Shown here one piece after another: positions 1 to 64,000 of a stretch of DNA of 64,000 nt. Each line of letters opens with the position of its first letter. Within the stretch, counting starts at the first letter, position 1. Where the stretch lies: assembly GCF_937770335.1 (NCBI RefSeq), contig NZ_CALJHY010000003.1, forward strand, positions 372,001 to 436,000, written 5' to 3'. The notes under the pieces are model-generated. The model saw nothing but the letters and a program-made list of their open reading frames with translations, was not told the DNA's origin and did not search any database. The translations under genes were made by a program, and so were the position numbers. This DNA comes from an uncultured Glaciecola sp. Lineage in GTDB: Bacteria; Pseudomonadota; Gammaproteobacteria; Enterobacterales; Alteromonadaceae.

Positions 1-129
1 GCCACTGTCACATATTTTTCATTTACTATAAGGGTAGTTTTTTAGTATACTACTCCCCCATCAAAGCACGCCTTCAATGTGCTTAAGGATCCATGATCCG
101 GCCTTCGATATAAGCTAATATTTAATTAA

Positions 130-1866
<1,737 letters not shown>

Positions 1867-1892
1867 AATAGGATGACAATGGCTCACATGCT

Positions 1893-1916
1893 GCATCAAT
1901 ATTGATGCGATTTTTC
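1893..1916. terminator. Perfect 16-bp palindrome plus T-run downstream of pyrG (possible terminator)
   Basis: gcatcaat|attgatgc immediately followed by gattttt. Confidence 0.4.
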
Positions 1917-2034
1917 ATAATGCTTTACAGTTTATGTAATTGAGTCGTTTTCATTAAGTGCGTCATAACTCAAGTTATGCATCGTGTTCATGTAGTGCGT
2001 TGCTCATTGTGTAGTGCGTTATTATAGAATTTAA

Positions 2035-3357
<1,323 letters not shown>

Positions 3358-3434
3358 TTGATTTTCAAATTGAATGTAGGCCGATAAGGCCAGTTTTAAA
3401 GGCTATTTGCCAATAAAATTAGAGTAATTAATGA

Positions 3435-3474
3435 AAGCGGTATCTTTATGGTTTAAGATGCCGCTTGGTTTTTT
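3435..3474 (+). terminator. Rho-independent terminator downstream of eno
   Basis: aagcggtatctt / aagatgccgctt stem (one wobble) followed by ggtttttt. Confidence 0.75.
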
Positions 3475-3499
3475 AAAGCATTTTAATGAAATAAAGTAA

Positions 3500-4153
3500 G
3501 TGATGAGCGACCAGCAACCCGATCAAACCAACATATTTAACTTAGCAGAACAGTTTCCAAACGTCGCTGAGCTATGTAATGCGTTGTATGAAAGAGAACT
3601 CCTTAGTCTCGCCACTAGCGATATGAAAGACCCTGTTTTACTGAAAAGAAAACTCAGTGGTTTGTCCTACCATATTAAAAATGCCGCTGAATTTCTGATC
3701 AATGAACCCACACCAATAGATGTCGATGTTCATAATGGCACTTGGAAGTCCAAACAAGCGAATAAATGCCCTGCAGCTAAACTCGTTGCCAATGACGAAG
3801 AAATAGCAAAAACAGGCAATTGGTTTAAACAACATCATTATCATGGCGCTGTGATTTGCGTTTACGTGAATAATTATGGCAATGAGCATATTGAGCTTGA
3901 TTCAATTGATATGTTTACAAGCCCAGTAAGCAAGCTACACACCAATAAATACGGTTGGTTTGCATTGAATGGTGAGTCACTCGAAAAAGCAAAAACACAT
4001 ATCACTCACCGTTTAGTCAAACCCAACAAAGCTATTTTAAGTGCCGCTTGCAGTGGGCACACCTGGAATACGAAAGGCAAATCAACGCCAAGAGCCCTAA
4101 GTTTACGCGAGCTATTGTTGTCGACTAATATTAATTGGAAGACGTTTAGGTAA
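3500..4153 (+). CDS. Hypothetical protein
   Basis: 217-aa ORF in its own intergenic position after the eno terminator; no family recognised. Confidence 0.6.
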   Translation: MMSDQQPDQTNIFNLAEQFPNVAELCNALYERELLSLATSDMKDPVLLKRKLSGLSYHIKNAAEFLINEPTPIDVDVHNGTWKSKQANKCPAAKLVANDEEIAKTGNWFKQHHYHGAVICVYVNNYGNEHIELDSIDMFTSPVSKLHTNKYGWFALNGESLEKAKTHITHRLVKPNKAILSAACSGHTWNTKGKSTPRALSLRELLLSTNINWKTFR

Positions 4154-4185
4154 CCCTAAACTAGCTGCTAGTTACAATTCACTTT

Positions 4186-4265
4186 GAAGCTATATTCCTG
4201 AAGCTATATTCCTGAAGCTATATTCCTGAAGCTATGTTTTACAAGCTATGTTTTAGAAGCTAGCC
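4186..4265. repeat. 14-bp tandem repeat array (about 5.7 copies)
   Basis: gaagctatattcct x3, then gaagctatgtttta, caagctatgtttta, gaagctagcc. Confidence 0.9.
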
Positions 4266-4283
4266 TATCAATAAAGTAGAAAA

Positions 4284-5369
4284 CTATTGACCTACAAACT
4301 CATAATCCGTCAAGCTTTCCAAAAAATTCAACAAATCCTGTTTTTCTTCATCCGTAATATCAAAGCCTTGTACAAATGGACTTTTGAGCGGATTGTTAAC
4401 GCCATTCCCTCGTCCACCGGCAGCATAAATATCAATTACCTCTGACATGGTTGCCACTGAACCATCGTGCATAAACGGAGCCGTTAACATGATATTACGT
4501 AATGTTGGGGCCCTGAACTTACCTCGATGTTTTGGGTTGAAAGTGATATCTGCCAACCCTTGGTCACCATTGGCATAGCTGCCCTCGCCGTCAATATCAT
4601 ACAGCCCTGTATTGTGAAACGAGACCAAATCTAACTTTTGCATAGCGTGTTTACTCGACTGCGTAAAATTAAAGCCGCCATGACAATGAAAGCACTCTAG
4701 CTTTTCTGAGAAAAACAAATCCATACCGCGAATAGCAGAGTCAGATAAAGCCTCATCCTCATTAAAATAGGCATAACGATCAAAGTTTGAATTAAATGAA
4801 GTTAAGCTTCTTACGTAACTTGCGAGTGCTTTTACGATATGGTCAAAATTAATCTCATTACTAGCGAAAACAATCTCTATTTCAGTGGCGTAATCTTGCA
4901 GCCTTGCTAGAATTTCAGCCTCGTTGCCCGTCACGCCCATTTCTATTGGCGCTTCATTAAATAGAGGTATCAAAATCTGATTTTCAACCTTACCCAAAGC
5001 ATCATGAGCCCACGTAAAACTGCCATTATAAGCAACATTAACTAGCGCCATCGAGTTACGCTTTAATACCTCTCCAGTTGTTCCAACGGATGTCTTTTTA
5101 GGCTCTGCAAAGGCAAACGCTTTTAGATGACAAGATGCACATGATTGCTGTTGATTAATCGATAAACGCAGATCATTAAATAAGCGCTCACCCAAGGCGA
5201 CTTTTTCAACCGTCATTGGGTTATCTACCGGAACATTAGGCGCAGGAAAACCAGCCGGAATATTCCATTTATAAGGCGTTGATACCTTTTGCGGAGAACA
5301 AGCAGTTGTTACTACCATCACAGCAGCGCAAATTAATAGTAAACTAAAAAACTTAGTTAAACACAGCAT
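4284..5369 (-). CDS. Di-heme cytochrome c peroxidase-like enzyme, MbnH-type (metallo-mystery pair)
   Basis: Two CxxCH haem motifs (CASCH, CFHCH), lipobox TTACSPQ, FRAPTLRNIMLTAPFMHDGS; directly downstream of an MbnP-like gene. Confidence 0.85.
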   Translation of the reverse strand: MLCLTKFFSLLLICAAVMVVTTACSPQKVSTPYKWNIPAGFPAPNVPVDNPMTVEKVALGERLFNDLRLSINQQQSCASCHLKAFAFAEPKKTSVGTTGEVLKRNSMALVNVAYNGSFTWAHDALGKVENQILIPLFNEAPIEMGVTGNEAEILARLQDYATEIEIVFASNEINFDHIVKALASYVRSLTSFNSNFDRYAYFNEDEALSDSAIRGMDLFFSEKLECFHCHGGFNFTQSSKHAMQKLDLVSFHNTGLYDIDGEGSYANGDQGLADITFNPKHRGKFRAPTLRNIMLTAPFMHDGSVATMSEVIDIYAAGGRGNGVNNPLKSPFVQGFDITDEEKQDLLNFLESLTDYEFVGQ

Positions 5370-6402
5370 TGAGCTTCAAATTCTCCACTAATTCATTACA
5401 GGTCGTATTATCAATTCCCGAAAACATACAACTCGATTTCCTAGTTGGCACCATGTTTCTGATTATCTCATCAAGATGAATGCTAATGTTTATTTTTATC
5501 TGTTTTATTCCGACAGTAGATTGAGCTGCACCCGTTTTTTGTGACACATCTACAACCTGAATAGAATCCGGTGACAACATTATTTCTATTGATATCAAAT
5601 TAGGCTGAGCACATGGTTTTTGCGGCGCACGCACCATCGCGGCAGACTCACAACCAATGCTACCCAAGTGAAAGGACCATGAGTCACCCATATCATTTTG
5701 CATATCCCAACGAATAAATTTGTAACCATTGCGCCAAGCCCAAAACATCGATGAATCATTCAACGGTGATGCCTGAATTAACGGATTTTGGTGATTAATA
5801 GGGAAAGGCACGCCCACATTAAAAGAAAGTGTCAAAGGCGTTGTTGAGTTTATATTGTCGATTGCGGCTATCAATTTTTCATTGTGGTTATCGCCTGCAA
5901 TACCGTCAACCTCCTTAAGCGTTTTGGCTCCCCTTTCAGTAATAACTCGCTTAGCCGCGTTGTCTTCAGCAGACCCAACAACGCCATTTATCAACATGTT
6001 TGCCGTTGATTTTTGACAATCTGCGGCATACCTAATCAAGCTAATTTGCTGGCTTTGCCAAACGTTATCGTCTAGGATTATGGTATTGAAATTGTTAAGT
6101 GAAAACTGACTAAAAAACAGTGCTAATTCGGATATATGCCACTGTTCATTGCCTATAGAGAGTGACTGATCACATTGAATAGGTAAACCTTGGAAGTGCG
6201 GTGTAAACATTAATATCAGGTCAGTAAATTGTGTGGCCGTCGTATTTACGTTTATATTAGTGTGGCTTGGTAATTGAGTGCGCGGCTCAGGCGCGGGCGA
6301 GCAGCCGCCAATAATTAATGCGCTCGTTAGTACTAAATATGTTACATAAACGCGTGTTTTTGAATTCGCTAACGCTATTAATTTTTCGACTGAATATGTC
6401 AT
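5353..6402 (-). CDS. MbnP-like four-Cys copper-binding lipoprotein (metallo-mystery pair)
   Basis: Lipobox LIIGGCSP; WHISELALFFSQ; WAWRNGYKFIRWDM; multiple Cys; overlaps the MbnH-like gene by 17 nt. ORF track runs to 6474; ATG at 6402 (MTYSVEK) preferred because longer starts overlap the divergent gene. Confidence 0.8.
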   Translation of the reverse strand: MTYSVEKLIALANSKTRVYVTYLVLTSALIIGGCSPAPEPRTQLPSHTNINVNTTATQFTDLILMFTPHFQGLPIQCDQSLSIGNEQWHISELALFFSQFSLNNFNTIILDDNVWQSQQISLIRYAADCQKSTANMLINGVVGSAEDNAAKRVITERGAKTLKEVDGIAGDNHNEKLIAAIDNINSTTPLTLSFNVGVPFPINHQNPLIQASPLNDSSMFWAWRNGYKFIRWDMQNDMGDSWSFHLGSIGCESAAMVRAPQKPCAQPNLISIEIMLSPDSIQVVDVSQKTGAAQSTVGIKQIKINISIHLDEIIRNMVPTRKSSCMFSGIDNTTCNELVENLKLNAVFN

Positions 6403-6427
6403 TGAGTACAAAATAATCGGAACCATT

Positions 6428-9169
6428 ATGAAAACAACTGTTTCTAGTTTACGCATCTTGCTTATCATTGTCACCGGGATTTGTGCGCAAGCAAATGCAC
6501 ATACTGATCACGACAAAGCGCGCTTTGTTGCTGAAAAAGGGGTTGACGCGGGTAATTGTAACAACCGATTTAGACCTTGCGCCTCTATAGGCTATGCGGC
6601 GCAACAGGCGAATAAAGGGGATGCTGTTTTAGTTGCACAGGGCACTTACGAATTAACAGAGTTTGCAGATATCTTTTATCTTATTAGCGATATTGTGCCT
6701 GCCTTGGGCGGTTTTCAAACCATAGATAACTATCAAGTCCAAAATCCAGCCGCTTTTACAACTACTTTGCAAGGTGTACCTCAACAATACGCCAATCAAT
6801 TATATGAAAAAGGCTTTAATGTTATTGTCGATACAAAGGGCATCGACTCTGCAACTGCACTCACTTTAGATAAAGGTCTATATGCCGTCAACGCCATGTA
6901 TCAATCACAAGCCGATGTAGCATGCGTTGATGGTTTCGCAGGTCAGTTTGGGTGCAACAAAATGTCTCTTCTTGCACACATTCCGGTGAGCGACTTTCCA
7001 ACCAATAGCGCCAGTGCTAATGATATTTGGGGTCATGTTGACCTTAACACGATGAAAGAATACGCATTGATAGGATTAAGAAGAGGCGTTGCATTAGTAG
7101 ACGTTTCCGCCCCTGTTAACCCCGTTATTATCAATGCCATTCAAGGTCAAAGTACCACTTGGCGCGATATTAAAGTGCTCCAATACTTCAATACGGATGC
7201 TAATAAATGGGAAGCATACGCTTATGCAACAGCCGACAATGCGTCTGAAGGCCTAACCATTATGAACTTGAGCAATCCCGATGATGGTTTAGTCTTGGTC
7301 AAGCGTGATATTACTGATGCAAATGCACACAATATTTATATTTCAAACGTCGATTATGGCTTAAATATCAGAAACTCGGCTGCTATTCCTCAGGCCCACA
7401 TTTTGGGTGCTAGCAACTTCGGGGGGGCATTACGCAGCTATTCCCTTTCAGATCCTGCAAACCCAGCCCCAAGCTTTTCTCCTTCTGGCGCAACACGTAA
7501 TGATTATGCGCACGACGCATCTTCACTTTTAGTCAATGATGAACGCGCCGATCGCGATTGTGTAAATGCCACATCTGCAGGGTGCACGGTTATGCTCGAC
7601 TTCAATGAGAGAAGCTTGCGTTTGTGGGATCATTCGAACCTAAAGAGTGTGGTCGAATTGTCATCCGTGAGTTATCCAAATGCCGAGTACACGCACTCAG
7701 GTTGGTGGAGTGAAGACCGACAATATGTAATTTTACATGACGAACTCGACGAGAGAAACAGAGGGTTGAATACGACAGTTCATATTTTTGATATTTCTGA
7801 CTTGAACGAGCCAACTCTCGTATCGACATGGCTTGGCCCAACACGTGCTGTCGATCATAATGGCTTTGTGCGTGGCAATAAATATTATATGTCAAATTAT
7901 GAACGCGGTGTCACCATACTCGACTTATCAGACCCATTAGCGCCTGCTGAATTAGGTTATTTCGACACTTTTCCTTCATCAACTAGCTCAGGATTTAATG
8001 GCGTTTGGGGAGTTTATCCCTATCTCCCTTCTGGCATTATCATCGCCAGTGATATCCAAGGTGGTTTGTATATTTTAAAAGACGAAACTAACAGTGCAGC
8101 AAAAGACGATATTAATTTCTCATCCGCTTTGTACGAAGTAACAGAGGGCGGCGTTGTTAATATATCGGTTATACGCTCAGGTACAAGAGCGGCTTCAGTT
8201 GATTATAAAATCATACGCGGGGCAACCAGCGGCACTGATTTTTTGGCCGAAGAGAGTGGCACTTTAACTTGGGATGCTGACGACACTATTGCAAAGAATA
8301 TCAGCATTGAGGCAATGGATGATGGCGACGGTGAAGGCATTGAAAGTCTATTCATTCGATTGGAAAATGCGTCAGCAAGCGCAGAACTAGCTACACCAAA
8401 CATGGCTAAAGTAGATATTCAAAGTTTGAGTAATCAAGCATCTTCTATCGTTCTAGCTGATGACACGTTCACTGTAAAAGAAACTGACGGCACACTTAGT
8501 CTTACCGTTATTCGTTCTGGCAACGCTGACCAATCGGCGTCTGTCGGCTTGCGGATTGAAGATGGTTCCGCACAAGCCGGCACTGACATTGCGCTGTCGA
8601 TAAGTTCACTCGAATGGGCAGCCGGTGAGTTAGGCGATCAAAATTTTACCCTTACGATCGTAAATGATGATGCTGTTGAGAATGACGAAAGCTTCGCTGT
8701 GGTTTTGGATAATCCTGAAAACGTCACTATTTCAGGCTCTACAAGAGTTGAGGTGACTATTCGTGACGACGATTCAAACCAAGCGCCTACAGTAAACACG
8801 GAAAGTAGTTTGAATGTGAACACGCGTCAGAGCGTTGCGTTAACCGCAGCAGCTACGGATCCTGAAGGCCAGAGTATGACTTTTGCTTGGGAGCAAACAT
8901 CAGGTACTAGCGTAACCTTAGCAAGTGCTGATAGTTTGTCAGCTAACTTTACGGCACCCGATACCGCTACTACCTTGGCGTTTACGTTCACAGCGACTGA
9001 CGACTTTGGCGTTGCATCGTCAATGAGCGTTAGCGTTAGTGTTGAAAACGCAGCGCCGGTATTTTTACCTGTGCCTGCAAGTAACCCTGACTCAAGTGGC
9101 GGTGCTATTTGGCTAATCAATATTTTACTACTATTAACAATAGTAAGAAGATTGAAAATCACAAAATAG
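6428..9169 (+). CDS. Choice-of-anchor B / LVIVD-repeat surface protein with Calx-beta-like domains and a GlyGly-CTERM-like C-terminus
   Basis: Signal peptide; WGHVDLNTMKEYALIGLRRGVALVDVSAP and similar repeats; Calx-beta-like DDGDGEGIESLFIRL and NDDAVENDESFAVVL; tail SSGGAIWLINILLLLTIVRRLKITK. Confidence 0.8.
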   Translation: MKTTVSSLRILLIIVTGICAQANAHTDHDKARFVAEKGVDAGNCNNRFRPCASIGYAAQQANKGDAVLVAQGTYELTEFADIFYLISDIVPALGGFQTIDNYQVQNPAAFTTTLQGVPQQYANQLYEKGFNVIVDTKGIDSATALTLDKGLYAVNAMYQSQADVACVDGFAGQFGCNKMSLLAHIPVSDFPTNSASANDIWGHVDLNTMKEYALIGLRRGVALVDVSAPVNPVIINAIQGQSTTWRDIKVLQYFNTDANKWEAYAYATADNASEGLTIMNLSNPDDGLVLVKRDITDANAHNIYISNVDYGLNIRNSAAIPQAHILGASNFGGALRSYSLSDPANPAPSFSPSGATRNDYAHDASSLLVNDERADRDCVNATSAGCTVMLDFNERSLRLWDHSNLKSVVELSSVSYPNAEYTHSGWWSEDRQYVILHDELDERNRGLNTTVHIFDISDLNEPTLVSTWLGPTRAVDHNGFVRGNKYYMSNYERGVTILDLSDPLAPAELGYFDTFPSSTSSGFNGVWGVYPYLPSGIIIASDIQGGLYILKDETNSAAKDDINFSSALYEVTEGGVVNISVIRSGTRAASVDYKIIRGATSGTDFLAEESGTLTWDADDTIAKNISIEAMDDGDGEGIESLFIRLENASASAELATPNMAKVDIQSLSNQASSIVLADDTFTVKETDGTLSLTVIRSGNADQSASVGLRIEDGSAQAGTDIALSISSLEWAAGELGDQNFTLTIVNDDAVENDESFAVVLDNPENVTISGSTRVEVTIRDDDSNQAPTVNTESSLNVNTRQSVALTAAATDPEGQSMTFAWEQTSGTSVTLASADSLSANFTAPDTATTLAFTFTATDDFGVASSMSVSVSVENAAPVFLPVPASNPDSSGGAIWLINILLLLTIVRRLKITK

Positions 9170-9431
9170 ACGCAATATACAAAGAGCGCATAGTAAAGAA
9201 TTAGATCATTGTCGTTATGCAGAAAATAAGGCTTCCTTTTACAATGCCTTTTTAGTTGCATAGTATATGTTAGTCAACCTCTGCGGTGAGCGCATATTGT
9301 GCGACGCTTTTGAAAAGTAATACAATGGCTTACTTGGTATTCGAATTTTTAATACGCTGGTTCACAATCAACCATAGAGTGACTGATACTAAGTTATTCT
9401 GAAAAGTAGAGCCTATAAATAGCTCCTTTAC

Positions 9432-9470
9432 ATAGATTTAATAGATAGATTTAATAGATAGATGTAATAA
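9432..9470. repeat. 13-bp tandem repeat (3 copies)
   Basis: atagatttaatag, atagatttaatag, atagatgtaataa. Confidence 0.8.
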
Positions 9471-9552
9471 ATCTTGTTTATATAGATTTAGTAACTAGCG
9501 CTAATAATAAACAGTAAATAATGCAACTCAATCAACCTAAAAAGGCATTTCA

Positions 9553-11376
9553 TTGAACAGCAGTACTTCAATACTTTCATGGCTATTTTCACATTTACGC
9601 CCTTATATGAGCAAAGTTGTTTTTGCAATAATCGCGCTTATTGTTGGCGCAATGTCTTGGTTAGTTTTAGGACAAGGCATCAAGATGGTGGTCGATCAAG
9701 GTTTCGTTGCGGGTGATGAAGCCATGCTACTCAATTCACTGGCACTGGTATTAGTTATCGCATTTATTGGCAGCATAGCCACCTACTGCCGATTTTATCT
9801 GATGGTTTGGTTAGGTGAGAGAGTATGCGCAGATATTCGCAAAGCCTTGTTTTCACATTTAGTCACTTTATCGCCAAGCTTTTTCGCGGAATCGCGCACA
9901 GGCGAAGTTATATCTCGATTTACCAGTGATACTACGTTGCTGCAATCGGTTGTTGGCACTGGTGTTTCGATGGCACTGCGCTCATTTGTTATGTTTATTG
10001 GTGCACTTGTTTTAATGGCAATTACTAGCACCACGTTAACCATTTATGTATTTATTGCCGTACCTATCATTTTATTACCGATAAAATTACTGGGTAAAAA
10101 AGTCAGGCATTTTGCCAAAGTAAGTCAAGATGATGTAGCGACTATGGGCACATTAATTGACGAAAGCCTGCACGAAATACACACATTACAATCATACAAT
10201 CACGAAAGCCAAAGCGTTGATAGCTTCGATGCTAGCGCAGAACAAATAATGACAAGTGCCTCAAAACGCATCCATTACCGTGCCCTCCTTATCGCTATGA
10301 TCATGTTTATCAGCTTAAGTTCTATATTTATTGTAGCGTGGGTTGGTGCATTGGATGTTATATCCGGAGCGATTACTCCAGGTGAACTTACCGCCTTCGT
10401 TTTTTACGCTGTACTCGCCGGTGCATCCATTGCAACCATAAGTGAAGTGATTGGCGATTTACAAAAAGCAGCCGGTGCGAGCGAACGTATAGTAGAATTG
10501 ATGAATACGGTATCTGAAATACCGCTCGAATCCTCTTTTTTAGACGTCACTGAAGATGAATTTGGGCCAGTTGAGAACCAATCAGTCAATGTAATAAATA
10601 CCACCGGTTTTAGAATTAACGAAAAAGCTTTGGTTGATGCTAATAAACCCATATTAACGCTTCATAACGTCGTGTTTAGCTATCCCAGTGTTCCTGAGAA
10701 ACAAATTATTAATGAAGTATCATTTAGTGTTATGCCTGGCCAAAAAGTGGCGATTGTCGGTCACAGTGGCGCGGGTAAATCCACCTTGTTTGATTTGCTT
10801 ATGCGCTTTTACGATATCGACTATGGTGAAATTTTTATTGGTGAGGCAACACAAAAAAGTATCAGCACATACGATATTCGCCGGCAATTTGCGCTCGTTC
10901 CTCAAGATGCAGTCATCTTTGCTACTACCGTTTTAGACAATATCCGTTTATCAAATCCACAAGCTAGCAAAGACGACGTAATTGAAGCGGCAAAGCTTGC
11001 CTTTGCACATGAGTTTATTTTGGATTTTGTGAACGGTTATGAAACCCAGTTAGGCGAGCGTGGCGTAAAACTCTCGGGCGGTCAAAAACAACGCATCGCT
11101 ATTGCCAGAGCAATTTTAGCAAAGCGCCCTATTCTGTTATTAGATGAAGCAACTAGTGCATTAGATGCTAGCAGTGAAAAATACGTCAAACAGGCTTTAG
11201 ATTCACTGATGACTAAAACGACCACATTAATCATTGCACACCGTTTATCCACAGTAATTAATGCTGATAATATTATTGTACTGGAAAAAGGCAAAGTAAT
11301 AGGACAAGGAAAGCATGTTGAGTTGATGGCGACGAGTCCAGTTTACAAGGAGTTTGTTGAATTGCAGTTGAGTTAA
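9553..11376 (+). CDS. ABC exporter, fused permease/ATPase (MsbA/lipid exporter-like)
   Basis: Six-TM N-terminus; Walker A GHSGAGKST; signature LSGGQKQRIAIARAIL; Walker B ILLLDEATSALD. Confidence 0.9.
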   Translation: MNSSTSILSWLFSHLRPYMSKVVFAIIALIVGAMSWLVLGQGIKMVVDQGFVAGDEAMLLNSLALVLVIAFIGSIATYCRFYLMVWLGERVCADIRKALFSHLVTLSPSFFAESRTGEVISRFTSDTTLLQSVVGTGVSMALRSFVMFIGALVLMAITSTTLTIYVFIAVPIILLPIKLLGKKVRHFAKVSQDDVATMGTLIDESLHEIHTLQSYNHESQSVDSFDASAEQIMTSASKRIHYRALLIAMIMFISLSSIFIVAWVGALDVISGAITPGELTAFVFYAVLAGASIATISEVIGDLQKAAGASERIVELMNTVSEIPLESSFLDVTEDEFGPVENQSVNVINTTGFRINEKALVDANKPILTLHNVVFSYPSVPEKQIINEVSFSVMPGQKVAIVGHSGAGKSTLFDLLMRFYDIDYGEIFIGEATQKSISTYDIRRQFALVPQDAVIFATTVLDNIRLSNPQASKDDVIEAAKLAFAHEFILDFVNGYETQLGERGVKLSGGQKQRIAIARAILAKRPILLLDEATSALDASSEKYVKQALDSLMTKTTTLIIAHRLSTVINADNIIVLEKGKVIGQGKHVELMATSPVYKEFVELQLS

Positions 11377-11537
11377 GCGGTATTTTTGCAAAAATGAAAA
11401 GGCTTGTAACAATTAATCAACATTTTGAGCGTAAAGCGAACTAAAAAAACTATCCTAAAGTAGTAAGATGGTACTCTTCACAGAAGAATACGCGCCTTCG
11501 ACATGAAGGCAAAGAATCACTAGCTTTGGATGGCATT

Positions 11538-14093
11538 ATGTTTGTAAATTTCACACGAAAATCACTACTCGCCATCTTTTTATCTTCAATGGTATTTATT
11601 GCTGTTGCTGAAGATACAAAAGATGAAAAGAAAGAAGATGAAAAAGAGAAAGAAACACTCACCGAAGTATTAGCAAAGAAAGACGCTTTTGAAGGCTTTT
11701 TTAATATCTACCGTGATAAAAAAGATGGCAGTGGTTTAGTGGTTTTTGATGAATCACAATTGAACAAACCGTTGCTATATTTTGTATCAACCGTCGATGG
11801 CGCAGTTGCTGCAGGGACTTTTAGAGGCCAATTTAGAGGCTCTCGTTTAATCGAATTTCGTCGTAACTACGACCGCATAGAAGTTGTATCAAAAACCCCA
11901 CGATTTTACTTCGACCCAGAAAATGCGATTAGCGGAGCAGCTGACGCCAATATTAGTGAAGCGATTTTAGTGTCAACTGAGATCGAACACGAAGAAGACG
12001 GTAAAATTGCAATTTCGCTAAGCGACTTGTTCGCAAATGAAGAATTGCACAAAATTTCGCAAACACCTTCAGACGACAAAGAAGCGGAAAAACGTCGCTT
12101 TAAGCCCGGTAAACTGTCAGAGGACAAAACCTCTATCAGCGAAATTAAGAACTTCCCTGAAAATACGCACGTTGTTGTTCGCTACGTTTACGAAAATAGC
12201 GATCCTAAAGTTGGCGGCGGTAATGAAGTGTCGGACGCCCGTTATACCACTTTACAAATTCAACATGCTTTCATTAAAGCGCCAGAGAATAATTTCAAGT
12301 CTCGTCGTGATGATGCAAGAATGGGTTACTTTTCGCAGCAGTTTGATGACTTAACGTCGGATCAAACAGCGAATTATCGTGATGTGATTAATCGTTGGGA
12401 CTTGGAAAAGAAAAATCCAGGCACGGCAGTATCAGACCCGGTTAAACCTATTATTTGGTGGATTGAAAACACGACCCCTGTTGAATGGCGTGACACTATT
12501 AAAAACGCCACACTCGCTTGGAACACCTCGTTTGAAAAAGCGGGGATTAGCAATGCAATCGAAGTGAAAATTCAACCTGACGATGCAGCTTGGAGTTCTG
12601 ATGACGTGCGTTACAACGTATTACGCTGGACGTCTTCACCGCGCCCCCCATTTGGTGGTTACGGTCCAAGCATCTCGCATCCATTGACCGGGCAAATCAT
12701 TGGGTCTGACATTATGCTGGAATACAGCTTTATGAAAGGCCGCTGGATTGCAGGTGAAATGTTCACTGATGGTTATGCTTCGTTAAGTGATAGTTTGCAA
12801 GGCGATGAACGGATGAACTGTTCACTAGGTCATGAACTAAACCTTGGCATGATGTTCGGTCAGTATGCTGGAATGGCCGATGGCATGGGTAAAATTGAAG
12901 AAGACAAATTACTTCGTCAATCGATGGCTTATCTTATTCTGCATGAAGTAGGTCATACGCTGGGCTTAAACCACAACATGATGGCGTCGCAACTGCATGG
13001 CCATGATGAAGCGCATGATGCTTCGGTTACTCAAGGTATTCTTGCCGGTTCTGTTATGGACTATCCATCCGTTAACTATGCGCCAGTAGGAAAAGAACAA
13101 GGCGACTTCTACACTGAAAAACCAGGTCCATATGATGATTGGGCAATTATGTATGGTTACTCAGAAGCACTGGCTGATCCAATAGAAGAAGAAAAACGTC
13201 TTACCGCCATTTTAAGCCGCTCTGCAGAACCACAACTCGCCTTTGGTAATGATGCTGACGATATGCGAGCAGTTGGCCGCCATGTTGATCCTCGTATCAA
13301 TATATTTGATATGTCAGGTGACGCAGTTGATTACGCTAAAGACCGCTTTGAATTAATTAAGCACATGGCCGGCAAACTAAAAGAGAAAACCTTAGTTGAT
13401 GGTCGTTCACACAACGACTTAACCGTTGGTGTAAACGTATTGTTCGGTGAGTTCGCTCGTCAAGCATCCGTTGTATCGCGTTATATTGGTGGTGTTTACT
13501 TAAACCGAGCTTTTGTTGGTCAAGAAGGTTACACACAACCATTAACGCCAGTGCCTGAAGTTGAGCAACAAAATGCGATGAATACACTAAGCGCTTTTGT
13601 TTTTGCACCTGATGCAATTGATGAAATGGCTCCGTTGTTTGCTTATATTCAGCGTCAACGTCGTGGTTTCAGCGGTTGGGGAAGAGACGAGTCCCCTCGC
13701 CTTCATGACATGTTGCTAGGCGCTCAAAAGAACGTCCTTGATCATGTCATGCACCCGAATGTACTAATCCGCTTAACTGACACCACGTTATATGGCAATA
13801 CATTCACAGCTGAAAAAATGATGACCAACTTAACCGACGCTATGTTTAAAGCTGATAGTAAGGGTGATGTAAACTCATATCGTCGTAACTTGCAGGTTGA
13901 ATATGTAGAGCGTTTGATTGCAATGTCAGGCTTAGAGTCAAAGAGTAAGTATGACAACTTTGCCCAAGCATCTTCTATGTACGAGCTTGGCAGAGTAGCG
14001 GATATGGTTGAGAAGTCACGTGGTGATCTGGCGACTAAGATCCATAAGGCGTTTTTGAGAGAGCGTATTGAGCGTGCTTTTTATAAGGGTTAG
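11538..14093 (+). CDS. Secreted zinc-dependent metalloprotease (DUF5117/DUF4953-type)
   Basis: Signal peptide; HEVGHTLGLNHN zinc motif; GSVMDYPSVNYAP downstream Met-turn-like motif. Start probably ATG 11538 rather than 11526. Confidence 0.85.
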   Translation: MFVNFTRKSLLAIFLSSMVFIAVAEDTKDEKKEDEKEKETLTEVLAKKDAFEGFFNIYRDKKDGSGLVVFDESQLNKPLLYFVSTVDGAVAAGTFRGQFRGSRLIEFRRNYDRIEVVSKTPRFYFDPENAISGAADANISEAILVSTEIEHEEDGKIAISLSDLFANEELHKISQTPSDDKEAEKRRFKPGKLSEDKTSISEIKNFPENTHVVVRYVYENSDPKVGGGNEVSDARYTTLQIQHAFIKAPENNFKSRRDDARMGYFSQQFDDLTSDQTANYRDVINRWDLEKKNPGTAVSDPVKPIIWWIENTTPVEWRDTIKNATLAWNTSFEKAGISNAIEVKIQPDDAAWSSDDVRYNVLRWTSSPRPPFGGYGPSISHPLTGQIIGSDIMLEYSFMKGRWIAGEMFTDGYASLSDSLQGDERMNCSLGHELNLGMMFGQYAGMADGMGKIEEDKLLRQSMAYLILHEVGHTLGLNHNMMASQLHGHDEAHDASVTQGILAGSVMDYPSVNYAPVGKEQGDFYTEKPGPYDDWAIMYGYSEALADPIEEEKRLTAILSRSAEPQLAFGNDADDMRAVGRHVDPRINIFDMSGDAVDYAKDRFELIKHMAGKLKEKTLVDGRSHNDLTVGVNVLFGEFARQASVVSRYIGGVYLNRAFVGQEGYTQPLTPVPEVEQQNAMNTLSAFVFAPDAIDEMAPLFAYIQRQRRGFSGWGRDESPRLHDMLLGAQKNVLDHVMHPNVLIRLTDTTLYGNTFTAEKMMTNLTDAMFKADSKGDVNSYRRNLQVEYVERLIAMSGLESKSKYDNFAQASSMYELGRVADMVEKSRGDLATKIHKAFLRERIERAFYKG

Positions 14094-14155
14094 ATCACGA
14101 CCCAAAATAATGAGTTTGACGATTTAGCAAAATAAATTTTTGCTAAAAATCACAA

Positions 14156-14191
14156 AAAACGGCCCGCTGGATTACTCCAACGGGCCGTTTT
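14156..14191. terminator. Strong, probably bidirectional hairpin terminator
   Basis: aaaacggcccg ... cgggccgtttt perfect inverted repeat between convergent genes; a second hairpin (tttagcaaaa/ttttgctaaa) lies just upstream at about 14123-14147. Confidence 0.85.
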
Positions 14192-14255
14192 CATATTATG
14201 TAGTTATGCATCGGCATTATTGATAACAAGCGCTTAGATAACTATGTCATAAAAG

Positions 14256-14307
14256 GCTTTTTTAAAGAGCTTTTTTAAAGAGATTTTGTAAGGAGCTTTT
14301 GTAAAAC
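14256..14307. repeat. 13-bp degenerate tandem repeat (4 copies)
   Basis: gcttttttaaaga, gcttttttaaaga, gattttgtaagga, gcttttgtaaaac. Confidence 0.8.
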
Positions 14308-14324
14308 ACTGTTATCAGACCCTT

Positions 14325-15347
14325 TTACATTTCACTTTTATAAAAGTTTTTATACCACGTCACAAAAGCAGCAATACCATCATCTAAACCGATACTCGGA
14401 CGATAACCCACATCCTTCACCAGTGCTTCAACATCGGCATATGTGTCAGGCACATCACCTGGTTGCATTGGCAGTAAATTCTTTTGGGCGGTTTTACCGA
14501 GTGCTTTCTCTATCGTTTCAATAAACGTCAGCAGATGCACTGGCGTTTGTGCGCCAATGTTGTAAATACGCCATGGGCCTTTACTTGAACTGGGTGACGG
14601 TGACTTCGCATCCCATTCGAGGTTGGGCTTAGCGACATGCAGCATGGTTTTAATGACACCCGATACAATATCGTCAATATAGGTAAAATCACGGCGATGA
14701 TTACCAAAATTATAAACATCGATAGGTTCACCGGCGCTAATCGCCTTGGTAAATTTAAACGGCGCCATATCTGGGCGACCCCACGGACCATATACCGTAA
14801 AGAAACGCAAACCGGTTGTCGGTAAATTATACAAATGGCTGTAAGTATGCGCCATCAATTCATTGGCTTTTTTGCTAGCCGCGTATAATGAAACTGGGTG
14901 ATCAACATTATCGTCAACGCTGAACGGCATAGCTTCATTCGCACCATAAACTGAGCTTGATGATGCATATACCAAATGCTCCACTTCATTGTGGCGGCAA
15001 CCTTCAAGTATATTGATGAAACCAACAATATTAGCGTCGATATAAACATGTGGATTCTCAATCGAAAACCGAACTCCAGCTTGAGCTGCTAAATGAATGA
15101 CACGGTCGAATTGATGTTTTTTAAATAACGCTTCCATTGGCTCACGATGCGCAATATCCATTTTAATGAACTGAAAACGAGCTGCATTTTCATGCTCTGC
15201 TATCCAATCTAAACGCGCTTCTTTAAGCGATATATCGTAATAGTCATTGATATTGTCTATGCCGATAATATCCATGTCCATATCGAGCAATTGACGACAT
15301 GTGTGGGCGCCGATGAAACCGGCTGCGCCGGTGACTAGAATTTTCAA
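14325..15347 (-). CDS. NAD-dependent epimerase (UDP-glucuronate 4-epimerase-like)
   Basis: MKILVTGAAGFIGAHTCRQL; SSSVYGANEAMPF; YAASKKANE; RFFTVYGPWGRPDMA. Confidence 0.92.
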   Translation of the reverse strand: MKILVTGAAGFIGAHTCRQLLDMDMDIIGIDNINDYYDISLKEARLDWIAEHENAARFQFIKMDIAHREPMEALFKKHQFDRVIHLAAQAGVRFSIENPHVYIDANIVGFINILEGCRHNEVEHLVYASSSSVYGANEAMPFSVDDNVDHPVSLYAASKKANELMAHTYSHLYNLPTTGLRFFTVYGPWGRPDMAPFKFTKAISAGEPIDVYNFGNHRRDFTYIDDIVSGVIKTMLHVAKPNLEWDAKSPSPSSSKGPWRIYNIGAQTPVHLLTFIETIEKALGKTAQKNLLPMQPGDVPDTYADVEALVKDVGYRPSIGLDDGIAAFVTWYKNFYKSEM

Positions 15348-15592
15348 AATTATACTCCAAAATGCTTTCGTTTATCATAGCGATCATACTGCTAGAATTA
15401 CAGGCTTTTCAGACTCTCTTTTCAAACTTTATGTATAGATATTTCTTTGGAAAGCGCATATGATTGTTAGAAGTTTTTACAATTATTTAAGAGCGTAATA
15501 TTTTTATCTTATAAAACATAAGCTTAAATTAGGTACGCTTTTTGCTAATAGTAATAACAATAGCATTATTAAGTATTCAAGGAGCCCCCACA

Positions 15593-16267
15593 ATGGACAA
15601 CAATGAAACCAATACGACGCCTGAAGCTGGAAAGTCTAGACGCAGTTTCATTAAAAAATCGTCAATCGCCGCTGGCATAACAATCATACCAGCCAGCAAC
15701 GTGTGGGGCGCATGTAACGTTTCAGGTGTATCCGGCGGGTCTCAATCCGTTAATACAACATGCATTGTGACCCCATTCAGTGGCGGCCGTTCTCCTGGCA
15801 AATGGAAGCAGTTTTTAAAATATGCTCCTAAGGACGCAGACCTTAAGCAAATCGCGACGATATTGTCCGACGTGAACCACAAAGATATTTTTGGCAGTAG
15901 TGGCCAGAAAAAGACCGAGTTTTACTATCCAAAATTAAGAGATTTTATTTTTAGTAAAACAATAACAATTGTAGGCAATGGTATTGGCACGATTAGAGAC
16001 AAAGACATTAAGGTCGGAGATGCTGTGATAGGTCTTTTAGGACCTCTTGAAAAACACATAGCATGCACCTACTTAAATGGGTTATTTGGAATGAACTCAG
16101 GCCTGAGTGCGGAGTTTACTGGATTTGATGGCAACAATTTGTTCATAGAGCATATTTGGGGATCTGCTGAAATTAATGGGGCAAGCATGGTTAAATTAGA
16201 ATTGAAGGCTGCTTATGACAGCAAAAGCATTACAGAGGCAACGCTCAGTACCGTCCTCGGTATATAG
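15593..16267 (+). CDS. Tat-signal protein of unknown function, first gene of the PqqD-like/HprK-like/nucleotidyltransferase cassette
   Basis: Twin-arginine signal SRRSFIKKSSIAAGITIIPASNVWG; RBS AAGGAG upstream of ATG 15593; no known fold recognised. Confidence 0.8.
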   Translation: MDNNETNTTPEAGKSRRSFIKKSSIAAGITIIPASNVWGACNVSGVSGGSQSVNTTCIVTPFSGGRSPGKWKQFLKYAPKDADLKQIATILSDVNHKDIFGSSGQKKTEFYYPKLRDFIFSKTITIVGNGIGTIRDKDIKVGDAVIGLLGPLEKHIACTYLNGLFGMNSGLSAEFTGFDGNNLFIEHIWGSAEINGASMVKLELKAAYDSKSITEATLSTVLGI

Positions 16268-16303
16268 AGAGTAATAAATTAGAGATATTTACCAATACAA
16301 AAT

Positions 16304-16531
16304 ATGCAAACAACGGACACTCTCCTAATACATAGGCTGGCTGATAAGTCAGCCTTTGTTGTTTTTAATCGTTTAAATTGGCGCACCTATATCATCGGCT
16401 TCAATCAGGTCATCGAAAATTTAAATGCGGGTATTATAAAAAGTATTAGTTCGGAAGAATTTATTGCCCTGACCGCGAAAGAACAAATAGAGACATTGTT
16501 TAAAGCTGACTATTGGGACACTTTTAAATAA
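16304..16531 (+). CDS. PqqD-like small protein (HPr-rel-A system type)
   Basis: 75 aa; FVVFNRLNWRTYIIGFNQVIENLN resembles the PqqD/RRE beta-strand/helix pattern; stop is directly adjacent to the downstream kinase-like ATG. Confidence 0.7.
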   Translation: MQTTDTLLIHRLADKSAFVVFNRLNWRTYIIGFNQVIENLNAGIIKSISSEEFIALTAKEQIETLFKADYWDTFK

Positions 16532-17386
16532 ATGATTAGTTTGAATTCAGGCCAATATACCTATCGTATAAGAGGTGACATAGCGTCGGTCGAAGATGAA
16601 CTGACTCGCTTGTACCCGCACTCGTTAAATCATGACTTCGCCGTTGCAGACTTTGATATTGAAATACAGCAAACGAGCTTATTGAGAACCTTACTGCGCC
16701 CACAAGTAACGCTTAATATTGAAGGGCATAAACCCTTCAATCCTATTCATCCTTCCAAGCTCTTACCATCTATTGAATGGGCAATGAACTGGTGCGTTTC
16801 AGCTTACGATCACACTAAATTACTTATTCACTGTTCAGTCGCAGTAAAAAATGGCAAAGCTATATTATTTCCAGCTAAGTCAGGATCAGGTAAGTCGACC
16901 CTATCAGCCTATTTAGGGTTAAACGGTTGGCATTTATATTCTGACGAAATGGCCATCATTAATCTGAATACAGGTTATGTCGAACCGGTTTTTAGACCTG
17001 CATCATTAAAAAATGAATCAATTGAAATTATTAAGCCGTTTGTGCAGGCTGATGAGCATTATATGAGTCGCACCACCAAAGGCACTCACAAGGGTGATAT
17101 AGCACATGTAAGAACTATGTCTAAGGATGTTTTTGATAAGCTTGAGCCAAGCAAAATCGCTGCTATGTTATTTTTAGATTTCGATAAAAATAAGCGTTTT
17201 AATGTGTATGAAATTGATAAATCTATTGGCTTAGCTAAAATTATAACCAACGCCTTTAACTATAGTGTTATTGGCGAAGCGGCTTTTAGCATATTAGTTT
17301 CAATCGTTAATCAGGCAACCATATTAGAGGTTAGCTACGCCGAAATGGCTGATATTAAAGAACTCATCGGGGAGTTGGTGATATGA
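16532..17386 (+). CDS. HprK-related kinase (HPr-rel-A type)
   Basis: P-loop FPAKSGSGKSTLSAYLGLNGWHLYSDEMAIINL, as in HPr kinase/phosphorylases; compact operon context. Confidence 0.85.
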   Translation: MISLNSGQYTYRIRGDIASVEDELTRLYPHSLNHDFAVADFDIEIQQTSLLRTLLRPQVTLNIEGHKPFNPIHPSKLLPSIEWAMNWCVSAYDHTKLLIHCSVAVKNGKAILFPAKSGSGKSTLSAYLGLNGWHLYSDEMAIINLNTGYVEPVFRPASLKNESIEIIKPFVQADEHYMSRTTKGTHKGDIAHVRTMSKDVFDKLEPSKIAAMLFLDFDKNKRFNVYEIDKSIGLAKIITNAFNYSVIGEAAFSILVSIVNQATILEVSYAEMADIKELIGELVI

Positions 17387-18492
17387 CGCCAACCGGTATT
17401 TCAAAAACGTTGTTTTTAGCGATGCTTACGCAGAAAAAAAGTATCACCGACCTAGAACCTGAAGAATTAGACTCACTATTAAGAGCTACCATCGCAGCGC
17501 ATATGCATGGCGTATTGGCAAACACAGTAGACAAAACATTGTCGCTTTTATTGCCGCTGCCTCTATCTCGACATTTTGCATCGATACATACTTTTTCACT
17601 CGCACAAAAAAACCAGGTTGTTGCGTCTGCTAACTTGCTGTCAGCACAGCTATCGTCTGCTGGAATACCGGTTCTGTTGCTCAAAGGTGCAGCCTACATC
17701 CTTAGCAATAAACCTAATGCACAAGGTAGGCTAATTTCTGACATCGATATTTTAGTTCAACGAGAAGCATTAGCAATGGTCGAAAGTACACTACAAAAAA
17801 ATGGCTGGCGAGCTAAATCATTGAACGATTATGATGAAAAGTATTATAGAGAATGGTCGCATGAATTACCGCCCTACATACACAGCGAAACTGGTGTAAT
17901 CCTCGATATTCACCATAACCTAATTCCGCTGTCGTCAGGAAAAACCATCAATATTGCGCAAATTGAAGCAACAAAAGTGGTCGTTGGGAACAACCTATAT
18001 ATTCCAAGTGACGCCTATCTGATTCTTCATAGCGCAATACATTTGCTATTAAATGACGATACAGAAAAAGGCTTGAGGGACTGTTTTGACTTGCATTCAC
18101 TTATTCAAGGATATCTCGCATCAGAGACGCTCGATTCGTTAAGGGTGATTTTTATAGAAGCCAACTGTGAGACTGAATTTAGCATACTCATTCATTTGCT
18201 CAATCGAATTTTTAACAATGAATACAGCGAGATTGTATTGAATGGTGTTCATCGCTTATCTTGGCATGACCAGGTATTGGTTAATTCGCTGTATAGAACT
18301 ATTTGCCCGCGCACTGACTACCTGCTTGACAACAAGTCAGCGCTCGCAAGGCAACATGTTTATATGCACGGTCATTTAAGCAAGATGCCCTTCTTACTAT
18401 TTATTCAGCACATCTGCTATAAAGGTTACCGCTCTGCGGTTAAACGACTATTGGGTGAAACCTTTTTTAAATCTTTATCACCAAAAGAGTAA
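17383..18492 (+). CDS. Nucleotidyltransferase family protein (NTP_transf_5-like)
   Basis: VLLLKGAAYIL...GRLISDIDILV...DIHHNLIP; 4-nt ATGA overlap with the kinase-like gene. Confidence 0.85.
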   Translation: MTPTGISKTLFLAMLTQKKSITDLEPEELDSLLRATIAAHMHGVLANTVDKTLSLLLPLPLSRHFASIHTFSLAQKNQVVASANLLSAQLSSAGIPVLLLKGAAYILSNKPNAQGRLISDIDILVQREALAMVESTLQKNGWRAKSLNDYDEKYYREWSHELPPYIHSETGVILDIHHNLIPLSSGKTINIAQIEATKVVVGNNLYIPSDAYLILHSAIHLLLNDDTEKGLRDCFDLHSLIQGYLASETLDSLRVIFIEANCETEFSILIHLLNRIFNNEYSEIVLNGVHRLSWHDQVLVNSLYRTICPRTDYLLDNKSALARQHVYMHGHLSKMPFLLFIQHICYKGYRSAVKRLLGETFFKSLSPKE

Positions 18493-18560
18493 AATAAGAA
18501 AACGCCAATGGTGAACCACCCAACCATGCCAGGTAATAGCACACTAAATCAGCGATGCTG

Positions 18561-19367
18561 CTATAACGTTAAATCAACGGTCTTGGCTAGCTTACGCAGA
18601 TCCCTAATCGGTATAGCATAACTAATCCCACTTGGATTTGTTAAGGCCGACTCTTTGCCTTGTGATACAAATACTTTATTTATAATCGCAACGACTTCAT
18701 TATTATTACGATTAAAAACAGGGCTGCCACTGTTACCCGGATAGGCCGTCGCATCTAATTGATAAATCAAAAATGGCGTTTTAAGCCTATCTAGCATTTG
18801 CAGAGTTAACTGGTTTGCATTGCTAGCGGGATTAACATCAGGCGTAACCGCTGCAATAATTCCTTGATGTGTTGCTGGGTATAAACCTAAAACAGCGCCA
18901 ATAGGAAAACCGGTAAAGAAAACGGACGTTCCTGGGTCAACCAAACTATCACTTGCGAGCCTGAGCGCAGGCAACGTTTTATCAATAGACAAGATAGCAA
19001 TGTCATGCACCGGATCTATCGCTACAATTTTCATTTTATGGAGCGCCGGGTTTGGCCCAGTGCCACTTAATGCAACAAAATTTTGGACGATTGTGGGATC
19101 TAATTCTTTTGAGACCACATGGTAGTTAGTAACAATGTATTTGCCATTGCCTACCACAAAGCCCGTACCTAGTATCTGCGGTGCTTTGGATTCGATAGGA
19201 GCATAAATAGCAATACCAACTACTGAAGGCGCTATTTGTTTAATCGATTCAGGTAATGATTGGGCTTGTTGTGCCACCGCTATTGATGAAAAACACAAAC
19301 AAACTAGAGCGAAAACAATGCCTCCCCAATATCCATTTTTAGTTGCACTTCCTTTTTTTATTTGCAT
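18561..19367 (-). CDS. Trypsin-like (S1) serine protease, secreted
   Basis: Signal peptide; GTGFVVGNGKYIVTNYHVV; HDIAILSID; ATAYPGNSGSPVFN (His, Asp, Ser triad). Confidence 0.88.
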   Translation of the reverse strand: MQIKKGSATKNGYWGGIVFALVCLCFSSIAVAQQAQSLPESIKQIAPSVVGIAIYAPIESKAPQILGTGFVVGNGKYIVTNYHVVSKELDPTIVQNFVALSGTGPNPALHKMKIVAIDPVHDIAILSIDKTLPALRLASDSLVDPGTSVFFTGFPIGAVLGLYPATHQGIIAAVTPDVNPASNANQLTLQMLDRLKTPFLIYQLDATAYPGNSGSPVFNRNNNEVVAIINKVFVSQGKESALTNPSGISYAIPIRDLRKLAKTVDLTL

Positions 19368-19439
19368 TATCGTTCTCTTCTCTTCTGTTCATTTGTGCGT
19401 TAGCATAACTAAAAACAGAACACTAACCAATCAAAAACT

Positions 19440-20484
19440 ATGCTGACACAGATTTTTAAAAACTATGAACTAGATTATGTAAAATCATTGCTGGCACAAG
19501 TAGCGAATTCAGAAGACAGTGTGTTTTTGAGTCAGTTTTGGCTGTTACCCTGGTTAGAAACGTTATCTAAAAAGCCGATGTTAATGGTATGCAAACGTGG
19601 TTCACACATCGTTGGATTCGCGTTTTGGGGATGTCAACAGCATTGGCTCGGTAACAGATATTACTTAAATCAAACCGGCGTACATAGCGATGATCAAGTT
19701 TGGATCGAGCAGAATGATATTATTTGCCGTTCTGAGGATCGCCCTGATGTGCTTGAAGCAATGCTGCAAAAGCTCAGTGAGTTAAAAAACGTTGCAAAAG
19801 TAACAGCGCAAACGTGCCTGAGTGATCAATGGCAACATGCACGTTTTTTGCCGCCTGAGATAACACAAGAAGCTAATTTTTTATGCTGACCTCAAGGTCT
19901 CAGGTGATTACCTTGATAGCCTTTCAAAAAATACCAGAGCGGCAATTAGACGCTCAAATAAGCTCATTGCAGATAAATTTGGACCCATAACTGTCACTAT
20001 TGCCCCGCAAAGTGAACACCATCAAATATTGAAAAAAATAGCCGACCTGCATATCCTAAAATGGGGTAGCAGTGAATACGGCAGTGGTTTTACGAATCCA
20101 ACGTTTGTAGAATTCCATGAACAATTGTTGGCTGTAAGAGATCAAGCTTACTCCGGTAAGGCAAAGCTGCTAACGCTTACAGCGGGAGATTTCGTCCTTG
20201 GCTATTTATATATTTTGATTAGTGACAAACAGATTCTGTTTTATTTATCGGCCATTAACTATGCCGACCTAGGTAATAAATACAAACCAGGCCTAACCAT
20301 GCACTTCTGCGCAATAGCCCATTTTAAAGAACTTGAATATGACAGTTATGACTTTTTAGCAGGTCCTGCAAGGTACAAAGAGCAAATGTCGAATAGTAGT
20401 TATCCGGTTTATCACATCTCTATGTATAAAAACTCGAGTCGCAATAGAGTCATAACAAAGTTAAAATCACTTTTAGGGCGTTAG
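19440..20484 (+). pseudogene. FemAB-like/GNAT (BioF2-type) acyltransferase split by a single-base frameshift
   Basis: ORFs 19440-19889 and 20029-20484 join by removing one T from the T6 run at 19877-19882, giving ...EANFYADLKVSGDYLDSLSKNTRAAIRRSNKLIADKFGPITVTIAP...; restored length about 347 aa. Confidence 0.88.
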
Positions 20485-20627
20485 CACTGAGCCTTAGCCA
20501 CTATGCTAAACCGAGTGTTTATTTTATTAACTAACGTTATCAAAAAAAATACTTATCGTTTACTAATAAAAATTTATACTCATTATTGAGAAAATGAACG
20601 AACTCCAAAAACAGGTACAGCGTTAAC

Positions 20628-23177
20628 ATGATTTATGCGTTTAGTTTTGATGGAACAAATGGAGTGCCCACCCCATTTTCAGTTGGGGTGCCTTTACCCA
20701 AGGGGACGTTTTGGCCTGAACAAAAATTACAAATAGTGACCGAATCTGGCGTAAACGTAATTTCGAATGTGACTCCAAGCTCTTTATGGCATGACAAATC
20801 TATTCGATGGTGTCAAATTGACGGCTACTCTGAGCAAAGCAACACGCAAAAGTATTTTATCACCAAAAGCCAAGCGACCTTATTCAAGAAACAAGACTGT
20901 GTATTTGAAAAAGATGGCACGTTTATCCTTAAATCAAAAAATTTAACGTTGCAGGTATCGACTGACTCTTTTTTATCACTAAAACAAGTCACTAACACGT
21001 CTAGTTTAGCACTTAAATTATCTCCCATATTCTCCGTGAAAGACGTCGAGACGAAGTTCACGTTGATTAATTCGACGCTGTTTACTAAAACAAGCTCGTG
21101 TAACAAGCCCCTTTACGCCACATTAAAGCAACAATATAAAACCGAGCTCAACACACCTAAAAAACATCTCTTCGTTACTGTGGAATATAAGCTTCACTAC
21201 CCGACTAACCAGCTAAAAATAAATTTATCTGTGCATAACCCCATGCCACTTATTCCGAACAATGATCAATGGGATCTTGGCAACGAAAGTAGTATTGAGC
21301 TAAGCCAGTTTGGATTAAAAATAGCATTACCTAAAGGCGGTTTCTCAGTCGCTAATACAAATGATGATAGTGACCAATTCAAAGCCATTGAGGAATGGGC
21401 GTTAGTCATAAATAACAGTGGTGGTGAAAACTGGTCATCTAAAAATCACATCGATAAAAATGGCGTTATTCCGCAAAAAGAACGCGGAGCCGTGATTATT
21501 GAAGTCGATAACAAGCAAACACATACCTATACAGAACTGCGACCGTCACTGGCATTTAACCTGTCGGATGAAGCACAATGCTTTGCAATTAATATTGATA
21601 ACATGTGGGAGAAATTCCCTCTGGAAGTATCCGTTTTACATGACCAAATGGATATCAATTTCTGTGAGAAAAAGACAGATTCTGGCATTGAATTGCAACC
21701 CGGTGAAATCAAATTTCATTCTCTCAATATCGATTTATTGCAGGCAGACGTCACCGCTAATGCTAAAACGCACGCTCCTGCGCCAACGCTTAACCCAGAT
21801 ATATTTTGCAACGCCAATACTATCCCGTGGTTAACCAAGTCAATTAGTCAAAGCCCGTTGAGCAGTATCGTTGATTTAGGACTGACGGGTGAAAGAAATT
21901 TCTTCGCTAAAAGAGAAGCAGTTGATGAATTTGGTTGGCGAAATTTTGGTGAGATTTATGCTGATCATGAAGCGGTTGGACACAAAGGGGACGATATTTT
22001 TGTCTCGCATTACAATAATCAGTATGACCCTTTGCAAGGTTTTCTAAAACAATGGGTAATTACAGGCAACCCCAAATGGAAACAATTAGCTGATGACCTC
22101 TTTGAGCACATTGTTAACATTGACATTTACCACACCGAGCTAGATAAACAGGAATATAATGGTGGGCTTTTTTGGCACACTGACCATTACGTAGAAGCTG
22201 AAACAGCGACTCATCGTACTTATTCAAAACGCCAACAAAAAGGTGTTTACGAGGATCATGCCGGCGGCGGTGGGCCAGGAAGCCATCATTGTTATACCAG
22301 TGGTCTAGCTTTGTATTATCAGCTAACTGGAAACGAGAGTGCAAAAAGCGCGGTCATCCAATTAGGCAACTGGATTACGTGTTTTTTCGAAGGCGACGGC
22401 ACCGTATTAGGCAGCTTGCTCCAATATCGAAACAGAGCGATTGTAAGAAACCCATTAACGGGTCGTTATCCTTTGGATAGAGGCGTCGCAAACTACGTAA
22501 ATGTGCTGCTTGATAGCTATGAACTCACGGCTAACCGCCAGTATGTGGCAAGAGCATCTAGCATCATTACCCAAACGTTTGACGCTACGGATATTATTGC
22601 TGAGCGAAATTTTCAGGATATTGAAAATACATGGTATTACATTGTTTTTATGCAGTCGGTTGCCAAGTATTTGTGGCTGTGCGAAACCGTTTATGGCATT
22701 GATCATGACTATGTCAGTATCAAAAAGTCATTTCTACATTACGTTGAATGGATTGCAACGCAAGAACAACCCTATTTAGTGAACCATCAGAAACTAGAAT
22801 ATCCGAATGACACGTGGACAGCACAAGACCTGCGAAAAATAATGGTACTCAACATTGCCTCAAATTATACTGACTCGCCGCACTTAAAGGAACTGATTCA
22901 ACAAAAAGTGGATAGTCTAAGGCATTATGTCGAAGACAAATTATGCAATAGTGACGAAAAAGATTTCACTCGGGTGTTAGCGTTAGTGATGCAAAATAAT
23001 ATTGGCGATATTAGTCAAATTGGCGTGACTAATAATGTTGAACCAGAGGTGACAATTGAGCATAGCACCGCCCCGTTTAGCTTTATCCGCTTCGCTGGCG
23101 GCTTCATCAAGCGTTACTCGTTAACTAGAGAATTTAAGCACCTACTTATTCGCTTTCCTCAATTGAGATTCAAGTAA
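20628..23177 (+). CDS. Exo-rhamnogalacturonan lyase-like/RIFT-barrel carbohydrate-active protein
   Basis: 849 aa; N-terminus FSFDGTNGVPTPFSVGVPLPKGTFWPEQ; HTDHYVEAETATHRTYSK...GGGGPGSHHCYTSGLALYYQLTGNE resembles PcRGLX/YetA-like lyases; no obvious signal peptide. Confidence 0.65.
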   Translation: MIYAFSFDGTNGVPTPFSVGVPLPKGTFWPEQKLQIVTESGVNVISNVTPSSLWHDKSIRWCQIDGYSEQSNTQKYFITKSQATLFKKQDCVFEKDGTFILKSKNLTLQVSTDSFLSLKQVTNTSSLALKLSPIFSVKDVETKFTLINSTLFTKTSSCNKPLYATLKQQYKTELNTPKKHLFVTVEYKLHYPTNQLKINLSVHNPMPLIPNNDQWDLGNESSIELSQFGLKIALPKGGFSVANTNDDSDQFKAIEEWALVINNSGGENWSSKNHIDKNGVIPQKERGAVIIEVDNKQTHTYTELRPSLAFNLSDEAQCFAINIDNMWEKFPLEVSVLHDQMDINFCEKKTDSGIELQPGEIKFHSLNIDLLQADVTANAKTHAPAPTLNPDIFCNANTIPWLTKSISQSPLSSIVDLGLTGERNFFAKREAVDEFGWRNFGEIYADHEAVGHKGDDIFVSHYNNQYDPLQGFLKQWVITGNPKWKQLADDLFEHIVNIDIYHTELDKQEYNGGLFWHTDHYVEAETATHRTYSKRQQKGVYEDHAGGGGPGSHHCYTSGLALYYQLTGNESAKSAVIQLGNWITCFFEGDGTVLGSLLQYRNRAIVRNPLTGRYPLDRGVANYVNVLLDSYELTANRQYVARASSIITQTFDATDIIAERNFQDIENTWYYIVFMQSVAKYLWLCETVYGIDHDYVSIKKSFLHYVEWIATQEQPYLVNHQKLEYPNDTWTAQDLRKIMVLNIASNYTDSPHLKELIQQKVDSLRHYVEDKLCNSDEKDFTRVLALVMQNNIGDISQIGVTNNVEPEVTIEHSTAPFSFIRFAGGFIKRYSLTREFKHLLIRFPQLRFK

Positions 23178-24145
23178 TGCAGCAGACAGCAGAGCAATGC
23201 AGTTTCATCATCCCTCATTTAGGCCGGGAGAATATGTTAGTTGATACCCTCACCTCAATTAGCTTGTTAGACAAAACGGCCATTGATATTGAAGTGATCA
23301 TTGTCACAAAAAACGAAAAACTGCATTTCGATGTTGCCGCACTGTCGAATAACATAACCATACATATTATTTATGCACCACAGCATGTAACTATATCAGC
23401 ACAGCGAAATTTAGGTTTTGCGCAATCGACTGGGAACGTAGTCGCCTTTTTAGATGCCGACATCAGCCTTGCGCACAATTGGCTAACTGCGCTGCGTCCA
23501 TTGCTAACCGAGCAAACAAAATTAGTTAGCGCGGTGCAAGTTGCGTCAAAAAATGCAAGCCCACTTGAAATCCTAAGAACCGAACTAAGTAATGCCAATG
23601 TCGATTGTAACGTCGAGTTTTTACCCGGTCGAAATTTACTCATGACACGCGACACTTTTATAAGCTCTGGCGGATTTCCTGAACATCTAGTGACTTGCGA
23701 AGACTATGTATTCACCCAAAAAGTGGGTGAACAAGGCAATTTATTTTATTCCACCGCGAGTGCTTATGTTCACTTAGGTGAGGATAAAGAATTTATTGAA
23801 ATGGCAAAAAAAGAAGTGTGGCGCGGCCAATCAAATTTAGCCTCGTTAAAGGGACGAGATATTGGATTGTCGGAATATCCGAGTTTCATTGCTCCTCCTG
23901 TTTTTTCTTTTGGGCTGCTATTTGCAGTACTTTTTTATGCATTGGGAATGAATGTATTAGCCACCTTAAGTATATTCGCCAGTATCAGCGTACTGGCGAT
24001 ATATGTAGGTCGACTAGTCAAGCTTGCATCACCGGCCCTTTCAACAGTAACTATTATTAAATTTTACGGTCTGTATTTTCCCGCGAGAACTTGGGGTACA
24101 ATTTTAGGCTTAATCAAACCCATTAAAACGAGTAGCCACCATTGA
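23177..24145 (+). CDS. Glycosyltransferase family 2
   Basis: CSFIIPHLGREN; RNLGFAQSTGNVVAFLDADISL; overlaps the neighbour by 1 nt. Confidence 0.88.
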   Translation: MQQTAEQCSFIIPHLGRENMLVDTLTSISLLDKTAIDIEVIIVTKNEKLHFDVAALSNNITIHIIYAPQHVTISAQRNLGFAQSTGNVVAFLDADISLAHNWLTALRPLLTEQTKLVSAVQVASKNASPLEILRTELSNANVDCNVEFLPGRNLLMTRDTFISSGGFPEHLVTCEDYVFTQKVGEQGNLFYSTASAYVHLGEDKEFIEMAKKEVWRGQSNLASLKGRDIGLSEYPSFIAPPVFSFGLLFAVLFYALGMNVLATLSIFASISVLAIYVGRLVKLASPALSTVTIIKFYGLYFPARTWGTILGLIKPIKTSSHH

Positions 24146-25281
24146 TTAATACGTCACGCAAAATGCATATATTACAGTTTATTTGTTCAACCGGATTTTA
24201 CGGTGCAGAGCGTTGGATACTCGCCCTGTGTAATAATACACAAGACCCCAATGTGACATATAGCTTGGCTGTTACCGATGAAGTGGCATCAAAAAACCTT
24301 GAAATAGCAAAACATTTTAAACGCGATTGCGGTAATGTGTTTGAGCTACCGATGGCGCATAAATTTGATTACAAAGCGGTGTCTACATTAGCTGATTACA
24401 TTACGGCAAATAACATTGATGCAGTTCACACACATGGATATAAGTCGGATGTACTTGGCGTACTGGCAGCAAAAAAGGCAGGCGTCCCCGTTATTGTGAC
24501 TCCTCATGGTTTTGAGAACGCAAAAGATATTAAGCTTCGACTGTTTATCTGGTTAGGCTGCCAAGCCATGAAATTTGCTGATCATGTCGTTCCTTTATCA
24601 CCGCAACTAGTTAAAGATTGTAAGCAATATGCTATTAAAGAGCCGCAATTAGTCTATATTCAAAACGGTGTTGATTTATCCGAAGTTGAAAAATTCAAAA
24701 ACAAACCGTTGGCATTAACTAAAGCTAAAAAACGTATTGGCTTTATAGGCCAAATGATCAGTCGTAAAAATATCATCGATTTGCTCGATGTGTTTAATGA
24801 ACTGCACAAAAAAATGGATAATGTAGAGCTAGTTTTGTTAGGTGATGGCGACTCGCGTGCCTCACTTGAACAACATACGCAAACGCTGGAGTCAAAAGAT
24901 GACATTCATTTTTTAGGTTATCGCGATGACCGACTAGACTACTTAAAGAGTTTTGATTTATTCGTAATGACATCGACATTAGAAGGTATTCCACGTTGTT
25001 TGATGGAAGCCTGTGCAATGGAAACGCCCGTTGCCGCTTATGACATTGCCGGTATCGATCAGTTGATCACTCACGAAAGCACCGGTCTATTGGCCCCTTT
25101 AGGCGATAAAGCTGCCTTATTATTGGCATGGGAAAAGATTTTACAAGATGATGATTACGCAAGGCAGTTAGGCAAAAACGCGTGCGACTATGTCAATGAA
25201 CACTATTCAGCTAAAAGAATGGCTGATGAATATGTCGCTCTATTTAACCAAGTGTTGGATAACAAGGAAGTTAGCCCATGA
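24142..25281 (+). CDS. Glycosyltransferase family 4
   Basis: GFYGAERWILAL; VIVTPHGFENAKD; GLLAPLGDKAAL; ORF-track start is TTG 24142, alternative ATG 24163. Confidence 0.88.
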   Translation: MINTSRKMHILQFICSTGFYGAERWILALCNNTQDPNVTYSLAVTDEVASKNLEIAKHFKRDCGNVFELPMAHKFDYKAVSTLADYITANNIDAVHTHGYKSDVLGVLAAKKAGVPVIVTPHGFENAKDIKLRLFIWLGCQAMKFADHVVPLSPQLVKDCKQYAIKEPQLVYIQNGVDLSEVEKFKNKPLALTKAKKRIGFIGQMISRKNIIDLLDVFNELHKKMDNVELVLLGDGDSRASLEQHTQTLESKDDIHFLGYRDDRLDYLKSFDLFVMTSTLEGIPRCLMEACAMETPVAAYDIAGIDQLITHESTGLLAPLGDKAALLLAWEKILQDDDYARQLGKNACDYVNEHYSAKRMADEYVALFNQVLDNKEVSP

Positions 25282-26285
25282 AGAATAAACCTGAATTAGT
25301 CTTTATACTTACCGTAGATACCGAAGAAGAATGGGATTGGGACGGCCCATTCCCAGAAAAAGACTTTTCAGTTAAAAATTTAGCTAAAATACCGGCATTC
25401 CAATCATTTTGTGAAGAGCGCGGTATTCGCCCATGCTATTTTGTCGATTATGCGGCAGCCAAAGGTGCTGTCGAAAATAAAGTATTTGAAAATGCGATAA
25501 AACAAAACACGTGCGAGTTGGGCGCTCATTTGCACCCATGGGCAAACCCGCCGTATTTTGACAAACCAAATGAAGCCAATTCACACGTAGTTAACCTGCC
25601 GATTGAACAAGTAGAAGCCAAGCTGGATGAGTTAGTCTCTATTTTTGTAACAGAATTTGATTATCAACCAACCTCGTTCAGAACTGGCCGCTGGGGTATT
25701 TCTGAGGCTATTATGCAGCTGTTGTGGTCACGTGGCTTTACCGTTGATTCCAGCGTATATCCCTATTATTCAAATGAGTTCTTCACCTGCCAAGGCTCAC
25801 CTATTGGTGCTTACTGGCCGGATGCAAACAACGTTCTTTGCGCTGGGGATCAGCGCAATATAATGGAAATACAAGCAAGTGTCGGTTTTAACAGAAAGTA
25901 CTTTTCATTAGCCAATGTTGTTCACCACGCTGCAGAATCAGCACCGTTAAAGTACTTAAAAACGGTTAGCATGTTTTGGCATTCGAATATGCTCAGAAAA
26001 ATTTATATGAGCCCTGAAGTAACGGAAGCCAAAGATATGGTTGCACTTGCCCACAAGATGCATGAAAACGGCTCGCCGTTTATTAACATGTTTTTTCACA
26101 GTTCAAACCTGATCGTTAATGGTACTGGCTTTTTTAATGTTAAGAATCCATTTGACGTCATTTGTTCAAGGATAGATGAAGTAATCGATACGCTTTCTAA
26201 GGACTACACCTTGAATTTTATGACATTAAAAGAAGCACAGGTGTACTTTTCACAAAATCCAACGATGTTAAATTTACATGATTGA
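25278..26285 (+). CDS. Polysaccharide deacetylase family protein
   Basis: LTVDTEEEWDWDGPFPEKDF; GAHLHPWANPP; TSFRTGRWGIS; 4-nt overlap with upstream gene. Confidence 0.85.
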   Translation: MKNKPELVFILTVDTEEEWDWDGPFPEKDFSVKNLAKIPAFQSFCEERGIRPCYFVDYAAAKGAVENKVFENAIKQNTCELGAHLHPWANPPYFDKPNEANSHVVNLPIEQVEAKLDELVSIFVTEFDYQPTSFRTGRWGISEAIMQLLWSRGFTVDSSVYPYYSNEFFTCQGSPIGAYWPDANNVLCAGDQRNIMEIQASVGFNRKYFSLANVVHHAAESAPLKYLKTVSMFWHSNMLRKIYMSPEVTEAKDMVALAHKMHENGSPFINMFFHSSNLIVNGTGFFNVKNPFDVICSRIDEVIDTLSKDYTLNFMTLKEAQVYFSQNPTMLNLHD

Positions 26286-27339
26286 AGTAAAACAACTTAA
26301 CCGTAGTGACCAAAAAATATGGGACGACTACGTAAACACGTCGACTAAAACAACCCCTTATCACCGATTTGCTTGGGGCCAAGCAGTGGAACATAGCTAT
26401 GGCTTTGAAACGCTTTATGTTGGCGCTTTTCACGAAAACAAATTGATTGGGGTAATGCCCTTAATTCGGATGGGAATGCCGTTCAGACAAAAGAGTTTAG
26501 TCTCACTACCCTATTGCGATGGCGCCGGCGCCGTTGCCGACACACAAAAGGCGCTGAGCGCTTTGATAGCTTTTGCTACAAATGACCTAACAAAGGGAAC
26601 TCAAGAGCCTGTTGAGTTGCGTCATGCCGATACAACGACAGTCGAACCCGAAACACTGGTTAATGGTCAAAAAGTGAGAATGTTGCTGAGTCTTGCAGCA
26701 TCCCCTGACGAACAAATGGCTAACTTCAAATCAAAATTACGCAGCCAAATTAGAAAAGCAGAAAAAAACGGTCTTACATCAACGGTTATTGTGTATAACG
26801 ACACTGACAGTTTTGCCCAGCATATGGATGAATTCTATGCGGTTATCGCCGGTAATATGCGGTTATTGGGCTCCCCAATTCATTCCAAAACCTGGTTTAT
26901 GTCAGTGCTACGTGAGTATGCTGATAATGCCTACATGGTGCTCGTATATAAAGAAAAGATAGTGGTCGGTGGTGGCATTGTGCTGCTTAACAACAACACA
27001 GCCTCAATACCATGGGCCTCAACCAATGCAGAGTACAATCGACTAGCACCCAATATGCTGTTGTATTGGGCGGTGCTAAGTGAAGCGATTACTAAAGGTG
27101 CCCAAGTATTCGACTTTGGGCGTTCAACGGTTAACGAAGGTACGTATAATTTTAAGAAACAATGGGGTAGTCAGCCTGCGCCATTGCATTGGGCGACTTA
27201 TAAGAATGGCGTTCAACAGGACGTTTTGGATATTGGTAAGTCAAAGCTTCGTGAGTTAGTAGAGCAAATTTGGCGCAAGCTACCACTTTCTTTAGTTAAC
27301 TTTGTTGGGCCACGAGTTAGAAAATTTATCAGTTTGTGA
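26278..27339 (+). CDS. FemAB family XrtA/PEP-CTERM-associated protein (intact)
   Basis: FKSKLRSQIRKAEKNGL; HSKTWFMSVLREY; VFDFGRSTVNEGTYNFKKQWG. Confidence 0.9.
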   Translation: MIEVKQLNRSDQKIWDDYVNTSTKTTPYHRFAWGQAVEHSYGFETLYVGAFHENKLIGVMPLIRMGMPFRQKSLVSLPYCDGAGAVADTQKALSALIAFATNDLTKGTQEPVELRHADTTTVEPETLVNGQKVRMLLSLAASPDEQMANFKSKLRSQIRKAEKNGLTSTVIVYNDTDSFAQHMDEFYAVIAGNMRLLGSPIHSKTWFMSVLREYADNAYMVLVYKEKIVVGGGIVLLNNNTASIPWASTNAEYNRLAPNMLLYWAVLSEAITKGAQVFDFGRSTVNEGTYNFKKQWGSQPAPLHWATYKNGVQQDVLDIGKSKLRELVEQIWRKLPLSLVNFVGPRVRKFISL

Positions 27340-27654
27340 CTGTGAATTGGTAATGTCGTCTTACGACTTAAATAGAACAAAACGTTTGGGTGTTTTTTTA
27401 ATACTTAATGCAAAAATAATCATTTCCACAACAAACAGAACAAGTTTAAAAAAGCAATTAATACCTTTCCAATTATTAATAAAAATCACTATAAATCAAT
27501 AAACTAAATAAAAACAGCTTTCGAAATATTAACAAGCATCTTATTTTTTGTATTTTTAAAAATACCTTAGTATTGATGTAATACTCCTAAATTATACCTA
27601 ATCAATTATTATCTCTTCAGCGAACATTAAGCGGTAATTCTGAGGTAGGTAATT

Positions 27655-29109
27655 ATGAAATTTATTCCAAGTAATTTAAAAGCAGCAATCGTTGTAGGGC
27701 TGAGCATTGCTCTTTTTGCCTGCGGTTCAACTGAAGGGGAAGAAGCTGGAGTCGATGGCTCGACGCCGGCTCCAGTGGATGCGCCACCGCCGGTGGATCC
27801 AGCTCCGCCTGAAGCACCAGCGCCTACTCCTCCTCCTGAGGAAACAACACCACCGCCGCCTGAGGAACCAGCGCCAGCACCACCGCCTCCGCCTGATGAA
27901 CCATCTACGGACCCAAAACAATTACTTTTTGATGAAGATCTTGCAAAACTATTAATCCAATCAAAACCAAACGACATTAATTTGCCATTAGGATTACAAG
28001 CGGCTTTTGATATCGAATACCTTGGGAGTTTTAGAATGCTTGCAGGTGGCCGGTCAACCTCTGACTACGCAATAGGCACTCTTGGGCACAATGCGCAGAG
28101 CAACAGTCTATATATGGCGGGGCATGCCCAACATAATGCAATTGCAGAGTTTGAAATACCGGAGATTCTGTCGTTCGACGAAAATATTGAAAATATAATT
28201 AAAGCGAACGTATTTCAGGATTACGTAACAATTCTTGATAAAAAAGATATCGGCAACCAAACAAATAGAATAACCGGTATACTAAACTATAAAGACAGTA
28301 TGCTGGTCACTTCAGAAATTTGGTATGACGGTGGGGGCTCGAACCGAGATAATCTTCAAGTATTTGCAACCCCTAACAATCTCACTTCGTCTAGCTATAA
28401 AGGGCTGTTACAAATTGATGGTGGTGCTCTAGCTGCAGGATATATGTCAAAAGTTCCGGACGAATTAGTCTCTGCATTAGGGGGTGAGTATATAGTAGGA
28501 TGGGCGTCCAATTACTCAATTACATCTAGGTACTCACAAGGTCCGAGCTTATATATTTTTAACCCTCAAGAATCTTTAGATGCGGTAGTAACTGTCGATA
28601 AAGAGATATCTACAACACCTATAATGGTATTCCCTTTAGAACCCGGCAAGGAATTAGTTCCAGGGGGATCTGAGTATAAGATGGAAATATCTCCCATTTG
28701 GGGACCACTCTCCAAAGTAAAGTACGGTTTTATCGTTCCTGGAACTGAGCTGTTTATGGCTATAGGAGGGTCAGGTGGGATTCACAGCGGTATTGGGTAT
28801 AAGATAACACAAGACAATGGCGACCATTGCGATGGTCAATGCACATATGAGGCTAAAGACAACTATAATTATTTTTGGCTCTTTAATATTAATGATATGT
28901 TGAACGCTAGTGAACCTTGGTTAGTCAAACCCGTTAGTTATGGTAAGTGGAGTCATCCTTACGATAACGGTGGTGAACATTCAGTCACTGGGGCTACGTA
29001 TAATCAGGAATCATCAACCTTGTATATGACACTCGATAAGGCCGGACAAGTTGGCGATTATGACACGCCCCCTCTAATACTGGCATACAGAATCGAATTG
29101 AAGCAATAA
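27655..29109 (+). CDS. Lipoprotein with Pro/Glu-rich linker and unknown C-terminal domain
   Basis: Lipobox ALFACGS; PPPEETTPPPPEEPAPAPPPPPDEP linker; remainder unrecognised. Confidence 0.75.
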   Translation: MKFIPSNLKAAIVVGLSIALFACGSTEGEEAGVDGSTPAPVDAPPPVDPAPPEAPAPTPPPEETTPPPPEEPAPAPPPPPDEPSTDPKQLLFDEDLAKLLIQSKPNDINLPLGLQAAFDIEYLGSFRMLAGGRSTSDYAIGTLGHNAQSNSLYMAGHAQHNAIAEFEIPEILSFDENIENIIKANVFQDYVTILDKKDIGNQTNRITGILNYKDSMLVTSEIWYDGGGSNRDNLQVFATPNNLTSSSYKGLLQIDGGALAAGYMSKVPDELVSALGGEYIVGWASNYSITSRYSQGPSLYIFNPQESLDAVVTVDKEISTTPIMVFPLEPGKELVPGGSEYKMEISPIWGPLSKVKYGFIVPGTELFMAIGGSGGIHSGIGYKITQDNGDHCDGQCTYEAKDNYNYFWLFNINDMLNASEPWLVKPVSYGKWSHPYDNGGEHSVTGATYNQESSTLYMTLDKAGQVGDYDTPPLILAYRIELKQ

Positions 29110-29319
29110 AAGCAACGTGCAAACACTTTAGTGCTTTGGGTCGCCTATTTGTTACATGATTTAAAAGTAAGACAGTGTTTAAATTAATGCTAGGTATAGA
29201 GACGGTGAAAAGCATCCAGAATTAAATTATGCTTCTAACATTAATACAATGTGTCTGTCCGGCGAAAAACGACTAGTCTAGTTTCACATTCTATGGCAGA
29301 ATTTGCCTGATAGCTGGCT

Positions 29320-29464
29320 CTAGCTTCTTAGCTTGGATAGCAAGGACTTCAGGTAATCGAACGGAACCAGCTTATTGCTTTTGCTGTTTCGATAATTGAA
29401 TAAAGCTCGGCACTGGCAAAAGCACACCATTGTCGGTTTGTGAGAATAAGCATGCTTTCCTGTT
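29320..29464 (-). pseudogene. IS66-type transposase C-terminal remnant
   Basis: Reading across two frameshifts: RKACLFSQTDNG/AFASAELYSIIETAKA/NKLVPFDYLKSLLSKL, resembling the IS66 tail RKNWLFS...ASAxLYSLIETAKANGLEPxxYLxxLxxxL. Confidence 0.65.
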
Positions 29465-29543
29465 ATGTTGATATCAACATAGGCCGAATTACGTGCGGTT
29501 ACCATCGTAAAGTGCTTATTTAAAAGTACTTTACGTTACATAA

Positions 29544-30558
29544 TCAAAGATTTTCTAAGAACACTAATATATCTTCGCTTTGTGCGTTAATACTTGATTT
29601 CGCACTAATGCTAACTACCAACAGTTTTGCAAGCGCCTCTCGCTTCGTTTTAATGTCAGATTACATATATTGATGAGTTCTTTTGAGCTTCAAATGTCCA
29701 AGACACAGTGCTATCGCTGTCAAATCAAAGCTGGCTTGAAATAGTTGTGTGGCTGTTATGTGTCGAAAAAAGTGTGGTTATATGAGTCTATTTTTCAGCG
29801 AAGGACCCGTTTGACTTGGTTTGCTAACGACGCAACCCAAACGTTGTTTAGCACCGAATTTAGAGATAACTTCGCCATGACGATTGGGGATCAATACTGC
29901 CATTGGACACTTTGGTAACTCTACTAACCATCGCTTTAATTGAAGTAATGTTAGCGCCTACATTGGCACAATACGCTCTTTACGGTTTTTACCAAAAAAA
30001 TGAATGGCTTTTTGTCGCGCTGGATACACATCTTTCACTAGTAACTTAACCAGATCCTGTAATCTTGCTCCTGTGTTGTATAGGAGTAAGAGCATTACAT
30101 AGTTCCTGCAACTGCGCCAACAAGTCCGGTCTGGTGCGTTGTGCAATATGTCAATTTCACCCTTTGTTAAGTAACCAAAGGTAAAATAATATTGTAGATT
30201 TAAAAGGATTGCCAATACAGGTTGCATATCCGCCAATAAACTTGGTTTATGAGTAATAGCAAAACGTAAAAATGAGCGTATCGCAATTAAACGCGCATTA
30301 CGAGTTTACATTTTTTTTGCGCTCATCTTCTAAGTATTGCAAAAAATAAGACTATATCCGCGTTAATATCATTAAAGAGAGGGTCAAGATCCACTTTATA
30401 TGCTGATTGGTAATTTAAAGTAAAAATAACTTAAAGGTATCGCGATAAGGTCTAACAGTATTCTTGCTTAGGCAGCGTTCGTTAATAATGCAGTAAAAAA
30501 AGTAACGTTTGAACGAACTGGCTAAATCTGTGCATGTTGCAATAGTGTGTGTTTTCAT
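29544..30558 (-). pseudogene. Eroded tyrosine recombinase/integrase
   Basis: RBS AGGAGG then MKTHTIATCTDLASSFKRYFFYCIINERCLSKNTVRPYRDTFKLFL; later NARLIAIRSFLRFAITHKP; LLLLYNTGARLQDLVKL; GKNRKERIVPM*; PHFFRHITATQLFQASFDLTAIALCLGHLKLKRTHQYM*SDIKTKREALAKL. Several frameshifts and in-frame stops. Confidence 0.9.
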
Positions 30559-31195
30559 AATGCACCTCCTTCGTTACTATATTTCGCGAACTTGTGCACT
30601 GCTATCGAACTCAACTTCGTAACTGCAGTAGTTTACCAGTGAGTGTTGCTAGCTTTTTTATGCCAGAGATAGCACGATAGTTGAGTCGCCTTAGTATTTA
30701 TGTCTTCATCATTTTTTACCAAGCCAGTGCACGTTGGCAAACAAAGGTATTTAGTAAGTCATATAATTTAAGCAAACGGCCACTGAGTGTATTTGCAGTG
30801 CAAGTTTCTTCTCTTAATACATTGAAAGAGTGGCCTGCGGAGCTTATATTTAATGGCTGCTGATTATCGAACTCACAGAATGAAGTGGCATAGTTAATTT
30901 GGCCACCTAACAAGAGATTGTTATGATATGTGTTTGAAACATGGGTGGTTACCTTGCAGATTTAAAAGAACCACTATTATGTGTGGTAAAAATTAATGTG
31001 CATTACTAGATAACAGGAAACCGCGCATAATTTAACCCAAACGCAATTACACTAAATATAAACCTGCGCCGACTGCAAGTTAGCCACTTCAGCCTAAACA
31101 TGACCTGTTGCATAGAACAGGCTTATGGTTTATTTTATAGCACATAGCCTCTCCTATTGACAAGTTGATGATTTCTTAATTTGATTAATAGATAG

Positions 31196-31291
31196 GTTAG
31201 TAAAGTTTGGAATGAACATCAAAATGAGGAGAATCATCATAGTTCCCTTTTTTGGTTGATGTTAGTGCTTGAAATGTGGAAGCAGAGGTAA
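31196..31291 (+). pseudogene. Asparagine synthase (asnB) C-terminal fragment
   Basis: VSKVWNEHQNEENHHSSLFWLMLVLEMWKQR* versus VSKVWNEHQNEHRDNSAILWSMLMFEMWWHRYMK* of the intact gene at 39796-41688. Confidence 0.88.
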
Positions 31292-31596
31292 ATAAAATAA
31301 TTATGCAAAAACTTCTACATTAACCTCTTATATGCATATTGTTAATTACTACTATCGATTATGTCTTAAAAATTAAATTTTTCGATGCTAGGTTTAGCTG
31401 TTGCCAAATTAATATAGGATTTACTTCACTCTTGCATGTTATCAGGCGGATCAGTATGAAGTTCAAAACGAAATTAACTCTTTATAAGCATTAGCAAAAT
31501 TAGACGATAATAATAATTGAGAAGAGCTGATGAAATTAGATTGTCGGAGCGGTGATGGCTCCAAGTGGGGAAAATGCACAAAAGAGATTTTGTTAG

Positions 31597-32670
31597 ATGA
31601 ATAAATTTTTACGATTTAAGTATTTCAAAAATCTCAAAACTAATTTGAGATGTCGAATACTCACTTTAATGGGTAAAATACTACAAACGGACGAAATGAT
31701 AGACGTATTAGAAAGACAAAATGCAAAGCATGGTAATCCGGTGTCAAAGAAGCCTACTTTTCAAGCGAGTCCCTATTCATCGAAAGCCGATTCAAAAGAA
31801 GATGGTAGGCATAGTAAGCCTGTTGTATTTGTTACTGCAAGGTTTAGAACTGGGTCTACTTTGATATGGAATATTTTGCGCTCTAATAAAGAAAATACCG
31901 TTTTTTACGAACCACTGCATCCGAACATTAATAATCTTGCTACTATAATAGATGCCCCGGTGGATAACACTCATGCGGGTGTAGATAGTTATTGGGATGA
32001 ATATGCACTGATTGAAAATATAAACGAACTGCACAAGACAAGATGGCATGATACATCGCTATATATGGACGAAGAAAGTTATGATCCTGACTTAGTGCAC
32101 TATATTGACACAGTAATAAAATCTAGTGATAAAACCGTGATTTTGCAATTCAATCGAGTGGATTTCAGATTACGCTGGCTAAGAAAGTATTTTAAAAATG
32201 CAAAAATACTGCACCTTTACCGAAATCCAAGAGATCAATGGTTATCAACCCTTAAATACTCAAAAGGTTCAGTATCAAATAACATCTTAGCAAAAGACTT
32301 TATTGTTCATGATAAATTCTTCTTACTAATATGGTGTCGAGACTTGGCACCAAAATTTCAATTTTTAACCTATCAACCAGATCGTTATGCATATGATTTA
32401 TTTTATTTATTGTGGCGGTTATCTTATATTTATGGCGAATCTGATGCCGATTATTCAATGTGTTTTGAGGATTTAGTAAACGAGCCGCGAGATACAATTA
32501 ATGACATCACGACTAAATTTGATCTACAGCCAATTAGTACAGCTGAGTTGGCTAAAATAAATAGAAATATTATTAATAAATCTAATACAATTGCAGACCT
32601 AGAATGGATGCTGCAACGAGAGGCTATTTGTGAAACGCAGCTGTCACACTTCTTTAATCATGGGTATTAA
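31597..32670 (+). CDS. Sulfotransferase family protein
   Basis: 5'-PSB-like VFVTARFRTGSTLIWNILRSN; FYEPLHP; ILHLYRNPRDQWLS (3'-PB-like). Confidence 0.82.
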   Translation: MNKFLRFKYFKNLKTNLRCRILTLMGKILQTDEMIDVLERQNAKHGNPVSKKPTFQASPYSSKADSKEDGRHSKPVVFVTARFRTGSTLIWNILRSNKENTVFYEPLHPNINNLATIIDAPVDNTHAGVDSYWDEYALIENINELHKTRWHDTSLYMDEESYDPDLVHYIDTVIKSSDKTVILQFNRVDFRLRWLRKYFKNAKILHLYRNPRDQWLSTLKYSKGSVSNNILAKDFIVHDKFFLLIWCRDLAPKFQFLTYQPDRYAYDLFYLLWRLSYIYGESDADYSMCFEDLVNEPRDTINDITTKFDLQPISTAELAKINRNIINKSNTIADLEWMLQREAICETQLSHFFNHGY

Positions 32671-32926
32671 TTTTATTTCATGATAATTAGTTAATTGATA
32701 AAGTTTAAATGTTCAAAGAGACCCGAATAGCTTTATAAAATCATAAGAGGTTTGGGATTAGCATTCATCAATACTCTATCGAACTTCTGTGTTTCCTGTA
32801 ACGGAGACTTTGTGAACTGGTATATTTGATTCGGATAATCTAGATACTTGGACTTCCCCATACCATTTAATGTGAGCGTGGCTCAGACAATCGACAACAC
32901 ACCAATAGTTATAGGTAGTCCGCAAT

Positions 32927-33500
32927 ATGTATCGTATTAAAGTTTGCGTTGATTTAGCAAAGAAAGTAATTCAAATTTGTATCTAAAGTGATAAAAAGGT
33001 AGTTTCTAATCTAGAAATGACACCGGATAAGTTTCTTTGCTCGTTGATTAACACCAAACCCGCGACGATTATATTTGAAGCATTTAGTGCATCCCATTAT
33101 TGACGAAAACGGGCGAGAGAAGCAGTCGTGATGCTCGCCTCATTTCCGCCAAATTGGTATCAACTGTCATCCGAAATTAAAAAAGTTTGAAAAACAATGT
33201 TATAACGATTATCCAGGACGAGTTGTTGCCCGCCCTCACCTTTATATCGGGTAAAAGTTTAGAGCAGCAACAATTGCAATCTTTACAACGTTTCAGGGAG
33301 TTAGCTATAAAACAAGAGGATGTTTCCAAAAAGCAGATTGTCTCTTTATTACATGAAATTGAATTTTCGTTCACCCAATAATGGTGATAACATGAATAGG
33401 AAGATACTGTAGAAGACGCCGATAATGGATTGTTTATGGGGTTCCGACAAAAAATACATTCAGTAAAACGACAATTTTATTTAATGGTTGAAATGACTTG
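32927..33500 (+). pseudogene. IS110-family transposase remnant (N-terminal part)
   Basis: MYRIKVCVDLAKKVIQICI*SDKKVVSNLEMTPDKFLCSLINTKPATIIFEAFSASHY*; frameshift; SRDARLISAKLVSTVIRN*KSLKNNVITIIQDELLPALTFISGKSLEQQQLQSLQRFRELAIKQ; then VEDADNGLFMGFRQ. Confidence 0.85.
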
Positions 33501-33541
33501 ACCACTTCAATCAGTACCTTACGATTTTTATAGGAAAAAGT

Positions 33542-34696
33542 TTGAAAATTGGTATATATATAGAAGTTCTAAAGTCCTCTGAGAAAACAGGAATAGGAGG
33601 GTATGTAGAGGGACTAATTAATAGTCTTTCAAAAGAAGCAAAACATCATGAATTAATTCTGTATTACCAATGTCCATTTTTTGGAAAAAAGCCGCAAATT
33701 TGTTTAAATTTAACAGATAATGTGAAGCTTAGGCCTATTTTTTTCCCAACTAAATTATTACAGAGCAGACCGCGGCTTTGGTGGGATTACTATCTGCCAT
33801 GGATTGCTGAAAACGATAAAATCGATATATTTCACGGACCCAATCACTTCATTCCATCTAGAGGGAAATTTAAGAAAATCGTTACAATACATGACATTGC
33901 ATATTTTTACATGAATGTTCATGGTAGCGGAATGGACCGAGTTCTGAAAATTTGGACTTTAAAAAGCTTCCACTTTGCTGATAAGGTTATTTGTGTCTCC
34001 AACTCCACCGCTAGAGATTGTGCTAAAGAAGGATTGAATTTTAATAAAATATCGGTGGTGTATCAAGGATTTGAAAGTAATTTCGAGCAATTAAAGTTAA
34101 ACAATAAGGAAGTCAAAAACGTTATTCGGTCTTTGAATTTACCTAAAAAATGTGTGCTTTTTTTGGGAAGCATTCAACCTAGAAAAAATATATCAATGTT
34201 GATTCTAGCTTTCTCTGAAATTGCCGACAAGATTCCACATAACCTTGTTTTAGCTGGTGGTCCCGGAAGTAGCCAAAAAGATATGACTGATTTAGTGGCA
34301 GCATTAAGCCTAGGTGAACGAATTTCTTTTACTGGTTATATAAATGACGAACAACGGGTCGCTTTGTATCAGCATTCAGAGTTATTCGTCTATCCAAGCA
34401 GATATGAAGGTTTTGGCTTAGTCCTACTTGAAGCCATGTCATTCGGTTTGCCTGTTTTAACATGCAACAATAGCTCTCTACCTGAGGTTGTTAAAGATGA
34501 AAGCATGTTAGTAGAAACAGACGATGTGGGAGCTCTCGCCACTAAGATGCTAGCAATATTGATTGGTAATCAAAGCCTAAGAAAAAATATGATCCAATAT
34601 GGATACCAACGCTGCAAAATCTTTAATTGGCAGAAGTCTGCACTTGATACTTTACATGTTTATGAATCTTTACTTCCACCTAGGGACAAGGTGTAA
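33542..34696 (+). CDS. Glycosyltransferase family 4
   Basis: GIGGYVEGLINSL; IFHGPNHFIP; VLFLGSIQPRKNISMLI; YPSRYEGFGLVLLEAMSFGLPVL. Start codon is TTG at 33542. Confidence 0.9.
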   Translation: MKIGIYIEVLKSSEKTGIGGYVEGLINSLSKEAKHHELILYYQCPFFGKKPQICLNLTDNVKLRPIFFPTKLLQSRPRLWWDYYLPWIAENDKIDIFHGPNHFIPSRGKFKKIVTIHDIAYFYMNVHGSGMDRVLKIWTLKSFHFADKVICVSNSTARDCAKEGLNFNKISVVYQGFESNFEQLKLNNKEVKNVIRSLNLPKKCVLFLGSIQPRKNISMLILAFSEIADKIPHNLVLAGGPGSSQKDMTDLVAALSLGERISFTGYINDEQRVALYQHSELFVYPSRYEGFGLVLLEAMSFGLPVLTCNNSSLPEVVKDESMLVETDDVGALATKMLAILIGNQSLRKNMIQYGYQRCKIFNWQKSALDTLHVYESLLPPRDKV

Positions 34697-34831
34697 TAGC
34701 AACGTCCGTAGATGCTTGCAAAGCCCTGATCTATTAAAGATGGCGAGGTTATGGGAAAGACCTCCTGGGCCGCAGATGCATTAATAACTTCTATAAAGAA
34801 TATATTTTAGGCCTACGTCATTTATAATTTT

Positions 34832-35668
34832 TTATATTCTAAAGTCAGACTTGATTTTCTTCGTAAAAATAACAATCGTCTTTAATATTTTAATATACCG
34901 CCTAATTAATTTTAAAGCGCCCAATTTAGAACTACTAATATTCTCTCCATTATCACGAACATACATTATAACATGCTCTTCAACTGCAGTAGTATTGATG
35001 CCCATATAAACCATCCGCTGCCTCATCATAGTGTGGGGTATTTCCCCATAAGGTATTTCTTTATAACTGTTCTTAGCGATTGTCTTAGGGAGTTTAAAAA
35101 GTTTTTTGCTTAACAATGCGCTAGAGCCACAAAATGAACTAAATTTATGTTCAATACATATCATATTTTTATTTTTATAATAAAGATATCCGTTATCTAA
35201 CATAATACAATCGAAGTTAGCGTAACATTGGATTGTTTTTATAAAATCACTATGAAGTAAATCATCTGCATCAAGTGCAAAAAAATGGGTGAGTTGACTG
35301 CTAGTTTCGGATAAATGTAAAATTCCTTTTAATATTTTACTACAGCGATCCGATTCATATTTTAATTGCATTTCTTCAGCGACTTTTATTTTTTTAGGAG
35401 GAGGAAATTCATCAAAGTGAATAAATGAAAAACGCGAACAATTAATTACTTCGCTACTGAATATGGGTTTTTCATGCCCTACCACTACTACTTCATAACT
35501 ATCGTTCGATTGAGCTATTACAGTATTTAGAGTATCAAATAAATTCTTGCAAGTTGTATCCCAATCTTGAGAAACAGACTTACTTTTAAGTGGGATAACT
35601 ATGCCAATATACAAACTTTCTCCTAGATATATATACTTATCAAAAAAACTAAAGGAATTAAAAGACAA
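34832..35668 (-). CDS. Glycosyltransferase-like protein (GT-A fold)
   Basis: YIGIVIPLKSKSVSQDW N-terminus; THFFALDADDLLHSDF. Confidence 0.7.
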   Translation of the reverse strand: MSFNSFSFFDKYIYLGESLYIGIVIPLKSKSVSQDWDTTCKNLFDTLNTVIAQSNDSYEVVVVGHEKPIFSSEVINCSRFSFIHFDEFPPPKKIKVAEEMQLKYESDRCSKILKGILHLSETSSQLTHFFALDADDLLHSDFIKTIQCYANFDCIMLDNGYLYYKNKNMICIEHKFSSFCGSSALLSKKLFKLPKTIAKNSYKEIPYGEIPHTMMRQRMVYMGINTTAVEEHVIMYVRDNGENISSSKLGALKLIRRYIKILKTIVIFTKKIKSDFRI

Positions 35669-35861
35669 AGATTAAAAATAGCAAAAAACCAACATTAATT
35701 AAAGCTGTAACTGAGCGTCGGGTAAAGTTTTAAAAATACAATGAATAAGCCATTTTGATGAACCAAATTTACCAACATTATTGGAAATAATATTACATAC
35801 AATCACGCCCTCATAACTTTTTAAAACTTTTTCACCTAAACCAAAACAATATCGGTTTTAT

Positions 35862-37337
35862 TTAACGGACAAATTTAACAATAATAGGCTTCACAAATCG
35901 AAAGACTAAAGACTCCAAATATAGCCAATCAGAGAGTTTTCTCAAAAATAAAATATGTAGAGTTACAATGAAAATATAGAAAAGTAGGAAAAAGCACATA
36001 GATTTAATTAAAAAATCGAATATTAAAGGAAACAATAGGTAAGGTAGTTGGTCAACTAAATAATAGGATATGTACGAGCACGAAGTTACAACTAATATTC
36101 CAAAGAAGAGCTTTATAACATTCAAAAAACTAGTGTATCTACATGAAACGTAAACCAAAAAAAGTAAACACATAATATTTTCAATACTGCCCCTCGCATA
36201 AGTAAAAAATAACAGATTATCTAGCCCAATAAAAAATAACGTGCCATATAACAGTGTAAATGACACGATCTCATAAAACAAAATATGTTTTGGTTTGTTA
36301 TGAACTATTATGGTTCTGCAACAATGATGAAAAATAGAACTTGCTGGTATTAACATACTCAAAGCAGCTAAAAGCTCTGAGTATTTCAGCCAATTCTCAC
36401 CTAGTAAGATCCTAATAATATCTTCATGGAATTTAAAGAAAAAACCACATATTGGTATTGCCAACAACAAAACTAAAATTAAAGATGCATTAAATTGGTT
36501 ACAAAAATATCGATGGTCTATCTTTGCTTTTCTTAACTCAACCAAAAATGTTTCAGAAATAGGTATTATTAGATAAGCACTAGGCATAAATGCAAAATAT
36601 TTCATCGTATGATAAGACCCTAATTCTGACTTACCAAAAGTTGATGAAACTAAAATTGTGTCCAACTGTGTCCTAAAAAAGCCCAAGATCGCCTGCGGAA
36701 TAATCCAACCAGAAAACACCCATTGCTTTTTTGCGTTTGAAAGCTCAAGTTGAGGGCGATACGGAATTATAAAATACGAACCTAGTGAAGATATAAGCGC
36801 ACTTATTGCTTGACCCGCTACCAACGCCCAATAGCTTTCATAAATTAATGCAACAAAGACTGAAACGGTAACGGCAAATACTTTTGAAGTTACATTAAGC
36901 TTGACGATTTTCCCGTAATTTTGTGCTCGTTTTAAATAGACTATACCGGGACTTTCCAAAGTTTGAACAAAAAATACACTTGATAGAGCAATAATCAACA
37001 AGATTAATCTTTCATCATCATACCAGTCAGCGAAAAGAAAAGAGGCTGCACTCATACAAAAACAAAGACCCCCACGTATTAATAAATTAATAGTGAATGA
37101 AGTATTTATTTCAGAATCATTTACCTCTTCCTTTCTTAATAAATATTGAAGCGATCCTGTATTAGATAAGATTTGAAAAAAACCTATCGCAATAGTAGCT
37201 ATTGCAACTATCCCAAAATCTTCAGGGAGCAAAACCCTAGCCAAAATGAGAGTACTTACTAACCCTATGAGTTTATTTAGGATTGATTGCCCCACAAGCA
37301 TCACGCTAGCTAATGTCCCTCTTTTAAAATCACTCAT
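35862..37337 (-). CDS. Oligosaccharide flippase (Wzx/MOP family)
   Basis: Multi-TM; LVSTLILARVLLPEDFGIVAIATIAIGFF N-terminal MOP signature. Confidence 0.88.
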   Translation of the reverse strand: MSDFKRGTLASVMLVGQSILNKLIGLVSTLILARVLLPEDFGIVAIATIAIGFFQILSNTGSLQYLLRKEEVNDSEINTSFTINLLIRGGLCFCMSAASFLFADWYDDERLILLIIALSSVFFVQTLESPGIVYLKRAQNYGKIVKLNVTSKVFAVTVSVFVALIYESYWALVAGQAISALISSLGSYFIIPYRPQLELSNAKKQWVFSGWIIPQAILGFFRTQLDTILVSSTFGKSELGSYHTMKYFAFMPSAYLIIPISETFLVELRKAKIDHRYFCNQFNASLILVLLLAIPICGFFFKFHEDIIRILLGENWLKYSELLAALSMLIPASSIFHHCCRTIIVHNKPKHILFYEIVSFTLLYGTLFFIGLDNLLFFTYARGSIENIMCLLFLVYVSCRYTSFLNVIKLFFGILVVTSCSYISYYLVDQLPYLLFPLIFDFLIKSMCFFLLFYIFIVTLHILFLRKLSDWLYLESLVFRFVKPIIVKFVR

Positions 37338-37355
37338 CTTGTCTGACCATTAATA

Positions 37356-38687
37356 TTATTCGCTAATACCTAATTTTAAATATTTCGAGCAAATATTACT
37401 CGAGTTAATATTTGATAAAGATGCTTTCTTAGTTAAATAATTATTGCTGGTAATAATAAGAAGAAGAAAAAAGAACGGTTCAAATATTATTAAATCCAAA
37501 AAGAGTGCTCCAACAAAAAAACCTACCAATGAGCAAATACTCGCTTTATTGATAAACTCAAAATTCTCATTAGGTACAACTTTCAATAATTTTCTATTCT
37601 CTTTATACATTTTCCAAGAAAGATAAAAAAACATAATATATGTAAATGCGGCGAAGCCCCCTAAATTTGCAGCAAAGTTAAATAGAGTGCTGTGAGCAAC
37701 GTGAGGTGTCTTCCCCGGGAAGTATACTTTAGCTGCTTGTTCGAATCGTTGTGGCCCTGCTCCTACTATCGGATGCTTTAGGAATACTCCAAAAGCAGCC
37801 TCCCAGGATACTAACCTAGGGTTTAAAGGTTCTTTAGCTTCAGTTTGTACACTTTCTATGGTACCAGTCGTTCTATTAAGTAATTGCCCCCCTTGTGTTC
37901 CGATAAATATTATAAAACCAACGAGTAAAAGCCCATTAAGTTTTTTTGACTTAAGCATAAAAGCGGCCATCAATGTAGAAACAGCTATGGCAACAAAAGC
38001 CCCTCTAGATGCACATAAAACTATAGAGTGTAAAATAAAAGGAAGAGAAATGGCCAGCAGCCCCTTTTGCCACATCGTCTTAACATTAAAAATAGCAAAT
38101 AGTACGAATGGCATACCAATGACATAAAGAATCGAAAGATTGTTGCCATCGCTATAAGGGCTCATAAATGGACCCAAAAGCCTATTCTGATGGAATTGAG
38201 ACCAGTTTGATGATAAGTAATGATCATTTGCCCAATATGCATAATAAATTGTTACTACTATTACAACCCAAACAATAGCATTTAATGCTTTCTCATTATT
38301 CATGAGGCCAAGGACAATGAAGAACATAATAGCAATTGTGAAATAGATGCCCATTACTAATGTTGATCCTACGGCAGCATAATAGTTCTGAAATGGACTT
38401 AGAAACTCTGATAGGTTATATAGTAATAACAAAAATATTATTCCAAAGAAGATTCCATTTTTATATATGCTCCAATCTATCATTCCCCTAATTAGATAGA
38501 TCCCCCAAGCAACAATAGCAACACCGGCGGTGACTCTAAAGACTGAGAAGTTTTCAAAACTCCAAAACCAAACATACTGTGGTTGTAAAATTGAAACCAA
38601 AGCATATAAAGCAGCAGCCCACCAGGGCGCTTTGACAATTAACACCATTGAAGTAAAAATCAGAAGAACTGTAAGTATTAATATCAT
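37356..38687 (-). CDS. O-antigen ligase/polymerase family (possibly XrtA-associated O-glycosylation ligase)
   Basis: Multi-TM; SRGAFVAIAVSTLMAAF; HPIVGAGPQRFEQAA...AHSTLFNFAANLGG. Confidence 0.82.
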   Translation of the reverse strand: MILILTVLLIFTSMVLIVKAPWWAAALYALVSILQPQYVWFWSFENFSVFRVTAGVAIVAWGIYLIRGMIDWSIYKNGIFFGIIFLLLLYNLSEFLSPFQNYYAAVGSTLVMGIYFTIAIMFFIVLGLMNNEKALNAIVWVVIVVTIYYAYWANDHYLSSNWSQFHQNRLLGPFMSPYSDGNNLSILYVIGMPFVLFAIFNVKTMWQKGLLAISLPFILHSIVLCASRGAFVAIAVSTLMAAFMLKSKKLNGLLLVGFIIFIGTQGGQLLNRTTGTIESVQTEAKEPLNPRLVSWEAAFGVFLKHPIVGAGPQRFEQAAKVYFPGKTPHVAHSTLFNFAANLGGFAAFTYIMFFYLSWKMYKENRKLLKVVPNENFEFINKASICSLVGFFVGALFLDLIIFEPFFFLLLIITSNNYLTKKASLSNINSSNICSKYLKLGISE

Positions 38688-38690
38688 TAG

Positions 38691-39794
38691 TTAATCATAA
38701 GCTCGCGAATACTCTGCATTCATAGTTTGAGAGGAAAATAATTTTTCGTAACGATTTAAGCTTCCCTTTCCCATTTTGATTCTTGCTTCGTTATTTACCA
38801 TCAACTTCTCAATAGCGATTGCAAATTCATAGCGCATATCATTCTTTGTAACAAATCCATTAGCGCCATTATCAATAATCTCAGCATTGCCACCAGCATC
38901 CGTAACCACGCATGGTTTAGCAACTGACATCGCTTCCAATAGCGTCATGGATGTTCCCTCACTCAATGACGACAATAAGAATATATCGAATATTTGAATG
39001 TACATGCTCGGCTTTGTTATGTAACCAGTAAATATTACTTTCTCCGTTATATTTAGTTTATCGCACTGCTGTTTTAATGTGATTAACAACTCCCCATCAC
39101 CAACAATAACTAGCTTCGTCTTTGGTTGCTTCACTACCACATCACTAAATGCGTTTAACATCATTTCGTGATTTTTAATTGGATCTAACCTAGCAACCGT
39201 TCCAAGTACTATATCGTCATGGTCGATCAATAACTGTTGCTTTAAATCATCTTTTTCAATTTTGTTTGCTTTTGGCAATGCTTTTATGCCGTTATAGATG
39301 ACTGTAATTTTATTGGCAGACAAAAACTCATAATCAACTAACGCCTGTTTAGTAGCTTTTGATATTGCAGTAATGTGATCGGTAAAAAAACTCAGAATTG
39401 GATTAATAATTTTCCGTTTCCAGCTGCTTGAGTCAGGAAAAAACCGTCCATGCTCAGTAAAGATAACTTTAGTTTTTAAACCAATAGCAGCTAGAGCACC
39501 ATAAACCCAGGGCGTATATTGATGACAATGAATAATATCAATATTTTGATTGCTTAAACATGCCCGTACCTCGGTAATTAAAGATAAATCAAATCCGTCT
39601 TTTCTATGTTTACTGAATATTTCAATGCCATTTTCTTTAAGCTCTTTACCCCAAGGACCAATAGGCTGTTCAATACAAAAAATAGACATCTCATATTTTG
39701 CTGGATCCGAGCCTTCGATGATATTTTTAATAACCATCTCAGTGCCACCAATACGCATATCGTAGGTTATATGTAGAATTTTTTTCCTAGCCAT
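38691..39794 (-). CDS. Glycosyltransferase family 4
   Basis: ITYDMRIGGTEMVIKNII; VIFTEHGR; LLSSLSEGTSMTLLEAMSVAKPCVVTDAGG. Confidence 0.9.
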   Translation of the reverse strand: MARKKILHITYDMRIGGTEMVIKNIIEGSDPAKYEMSIFCIEQPIGPWGKELKENGIEIFSKHRKDGFDLSLITEVRACLSNQNIDIIHCHQYTPWVYGALAAIGLKTKVIFTEHGRFFPDSSSWKRKIINPILSFFTDHITAISKATKQALVDYEFLSANKITVIYNGIKALPKANKIEKDDLKQQLLIDHDDIVLGTVARLDPIKNHEMMLNAFSDVVVKQPKTKLVIVGDGELLITLKQQCDKLNITEKVIFTGYITKPSMYIQIFDIFLLSSLSEGTSMTLLEAMSVAKPCVVTDAGGNAEIIDNGANGFVTKNDMRYEFAIAIEKLMVNNEARIKMGKGSLNRYEKLFSSQTMNAEYSRAYD

Positions 39795-39795
39795 T

Positions 39796-41688
39796 TTACT
39801 TCATATACCTATGCCACCACATTTCAAACATCAACATCGACCAAAGAATCGCACTATTATCCCTATGCTCATTTTGATGTTCATTCCATACTTTACTAAC
39901 TTGCTTTAAGTCAAAAATAGTAGCTAAACCTTCTACTTCATCAATAAGATATCGTTGCGCTATCTCTTTTATCTCAACTCTAAACCATTGCGCCAATGGC
40001 ACTGAAAAACCCATTTTCTTTCTATACAGAATATCGTCGTTTAGATATGGCTTAAACGCTTCTTTAAGAATATATTTTTTCTCTTTATTTTTGAATTTCA
40101 AATCTGAAGGTAATGTCGCAGCAAACTCTATAATTTCCTTATCTAATATAGGCGCCCTCACCTCCAATGAGTTAGCCATACTCATTCTATCAACCTTTAC
40201 TAAAATGCCGCCTGTAAGATAGGTTTTCATATCTGTATATAATATTTTGCTTAAATGATCTGGGCCATCTGCTTCGTTATATTTTTCTAGAGTAAAAGAC
40301 GATGGATGATAATGACCGAGTTGGTCTTTTACTTCCGTCGTCGCTAATTGGTCCCAAGCTTCATCTGTTATAAAGCTATTTGTAATATAAAATCCCATTT
40401 CAGGGCTGACACTTAAGCTCGTTAACAAGCTTTTAGCTCGTTTAAATGCGTCAAGGTTAACCAAACCGAAACCTTTGGCTAAACTCGGGAAAATGGTCCT
40501 TCGCATCCACTCTGGAAATTTGCTGCGTAGCTGGTTTTCAATATGATCTGTCGCGTACTTTTCATAGCCTGCAAACACTTCATCGCCACCATCACCGGCA
40601 ATGGCAACGGTTACCTCTTTTCTTGCTAGTTCTGAGACAAAAAACGTAGGAATAAGTGATGGATCCGCAAAGGGCTCATCAAAGAAACTAACGATATGTT
40701 CAATTGAATCAACCACATTCTGATGTACTAAAAATTCATGATGTTCAGTGCAGTATTGTTCTGCTACTGATTTAGCAAACTCGGCTTCATTGTACTTTTT
40801 ATTATCAAATGCAATGGTACACGTCTTAATAGGTTTATCTGATAACATTGACATTGTTGCAACAACACCACTGGAATCCACTCCACCACTTAAAAAGGCG
40901 CCCAACGGCACGTCACTGATCATACGTCTTTTCGTGGTTTCAGTTATTAGATTTTGTAGAATACTAACGTTCTGCTTTTCATCTAGTTCTGATTGCTGCG
41001 CAAAACTCAATTGCCAATACTTTTTAATTGTAATATTGCCCTGCTCAATGACCATATAATGCGCTGGCGGCAACTTATGAATGTGTTTGAAAATACTTTT
41101 AGGATCAGGAATGTACTGGTAAGCGAAAAAGTCATGAACGGCGTCTAATCGAATTTCTTTTTTGACACCTGGTAATGCTAAAATTGCTTTAATTTCAGAA
41201 CCAAAAGCAAACTTTTCAAATCCTTGATCTTCTTCTTGATAATAATAAAGTGGCTTCTTACCTAGACGGTCTCTAGCGATAAAAAGCTTATTTAGCCTTT
41301 TATCCCATAATGCGAAGGCAAACATACCGTTTAATTTTTCTAAACAATCAACACCGAGCTTTTCATAGAGCTTAATAATCACTTCGGTATCTGTACCAGA
41401 ACGAAAACTGACACCTTCTTGCTCTAAGTCTTTCTTAAGCTCTAAAAAATTGTAAATTTCGCCGTTAAAAACAATAACCACGTTTTCATCATCAGAAAAC
41501 ATGGGTTGATTACCTGCTTCTGATAAATCAAGAATACTTAAGCGTCTGTGACAAAGACCAACGGAATTATCCAAATACTCACCATGAGCATCAGGCCCTC
41601 GATGAAAGATAGCGTTGCCCATCGCGACAAGATCATTTGTCGTTAAATCTTCATAATTTTTCGTTAAGAAACCAGCAATACCGCACAT
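39796..41688 (-). CDS. asnB: Asparagine synthase (glutamine-hydrolyzing), likely XrtA-associated amidotransferase
   Basis: MCGIAGFL; HRGPDAHGEY; FNGEIYNF; GAFLSGGVDSSGVVATMS. Confidence 0.92.
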   Translation of the reverse strand: MCGIAGFLTKNYEDLTTNDLVAMGNAIFHRGPDAHGEYLDNSVGLCHRRLSILDLSEAGNQPMFSDDENVVIVFNGEIYNFLELKKDLEQEGVSFRSGTDTEVIIKLYEKLGVDCLEKLNGMFAFALWDKRLNKLFIARDRLGKKPLYYYQEEDQGFEKFAFGSEIKAILALPGVKKEIRLDAVHDFFAYQYIPDPKSIFKHIHKLPPAHYMVIEQGNITIKKYWQLSFAQQSELDEKQNVSILQNLITETTKRRMISDVPLGAFLSGGVDSSGVVATMSMLSDKPIKTCTIAFDNKKYNEAEFAKSVAEQYCTEHHEFLVHQNVVDSIEHIVSFFDEPFADPSLIPTFFVSELARKEVTVAIAGDGGDEVFAGYEKYATDHIENQLRSKFPEWMRRTIFPSLAKGFGLVNLDAFKRAKSLLTSLSVSPEMGFYITNSFITDEAWDQLATTEVKDQLGHYHPSSFTLEKYNEADGPDHLSKILYTDMKTYLTGGILVKVDRMSMANSLEVRAPILDKEIIEFAATLPSDLKFKNKEKKYILKEAFKPYLNDDILYRKKMGFSVPLAQWFRVEIKEIAQRYLIDEVEGLATIFDLKQVSKVWNEHQNEHRDNSAILWSMLMFEMWWHRYMK

Positions 41689-41882
41689 AAATAAACCTTA
41701 AGACCAATGTGTTTTTTTATTTTATAACTTACTAAGCTATTATTTTTATAAGTCCTAGGCCAATTTCTTATTACCTTTGAACAGTTTCTTTCAGCATAAA
41801 ATACGAATAGAAGAATAAACGCTAGAGGTGGTCTATGCAATACAGTTGTTTAAACCGGAGTGTTTAAATCTATAACTAGTCC

Positions 41883-43205
41883 TCAATAAACCACAAAAAC
41901 AGGATTCGAATACGCACTTAATTTATTATCCTCAAGTGACTCTCTCACTATTCGAGAACGCAAAAAGCACGCGCCGTCTTGATCCATTATTGGTAATAAT
42001 AGCGATACGCTACTTTCTTCTGGCGGCAGCAAAGTGCTTCGAACACTTACTTCATCATTACTGCAATTAGTGATCAAATCAAACCTGAGAAAATCAGTCT
42101 TATAGCTTTCACTGCGAATACCGCTTATATCAACAGCCAAAACACGCTTACTTCCCTCTAAGTTTATTGTCCCTCCTGGATAAACACGAACGCCGTCTTC
42201 CTCACTTTCCACACTGAATTCGTAATCACGCAATAATTTGCCGTGATCAGCCCAAAACGAACCTGCCTTGATACCGTTAATTAGCCCAGAGTAATCTTTT
42301 GTTGGCGCATCCACATGTATTCTGGAAAATTCACAAGGCCCATAATCCATAGAATCATTGTGATAATCAGACGATGCTATCGCACCCCATATTTTATGGC
42401 CTTCAGCTAACAGCTTATCCCATGTCCCACCGACAGAAGCAACGATAGGATCCCAGCGGTCAATTGGAATGATCTCTGTCTCGTAAGAGCCAATTTGGAC
42501 TTTATTTTGATGGCCCGGAGCGCCTGCGATTGCAGTAATATAATCTATATCTTGATTCCAATAAGCAATGTCCGAATAGTTTTCATTCTTTCCTTTATTT
42601 ACATCTTTTCTACTTGGGTGGTTATAGATCGCAATCGTATTTTCTCTAGAATCTTTTATAAGGTTAATAGCACTGAGAACATGCAAGTCACGCTCTTTTT
42701 TACGCATGGTTGACGATGATTGCAAAGCCGACATAACAGCAACTAGCGTTTTCCTTTCAAATTCGGGAGTGGTGATAATATTGACATGTTCACGCCCTTC
42801 ATAGGATGGCATTCCTAATTCTATTCCAGCAAAAATCAGCATAACCGGATACTTTTCTCTCATCGCCGCAATTTCATTTAACTTTGTTTCTGAAAAACTT
42901 TGCGGATTTTGAGAATGGTCTGTAATAGAAAACGCATCACAGCCCTTTATATAAACTAGCTCAGTTATCTCTTCGACAGACTTTTCACCGTCTGAATAGT
43001 TTGTATGAGCATGGTGATCAAAAATTATTCGGTTAGCTTTAGAACCGGCCCAGTATACCTGTTCAACTTCGACTTTAGATCCTGTTATATTAAGCACAAA
43101 TACAATGCTGAAAAACAGCGCCGCTGGCAATATGAAAGCAAGTGAAAGCATCTTTCTACTTGGCTTTATCTGCCTATTAGGGATCGGCCGGTCCATATTT
43201 TTCAA
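41883..43205 (-). CDS. PHP-domain phosphoesterase-like protein with N-terminal TM segment
   Basis: IIFDHHAHTNYSDGEKSVEEITELVYIKGCDAFSITDHSQN; 4-nt overlap with upstream gene. Confidence 0.85.
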   Translation of the reverse strand: MKNMDRPIPNRQIKPSRKMLSLAFILPAALFFSIVFVLNITGSKVEVEQVYWAGSKANRIIFDHHAHTNYSDGEKSVEEITELVYIKGCDAFSITDHSQNPQSFSETKLNEIAAMREKYPVMLIFAGIELGMPSYEGREHVNIITTPEFERKTLVAVMSALQSSSTMRKKERDLHVLSAINLIKDSRENTIAIYNHPSRKDVNKGKNENYSDIAYWNQDIDYITAIAGAPGHQNKVQIGSYETEIIPIDRWDPIVASVGGTWDKLLAEGHKIWGAIASSDYHNDSMDYGPCEFSRIHVDAPTKDYSGLINGIKAGSFWADHGKLLRDYEFSVESEEDGVRVYPGGTINLEGSKRVLAVDISGIRSESYKTDFLRFDLITNCSNDEVSVRSTLLPPEESSVSLLLPIMDQDGACFLRSRIVRESLEDNKLSAYSNPVFVVY

Positions 43206-45667
43206 TTTGCCATCATTACCTTATCCTTCCCTTGGATTGAAAGTGTCGATTTAAAAAATTTAATCACCGGTCTTTCAACAAGTTTGTATGCGATATGAGA
43301 GACCATTAACGTCGCTAGTAACGTGAACGATAAGTAAAGCATCGCATATTCTGACACATCCACATTGCTCGCTTCAAACGCCTTTCGCGCAGCTTTTTGT
43401 ATCGGGTAGTGGAATAAATAAACGCCATATGAAATAACGCCAATCCATTTCAACACGCTAAACTCTAAGAAACGTCGAGCCCATTTGGCTTGAGGAGCGG
43501 TAAATACGATTACCCCTAATAATGTTGGAACAAATGGGAAATTATAGCGACCAAAATCAAACTGCAACCACTCATCTAACTCCGTAGCTAATATGACAAA
43601 CAAAAGACTTACACTTATCCAAAATACGGCTTCGGCCCATTTGGACGTGCTGTGTTTATAAAAGCTGGCTGCAAACATACCAATTAAAAAATGCGGTAAA
43701 TGAGCAAACAAAGAGTAAGTGAGAGATTGACCTGTGGCCGACTCAACGAAAACACCAAAAGGCCAAATTAACGGAATACTTATTGGCCAGTCATCGTGAA
43801 TAGCCATTTGACCCATAAAGTATCTATAACTTAAATAGATAATAGGCATGAATAAAAAGCATAGCAATTGGGCTTTGCGTAAACCAAGCTTAAACAATAA
43901 AACAAACAGCAATGGTAGTAAAAGGTAGAACTGAAATTCAACAGCCAATGTCCAGAATGACGGGTTTAAACTCATCACCTGATAATCTTTAAAGTTATGT
44001 AAAAAGAACAAGTGAGAGATTATGTTGTTAAAGTCAACATCAGAACCTTGAAAGCCTTTAATCGCCAAAAGACCGAACAAACAAAGGTAATAAAGAGGAA
44101 TAATTCTAGCTGCACGATTGACAAAATAATGTTTAATATTAGGAAATTCAGTACTCTTAAATGAATGCCAAAAAGGTATTGATAACAAAAAGCCACTCAA
44201 TACAAAAAATAGTGCAACACCAGTATTACCATTCACCATCCATCGCTCAAAATCAATAAATAAAAATGAACCGCCGATCTCGGTGAACTGCTGGAAATGG
44301 ACAATAAATACCGCCAAGGCAGCTATAGCTCGAAGCCCGTCTAAACCAGGAATATGAGGAGTGCTAGTCATATTGTGGATATTCTTAGGTGACGTTAAGA
44401 GCATATTATTTTCAATACTATGCCCCGCAATACCACCCCCGTCGGGGTCATATCCATTAATTCGTTCTGCATCAACAATAGTCCCATCAGTATTATACTT
44501 ACCCGGTAACTGACTATGAAAAGACGGATACTCAGCAGCGCTTGAATTCAATGTTAAGTATTGATAAATAATAAAGGCAACAATGATAACAATGAAAAAG
44601 TCGGTACTATCCGGCACTGAATTGGTAAAAAACAGTTGTAAAACCTCAGAGAGTAATACCATTGCGGCGCAAATAGTGACGCCTAAGAGTAAACTACGTT
44701 TAGCTAGATAGAACAGCCATACCACCCCACCATAAAAAACCATTTTTTTGATAATGGCAAGAATATTGATTAGCAGATTTCCTTCCATGGATGCAGAGAA
44801 AGGCAACCATTTGAACGTGCCGAGCTGCTCTCTTAATTCAAAAGGATAAAGACCGTTACCTAAAATAGTGATTAGCAACAAAATAGCGAATTGTTGTGCA
44901 TGAATTTTTTGGGAAAAAACCTGCCAAATACCTAAAGCAAGAATACCGCCAGCCAGAGAGGATAGATTGATATTGCTAGTTATTATTAGAAACTTTGACA
45001 TTAAAATAACAATAACTAATAAGCTAAACTTGTTAATGCGCGCCCACACTGGGAACGCTATTCGAAGCAGATAAAAAGCAACCAACCAAAAAACGGTATT
45101 CTCAAACGTCCAATACCAATCAATGGAAGGTGAATTAAGCAACAATTTCATGTTTGCCTTAAGAACATCGACATCAATTGAGGGAGCGAATGGAGCAAGT
45201 TCTAATGTAATAATAATAATAGCAATAAGAAAGGAAATTTGTTGGTGGATATGTATTGCTTTGAATGTTTTAACGAAATCCAAACGCAGTGATGCATATA
45301 GGCTAATGCCAATTGCATAACCAATCATATTCCATATCGCATCACTACCCGATGGTTGTCTATCTTCAGTAAAAATCTGTAATGTTTGAATTGAATATGC
45401 GAATAAAAATGTAAGGATTGCGAGCAGTAAAAGTTGGCTTACCGAGTTATATTTTGGAAAAGCGGATCTTAAAAAAATACCAAACGGCACAAATAACACA
45501 ATATTAGCAATTAAATCCGTGATGCCCGATTTTGTGATGTCGAAATCCAAGAGTGCATCGACGACCTGCTCCGTGAGCGCCGCTTGTGTCAAATTAAATG
45601 GATACAGTGAGCCATAAACAATTAATAAAGAAATAAAGAAGAAAGTTGATTTCATTTTTAATATCAA
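43202..45667 (-). CDS. VanZ-like/acyltransferase 3 fusion membrane protein
   Basis: VanZ-like SLYPFNL...DLIANIVLFVPFGIFL and second NGLYPFELREQ...FSEVLQLFF-like segment; C-terminal IPGLDGLRAIAALAVFIVHFQQF...VLSGFLLSIPFW. Confidence 0.85.
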   Translation of the reverse strand: MILKMKSTFFFISLLIVYGSLYPFNLTQAALTEQVVDALLDFDITKSGITDLIANIVLFVPFGIFLRSAFPKYNSVSQLLLLAILTFLFAYSIQTLQIFTEDRQPSGSDAIWNMIGYAIGISLYASLRLDFVKTFKAIHIHQQISFLIAIIIITLELAPFAPSIDVDVLKANMKLLLNSPSIDWYWTFENTVFWLVAFYLLRIAFPVWARINKFSLLVIVILMSKFLIITSNINLSSLAGGILALGIWQVFSQKIHAQQFAILLLITILGNGLYPFELREQLGTFKWLPFSASMEGNLLINILAIIKKMVFYGGVVWLFYLAKRSLLLGVTICAAMVLLSEVLQLFFTNSVPDSTDFFIVIIVAFIIYQYLTLNSSAAEYPSFHSQLPGKYNTDGTIVDAERINGYDPDGGGIAGHSIENNMLLTSPKNIHNMTSTPHIPGLDGLRAIAALAVFIVHFQQFTEIGGSFLFIDFERWMVNGNTGVALFFVLSGFLLSIPFWHSFKSTEFPNIKHYFVNRAARIIPLYYLCLFGLLAIKGFQGSDVDFNNIISHLFFLHNFKDYQVMSLNPSFWTLAVEFQFYLLLPLLFVLLFKLGLRKAQLLCFLFMPIIYLSYRYFMGQMAIHDDWPISIPLIWPFGVFVESATGQSLTYSLFAHLPHFLIGMFAASFYKHSTSKWAEAVFWISVSLLFVILATELDEWLQFDFGRYNFPFVPTLLGVIVFTAPQAKWARRFLEFSVLKWIGVISYGVYLFHYPIQKAARKAFEASNVDVSEYAMLYLSFTLLATLMVSHIAYKLVERPVIKFFKSTLSIQGKDKVMMAN

Positions 45668-45919
45668 GCAGTCATTGCAGAATTAAGGCAATGCCTTTTT
45701 TAAAATTATGCATTAATAATTTTTATAAATAATTGTAGTTGTTAAATCATGCACTATAGATAAGAAACACGCATCATAAACTGTATGACGCCACCATGAT
45801 TACTAGTACATAAAAGACACGAACTTTCGCTATATCAAAGCCTAACTAAACTATAATTTAAATGAAGGTCAAAAACTGCTGTTTCAATATTAATTATATA
45901 TCTAACTTTCCATTAACGC

Positions 45920-46792
45920 TTATTTACCTTTGGCGATTAAACGTCCAAGCCGCTTCTTCACTAAATATCTTTTTATAAAACCTAATCCTTTAGTTTTTTC
46001 TTCGAATGACTCTGCTATTGACAGGTTAATTTCATGCATTGTTGCAGGCCATTTATTGGAGTCTATATCATCCAAATAGATTTCTTGTATTTTACCTAAT
46101 TCATACCTGGCGATTCGATTTTTATATAATTTTATATCATCCAACTTAAATGGCGATAAACTATCAAAGTGAAAGCCGACACCGTCAAGATGTATTACTC
46201 GGTCAGGCAAATTCTGCGGAATAAACTGAATATCAGTATTAGCTGCTTTTGTTAAAAATGAATCTATCCAATTAAGGCCTATCGGTAGTTTGAATTTTTT
46301 CTCTTTAACTAGTCTTAGATAACGCTGATGCATCCCGTAAAGGTTGCCAAAAAAACAGAAACGCTCTGTAACTAGGCTTTGATAAAACTCTAGGTTGCGA
46401 CCTGATAAAGGCATGCCCGCAATGATATGGCAGGAGTCATTGGCCTTGATTATTTTATCAATGAGTAACGGAAAGCACCGCTTACTAAAAACAACATCGG
46501 CATCTACAAAGAAATGACAAAGTGTATCTTCGTCTGCGACATTATGAACGTAGTGATTCCATGCATTGCATTTATCTCCCAACTCAATATTAATTACTTC
46601 CATTTTATCAAAATTCAATTGTTTTTTTAACTCTTCAGCAACTCCTACCGTATTATCGGTACAACCATTTGCCACGAGATAAAATTTATTTAAATTATCA
46701 TCACAGTTGTTTGCTACAGCTGTTACTGAGTTAGCAAGATTATTTGCTTCATTATAGGCAAACATAACGATATTGTATGATGATTTTGTCAC
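45920..46792 (-). CDS. Glycosyltransferase family 2
   Basis: YNIVMFAYNEANNLANSVTAVANNC; HFFVDADVVFS. GTG start at 46792 with AAGGAA upstream is favoured over the ORF-track start at 46900. Confidence 0.8.
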   Translation of the reverse strand: MTKSSYNIVMFAYNEANNLANSVTAVANNCDDNLNKFYLVANGCTDNTVGVAEELKKQLNFDKMEVINIELGDKCNAWNHYVHNVADEDTLCHFFVDADVVFSKRCFPLLIDKIIKANDSCHIIAGMPLSGRNLEFYQSLVTERFCFFGNLYGMHQRYLRLVKEKKFKLPIGLNWIDSFLTKAANTDIQFIPQNLPDRVIHLDGVGFHFDSLSPFKLDDIKLYKNRIARYELGKIQEIYLDDIDSNKWPATMHEINLSIAESFEEKTKGLGFIKRYLVKKRLGRLIAKGK

Positions 46793-46992
46793 TATATATT
46801 CCTTGGCATGATCGATTAATAAGCCAAACGCAAATTCAAAACAATTAGAGCTTGAGTTACAATAACCAAAAGGATACCTAAAAAGAGTTCGGTAGGTCAA
46901 TCATGACATGACTAGTATGATATTTTTGCTATAGTACAACGCAACTAGGAAGTTCGTTACCAACAGTGATAGTTTTAAAAGTGAGTTATTAA

Positions 46993-48192
46993 TTGAAAAT
47001 TCTTGTCGTCTCCCATCGAGTGCCTTTTCCCCCTAATAAAGGCGAAAAGCTTCGCACTTATCATCAACTAGAAAGGTTGACGCAGTTGGGCCACTCTTTG
47101 TCGTTAATCTCTCCAAGCAACGGGCCCGAAGACGAGGCTCACGCTGCCGCTTTGGCTGCAAACTTAAGTATTACCGTCAATACAGCTCAACTAGCCTATA
47201 AACCCTTACGTTTTATAAAAGCATTAGCAGCCAATCGGTCGCTTAGCGAGGCAAACTTTTACTCATCTGGCGTACAGGCGCTAATTAAAAATGAAATTCA
47301 GTCATTTAAGCCTGATTTTTTGTTTCTAACTGCATCGTCACTTGTGCGATATCTCGGCCCCGTATCCAGCGAAGATAATACCCCCGCAATTTTGACTGAC
47401 TTCATGGATGTCGACTCCAACAAATGGCAACAGTACCAATACAAAGCACGCTTTCCAATGAATCTGGTTTATAAACGCGAAGCCAAATTAGTCAAAAAAT
47501 TAGAAATTGAAGCCGCGAAGTTATCCCAAGAATGTTATTTGATTGCTTGCGCCGAAGTTGAGTTATTTAAAAACGAAGTGACGGACCAAGGCAACATCAC
47601 CATTTTGCCAAATGGAATTGATTCGAGCATATTCAAGCCAAATCTTGATACCTGTAAGCCAGAACATCCTACGCTTCTTTTTACAGGCGTGATGGATTAC
47701 AAACCTAACATTGATGCTATTTTATGGTTTATTGCCAATTGCTGGTCGCAAATCAAAGCGCAATATCCAAGTGCTAAGCTAGTAATAGCAGGAATGAACC
47801 CAAGTGGTAGTATACAAAAGCTCGGTGCAAGGGACGATATCGTTGTGACCGGATTCGTAGAGGACATGATGCCTTATTTTCAATCAGCCTCTCTATTTGT
47901 AGCGCCATTTCAAATTGCGCGAGGAGTACAAAACAAAGTATTACAAGCAATGTCTTGTGAATTACCCGTGATTACCACATCAAAGGGGATAGAGGGCATT
48001 ATTCATGTTGCGGGGAAAGATGTTCTGCTTGCCGATACGATTGAACAATATACTAAGCATTGTTTAGATTTACTGCAATCTATCGAGTTACGAAAATCTA
48101 TAGGTAGAGCCGCTCGACAAACAATATTAGCAAACTATGCGTGGCCTGAAGTACTAAAACCCTTAACTAATCAAATTGAAAAAAACAGATGA
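46993..48192 (+). CDS. XrtA/PEP-CTERM-associated glycosyltransferase (TIGR03087-like)
   Basis: KILVVSHRVPFPPNKGEKLRTYHQLERL; DVDSNKWQQY; MDYKPNIDAILWF; QAMSCELPVITT. Start codon is TTG at 46993. Confidence 0.9.
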   Translation: MKILVVSHRVPFPPNKGEKLRTYHQLERLTQLGHSLSLISPSNGPEDEAHAAALAANLSITVNTAQLAYKPLRFIKALAANRSLSEANFYSSGVQALIKNEIQSFKPDFLFLTASSLVRYLGPVSSEDNTPAILTDFMDVDSNKWQQYQYKARFPMNLVYKREAKLVKKLEIEAAKLSQECYLIACAEVELFKNEVTDQGNITILPNGIDSSIFKPNLDTCKPEHPTLLFTGVMDYKPNIDAILWFIANCWSQIKAQYPSAKLVIAGMNPSGSIQKLGARDDIVVTGFVEDMMPYFQSASLFVAPFQIARGVQNKVLQAMSCELPVITTSKGIEGIIHVAGKDVLLADTIEQYTKHCLDLLQSIELRKSIGRAARQTILANYAWPEVLKPLTNQIEKNR

Positions 48193-48770
48193 AATCGATA
48201 CTCAAAGAAATCCTATTTATACTATTTGCGGTGCTAGCATCACCTTTTACGCTTAGCTATTTTTTAATATCATTAGTAATAAACAAAAATCAGTCTATTG
48301 CTTTTTTTAGTCAACTTTTAAGTTTAATTCCGGGCAAACTAGGTTCTTACTATAGAGCGGGCTTTTACAGATTCACATTGAACAGTTGCAGCAAAAATGC
48401 GGTTATATCATTCGCTACTTTGCTTTCACAACAAGATACATCTATTGCTAGCGGCGTTTATATAGGGCCTCAGTGCAATATCGGTATGTGTGATATAAAA
48501 CAGAATGTGCTTCTAGGCAGTGGTGTACATATAATGAGTGGGGCAAAACAACATAATTTTGATGATGTTAATGTACCAATAAGGGACCAAGGCGGTAGCT
48601 ACACTAAGGTCAACATAGGACAAAACTCATGGGTTGGCAATGGAGCTCTTATTATGGCTGACATAGGTGAAAATTGCGTTGTTGCTGCTGGCTCAGTAGT
48701 TATTAGTGAAGTACCCGACAATGCGATTGTTGGCGGAAACCCGGCAAAAATAATTAAAATAAGAAGCTAG
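48189..48770 (+). CDS. Left-handed beta-helix (hexapeptide) acyltransferase
   Basis: IGQNSWVGNGALIMADIGENCVVAAGSVVISEVPDNAIVGGNPAKIIK. Confidence 0.9.
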   Translation: MKSILKEILFILFAVLASPFTLSYFLISLVINKNQSIAFFSQLLSLIPGKLGSYYRAGFYRFTLNSCSKNAVISFATLLSQQDTSIASGVYIGPQCNIGMCDIKQNVLLGSGVHIMSGAKQHNFDDVNVPIRDQGGSYTKVNIGQNSWVGNGALIMADIGENCVVAAGSVVISEVPDNAIVGGNPAKIIKIRS

Positions 48771-48846
48771 GGTTGTTATATTCTGCGTTGTGCCGATGAA
48801 TATTTTCTCGTTAAAAAGGCATTCTGTTGCAAACCTTATGTAAGGG

Positions 48847-50004
48847 CTATTTAAACAACTTCTTAGCTTTTACTACGTGTGGTTTCCAATCAAACATTTC
48901 ATTCACAAAGGTAACGCCCTTTTCACCCATCGACTTGGTTAACGCCACGTTACTAAGCAATTTGTTTATTGTTGTTGAAATAACATCTGGTTTTGTGCAA
49001 TCAATAATAAAGCCTGTTTGCTCCGGCAGCATCGTCTCTACTGTTCCTCCAGAGTCACCCGCTATAACTACCTTGCCACACGCTTGAGCCTCAACTAAGA
49101 CCATACCAAATCCTTCGATATCGTTAGCAATTGTGCGGTTAGGCAATATAAAAATGTCACATTGCTGGTAACACTTGATCATCTCCTCATCGCTTATTTC
49201 GTTAAGAAATAATACGTTTTTCTCTAGTTTCAATTCACTCACTAGTTTAAGCAAACTCGGCTTTTGATCGCCATCGCCGATAATGCAATAAAGCGTTTTA
49301 GGATGAGCGGCTAAAATGGTAGGCATAGCCTCTATCATTTTATCGTGTCCTTTGCGAGCCTGTAAGCGCCCCACGGTGAGAATAACCGAATGCTCAGCCC
49401 ATCCCATATCTTGCTTAAACTCAAGATTACTTGTTACCGGAATAAAACGTTCACAGTCTGCTCCAGGGTGCAGCACAACCGTGTTCCCTGTATCGTAATT
49501 TAGACGCCGCGCGATATTTTGGCTATTTAGACTATTGCAAATTAGCATGTCAGCTTTTGCACAAACCTGTTTAACCATCAAGCTTTGTTCACGACTTGTT
49601 GCCGCCGTTTCGATATCTTCACCATGAATGAAACACACAAACTGCACTTTAGAGAACAAAGACACCAACCAAGCGATAACTCCTTCGTGCATCACTCGTC
49701 CGCAATGAATATGGGTTATTTGGTGCTGTTTAATAAGCTTGTTAACCGCTTTTACACTGCGCCAATAAAAACCAAGTCCACAAAAGCTTTTAAAACCCCA
49801 CTCTGCGCATTTAAGCGGTATTCTAATAACGGTGTTTTCAATTTGTTTGTCTATTGAGTTATCTTCGACGGTATCGGTAACAATAATGTAGTCTTCTTTG
49901 GGTAATCTTGAATAGAGCTCCCAAAACCACCTCCCACTGCCACCTGACTTGGGCGGAAAATTTTCAGTTAAAACTAAAACCTTTTTATGCTGTGTGTCTT
50001 GCAT
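48847..50004 (-). CDS. Glycosyltransferase family 4
   Basis: LTENFPPKSGGSGRWFWEL; VILTVGRLQARKGHDKMIEAMP; EGFGMVLVEAQACGKVVIAGDSGG. Confidence 0.9.
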   Translation of the reverse strand: MQDTQHKKVLVLTENFPPKSGGSGRWFWELYSRLPKEDYIIVTDTVEDNSIDKQIENTVIRIPLKCAEWGFKSFCGLGFYWRSVKAVNKLIKQHQITHIHCGRVMHEGVIAWLVSLFSKVQFVCFIHGEDIETAATSREQSLMVKQVCAKADMLICNSLNSQNIARRLNYDTGNTVVLHPGADCERFIPVTSNLEFKQDMGWAEHSVILTVGRLQARKGHDKMIEAMPTILAAHPKTLYCIIGDGDQKPSLLKLVSELKLEKNVLFLNEISDEEMIKCYQQCDIFILPNRTIANDIEGFGMVLVEAQACGKVVIAGDSGGTVETMLPEQTGFIIDCTKPDVISTTINKLLSNVALTKSMGEKGVTFVNEMFDWKPHVVKAKKLFK

Positions 50005-51552
50005 TTAATTTGCATTCCTTGCTTCAAAACCAGCTTGAAGCGCATTGATTGCCTGAGCTAAAACTGGCTTTATACTGTCTTCATTAAGTTCAGCACTAGC
50101 AGAAATAGCCAAGAAAACCCCATCGTATGGCTTGCCTTGCAATTTCAACCATACTTGATACAGCTTGGCTCTTTTAGTGTCGGTGAATACAATGCCATTA
50201 ATGATATATAAATGATAAACACTGACTTGTTCACCTGAACCATTCTTTAAAAGCATATTATTGATGCGCAAATTATCAGCTAGTACCTCAGTACGATTAC
50301 CAGCCAAACTCCACCTTTTTTCACCAAAAATATCATTCTGAGTGTTAATTAACTCGCCATCCGTACCATCATAATACGCTGTAAAATAGACAAAATTACC
50401 ACTTTCATACTGTATAGTGAGGAAGTTAGCGCTAGTTGAGCCTTTGAATTCAGGCTGCCAGGTAGATAGCAAATTGCCCTGCTGGGCAAAGTTGAACGGA
50501 AGTTGGAATTCAGGGTGAATAGGAGCAACGTTCCCTGCTGAGCTAATTGAAATAGACTTTGTAATACCTACTACAATTATTATCGCAACAACAAATGCCT
50601 TTAATGCGATGGTTTTGAATCCCTCAATAGTGCTGACTCCGGAGTCTACTTCTGCGCTATCAACATCGACTGGTTGGTCGTCGGCCTTTTCTTGCTTTAA
50701 AATATAACGTTTTTCAAAACGGCGAATTACTTCACCAATGCCTAATAAGCAAACAATCACGAAGGCAAAAAAGAACCAGCCGTATATTAAGTGATCAGCA
50801 CCAACAGCATGCTTCATATCGCTAGCGTAACCAATCATAATGATGCCAAAAACACGCACCGCATTAGCGAGAATTGGAAAAATAATTGACAGCAATACAA
50901 AACCAACACGCGTCGTCATGCGCTTCAAGTTCATGTAAGCGTACAAATTACCCAACACAACCGAGGCGATTAAAAAGCTCACTCCCGAACAAGCTTCGGC
51001 AACTAAAAAGCGACCTTGGGGGATTTCTAAAAACAAGCCCGAACGATATAGAGGAACGCCAGTCCATGACACCATTTCTACTGAAATATCAGCGGTTATT
51101 TCTTGTAAAAATGGGATAAGTTCTTCGCCAAAAGGAATAGCAAATAGCATAAAACTGAGTGGAAAAATAATTTGTTTCGTTATTCGGTTACCCAAATAAA
51201 ACCAAATAAGGGTTGGCAGTAACGAAAACATCGCCGCATGCTGAAATAACTGAATATCCCCTGCAACGCCAATCACATATAAAAGCACTTGCAAGAAAAT
51301 GAACGGCAAAGCTAGTAGCGTGCACTCACGAGCACGCCAATTAATCTCGTTCTTTTTTTCCCAAATGAGATATAAACTGACCGGCAACACAAAAAAGCAA
51401 TGGTTGAAAATTTCTGATATGTACCAAATTTTTACTGCGGATACCAAGCCTTGAAACGTCAAACCTATCCATAAGCAAAGAAGCACGGCCCCAAAAGCCC
51501 AATTAATAGTTTGGCTGCCATTTTCATGAACTGCCAGTTCCTTATTTAGCAT
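50005..51552 (-). CDS. xrtA: Exosortase A with C-terminal EpsI domain
   Basis: Multi-TM with VAEACSGVSFLIAS (Cys), ILANAVRVFGIIMIGY (Arg), GADHLIYGWFFF (His); C-terminal periplasmic EpsI-like domain (FTAYYDGTDGELINTQNDIFGEKRW). Confidence 0.92.
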   Translation of the reverse strand: MLNKELAVHENGSQTINWAFGAVLLCLWIGLTFQGLVSAVKIWYISEIFNHCFFVLPVSLYLIWEKKNEINWRARECTLLALPFIFLQVLLYVIGVAGDIQLFQHAAMFSLLPTLIWFYLGNRITKQIIFPLSFMLFAIPFGEELIPFLQEITADISVEMVSWTGVPLYRSGLFLEIPQGRFLVAEACSGVSFLIASVVLGNLYAYMNLKRMTTRVGFVLLSIIFPILANAVRVFGIIMIGYASDMKHAVGADHLIYGWFFFAFVIVCLLGIGEVIRRFEKRYILKQEKADDQPVDVDSAEVDSGVSTIEGFKTIALKAFVVAIIIVVGITKSISISSAGNVAPIHPEFQLPFNFAQQGNLLSTWQPEFKGSTSANFLTIQYESGNFVYFTAYYDGTDGELINTQNDIFGEKRWSLAGNRTEVLADNLRINNMLLKNGSGEQVSVYHLYIINGIVFTDTKRAKLYQVWLKLQGKPYDGVFLAISASAELNEDSIKPVLAQAINALQAGFEARNAN

Positions 51553-52396
51553 CTATAACATCCTTGTATGTTTCGTACATTGTTCCCCACTCATAGTCAT
51601 TTATGAGTTGCACTAGTTTTTTCTCCATCACATGTAAGTTAACATAGTGACGCAATTTAGACTTCAACGGTGCACCTTGCACTCGAGGCTGGTCAGCATC
51701 AATTTCCCACGGGTGAAAGTAAAAATTGTATGGCTCGTCAGTGGCTTGCATGTACTTCTTTATGCGCCTATTGGATAACCAATATGGATACAATCGAAAA
51801 TAGCCACCACCACCAATGCCGGTATTCTTACCATTATGCGCTATCGTTGGTATCGGAATCTCTACAATGCCTTCTTTGCGCGCATGTTTGAATCGAGGCC
51901 AATCGGGCACGCCATATAGGTCATGTTCTATGGGGTAGGTACTTGATGAGTATTTAAAGCCTAGTTCAACCAAAATATCAAAAACCCATTCGTTGGTTTT
52001 ATTGATGGAGAAGCTCGGTGCTCGATAACCTAATAGTGCTTTGCCTGACGCTTGTTCGAGTTTATCTTTGCTCACTCTAATATCTTCGAACACTTCATCT
52101 GGAGTCATTGTAGTCGTGCGTCGATGGTTTGAGCCATGACTGCCAAGCTCGTGTCCTTCGTCGACAATTCGTTTAACCACATCAGGACAATGCTCTGCAA
52201 CCCAACCCAAAGTAAAGAACGTGCCTTTGATACCATGTTCATTGAATAAATCGATTAAACGGTGGGTGTTATCCCCGACACGAGGCGTAATGCTTGACCA
52301 ATCTGAAGGCGAAATAACTGATTCAAATGCTGACACATGAAAGTAGTCTTCCACATCCACTGTCATCGCGTTAAGTCTTTTTGGGCTAGACTTCAT
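51542..52396 (-). CDS. XrtA-associated polysaccharide deacetylase
   Basis: NAMTVDVEDYFHVSAFE; HELGSHGSNHRRTTTM; GYRAPSFSI; 11-nt overlap with xrtA. Confidence 0.92.
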   Translation of the reverse strand: MKSSPKRLNAMTVDVEDYFHVSAFESVISPSDWSSITPRVGDNTHRLIDLFNEHGIKGTFFTLGWVAEHCPDVVKRIVDEGHELGSHGSNHRRTTTMTPDEVFEDIRVSKDKLEQASGKALLGYRAPSFSINKTNEWVFDILVELGFKYSSSTYPIEHDLYGVPDWPRFKHARKEGIVEIPIPTIAHNGKNTGIGGGGYFRLYPYWLSNRRIKKYMQATDEPYNFYFHPWEIDADQPRVQGAPLKSKLRHYVNLHVMEKKLVQLINDYEWGTMYETYKDVIDAK

Positions 52397-52430
52397 GGCT
52401 TGTTCCCTTATTCGATAATCGACTTAACGG

Positions 52431-53843
52431 TTAACGACCTTTACCAAACAAAACAACTTCAACCGTTCTGATCAATATTAATATGTCTAACAACAAACTT
52501 TGGTGTTTAACATAGTATAAATCATACTTCAGTTTTTCGAGTGAGTCCTTGACGCTTGCGCCATATGGATAATTTAACTGCGCCCAACCAGCTAATCCTG
52601 GTTTTACATTGTGACGCTGATTGTAATAGGGTACTTCTTTTACTAACTGTTGCACGAACTCCGGACGTTCAGGTCGCGGACCAATAAACGACATCTCACC
52701 TTTGATTACATTTAGCAGTTGGGGAAGCTCGTCAATTCGATACTTGCGGATAAAATTACCAATAGAGGTAACCCGATTATCATTTTTAGTGGCCCACTTA
52801 GCGCCATCTTTCTCAGCATCAGGACGCATACTTCTGAATTTTAGAATATTAAAAAGTTTACCATCTTTACCCACTCTTTCTTGCTTGTAAAACACTGACG
52901 CGCCTGTACGAAAACCGTCATCAATATAAATAATAATGGCGGTAAGCAACATAAGAGGCCAAGCAAAAAACATAACAAAACTGGCGATCGTAATATTCAA
53001 TAAATAGTCGACCGATTCGCGAAAATAATTTTGAGAATGAAAACCATTGGAATAAATAACCCAACTTGGATACATCAGGTCAACGACAATTTGGCCTCGT
53101 TCGCGCTCCATAAAGTCAAGAAGGTCGGTCACTTCAATGCCTCTCAAGCGACAATCAAACAGTGCAGAAACCGGCAATGTACCTCTGCGTTGGTCACAAG
53201 CAATTACAATTTCTTCAATATCGTTGTCTAGTAAAAATTGTCTGAATGATTCATCTACTTTTACGTGGATAATTTTTTCACGTTGCACTCCACTTTGGCG
53301 GTCATCACCAGGAATTGGCACGAACCCGACCAATTCAAAGCCTAACCGGTCAACATCCCGACGCATATTATTTTCTATTATCGACGCTCTAACACCCGCT
53401 CCCAATACCAATATACGAGAACTACTAATACCCATTAATCCCAGTCGATTAGTAAAATAACGAAAGAAAACAAGCGTGAGAATATTAAAACAAACAGCGG
53501 TCGGCAAAAAATAAGGATGTAAGTCGAGCTCAGTAAATAGGGCGCTCGTAATTATTTCAACAATAAAATAACTTAATACCAAACTAACGAATATACGTCG
53601 AATGATACCTCTGAAGGTTTCACGTAACTTTGTTTCGTAAAGACCAACCGACAATGAGCAGACTAAAATCGTAATCATAAGCAGAAAAATATTAATTGCG
53701 AGCGCTTCAGAATTCGGTTTTGGGGTAAGTTGTAGGCTCACCAAAACAAAGCTGGCAATGTAACTTACGTATGATACCAACACTGCTTCCGTGAGTACTA
53801 GCGCGGTTGAGCGCTTATTTTGTCTTTTATTAGACGATGCCAT
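52431..53843 (-). CDS. XrtA-associated undecaprenyl-phosphate sugar transferase (polyprenyl glycosylphosphotransferase)
   Basis: KFRSMRPDAEKDGAKWA; RKYRIDELPQLLNVIKGEMSFIGPRPERPEFV; KPGLAGWAQLNYPYGAS. Confidence 0.93.
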   Translation of the reverse strand: MASSNKRQNKRSTALVLTEAVLVSYVSYIASFVLVSLQLTPKPNSEALAINIFLLMITILVCSLSVGLYETKLRETFRGIIRRIFVSLVLSYFIVEIITSALFTELDLHPYFLPTAVCFNILTLVFFRYFTNRLGLMGISSSRILVLGAGVRASIIENNMRRDVDRLGFELVGFVPIPGDDRQSGVQREKIIHVKVDESFRQFLLDNDIEEIVIACDQRRGTLPVSALFDCRLRGIEVTDLLDFMERERGQIVVDLMYPSWVIYSNGFHSQNYFRESVDYLLNITIASFVMFFAWPLMLLTAIIIYIDDGFRTGASVFYKQERVGKDGKLFNILKFRSMRPDAEKDGAKWATKNDNRVTSIGNFIRKYRIDELPQLLNVIKGEMSFIGPRPERPEFVQQLVKEVPYYNQRHNVKPGLAGWAQLNYPYGASVKDSLEKLKYDLYYVKHQSLLLDILILIRTVEVVLFGKGR

Positions 53844-54028
53844 AACTTCCTTTTATTACCACGCTCATGAGAAGTGGAGTTTTAGACGTATGATATTTGA
53901 TTTATTTAAGATAAACTTAATTTAGTTCTCCAATCATTATAATAGTTTTCACGCTCGGGTAAATGACTGATTTATGATTTGTGATAAATTTTTTAAAGAT
54001 CATCAATATATTGGAAGGAAATTTAAGG

Positions 54029-54658
54029 ATGAAAAAAGCGTATCAATTCGGCTTAGCGGGGTTACTTCTCACCACTGTTGTTGTTTCGGGGTGTAGTGTT
54101 AATAAACTGCCAGAGGCAACAACGCGAGCTTCATTAACAACGAACGTTAATGATTACCAGTATCTCATTGGTCCTGGAGACGGCTTAACAATTTTCGTTT
54201 GGCGAAATCCAGAAATTTCAGGCAACTTTGTAGTGCGACCTGACGGGAAAGTAACTACGTCATTGGTCGAGGATATAGAAGTGTCTGGCAGAACGCCAAC
54301 AATGCTTGCTCGCCAATTAGAAGAACAACTTTCTACTTATATAAACAATCCTCGAGTAACGGTTAGCGTAAATCGCTTTCAAGGGCCTTTTAGTGAGCAA
54401 GTTCGCGTAATAGGCGAAGCTACAAACCCAAGTGCTATTAATTATACAGAAAACATGACCTTACTTGATCTGATGATTGCGGTAGGCGGGTTAACTGAAT
54501 TTGCAAGTGGGAACAACGCAAAATTGGTGCGAGTTATTAACGGCCAACAAACCACTTTTGAGTTAAATATTGAAGACTTGATAAAAGATGGCGATATTAC
54601 TGAAAACATAGATATGCTGCCCGGCGACATTATTATTATTCCAGAAGCTTGGTTCTAA
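54029..54658 (+). CDS. XrtA-associated polysaccharide export lipoprotein (Wza-like)
   Basis: MKKAYQFGLAGLLLTTVVVSGCSVNK; YLIGPGDGLTIFVWRNPEISG. Start 54029 preferred over 53981. Confidence 0.92.
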   Translation: MKKAYQFGLAGLLLTTVVVSGCSVNKLPEATTRASLTTNVNDYQYLIGPGDGLTIFVWRNPEISGNFVVRPDGKVTTSLVEDIEVSGRTPTMLARQLEEQLSTYINNPRVTVSVNRFQGPFSEQVRVIGEATNPSAINYTENMTLLDLMIAVGGLTEFASGNNAKLVRVINGQQTTFELNIEDLIKDGDITENIDMLPGDIIIIPEAWF

Positions 54659-54680
54659 GCTAATTTAGAGAAATATTTAC

Positions 54681-56261
54681 ATGCAAGATTTAGAAAAAAC
54701 CATTCAAATGGCACTCGATTTTATTCGAGGGATATGGATAAAGAAACGATATGTAATGATATGTTCATGGCTGATATGCCCTATCGGCTTTTTTTATGTG
54801 CTCACTTTGCCCGATGTTTATGAATCTGACGCTCAAGTTTACGTTGACACACGCTCTGTGCTGCAACCGCTGCTTAGGGGAATGGTTGTAGGTTCTAATC
54901 CCGATCAAGAAGTTCAAATGATGGCCAGAACGTTACTGAGTAGGGCAAACATTGAAATTGTTGCTCGGCAATCGGATTTGGATATTACGGTTAATGGCAA
55001 CGAAGATTACAACAAGTTAATCACCAAATTAACTGAAGATATTGATTTGAAAGGAACAGGTCGAGACAACATTTATACTATTTCTTATGCCAACGAAAGC
55101 GCCGAAATAGCACGAACCGTAGTTCAAGAAACATTGGATTTATTTGTAGAAGGTTCGTTGGGAAGTTCGAAAAAAGATACTGACACGACCACTCGTTTTT
55201 TAAATGAACAAATTGCAGAATACGAAAATGAACTTGCAGAGAGTGAGCAACGTCTCGCCAACTTTCAGCGAAAGTATAACGACATATTGCCTGCTCAAGG
55301 TTCTTTTTACAGTAATTTGCAGTCGCTAAAACAGCAGATGGAAGTAACCATACTCAGCATTAAGGAGACACAGCAACAAATTAATGCGATGAAAGGCCAA
55401 TCTCGTCAAGCACAGCAAGCCGCTGATGGCTTTGATGTTCGAAGTAATACAGGCGAACAAGTGTTAACAACTCGGTATGATGAACGTATTTTAAGTTTAG
55501 AAGGCCGTTTAGATGAATTAAGATTACGCTTTACCGATAAACACCCCGATGTCATAGAATCGAATAACTTGCTTGATGCCTTGAAAGAGTCAAGACAAAA
55601 GGACATTAACGCTTTTTTAGCGCAAGATACTGGCAGCGAATCGCCATCAATGTTGACTGAAAGTGATCGCGAGCTACGCCTTGAAATTGCGCGCTTAGAA
55701 GGTATGTTAGCGTCACTGAAAGTGAGAGAGAAAGATACCCAGGAAAAGATAATTGCGCTTCAGTCTACGATTGACTTAGTGCCTCAGATTGAATCTGAAG
55801 AAACAGGTCTAAACCGTGATTATGGTATTAAAAAAGAGAAATACGAAGAGTTGCTCTCTCGTCGTGAGTCAAATAATTTAGCAAGAAGCGCTGAAAATCA
55901 ATCTGACGATCTGCAATTTAGGATCATTCGTCCACCACTAATTGCGGATGGGCCAAGTGGACCAAAACGCATACTATTCTACACTGGCATCCTATTTATT
56001 GGATTTGGTTTAGGCGGGGGTATCGCATTTTTAATGAGTATGCTAAAGCCTGTATTGGTGCGTGGTCAGCAAATTTCAGACCTGACTGGATATCCTATTT
56101 GGGGGTCGGTAACTCATTTGGATCATGTTAGGCTTATCAAACGAAATAAAATGCGGATCTTTATTTTTGCATTGTCATCGGGTGCGATAATCATGCTATA
56201 TGCGGGTTTAGTTGCGGTAGATATTATGAACATTGATTTGGCGAGTAAAATACCATTATGA
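54681..56261 (+). CDS. XrtA-associated chain length determinant protein (Wzz/GumC-like)
   Basis: TM segments flanking coiled coil; YESDAQVYVDTRSVLQPLLRGM; RPPLIADGPSGPKRILFYTGIL. Confidence 0.92.
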   Translation: MQDLEKTIQMALDFIRGIWIKKRYVMICSWLICPIGFFYVLTLPDVYESDAQVYVDTRSVLQPLLRGMVVGSNPDQEVQMMARTLLSRANIEIVARQSDLDITVNGNEDYNKLITKLTEDIDLKGTGRDNIYTISYANESAEIARTVVQETLDLFVEGSLGSSKKDTDTTTRFLNEQIAEYENELAESEQRLANFQRKYNDILPAQGSFYSNLQSLKQQMEVTILSIKETQQQINAMKGQSRQAQQAADGFDVRSNTGEQVLTTRYDERILSLEGRLDELRLRFTDKHPDVIESNNLLDALKESRQKDINAFLAQDTGSESPSMLTESDRELRLEIARLEGMLASLKVREKDTQEKIIALQSTIDLVPQIESEETGLNRDYGIKKEKYEELLSRRESNNLARSAENQSDDLQFRIIRPPLIADGPSGPKRILFYTGILFIGFGLGGGIAFLMSMLKPVLVRGQQISDLTGYPIWGSVTHLDHVRLIKRNKMRIFIFALSSGAIIMLYAGLVAVDIMNIDLASKIPL

Positions 56262-57289
56262 GCAATACAATAGAAAAGGCCCTACTTCGCCAAAAAGAAG
56301 CTGCACGTTTGAAACAAGAAGCTGAGACTTCAAATGTCGAATCCGACCATATTGAGACTGTGAGCAAAGCCCAAAACGAAAATGCAGACCAAATTGAGAT
56401 TGCAAACAAAGGCGAAAATGGAAACGTCGACACTGGGAAGGTCAATTCAGTTGCGACTACTCTTGAGGCAGCCCAGCCCGAAAACTCGGTTAAGAATCCA
56501 GTTGCAAATGCTCAAGATAACGAAAAAGTGTTTAACATTGACGTTGATGACTTAGAAAGTCGCGGTTTTGTCTCACTGCACAGCACGCGAAGCCAAATTA
56601 ATGAAGAATACAGAGAAATAAAGCGTAAGCTTTTATCGAATGCATTTGGTGCATTGTCAAAAACAATCACCAATGCCAACATTATTATGGTAACCAGTGC
56701 TCGCCCAAGTGAAGGAAAAACATTTACTGCTATTAATCTAGCATTGAGTATTGCTGCGGAAAAAGACAAACGTGTGCTATTGATTGATGCTGATGTTTTA
56801 AAACCCAATATCTTAAGAACATTAGGCCTAAAAGAACGCTCAGGCCTAATGGAGTACTTATTGGGTGATGTAAAAGAAATTGGTGACGTGATGTTTCATT
56901 CTAATATCGACCAATTAACCATTATCCCGGCAGGTCGCTCACATCATTTATCAACCGAGTTGTTGGCAAGCCAAGCAATGAGTGAACTCATTGCTCAGTT
57001 TTCTACACGATATCCAGACCGAGTCATTATCATTGATACGCCCCCAATCGTTGGTATCAATGAATCAGCCGTGTTAGCAAACTTTGCTGGACAAGCTGTG
57101 GTAGTTGTAGAAGAAGGTGGTTCGAGACTATCCGATGTGCAAAAAGCAGTCGAACGTTTAAACCCAAATATGGCGATTGGCTTTGTAGTGAATAAATCAC
57201 TCGATACATCACAACAATCAGGCTATTACGGCTATCACCACTACGGAACTGATCGTAAAGGCGAAGAAGTGCCATCAAAAACAGCCTAA
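56258..57289 (+). CDS. XrtA-associated tyrosine autokinase (BY-kinase)
   Basis: MVTSARPSEGKTFTAINLALSIA; VLLIDADVLKPN; VIIIDTPPIVG; Tyr-containing tail SGYYGYHHYG. Confidence 0.92.
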   Translation: MSNTIEKALLRQKEAARLKQEAETSNVESDHIETVSKAQNENADQIEIANKGENGNVDTGKVNSVATTLEAAQPENSVKNPVANAQDNEKVFNIDVDDLESRGFVSLHSTRSQINEEYREIKRKLLSNAFGALSKTITNANIIMVTSARPSEGKTFTAINLALSIAAEKDKRVLLIDADVLKPNILRTLGLKERSGLMEYLLGDVKEIGDVMFHSNIDQLTIIPAGRSHHLSTELLASQAMSELIAQFSTRYPDRVIIIDTPPIVGINESAVLANFAGQAVVVVEEGGSRLSDVQKAVERLNPNMAIGFVVNKSLDTSQQSGYYGYHHYGTDRKGEEVPSKTA

Positions 57290-57313
57290 GCAACAAAAGG
57301 AAGAGTAAAGTCA

Positions 57314-58984
57314 ATGCACTATAAAAGGAAGTTTAAAGCGATATCTTTGCTTGCTGTCGCGCCTTTGACTATGCAACTGATAAGCGTATCGGCTGCTGCC
57401 AACGAACTCGAATGGGCAGTGGGTGTTGACAACGAGGTTGTTTATCAGGATGTGTATTCCGATGAACAGCAGCAAACCATTAATTCAACAAACTTCATTG
57501 TGCGCCCTCAATTGTCACTTAATTTCACATCAAAACGCACTAACGCATTTTGGCGAGCAACCCACAATCACGTTCGTCGAAGCCTGCAAGATGCTGATGT
57601 AACAAACAACTACACAAACTATGCTTATGGCGGTAGTTTCGCCGCTATACAAAATCTATTAACCTTTACTGCCAGCGGTGCTTTAAATTATCAAAGTGCC
57701 GCAGCGAATGGTTTTTTAGTTGATGATTTTTTACTCAATGCAGAAAACTTATCAAAAACCCGTTCTAACCGTTTCGGTGCTGATTTTACGCTTCCAAGAG
57801 GTGATTATTTTGGTCATTCAACTCAAGTTAATTACTCTACTACCGAAAGTGAAAGGCGTGAAAATTCGTTCAATCAGTTAGACAGTAATGTACTCAGCAT
57901 TAACACAAGTACTTATACCGGCAATCATTTTGAGCGCTTTGCAGCGAGAGTCAATAGTGCTTTTAGTGTATCCGACCGCAGCACACGAGGTGATTACACT
58001 AATCGTCGAGTTAACGCCGACATGTCATATCGCGTAATTAGCAATATGGGTGTCACCGCGAACGCAAATCACGAAGCAAATCAAGTTCAATCGCAAAATA
58101 ATGTGTTTTCCAATTTACGCCAGTTTAATAGCGTAGGTGCCGGTTTAATCTGGCGGCAAACTGAAAATAATTTCATTTCAGTCACGTGGAACAAGGCGGA
58201 TAACGACGCTGTTAATGCTGATGAAAACAACAAAGGCTATATTGGGGCTGATATAAAGTGGCAATTTACACCCCGAACCCAAGTTAGTGCTGATTATAAT
58301 CGACGTTTTTTTGGAGAAAGTGGTAATTTTAGCTTTCAGCACCGAATTAAGAAATTCAGAACACAAATTACTTATTCAGAAGAAGTCACCAGTTTTTCCC
58401 GCTTAATTGCTGAACCCGAAAACTTAGGCGTATTTATTTGTGCCGATGGTGTTACCGATTTATCCGCGTGTTTTCAACCGAGTTCGCTTAATTATGAACC
58501 GCAAGCTAACGAGGAGTTTGTGCAGTTCAGTACACAAAACCCAGTAATTAATGACGAACTCATTTTACGAAAGGGGCTTTTTTGGGAATTAGGCACGGAA
58601 CTGCGAAGAACAAAGGTATCATTGAATGGTCGCTATTTTACTAATGAATATTTAGAGTCCGACCGATTGTCTCGAACCTATTCGGCAGGCACTTCAGTTG
58701 CGTTCGCAATTGGGCCAAAAACAAATATTAGTTGGACAACCGATGCCGCTATCACAGATGATATATTTGAAGGTGATAAAGGCAACGCAGAAGTGTTAAG
58801 CACTAAATTAAGCATTGAACGTAACATCGGGCGTTATTTTAATCTGTCGTTAGCGTTTTCTTACTTGCAACGCGATACAGAAGGCAGAGTATTGGGCAGT
58901 GGCAGCGGCGGGATTGCTGGACTCAATGGCGACATTAAAGACCGTCGCGTTTCATTAAATCTGAAGTACAATTTGACTAAGTAA
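57314..58984 (+). CDS. XrtA/PEP-CTERM-associated outer-membrane beta-barrel protein
   Basis: Signal peptide; alternating beta-strand pattern through the C-terminus; position after the autokinase gene. Confidence 0.85.
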   Translation: MHYKRKFKAISLLAVAPLTMQLISVSAAANELEWAVGVDNEVVYQDVYSDEQQQTINSTNFIVRPQLSLNFTSKRTNAFWRATHNHVRRSLQDADVTNNYTNYAYGGSFAAIQNLLTFTASGALNYQSAAANGFLVDDFLLNAENLSKTRSNRFGADFTLPRGDYFGHSTQVNYSTTESERRENSFNQLDSNVLSINTSTYTGNHFERFAARVNSAFSVSDRSTRGDYTNRRVNADMSYRVISNMGVTANANHEANQVQSQNNVFSNLRQFNSVGAGLIWRQTENNFISVTWNKADNDAVNADENNKGYIGADIKWQFTPRTQVSADYNRRFFGESGNFSFQHRIKKFRTQITYSEEVTSFSRLIAEPENLGVFICADGVTDLSACFQPSSLNYEPQANEEFVQFSTQNPVINDELILRKGLFWELGTELRRTKVSLNGRYFTNEYLESDRLSRTYSAGTSVAFAIGPKTNISWTTDAAITDDIFEGDKGNAEVLSTKLSIERNIGRYFNLSLAFSYLQRDTEGRVLGSGSGGIAGLNGDIKDRRVSLNLKYNLTK

Positions 58985-59073
58985 GAAGCTACCTGCTGAT
59001 TTAGTCGGTAGCACTATTTTTTCAGTAGCTATTATTCGATATAATAGACTCAGACACTGCGACTACTTAAAGA

Positions 59074-60126
59074 TTATCTTTCATCATCGGTCTTAAGCCG
59101 TACATAAGTCTGGTACTTTTTCTTCAATAATTTATCAATATACTGAGTGAGTTTAATCTTGTGCTTCAAAGCATCATCTAGCGCATCTACTAGCTCATGC
59201 AGCATATCTTTATAATACGCAGCTTCATGAATTTGAGTCCCTTTTGCTGTGACCCTGACAGCCTCTGCGTCCGCATTAACAATCTCGTCTCGTGCTGGAA
59301 TTACATTGTCCGGCACGAACATCTCTGACTTTACTTCATCGATAACAACGTTAACTTGCGCTTCTTCAAAGAATTCTATTTCTTCCAAAAATCCATACAG
59401 CAAAATACGATCCATTAACGTATTCATGCGCCGAGGCACACCGCGCGAAAAATCATGGATCAGGGTAAAAGCATCATCACTAAACAACCCTTCGCCCACA
59501 TAGCCGGCATGCTGCAAACGAAACTCAATATACTCTCTCGCTTCTCTCGCATTAAGCGGTGCTAAGTGGCATGAAGCAACAATGCGTTGGCGAAACTGCT
59601 CCATATTTGGCGCTCGTAAAATGGGTTGAAGTTCGTCTTGACCTAACAAGAAACTTTGTAATAAAGGCTTACCTCCTTTCTGGAAATTAGACAGCATACG
59701 CAATTCTTCGATAGTTTCTAATGGTAAATTTTGTGCTTCATCAACAAGCAACAATGCGCGTTTGCCTTGGTCTGCCAGTTGATTTAGAAACCGTTCCAAC
59801 TCTTCAAGAATTTCAGCTTTGCTTTTTCCTGCTACGTTTAGTTCAAATTTGGACGCCACCATCTTGACTATTTCATCGGGTGACAGCTTAGGAGTAACTA
59901 TTTGTGCGGCAAAAATATCTTCTTCAAGACTATTCAATAGGCTATTAGCAATGGTCGTTTTACCGGTGCCAATATCACCCGTAATGACAATAAACCCCTC
60001 CGCTTGCGACAATCCATATTGCAAGTATGACATCGCTCGCTTATGCAATTTACTCTCATAGAAGAAGGCTGGATCAGGCGTTAGCTGAAAAGGCTTTGAT
60101 TTTAGTCCATAATAACTTTCGTACAT
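59074..60126 (-). CDS. XrtA-associated ATPase (ExeA/GspA-like AAA)
   Basis: MYESYYGLKSKPFQLTPDPAFFYES; GDIGTGKTT; LLLVDEAQNLPLETIEELRMLSNF. Confidence 0.93.
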   Translation of the reverse strand: MYESYYGLKSKPFQLTPDPAFFYESKLHKRAMSYLQYGLSQAEGFIVITGDIGTGKTTIANSLLNSLEEDIFAAQIVTPKLSPDEIVKMVASKFELNVAGKSKAEILEELERFLNQLADQGKRALLLVDEAQNLPLETIEELRMLSNFQKGGKPLLQSFLLGQDELQPILRAPNMEQFRQRIVASCHLAPLNAREAREYIEFRLQHAGYVGEGLFSDDAFTLIHDFSRGVPRRMNTLMDRILLYGFLEEIEFFEEAQVNVVIDEVKSEMFVPDNVIPARDEIVNADAEAVRVTAKGTQIHEAAYYKDMLHELVDALDDALKHKIKLTQYIDKLLKKKYQTYVRLKTDDER

Positions 60127-60167
60127 ATTTTATTGCCCGTCCATTTTTAAATCGCTGATAATATACA

Positions 60168-61589
60168 CTATTTTGCGTCTGCATTCACAATCTGTGAAAT
60201 AATTCCTGTGGTTGAAACACCGTCTTCAAACAAAAGCACGCGCACCTCGCCACCATTGGCGATGACCTCATTACCACCTGCAATTTCATGTATCTTATAA
60301 TCGCCTCCTTTGACCAAAACATCAGGCAAAATATCGGCAATAAGTGATTGCGGTGTATCCTCACTAAAAGGCACAACCCAATCAACTGCACTTAACCCTG
60401 CCAATACTGCCATTCTGCGTTGTAAGTTATTAATGGGCCTGCCATCGCCCTTTAGTTTACGCACTGAATCGTCTGTATTGACAGCAACAATTAAACGGTC
60501 GCCCAGCGTTGCGGCTTCCGTTAAATAAGCGACATGTCCCGAGTGTAAAATATCAAAACAGCCGTTTGTCATGACAACACGTTCGCCCTTGTCCTGAGCT
60601 TGTTGCACGACAAGGCGAAGTTGCTGTGCATTCATCACGCCGCCACCTTGATGCCCTTGCACATTTAGCGCAATAGCAAGCTCGGTAGTCGACACGGTTG
60701 ATGTGCCTAATTTACCTACAACAACGCTAGCCGCATGGTTTGCGAACTGACAGGCTCTTTCCAACGACATACCAACTGCCATGCAACAGGCTAGCGTCGA
60801 AATTACGGTATCGCCAGCACCAGTAACGTCGTAAACCTCTTTGGCATGCGCCGGTAAATGATAAACTTGCTCTTGATATAAGGACATGCCTTTTTCTGAA
60901 CGAGTAACTAATACCGCATCCAGATCGCACTTCTGCTTTAAGGCTTGTGCACGGGTAAATAATTCATCTTCACTTTCACAAACACCCATCTCGCCTTCAA
61001 ATTCAGACATGTTAGGTGTCAGCAATGTTGCCCCTTTATATCGAGCAAAGTCACTTCCTTTGGGGTCAACAATAACGGGCTTGTTGTATTTGCGAGCGAG
61101 TAAAATAAGTGATTGAGGATCAGACAGGCACCCTTTGTTGTAATCTGAAAGCACAACTAAATCGGTGTGTTTAACTTGCTCTTCAAACATGGCAAGCAAT
61201 TCTGATTTATCGTCTTTGGCAAAACTCTTTTCAAAATCTAAACGCAATAATTGCTGATTACGGCTCATTATCCGAAGTTTCGTGATGGTGTCTTGAGTTG
61301 CTACTTTTGAAAACTGACAGGTCACGTCCATAGCCGCTAGGCGATCGTTGAGTATTTGAGCTGCTTCGTCCTCACCGGTCATTCCAATCAATACAACTTG
61401 AGCGCCCAGTGTTGCCGCGTTAATAGCCACGTTCGCGGCTCCACCTGGACGGTCTTCCATATCAACTACACGCACTATTGGTACTGGCGCTTCAGGAGAA
61501 ATGCGCGCAGTAGGGCCGGTCCAATAACGATCCAACATTACATCGCCAATGATAAGGATTTTCGCTTTGCTAAAATCAGGTATTTGCAT
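60168..61589 (-). CDS. hldE: Bifunctional heptose-7-phosphate kinase / heptose-1-phosphate adenylyltransferase
   Basis: [57 protein letters not shown]. Confidence 0.97.
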
Positions 61590-61642
61590 GATTAACTGTC
61601 TTGTGAATTGCTATTTGTTTTGAATTACCTGAGAGTATAACA

Positions 61643-61993
61643 ATGAATCAGAAAAATTCCGATAAACCTTGGTTTATCTACCTCATAAAAAACAAACTTA
61701 ACCAACTGTATTGCGGTATTACCGTAGACGTGCAGCGGCGTTTTTTGGAGCACGCAAGTAACAGTACCAAATGTGCAAAGGCGCTGAAGGGGAAAGGACC
61801 GCTAGTAATTATGTTTTGCGCTCGGGTAGGCAATCAATCCGAAGCATTAAAATTAGAGCATTGGTTAAAAAAGCAAACTAGGCAACATAAAGACAAGCTT
61901 ATAGCCGGTACTTCAGCATTACCAGTTGAGCATGAATTACTTGGGTCACGGATTATTCAGGCCAATATTAACCGGCAAATAAGTCAGCAATAA
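61643..61993 (+). CDS. GIY-YIG nuclease family protein
   Basis: PWFIYLIKNKLNQLYCGITVDVQRRFLEH. Confidence 0.92.
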   Translation: MNQKNSDKPWFIYLIKNKLNQLYCGITVDVQRRFLEHASNSTKCAKALKGKGPLVIMFCARVGNQSEALKLEHWLKKQTRQHKDKLIAGTSALPVEHELLGSRIIQANINRQISQQ

Positions 61994-62873
61994 GCAACGC
62001 TAAACCAATGCTCAATACAAATTCGATACTCGCAATACCGATATTATGGTGTAAATCAACTTCTGTTTTCCAATTAACACCGCTCAAGATGATTCGTTTT
62101 GACACGCTCGACAATATAATAAGAAACACTGAAAACCCAGCACTAACAACTAACCAGCCTGTTACATTACTGACATATGAATGAGGATCGTAAACTAAAA
62201 TAGACCCCGCTGAAGAAACCGCTATCGCTGTTCCTATCAAGTTACCTGAATGCTGAATTGCTAGCGCTAATTGCCCTTTACAAAGGTCACGTTGAAAGCT
62301 GTTATCTTGATTATTGCTGGCATAGCGACGTTCATATAACCGAGTCGTCAAGAGCAAAACGATTAACACCACCATTGAACCTGATAAAATCGCAATAAAG
62401 GTATTAGCGTCGGATCCCACCGCCCAGTCCATAATACTTTTAATGATAATTGCACTGGCTATTGAGCTGCCGGCATCAACTAAGGCTACCGATACATTCT
62501 TCTCAGAAATCATTTTGTTTTTATCGAGTCGGTTTAACACTACTTTGTCGTGCGCATAACGACCGGCTTTTACTAAAACGATACCAATACTGCCAAATAT
62601 CAACATGCCCAAAGCCGCAGCTTCAAAACCTAAGTGAGTATGTCTCCCAACCACCGATGATAAAACGATAGTGAGTGATAACATTCTGCCAGCCATACTG
62701 ATACCGAATGCAAAATTATCTTTCTCACCTAATTCACTTCTAACGCTTGTTTTTGTGAAAAATCCTGATAAAGAGCGGATAGCAAACAGCAACAGAATTG
62801 CGATTGAAATATCGATAGCCAAATAAACTAGGATTTCGGATGATAAAGGCACAAGTTGAACCAGTTGTTCCAT
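61968..62873 (-). CDS. DUF350-family membrane protein
   Basis: Multi-TM with paired repeats of the DUF350 type (NFAFGISMAGRMLSL; DLCKGQLALAIQHSGNLIGTAIAVSSAGS). Confidence 0.75.
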   Translation of the reverse strand: MEQLVQLVPLSSEILVYLAIDISIAILLLFAIRSLSGFFTKTSVRSELGEKDNFAFGISMAGRMLSLTIVLSSVVGRHTHLGFEAAALGMLIFGSIGIVLVKAGRYAHDKVVLNRLDKNKMISEKNVSVALVDAGSSIASAIIIKSIMDWAVGSDANTFIAILSGSMVVLIVLLLTTRLYERRYASNNQDNSFQRDLCKGQLALAIQHSGNLIGTAIAVSSAGSILVYDPHSYVSNVTGWLVVSAGFSVFLIILSSVSKRIILSGVNWKTEVDLHHNIGIASIEFVLSIGLALLIADLFAG

Positions 62874-62952
62874 ATTTGGATAATCCTAACGACACAGTAA
62901 ATTGAAAACGGTATCATAATACCGTTATTGACGATTATTCACACAGGTTTAA

Positions 62953-64000
62953 ATGCAAAAGTTACCATATATTCTAATTGAGCGGGCCAAAGGTCACTTT
63001 GCTGACTTTACTGAAAAGCTCGAAAATGCGTTAGTTCGGGATAAACGATATATAAACGAACGAACGGGTTATCTCAAACTATTGGATACAAACCAAGCGG
63101 ACGTGACACTTGCTTTTGCTTTGAGCGATTTTATTGCTCGAACAGCACAACTCTACCCGATTCAGTTTATGCAGAAACTACCCGCTATTATCGGGCGTCC
63201 CAACCATGATGGTCAACAATATCAAGAATATTACTTACAGTTGCAACAACATCTTCAGCAAGCGCTAGCCACTGAAAATAATGAAGCCAGCCTTCACAAA
63301 GCGCTGCGTCAATTTCGACATTTAACAATGCTCTCAATTGCTTGGCGTGATTTGGTCTACAAAGCCGATATTAAACAATCATTATTGGCCATTTCTCATT
63401 TAGCCGATGCGTTGATTAATTCAGCTAACGATTGGTTATACCGAAAAGCCTGCGAAAGATACGGTAATCCAGCTCGCGTTAGTCAGCAATTAGATGACGG
63501 AGCCCCTGCCCTGCATCAACAAGAATTATTGATCATCGGGATGGGGAAGTTAGGTGGGCATGAACTTAATTTTTCATCCGATATCGATTTGATTTTTGTT
63601 TATCCTGAATCGGGCGAAACAGATCATCCTCGCAAGCCCATTGATCATCAAACTTTCTTTACGCGCTTGGCACAGAAGCTCATTGCTGCGCTGCATCAAA
63701 CGACAATGGACGGACAAGTATATCGAGTTGACATGCGCCTGCGTCCGCTTGGAGATAGCGGTCCACTGGTAGTTTCTATGCCGGCGTTTGAATCCTATTA
63801 CTTAGAGCAAGGCAGAGAATGGGAAAGATTCGCGATGCAAAAAGCACGAGTCATTAATCCTGACTCTGAGCTTGTCACAGAACTGCAAAGCATTATTACG
63901 CCTTTTGTGTATCGTAAATACCTTGATTTTACCACGCTTGAGTCATTGCGAAATATGAAGAAACTAATCGCCAATGAAGTAGCAAGACGCAATTTAACGA
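62953..64000 (+). CDS. glnE: Glutamine-synthetase adenylyltransferase, truncated by window end
   Basis: Manual translation MQKLPYILIERAKGHFADF...LLIIGMGKLGGHELNFSSDIDLIFVYPE...VYRVDMRLRPLGDSGPLV; open to the window edge and missing from the ORF track. Confidence 0.95.
   Translation, partial: MQKLPYILIERAKGHFADFTEKLENALVRDKRYINERTGYLKLLDTNQADVTLAFALSDFIARTAQLYPIQFMQKLPAIIGRPNHDGQQYQEYYLQLQQHLQQALATENNEASLHKALRQFRHLTMLSIAWRDLVYKADIKQSLLAISHLADALINSANDWLYRKACERYGNPARVSQQLDDGAPALHQQELLIIGMGKLGGHELNFSSDIDLIFVYPESGETDHPRKPIDHQTFFTRLAQKLIAALHQTTMDGQVYRVDMRLRPLGDSGPLVVSMPAFESYYLEQGREWERFAMQKARVINPDSELVTELQSIITPFVYRKYLDFTTLESLRNMKKLIANEVARRNLT

Follow-up and report, generated by a model that had tools for sequence, protein, structure and literature searches.

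A kinase and nucleotidyltransferase cassette with a Tat-exported protein as its predicted substrate in a relative of Glaciecola sp. KUL10

Which molecule is modified by an HprK-like kinase and a nucleotidyltransferase whose genes follow those of a Tat-exported protein and of a small PqqD-like protein? The question is raised by a locus found in a genome of the Alteromonadaceae, a relative of Glaciecola sp. KUL10, within a stretch of 64,000 nucleotides that was analysed as a whole and is hereafter called the window. Checking the ORFs of the window confirmed four tightly packed genes on the forward strand between positions 15593 and 18492 (Table 1). The 75-aa ORF ends with a TAA codon (16529-16531) that is directly followed by the kinase ATG at 16532, and the kinase and nucleotidyltransferase genes overlap by an ATGA at 17383-17386, exactly as the original prediction had described this co-directional arrangement. 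The Tat protein had been given there as having 241 aa or less; the best start is the ATG at 15593, which is preceded by an AGGAG at 15580-15584 and gives 224 aa, while the 241-aa form is obtained only by extension to a TTG start.

Table 1. Cassette genes, sequence elements and neighbouring genes in the window.
Feature	Position	Strand	Basis or remark
Tat-exported protein, 224 aa, type I, predicted substrate	15593..16267	+	Homologues occupy the same cassette slot
Landmarks of this Tat protein			RR at residues 16-17; C-x-x-S-G at 41-45; GGRSPGKWK; YLNGLFG
Twin-arginine signal RRSFIKKSSIAAGITIIPASNVWG	15638..15709	+	Proposed double use as RRE-docking leader
C41-N-V-S44, conserved C-x-x-S motif	15713..15724	+	Ser44 predicted acceptor (inference)
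75-aa protein, treated as divergent PqqD-like (RRE)	16304..16531	+	TIGR04353 slot, hhalign, low-confidence model
HprK-related kinase A	16532..17386	+	TIGR04352, 253.4 bits; conservation in 79 kinases
Nucleotidyltransferase-like protein (NTP_transf_5)	17383..18492	+	PF14907, 131 bits; conservation in 62 homologues
Trypsin-like (HtrA-type) protease, secreted	18561..19367	-	PF13365
MsbA-type ABC exporter gene	9553..11376		
849-aa ORF	20628..23177		
Amidotransferase	39796..41688		
Exosortase A	50005..51552		

Profile searches support the identity previously proposed for both enzymes: the kinase scores 253.4 bits with the NCBIfam equivalog model TIGR04352 (HprK_rel_A; cut-off 200) and the nucleotidyltransferase 131 bits with PF14907 (cut-off 31.2). 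Residues expected to be catalytic are conserved in both. The P-loop of the kinase (GSGKST, residues 118-123) as well as His100, Asp138 and Glu139 were found to be invariant or nearly so in 79 kinases, as were Arg116, Asp120 and Asp122 of the nucleotidyltransferase in 62 homologues; a PF14907 protein was present within the fetched flanks at 62 loci, as compared with 79 kinase loci. Searching PDB sequences with the kinase returned nothing useful, and phosphorylation, nucleotidylation and hexosylation cannot be told apart from such data.

The occurrence of the cassette was then assessed in two samples. In the first, composed of 274 class-level genomes in which a kinase was counted if above the TIGR04352 cut-off, 27 genomes were positive and a Tat protein adjoins the kinase in 26 of them, with the contig of the remaining one ending too early; 21 of these neighbours, recognised by profile search, are of the type I defined below and the other five are of type II. 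In the second, the kinase occurs in 51 out of 299 genomes of the phylum, and in 41 of the 47 further loci that were read for neighbours a Tat gene adjoins that of the PqqD protein or of the kinase. Five loci (L155, L156, L162, L170 and L177) possess a kinase above the cut-off but, within the fetched flanks, neither a PqqD nor a Tat gene, and one (L185) has a PqqD gene with no Tat protein found. At another locus (L153), the kinase gene is oriented divergently from those of Tat and PqqD, which indicates that the linkage is more than operon read-through. Conservation of the Tat gene beside the kinase had been set beforehand as a test of the prediction, and it held. The cassette is more than a local peculiarity, and its recurrence across the phylum exceeds what is expected by chance. 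This observed adjacency designates the Tat protein as a component of the cassette and, as far as can be predicted, very likely as its substrate, so that the unseen peptide that had been considered as an alternative is not needed. Adjacency counts were preferred over the mere presence of a type I Tat protein in the genome (23 of the 27 kinase genomes versus 6 of the 247 others) because some of the matches behind the latter are distant or non-adjacent. In the cassette of Catenovulum sediminis (L058, positions 9000-9739), the Tat gene is split across two frames by a frameshift or a sequencing error; the PqqD-like, kinase and nucleotidyltransferase genes nonetheless remain open.

In profile searches, the window Tat protein shows a weak resemblance to TAT_signal_seq, below the cut-off (13.7 versus 16.7 bits), and matched no other family. 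Behind a common leader, the cassette Tat proteins fall into two mature families that are unrelated (hhalign probability 0.1%) and that split along the kinase tree, type II emerging within type I. In the alignment, type I mature parts have C-[TSN]-x-S-G-x-x-SGN close to the beginning, as well as PGYWK and, late in the sequence, LLN. Type II proteins have about 125-190 aa counted from the arginines and most terminate in [ST]C[WFL]xS[FLI]; two of these precursors are almost entirely leader, with ca. 20 (L163, a precursor of 46 residues) and ca. 12 (L092) residues after the signal, in which the Cys/Ser motif is contained. A lipoprotein reading of the Cys that follows the signal was rejected because no lipobox is present and the spacing between the signal end and this Cys is variable, from about 0 to 8 residues. 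Finally, the type I mature domain (CTPGYWK ... LLNA ... GCPL) was also detected in larger secreted proteins devoid of a Tat signal (L101, 1446-2315; L102, 6714-8150), where it is not covered by any Pfam or NCBIfam model.

The common leader carries a signature of its own. Of 27 cassette signals, 23 have a proline at RR+9 to RR+13, in the hydrophobic core, versus none of 30 other Tat signals taken from ten of the same genomes. This Pro occurs in none of the seven signals of the window's group plus its look-alike L049, and the window leader has an Ala in place of the Pro at -13. Leaders outside this group follow the pattern RRxxxK...APVIMTLxSxPxxG/A and, in all 22 signals that satisfy the stricter motif, a plausible cleavage site (-3/-1 rule) is located 13 residues past the Pro. 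The RRE of the linear polyphosphorylated peptides (LPP) of Bacillota grips leader residues Y-16, P-13 and V-11 (Popov et al. 2026, PMC13381572). Relatives of the cassette share this register, Pro at -13 and a hydrophobic residue at -11, in the form P-x-hydrophobic and mostly without the Tyr; the LPP motif YxxPxV is absent from the window leader, which has no Pro at that place. Y-16 was seen only in short Tat proteins of divergent kinases: three of these (57-87 aa), adjoining divergent HprK-like kinases (L098, 6446-6709; L099, 4576-4749 and 6212-6391), have signals that read YxAPVV, in keeping with Y-16, P-13 and V-11, and could represent precursors of peptides that a sister system exports through Tat. 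For the PqqD-like protein of L098 the nearest model is of lasso type, with a score below its cut-off. The best reading of the cassette leaders is that the Tat signal serves at the same time as a RiPP leader, no chemistry having been shown.

The partner proposed for this leader is the 75-aa product, which had been predicted to be PqqD-like. At the sequence level, this holds for relatives in the same slot, of which those of L039, L163 and L047 score 54.7, 57.1 and 36.6 bits with TIGR04353 (PqqD_rel_X; cut-off 35) and that of L042 falls slightly short at 33.1 bits, whereas the window protein matched no PqqD model in profile searches, TIGR04353 included, and the other Alteromonadaceae versions have no TIGR04353 match either. 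When the Alteromonadaceae group was compared to its canonical neighbours by hhalign, a P value of 1.6e-4 was obtained with a probability of just 51%. An RRE or PqqD fold is a winged helix with a three-stranded sheet and three helices; AlphaFold models of the 75-aa protein place three strands ahead of the helices, which is the right order, but their confidence is low (pLDDT 64-65). Foldseek found no significant PDB match for two of these low-confidence models, and searching PDB sequences with an alignment of canonical PqqD proteins was of no help either. The protein is treated here as divergent PqqD-like on the basis of its position and weak homology, its fold being undemonstrated. A rank test further suggested that PqqD scores are weaker where the leader lacks Pro (p 2e-4), which is a mere hint since it is confounded by ancestry and five leaders were tallied as Pro-less because their Pro lies just outside the positions considered.

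A second feature is common to the two families. Of 71 mature parts, 62 contain C-x-x-S and nine lack it, the motif being placed close to the N-terminus in type I proteins and close to the C-terminus in those of type II; 1000 shuffles gave a mean of 21.8 and a maximum of 33, and none of the other C-to-S spacings from 0 to 7 exceeded 34. The tests of this motif and of the leader motif were both devised post hoc, with the alignments already seen, and the shuffle and Fisher figures overstate significance because homologous substrates are not independent. By analogy, the Ser is the likelier phosphorylation target, since LppK phosphorylates Ser3 of LppA (PMC13381572) and paeninodin-type kinases target a C-terminal Ser (PMC9266682). 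Alternatively, C-x-x-S might be a metal site or a structural motif.

These data also bear on another role for the PqqD-like protein, that of a Tat-signal chaperone, with the kinase and nucleotidyltransferase regulating its hold or acting on the chaperone itself and the mature protein remaining unmodified. Dedicated proofreading chaperones that bind Tat signals are established (TorD, NarJ), and the conserved part common to both substrate families is indeed the signal peptide. This explanation is nevertheless unlikely: it does not account for the presence of C-x-x-S in mature proteins that are unrelated and carry it at opposite ends, nor for precursors with only 12-20 residues beyond the leader, which offer nothing to fold, and both enzymes have relatives that act on peptides brought to them by an RRE.

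When compared to characterised systems, the cassette resembles LPP loci in combining a discrete RRE protein, an HprK-like kinase and an NTP transferase, in precursors made of a conserved N-terminal leader and a variable remainder, and in a Ser near the cleavage site, phosphorylated in LPP and inferred here. Surface-polysaccharide genes are nearby in both, LPP loci being situated in capsule regions or near such genes (PMC13381572). It differs in its Pseudomonadota hosts, in a leader that is a Tat signal, in the existence of two families of mature substrates of up to ca. 200 aa, and in lacking a dedicated SipW-like peptidase (LppS) or a conserved MsbA-like exporter. No TIGR02228 match to a SipW-like signal peptidase exists anywhere in the genome; an MsbA-type gene lies 4 kb upstream of the cassette and is shared with Glaciecola KUL10, where it is likewise beside the cassette, with none seen at the other loci whose neighbours were listed. 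Identity with LPP was rejected on the missing YxxPxV and SipW-like peptidase. With paeninodin and pseudomycoidin, the cassette shares the HprK-like kinase, the nucleotidyltransferase-like enzyme and a PqqD-type (B1) protein, in lasso systems for which phosphorylation and hexosylation of Ser have been demonstrated: PsmK phosphorylates pseudomycoidin, and PsmN, which offers the closest tested chemistry for the nucleotidyltransferase, either puts hexoses on the resulting phosphoserine or allows an enzyme of the host to add them (PMC9266682). Having neither a macrolactam cyclase (no PF13471 match above cut-off in the genome) nor a B2 leader peptidase, and showing no sign of a lasso ring, it was not retained as a lasso peptide cluster. 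The working mode of the cassette, judged by analogy, probably resembles that of these phosphopeptide systems.

By its kinase, above the equivalog cut-off, the window cassette joins the HPr-rel-A families (TIGR04352/TIGR04353), in which its relatives' PqqD proteins also exceed theirs; in profile terms its own PqqD component fails the model. The family names specify no substrate, and the Tat substrates, the leader motif and C-x-x-S are added here. Literature searches for HPr-rel-A, the TIGR accessions or PqqD with exosortase found no paper on the system, and neither RRE-Finder nor a 2025 RRE survey mentions HPr-rel-A or these accessions.

The surroundings of the cassette could suggest a substrate of a different nature. 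Exosortase occurs in 25 of the 27 kinase genomes versus 59 of the 247 others, ancestry being uncontrolled and the exosortase often distant from the cassette; in the window, polysaccharide genes start right after the cassette, which is close to a polysaccharide locus with exosortase A. Furthermore, of the five kinases without PqqD or Tat genes, at least those of L156 and L170 adjoin glycosyltransferase or sugar-nucleotide genes. The kinase and nucleotidyltransferase could then target a small molecule or an exopolysaccharide intermediate, with the Tat protein as an unmodified periplasmic partner in the same surface pathway, but this is improbable in view of the near-universal linkage to Tat and PqqD-type genes, the leader motif and the tiny size of some precursors. 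An ordinary HPr kinase, related to those of catabolite control and acting on HPr or another PTS protein, is highly implausible and was discarded: its remote kinship to HprK by name and P-loop is countered by an equivalog model separate from that of HPr(Ser) kinase and by Tat, PqqD-like and nucleotidyltransferase neighbours, PTS genes being absent from the cassette context.

The explanation preferred here, and considered reasonably probable, is that of an uncharacterised HPr-rel-A cassette in which the Tat protein is decorated and then exported in four steps. In the cytoplasm, the PqqD-like RRE protein would bind the Tat signal of the substrate through a docking motif in the hydrophobic core; the HprK-like kinase would phosphorylate the Ser of C-x-x-S (Ser44 in the window); the PF14907 enzyme would attach a nucleotide or a sugar to this phosphate; and the Tat system would export the modified protein, the signal being removed by signal peptidase. 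What the analysis establishes is the gene linkage, the two substrate families with their common leader, C-x-x-S and the conservation of catalytic residues; all chemical steps, their order, the acceptor residue and any biological role are inferred. The mechanism originally put forward, delivery by the PqqD-like protein for phosphorylation or nucleotidylation before export, gains support from the common leader, from C-x-x-S and from the lasso and LPP analogy, and lacks biochemical demonstration. Against the preferred explanation stand the absence of Pro from the window leader, the 75-aa protein without a PqqD model match and with low-confidence fold models, the five phylum loci where no PqqD or Tat gene was seen near the kinase, the one with PqqD but no Tat protein found, the nine substrates that lack C-x-x-S and LppN, the nucleotidyltransferase of LPP, having had no detectable effect in a heterologous host (PMC13381572). 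The broader proposal, for which the balance is even, is that of a widespread Pseudomonadota system associated with exosortase-bearing genomes in which a Tat signal serves as RiPP leader and an RRE directs kinase and nucleotidyltransferase to C-x-x-S in proteins of up to ca. 200 aa, resulting in a phosphate-linked decoration that is possibly a sugar tie to surface polysaccharide. If true, a single sequence would be both export signal and enzyme-recruiting leader, phosphopeptide-type modification would extend beyond the peptides of Bacillota to protein-sized secreted substrates in Pseudomonadota, where the cassette would be the equivalent of phosphopeptide RiPPs (LPPs and lasso peptides of paeninodin type) for substrates that are exported by Tat and mostly of protein size, and exosortase genomes would possess a new kind of surface-protein decoration. 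With a proposed substrate, docking region and acceptor residue, the HPr-rel-A system becomes directly testable.

Other genes of the window deserve mention. The 849-aa ORF at the edge of the polysaccharide region has no NCBIfam match, and the amidotransferase is closest to the XrtA/PEP-CTERM type, though below that cut-off. The secreted trypsin-like protease encoded downstream of the window cassette often has counterparts beside type I cassettes: homologues were located close to the kinase at 18 of the other loci fetched (one being a duplicate), and this enzyme is possibly a processing protease.
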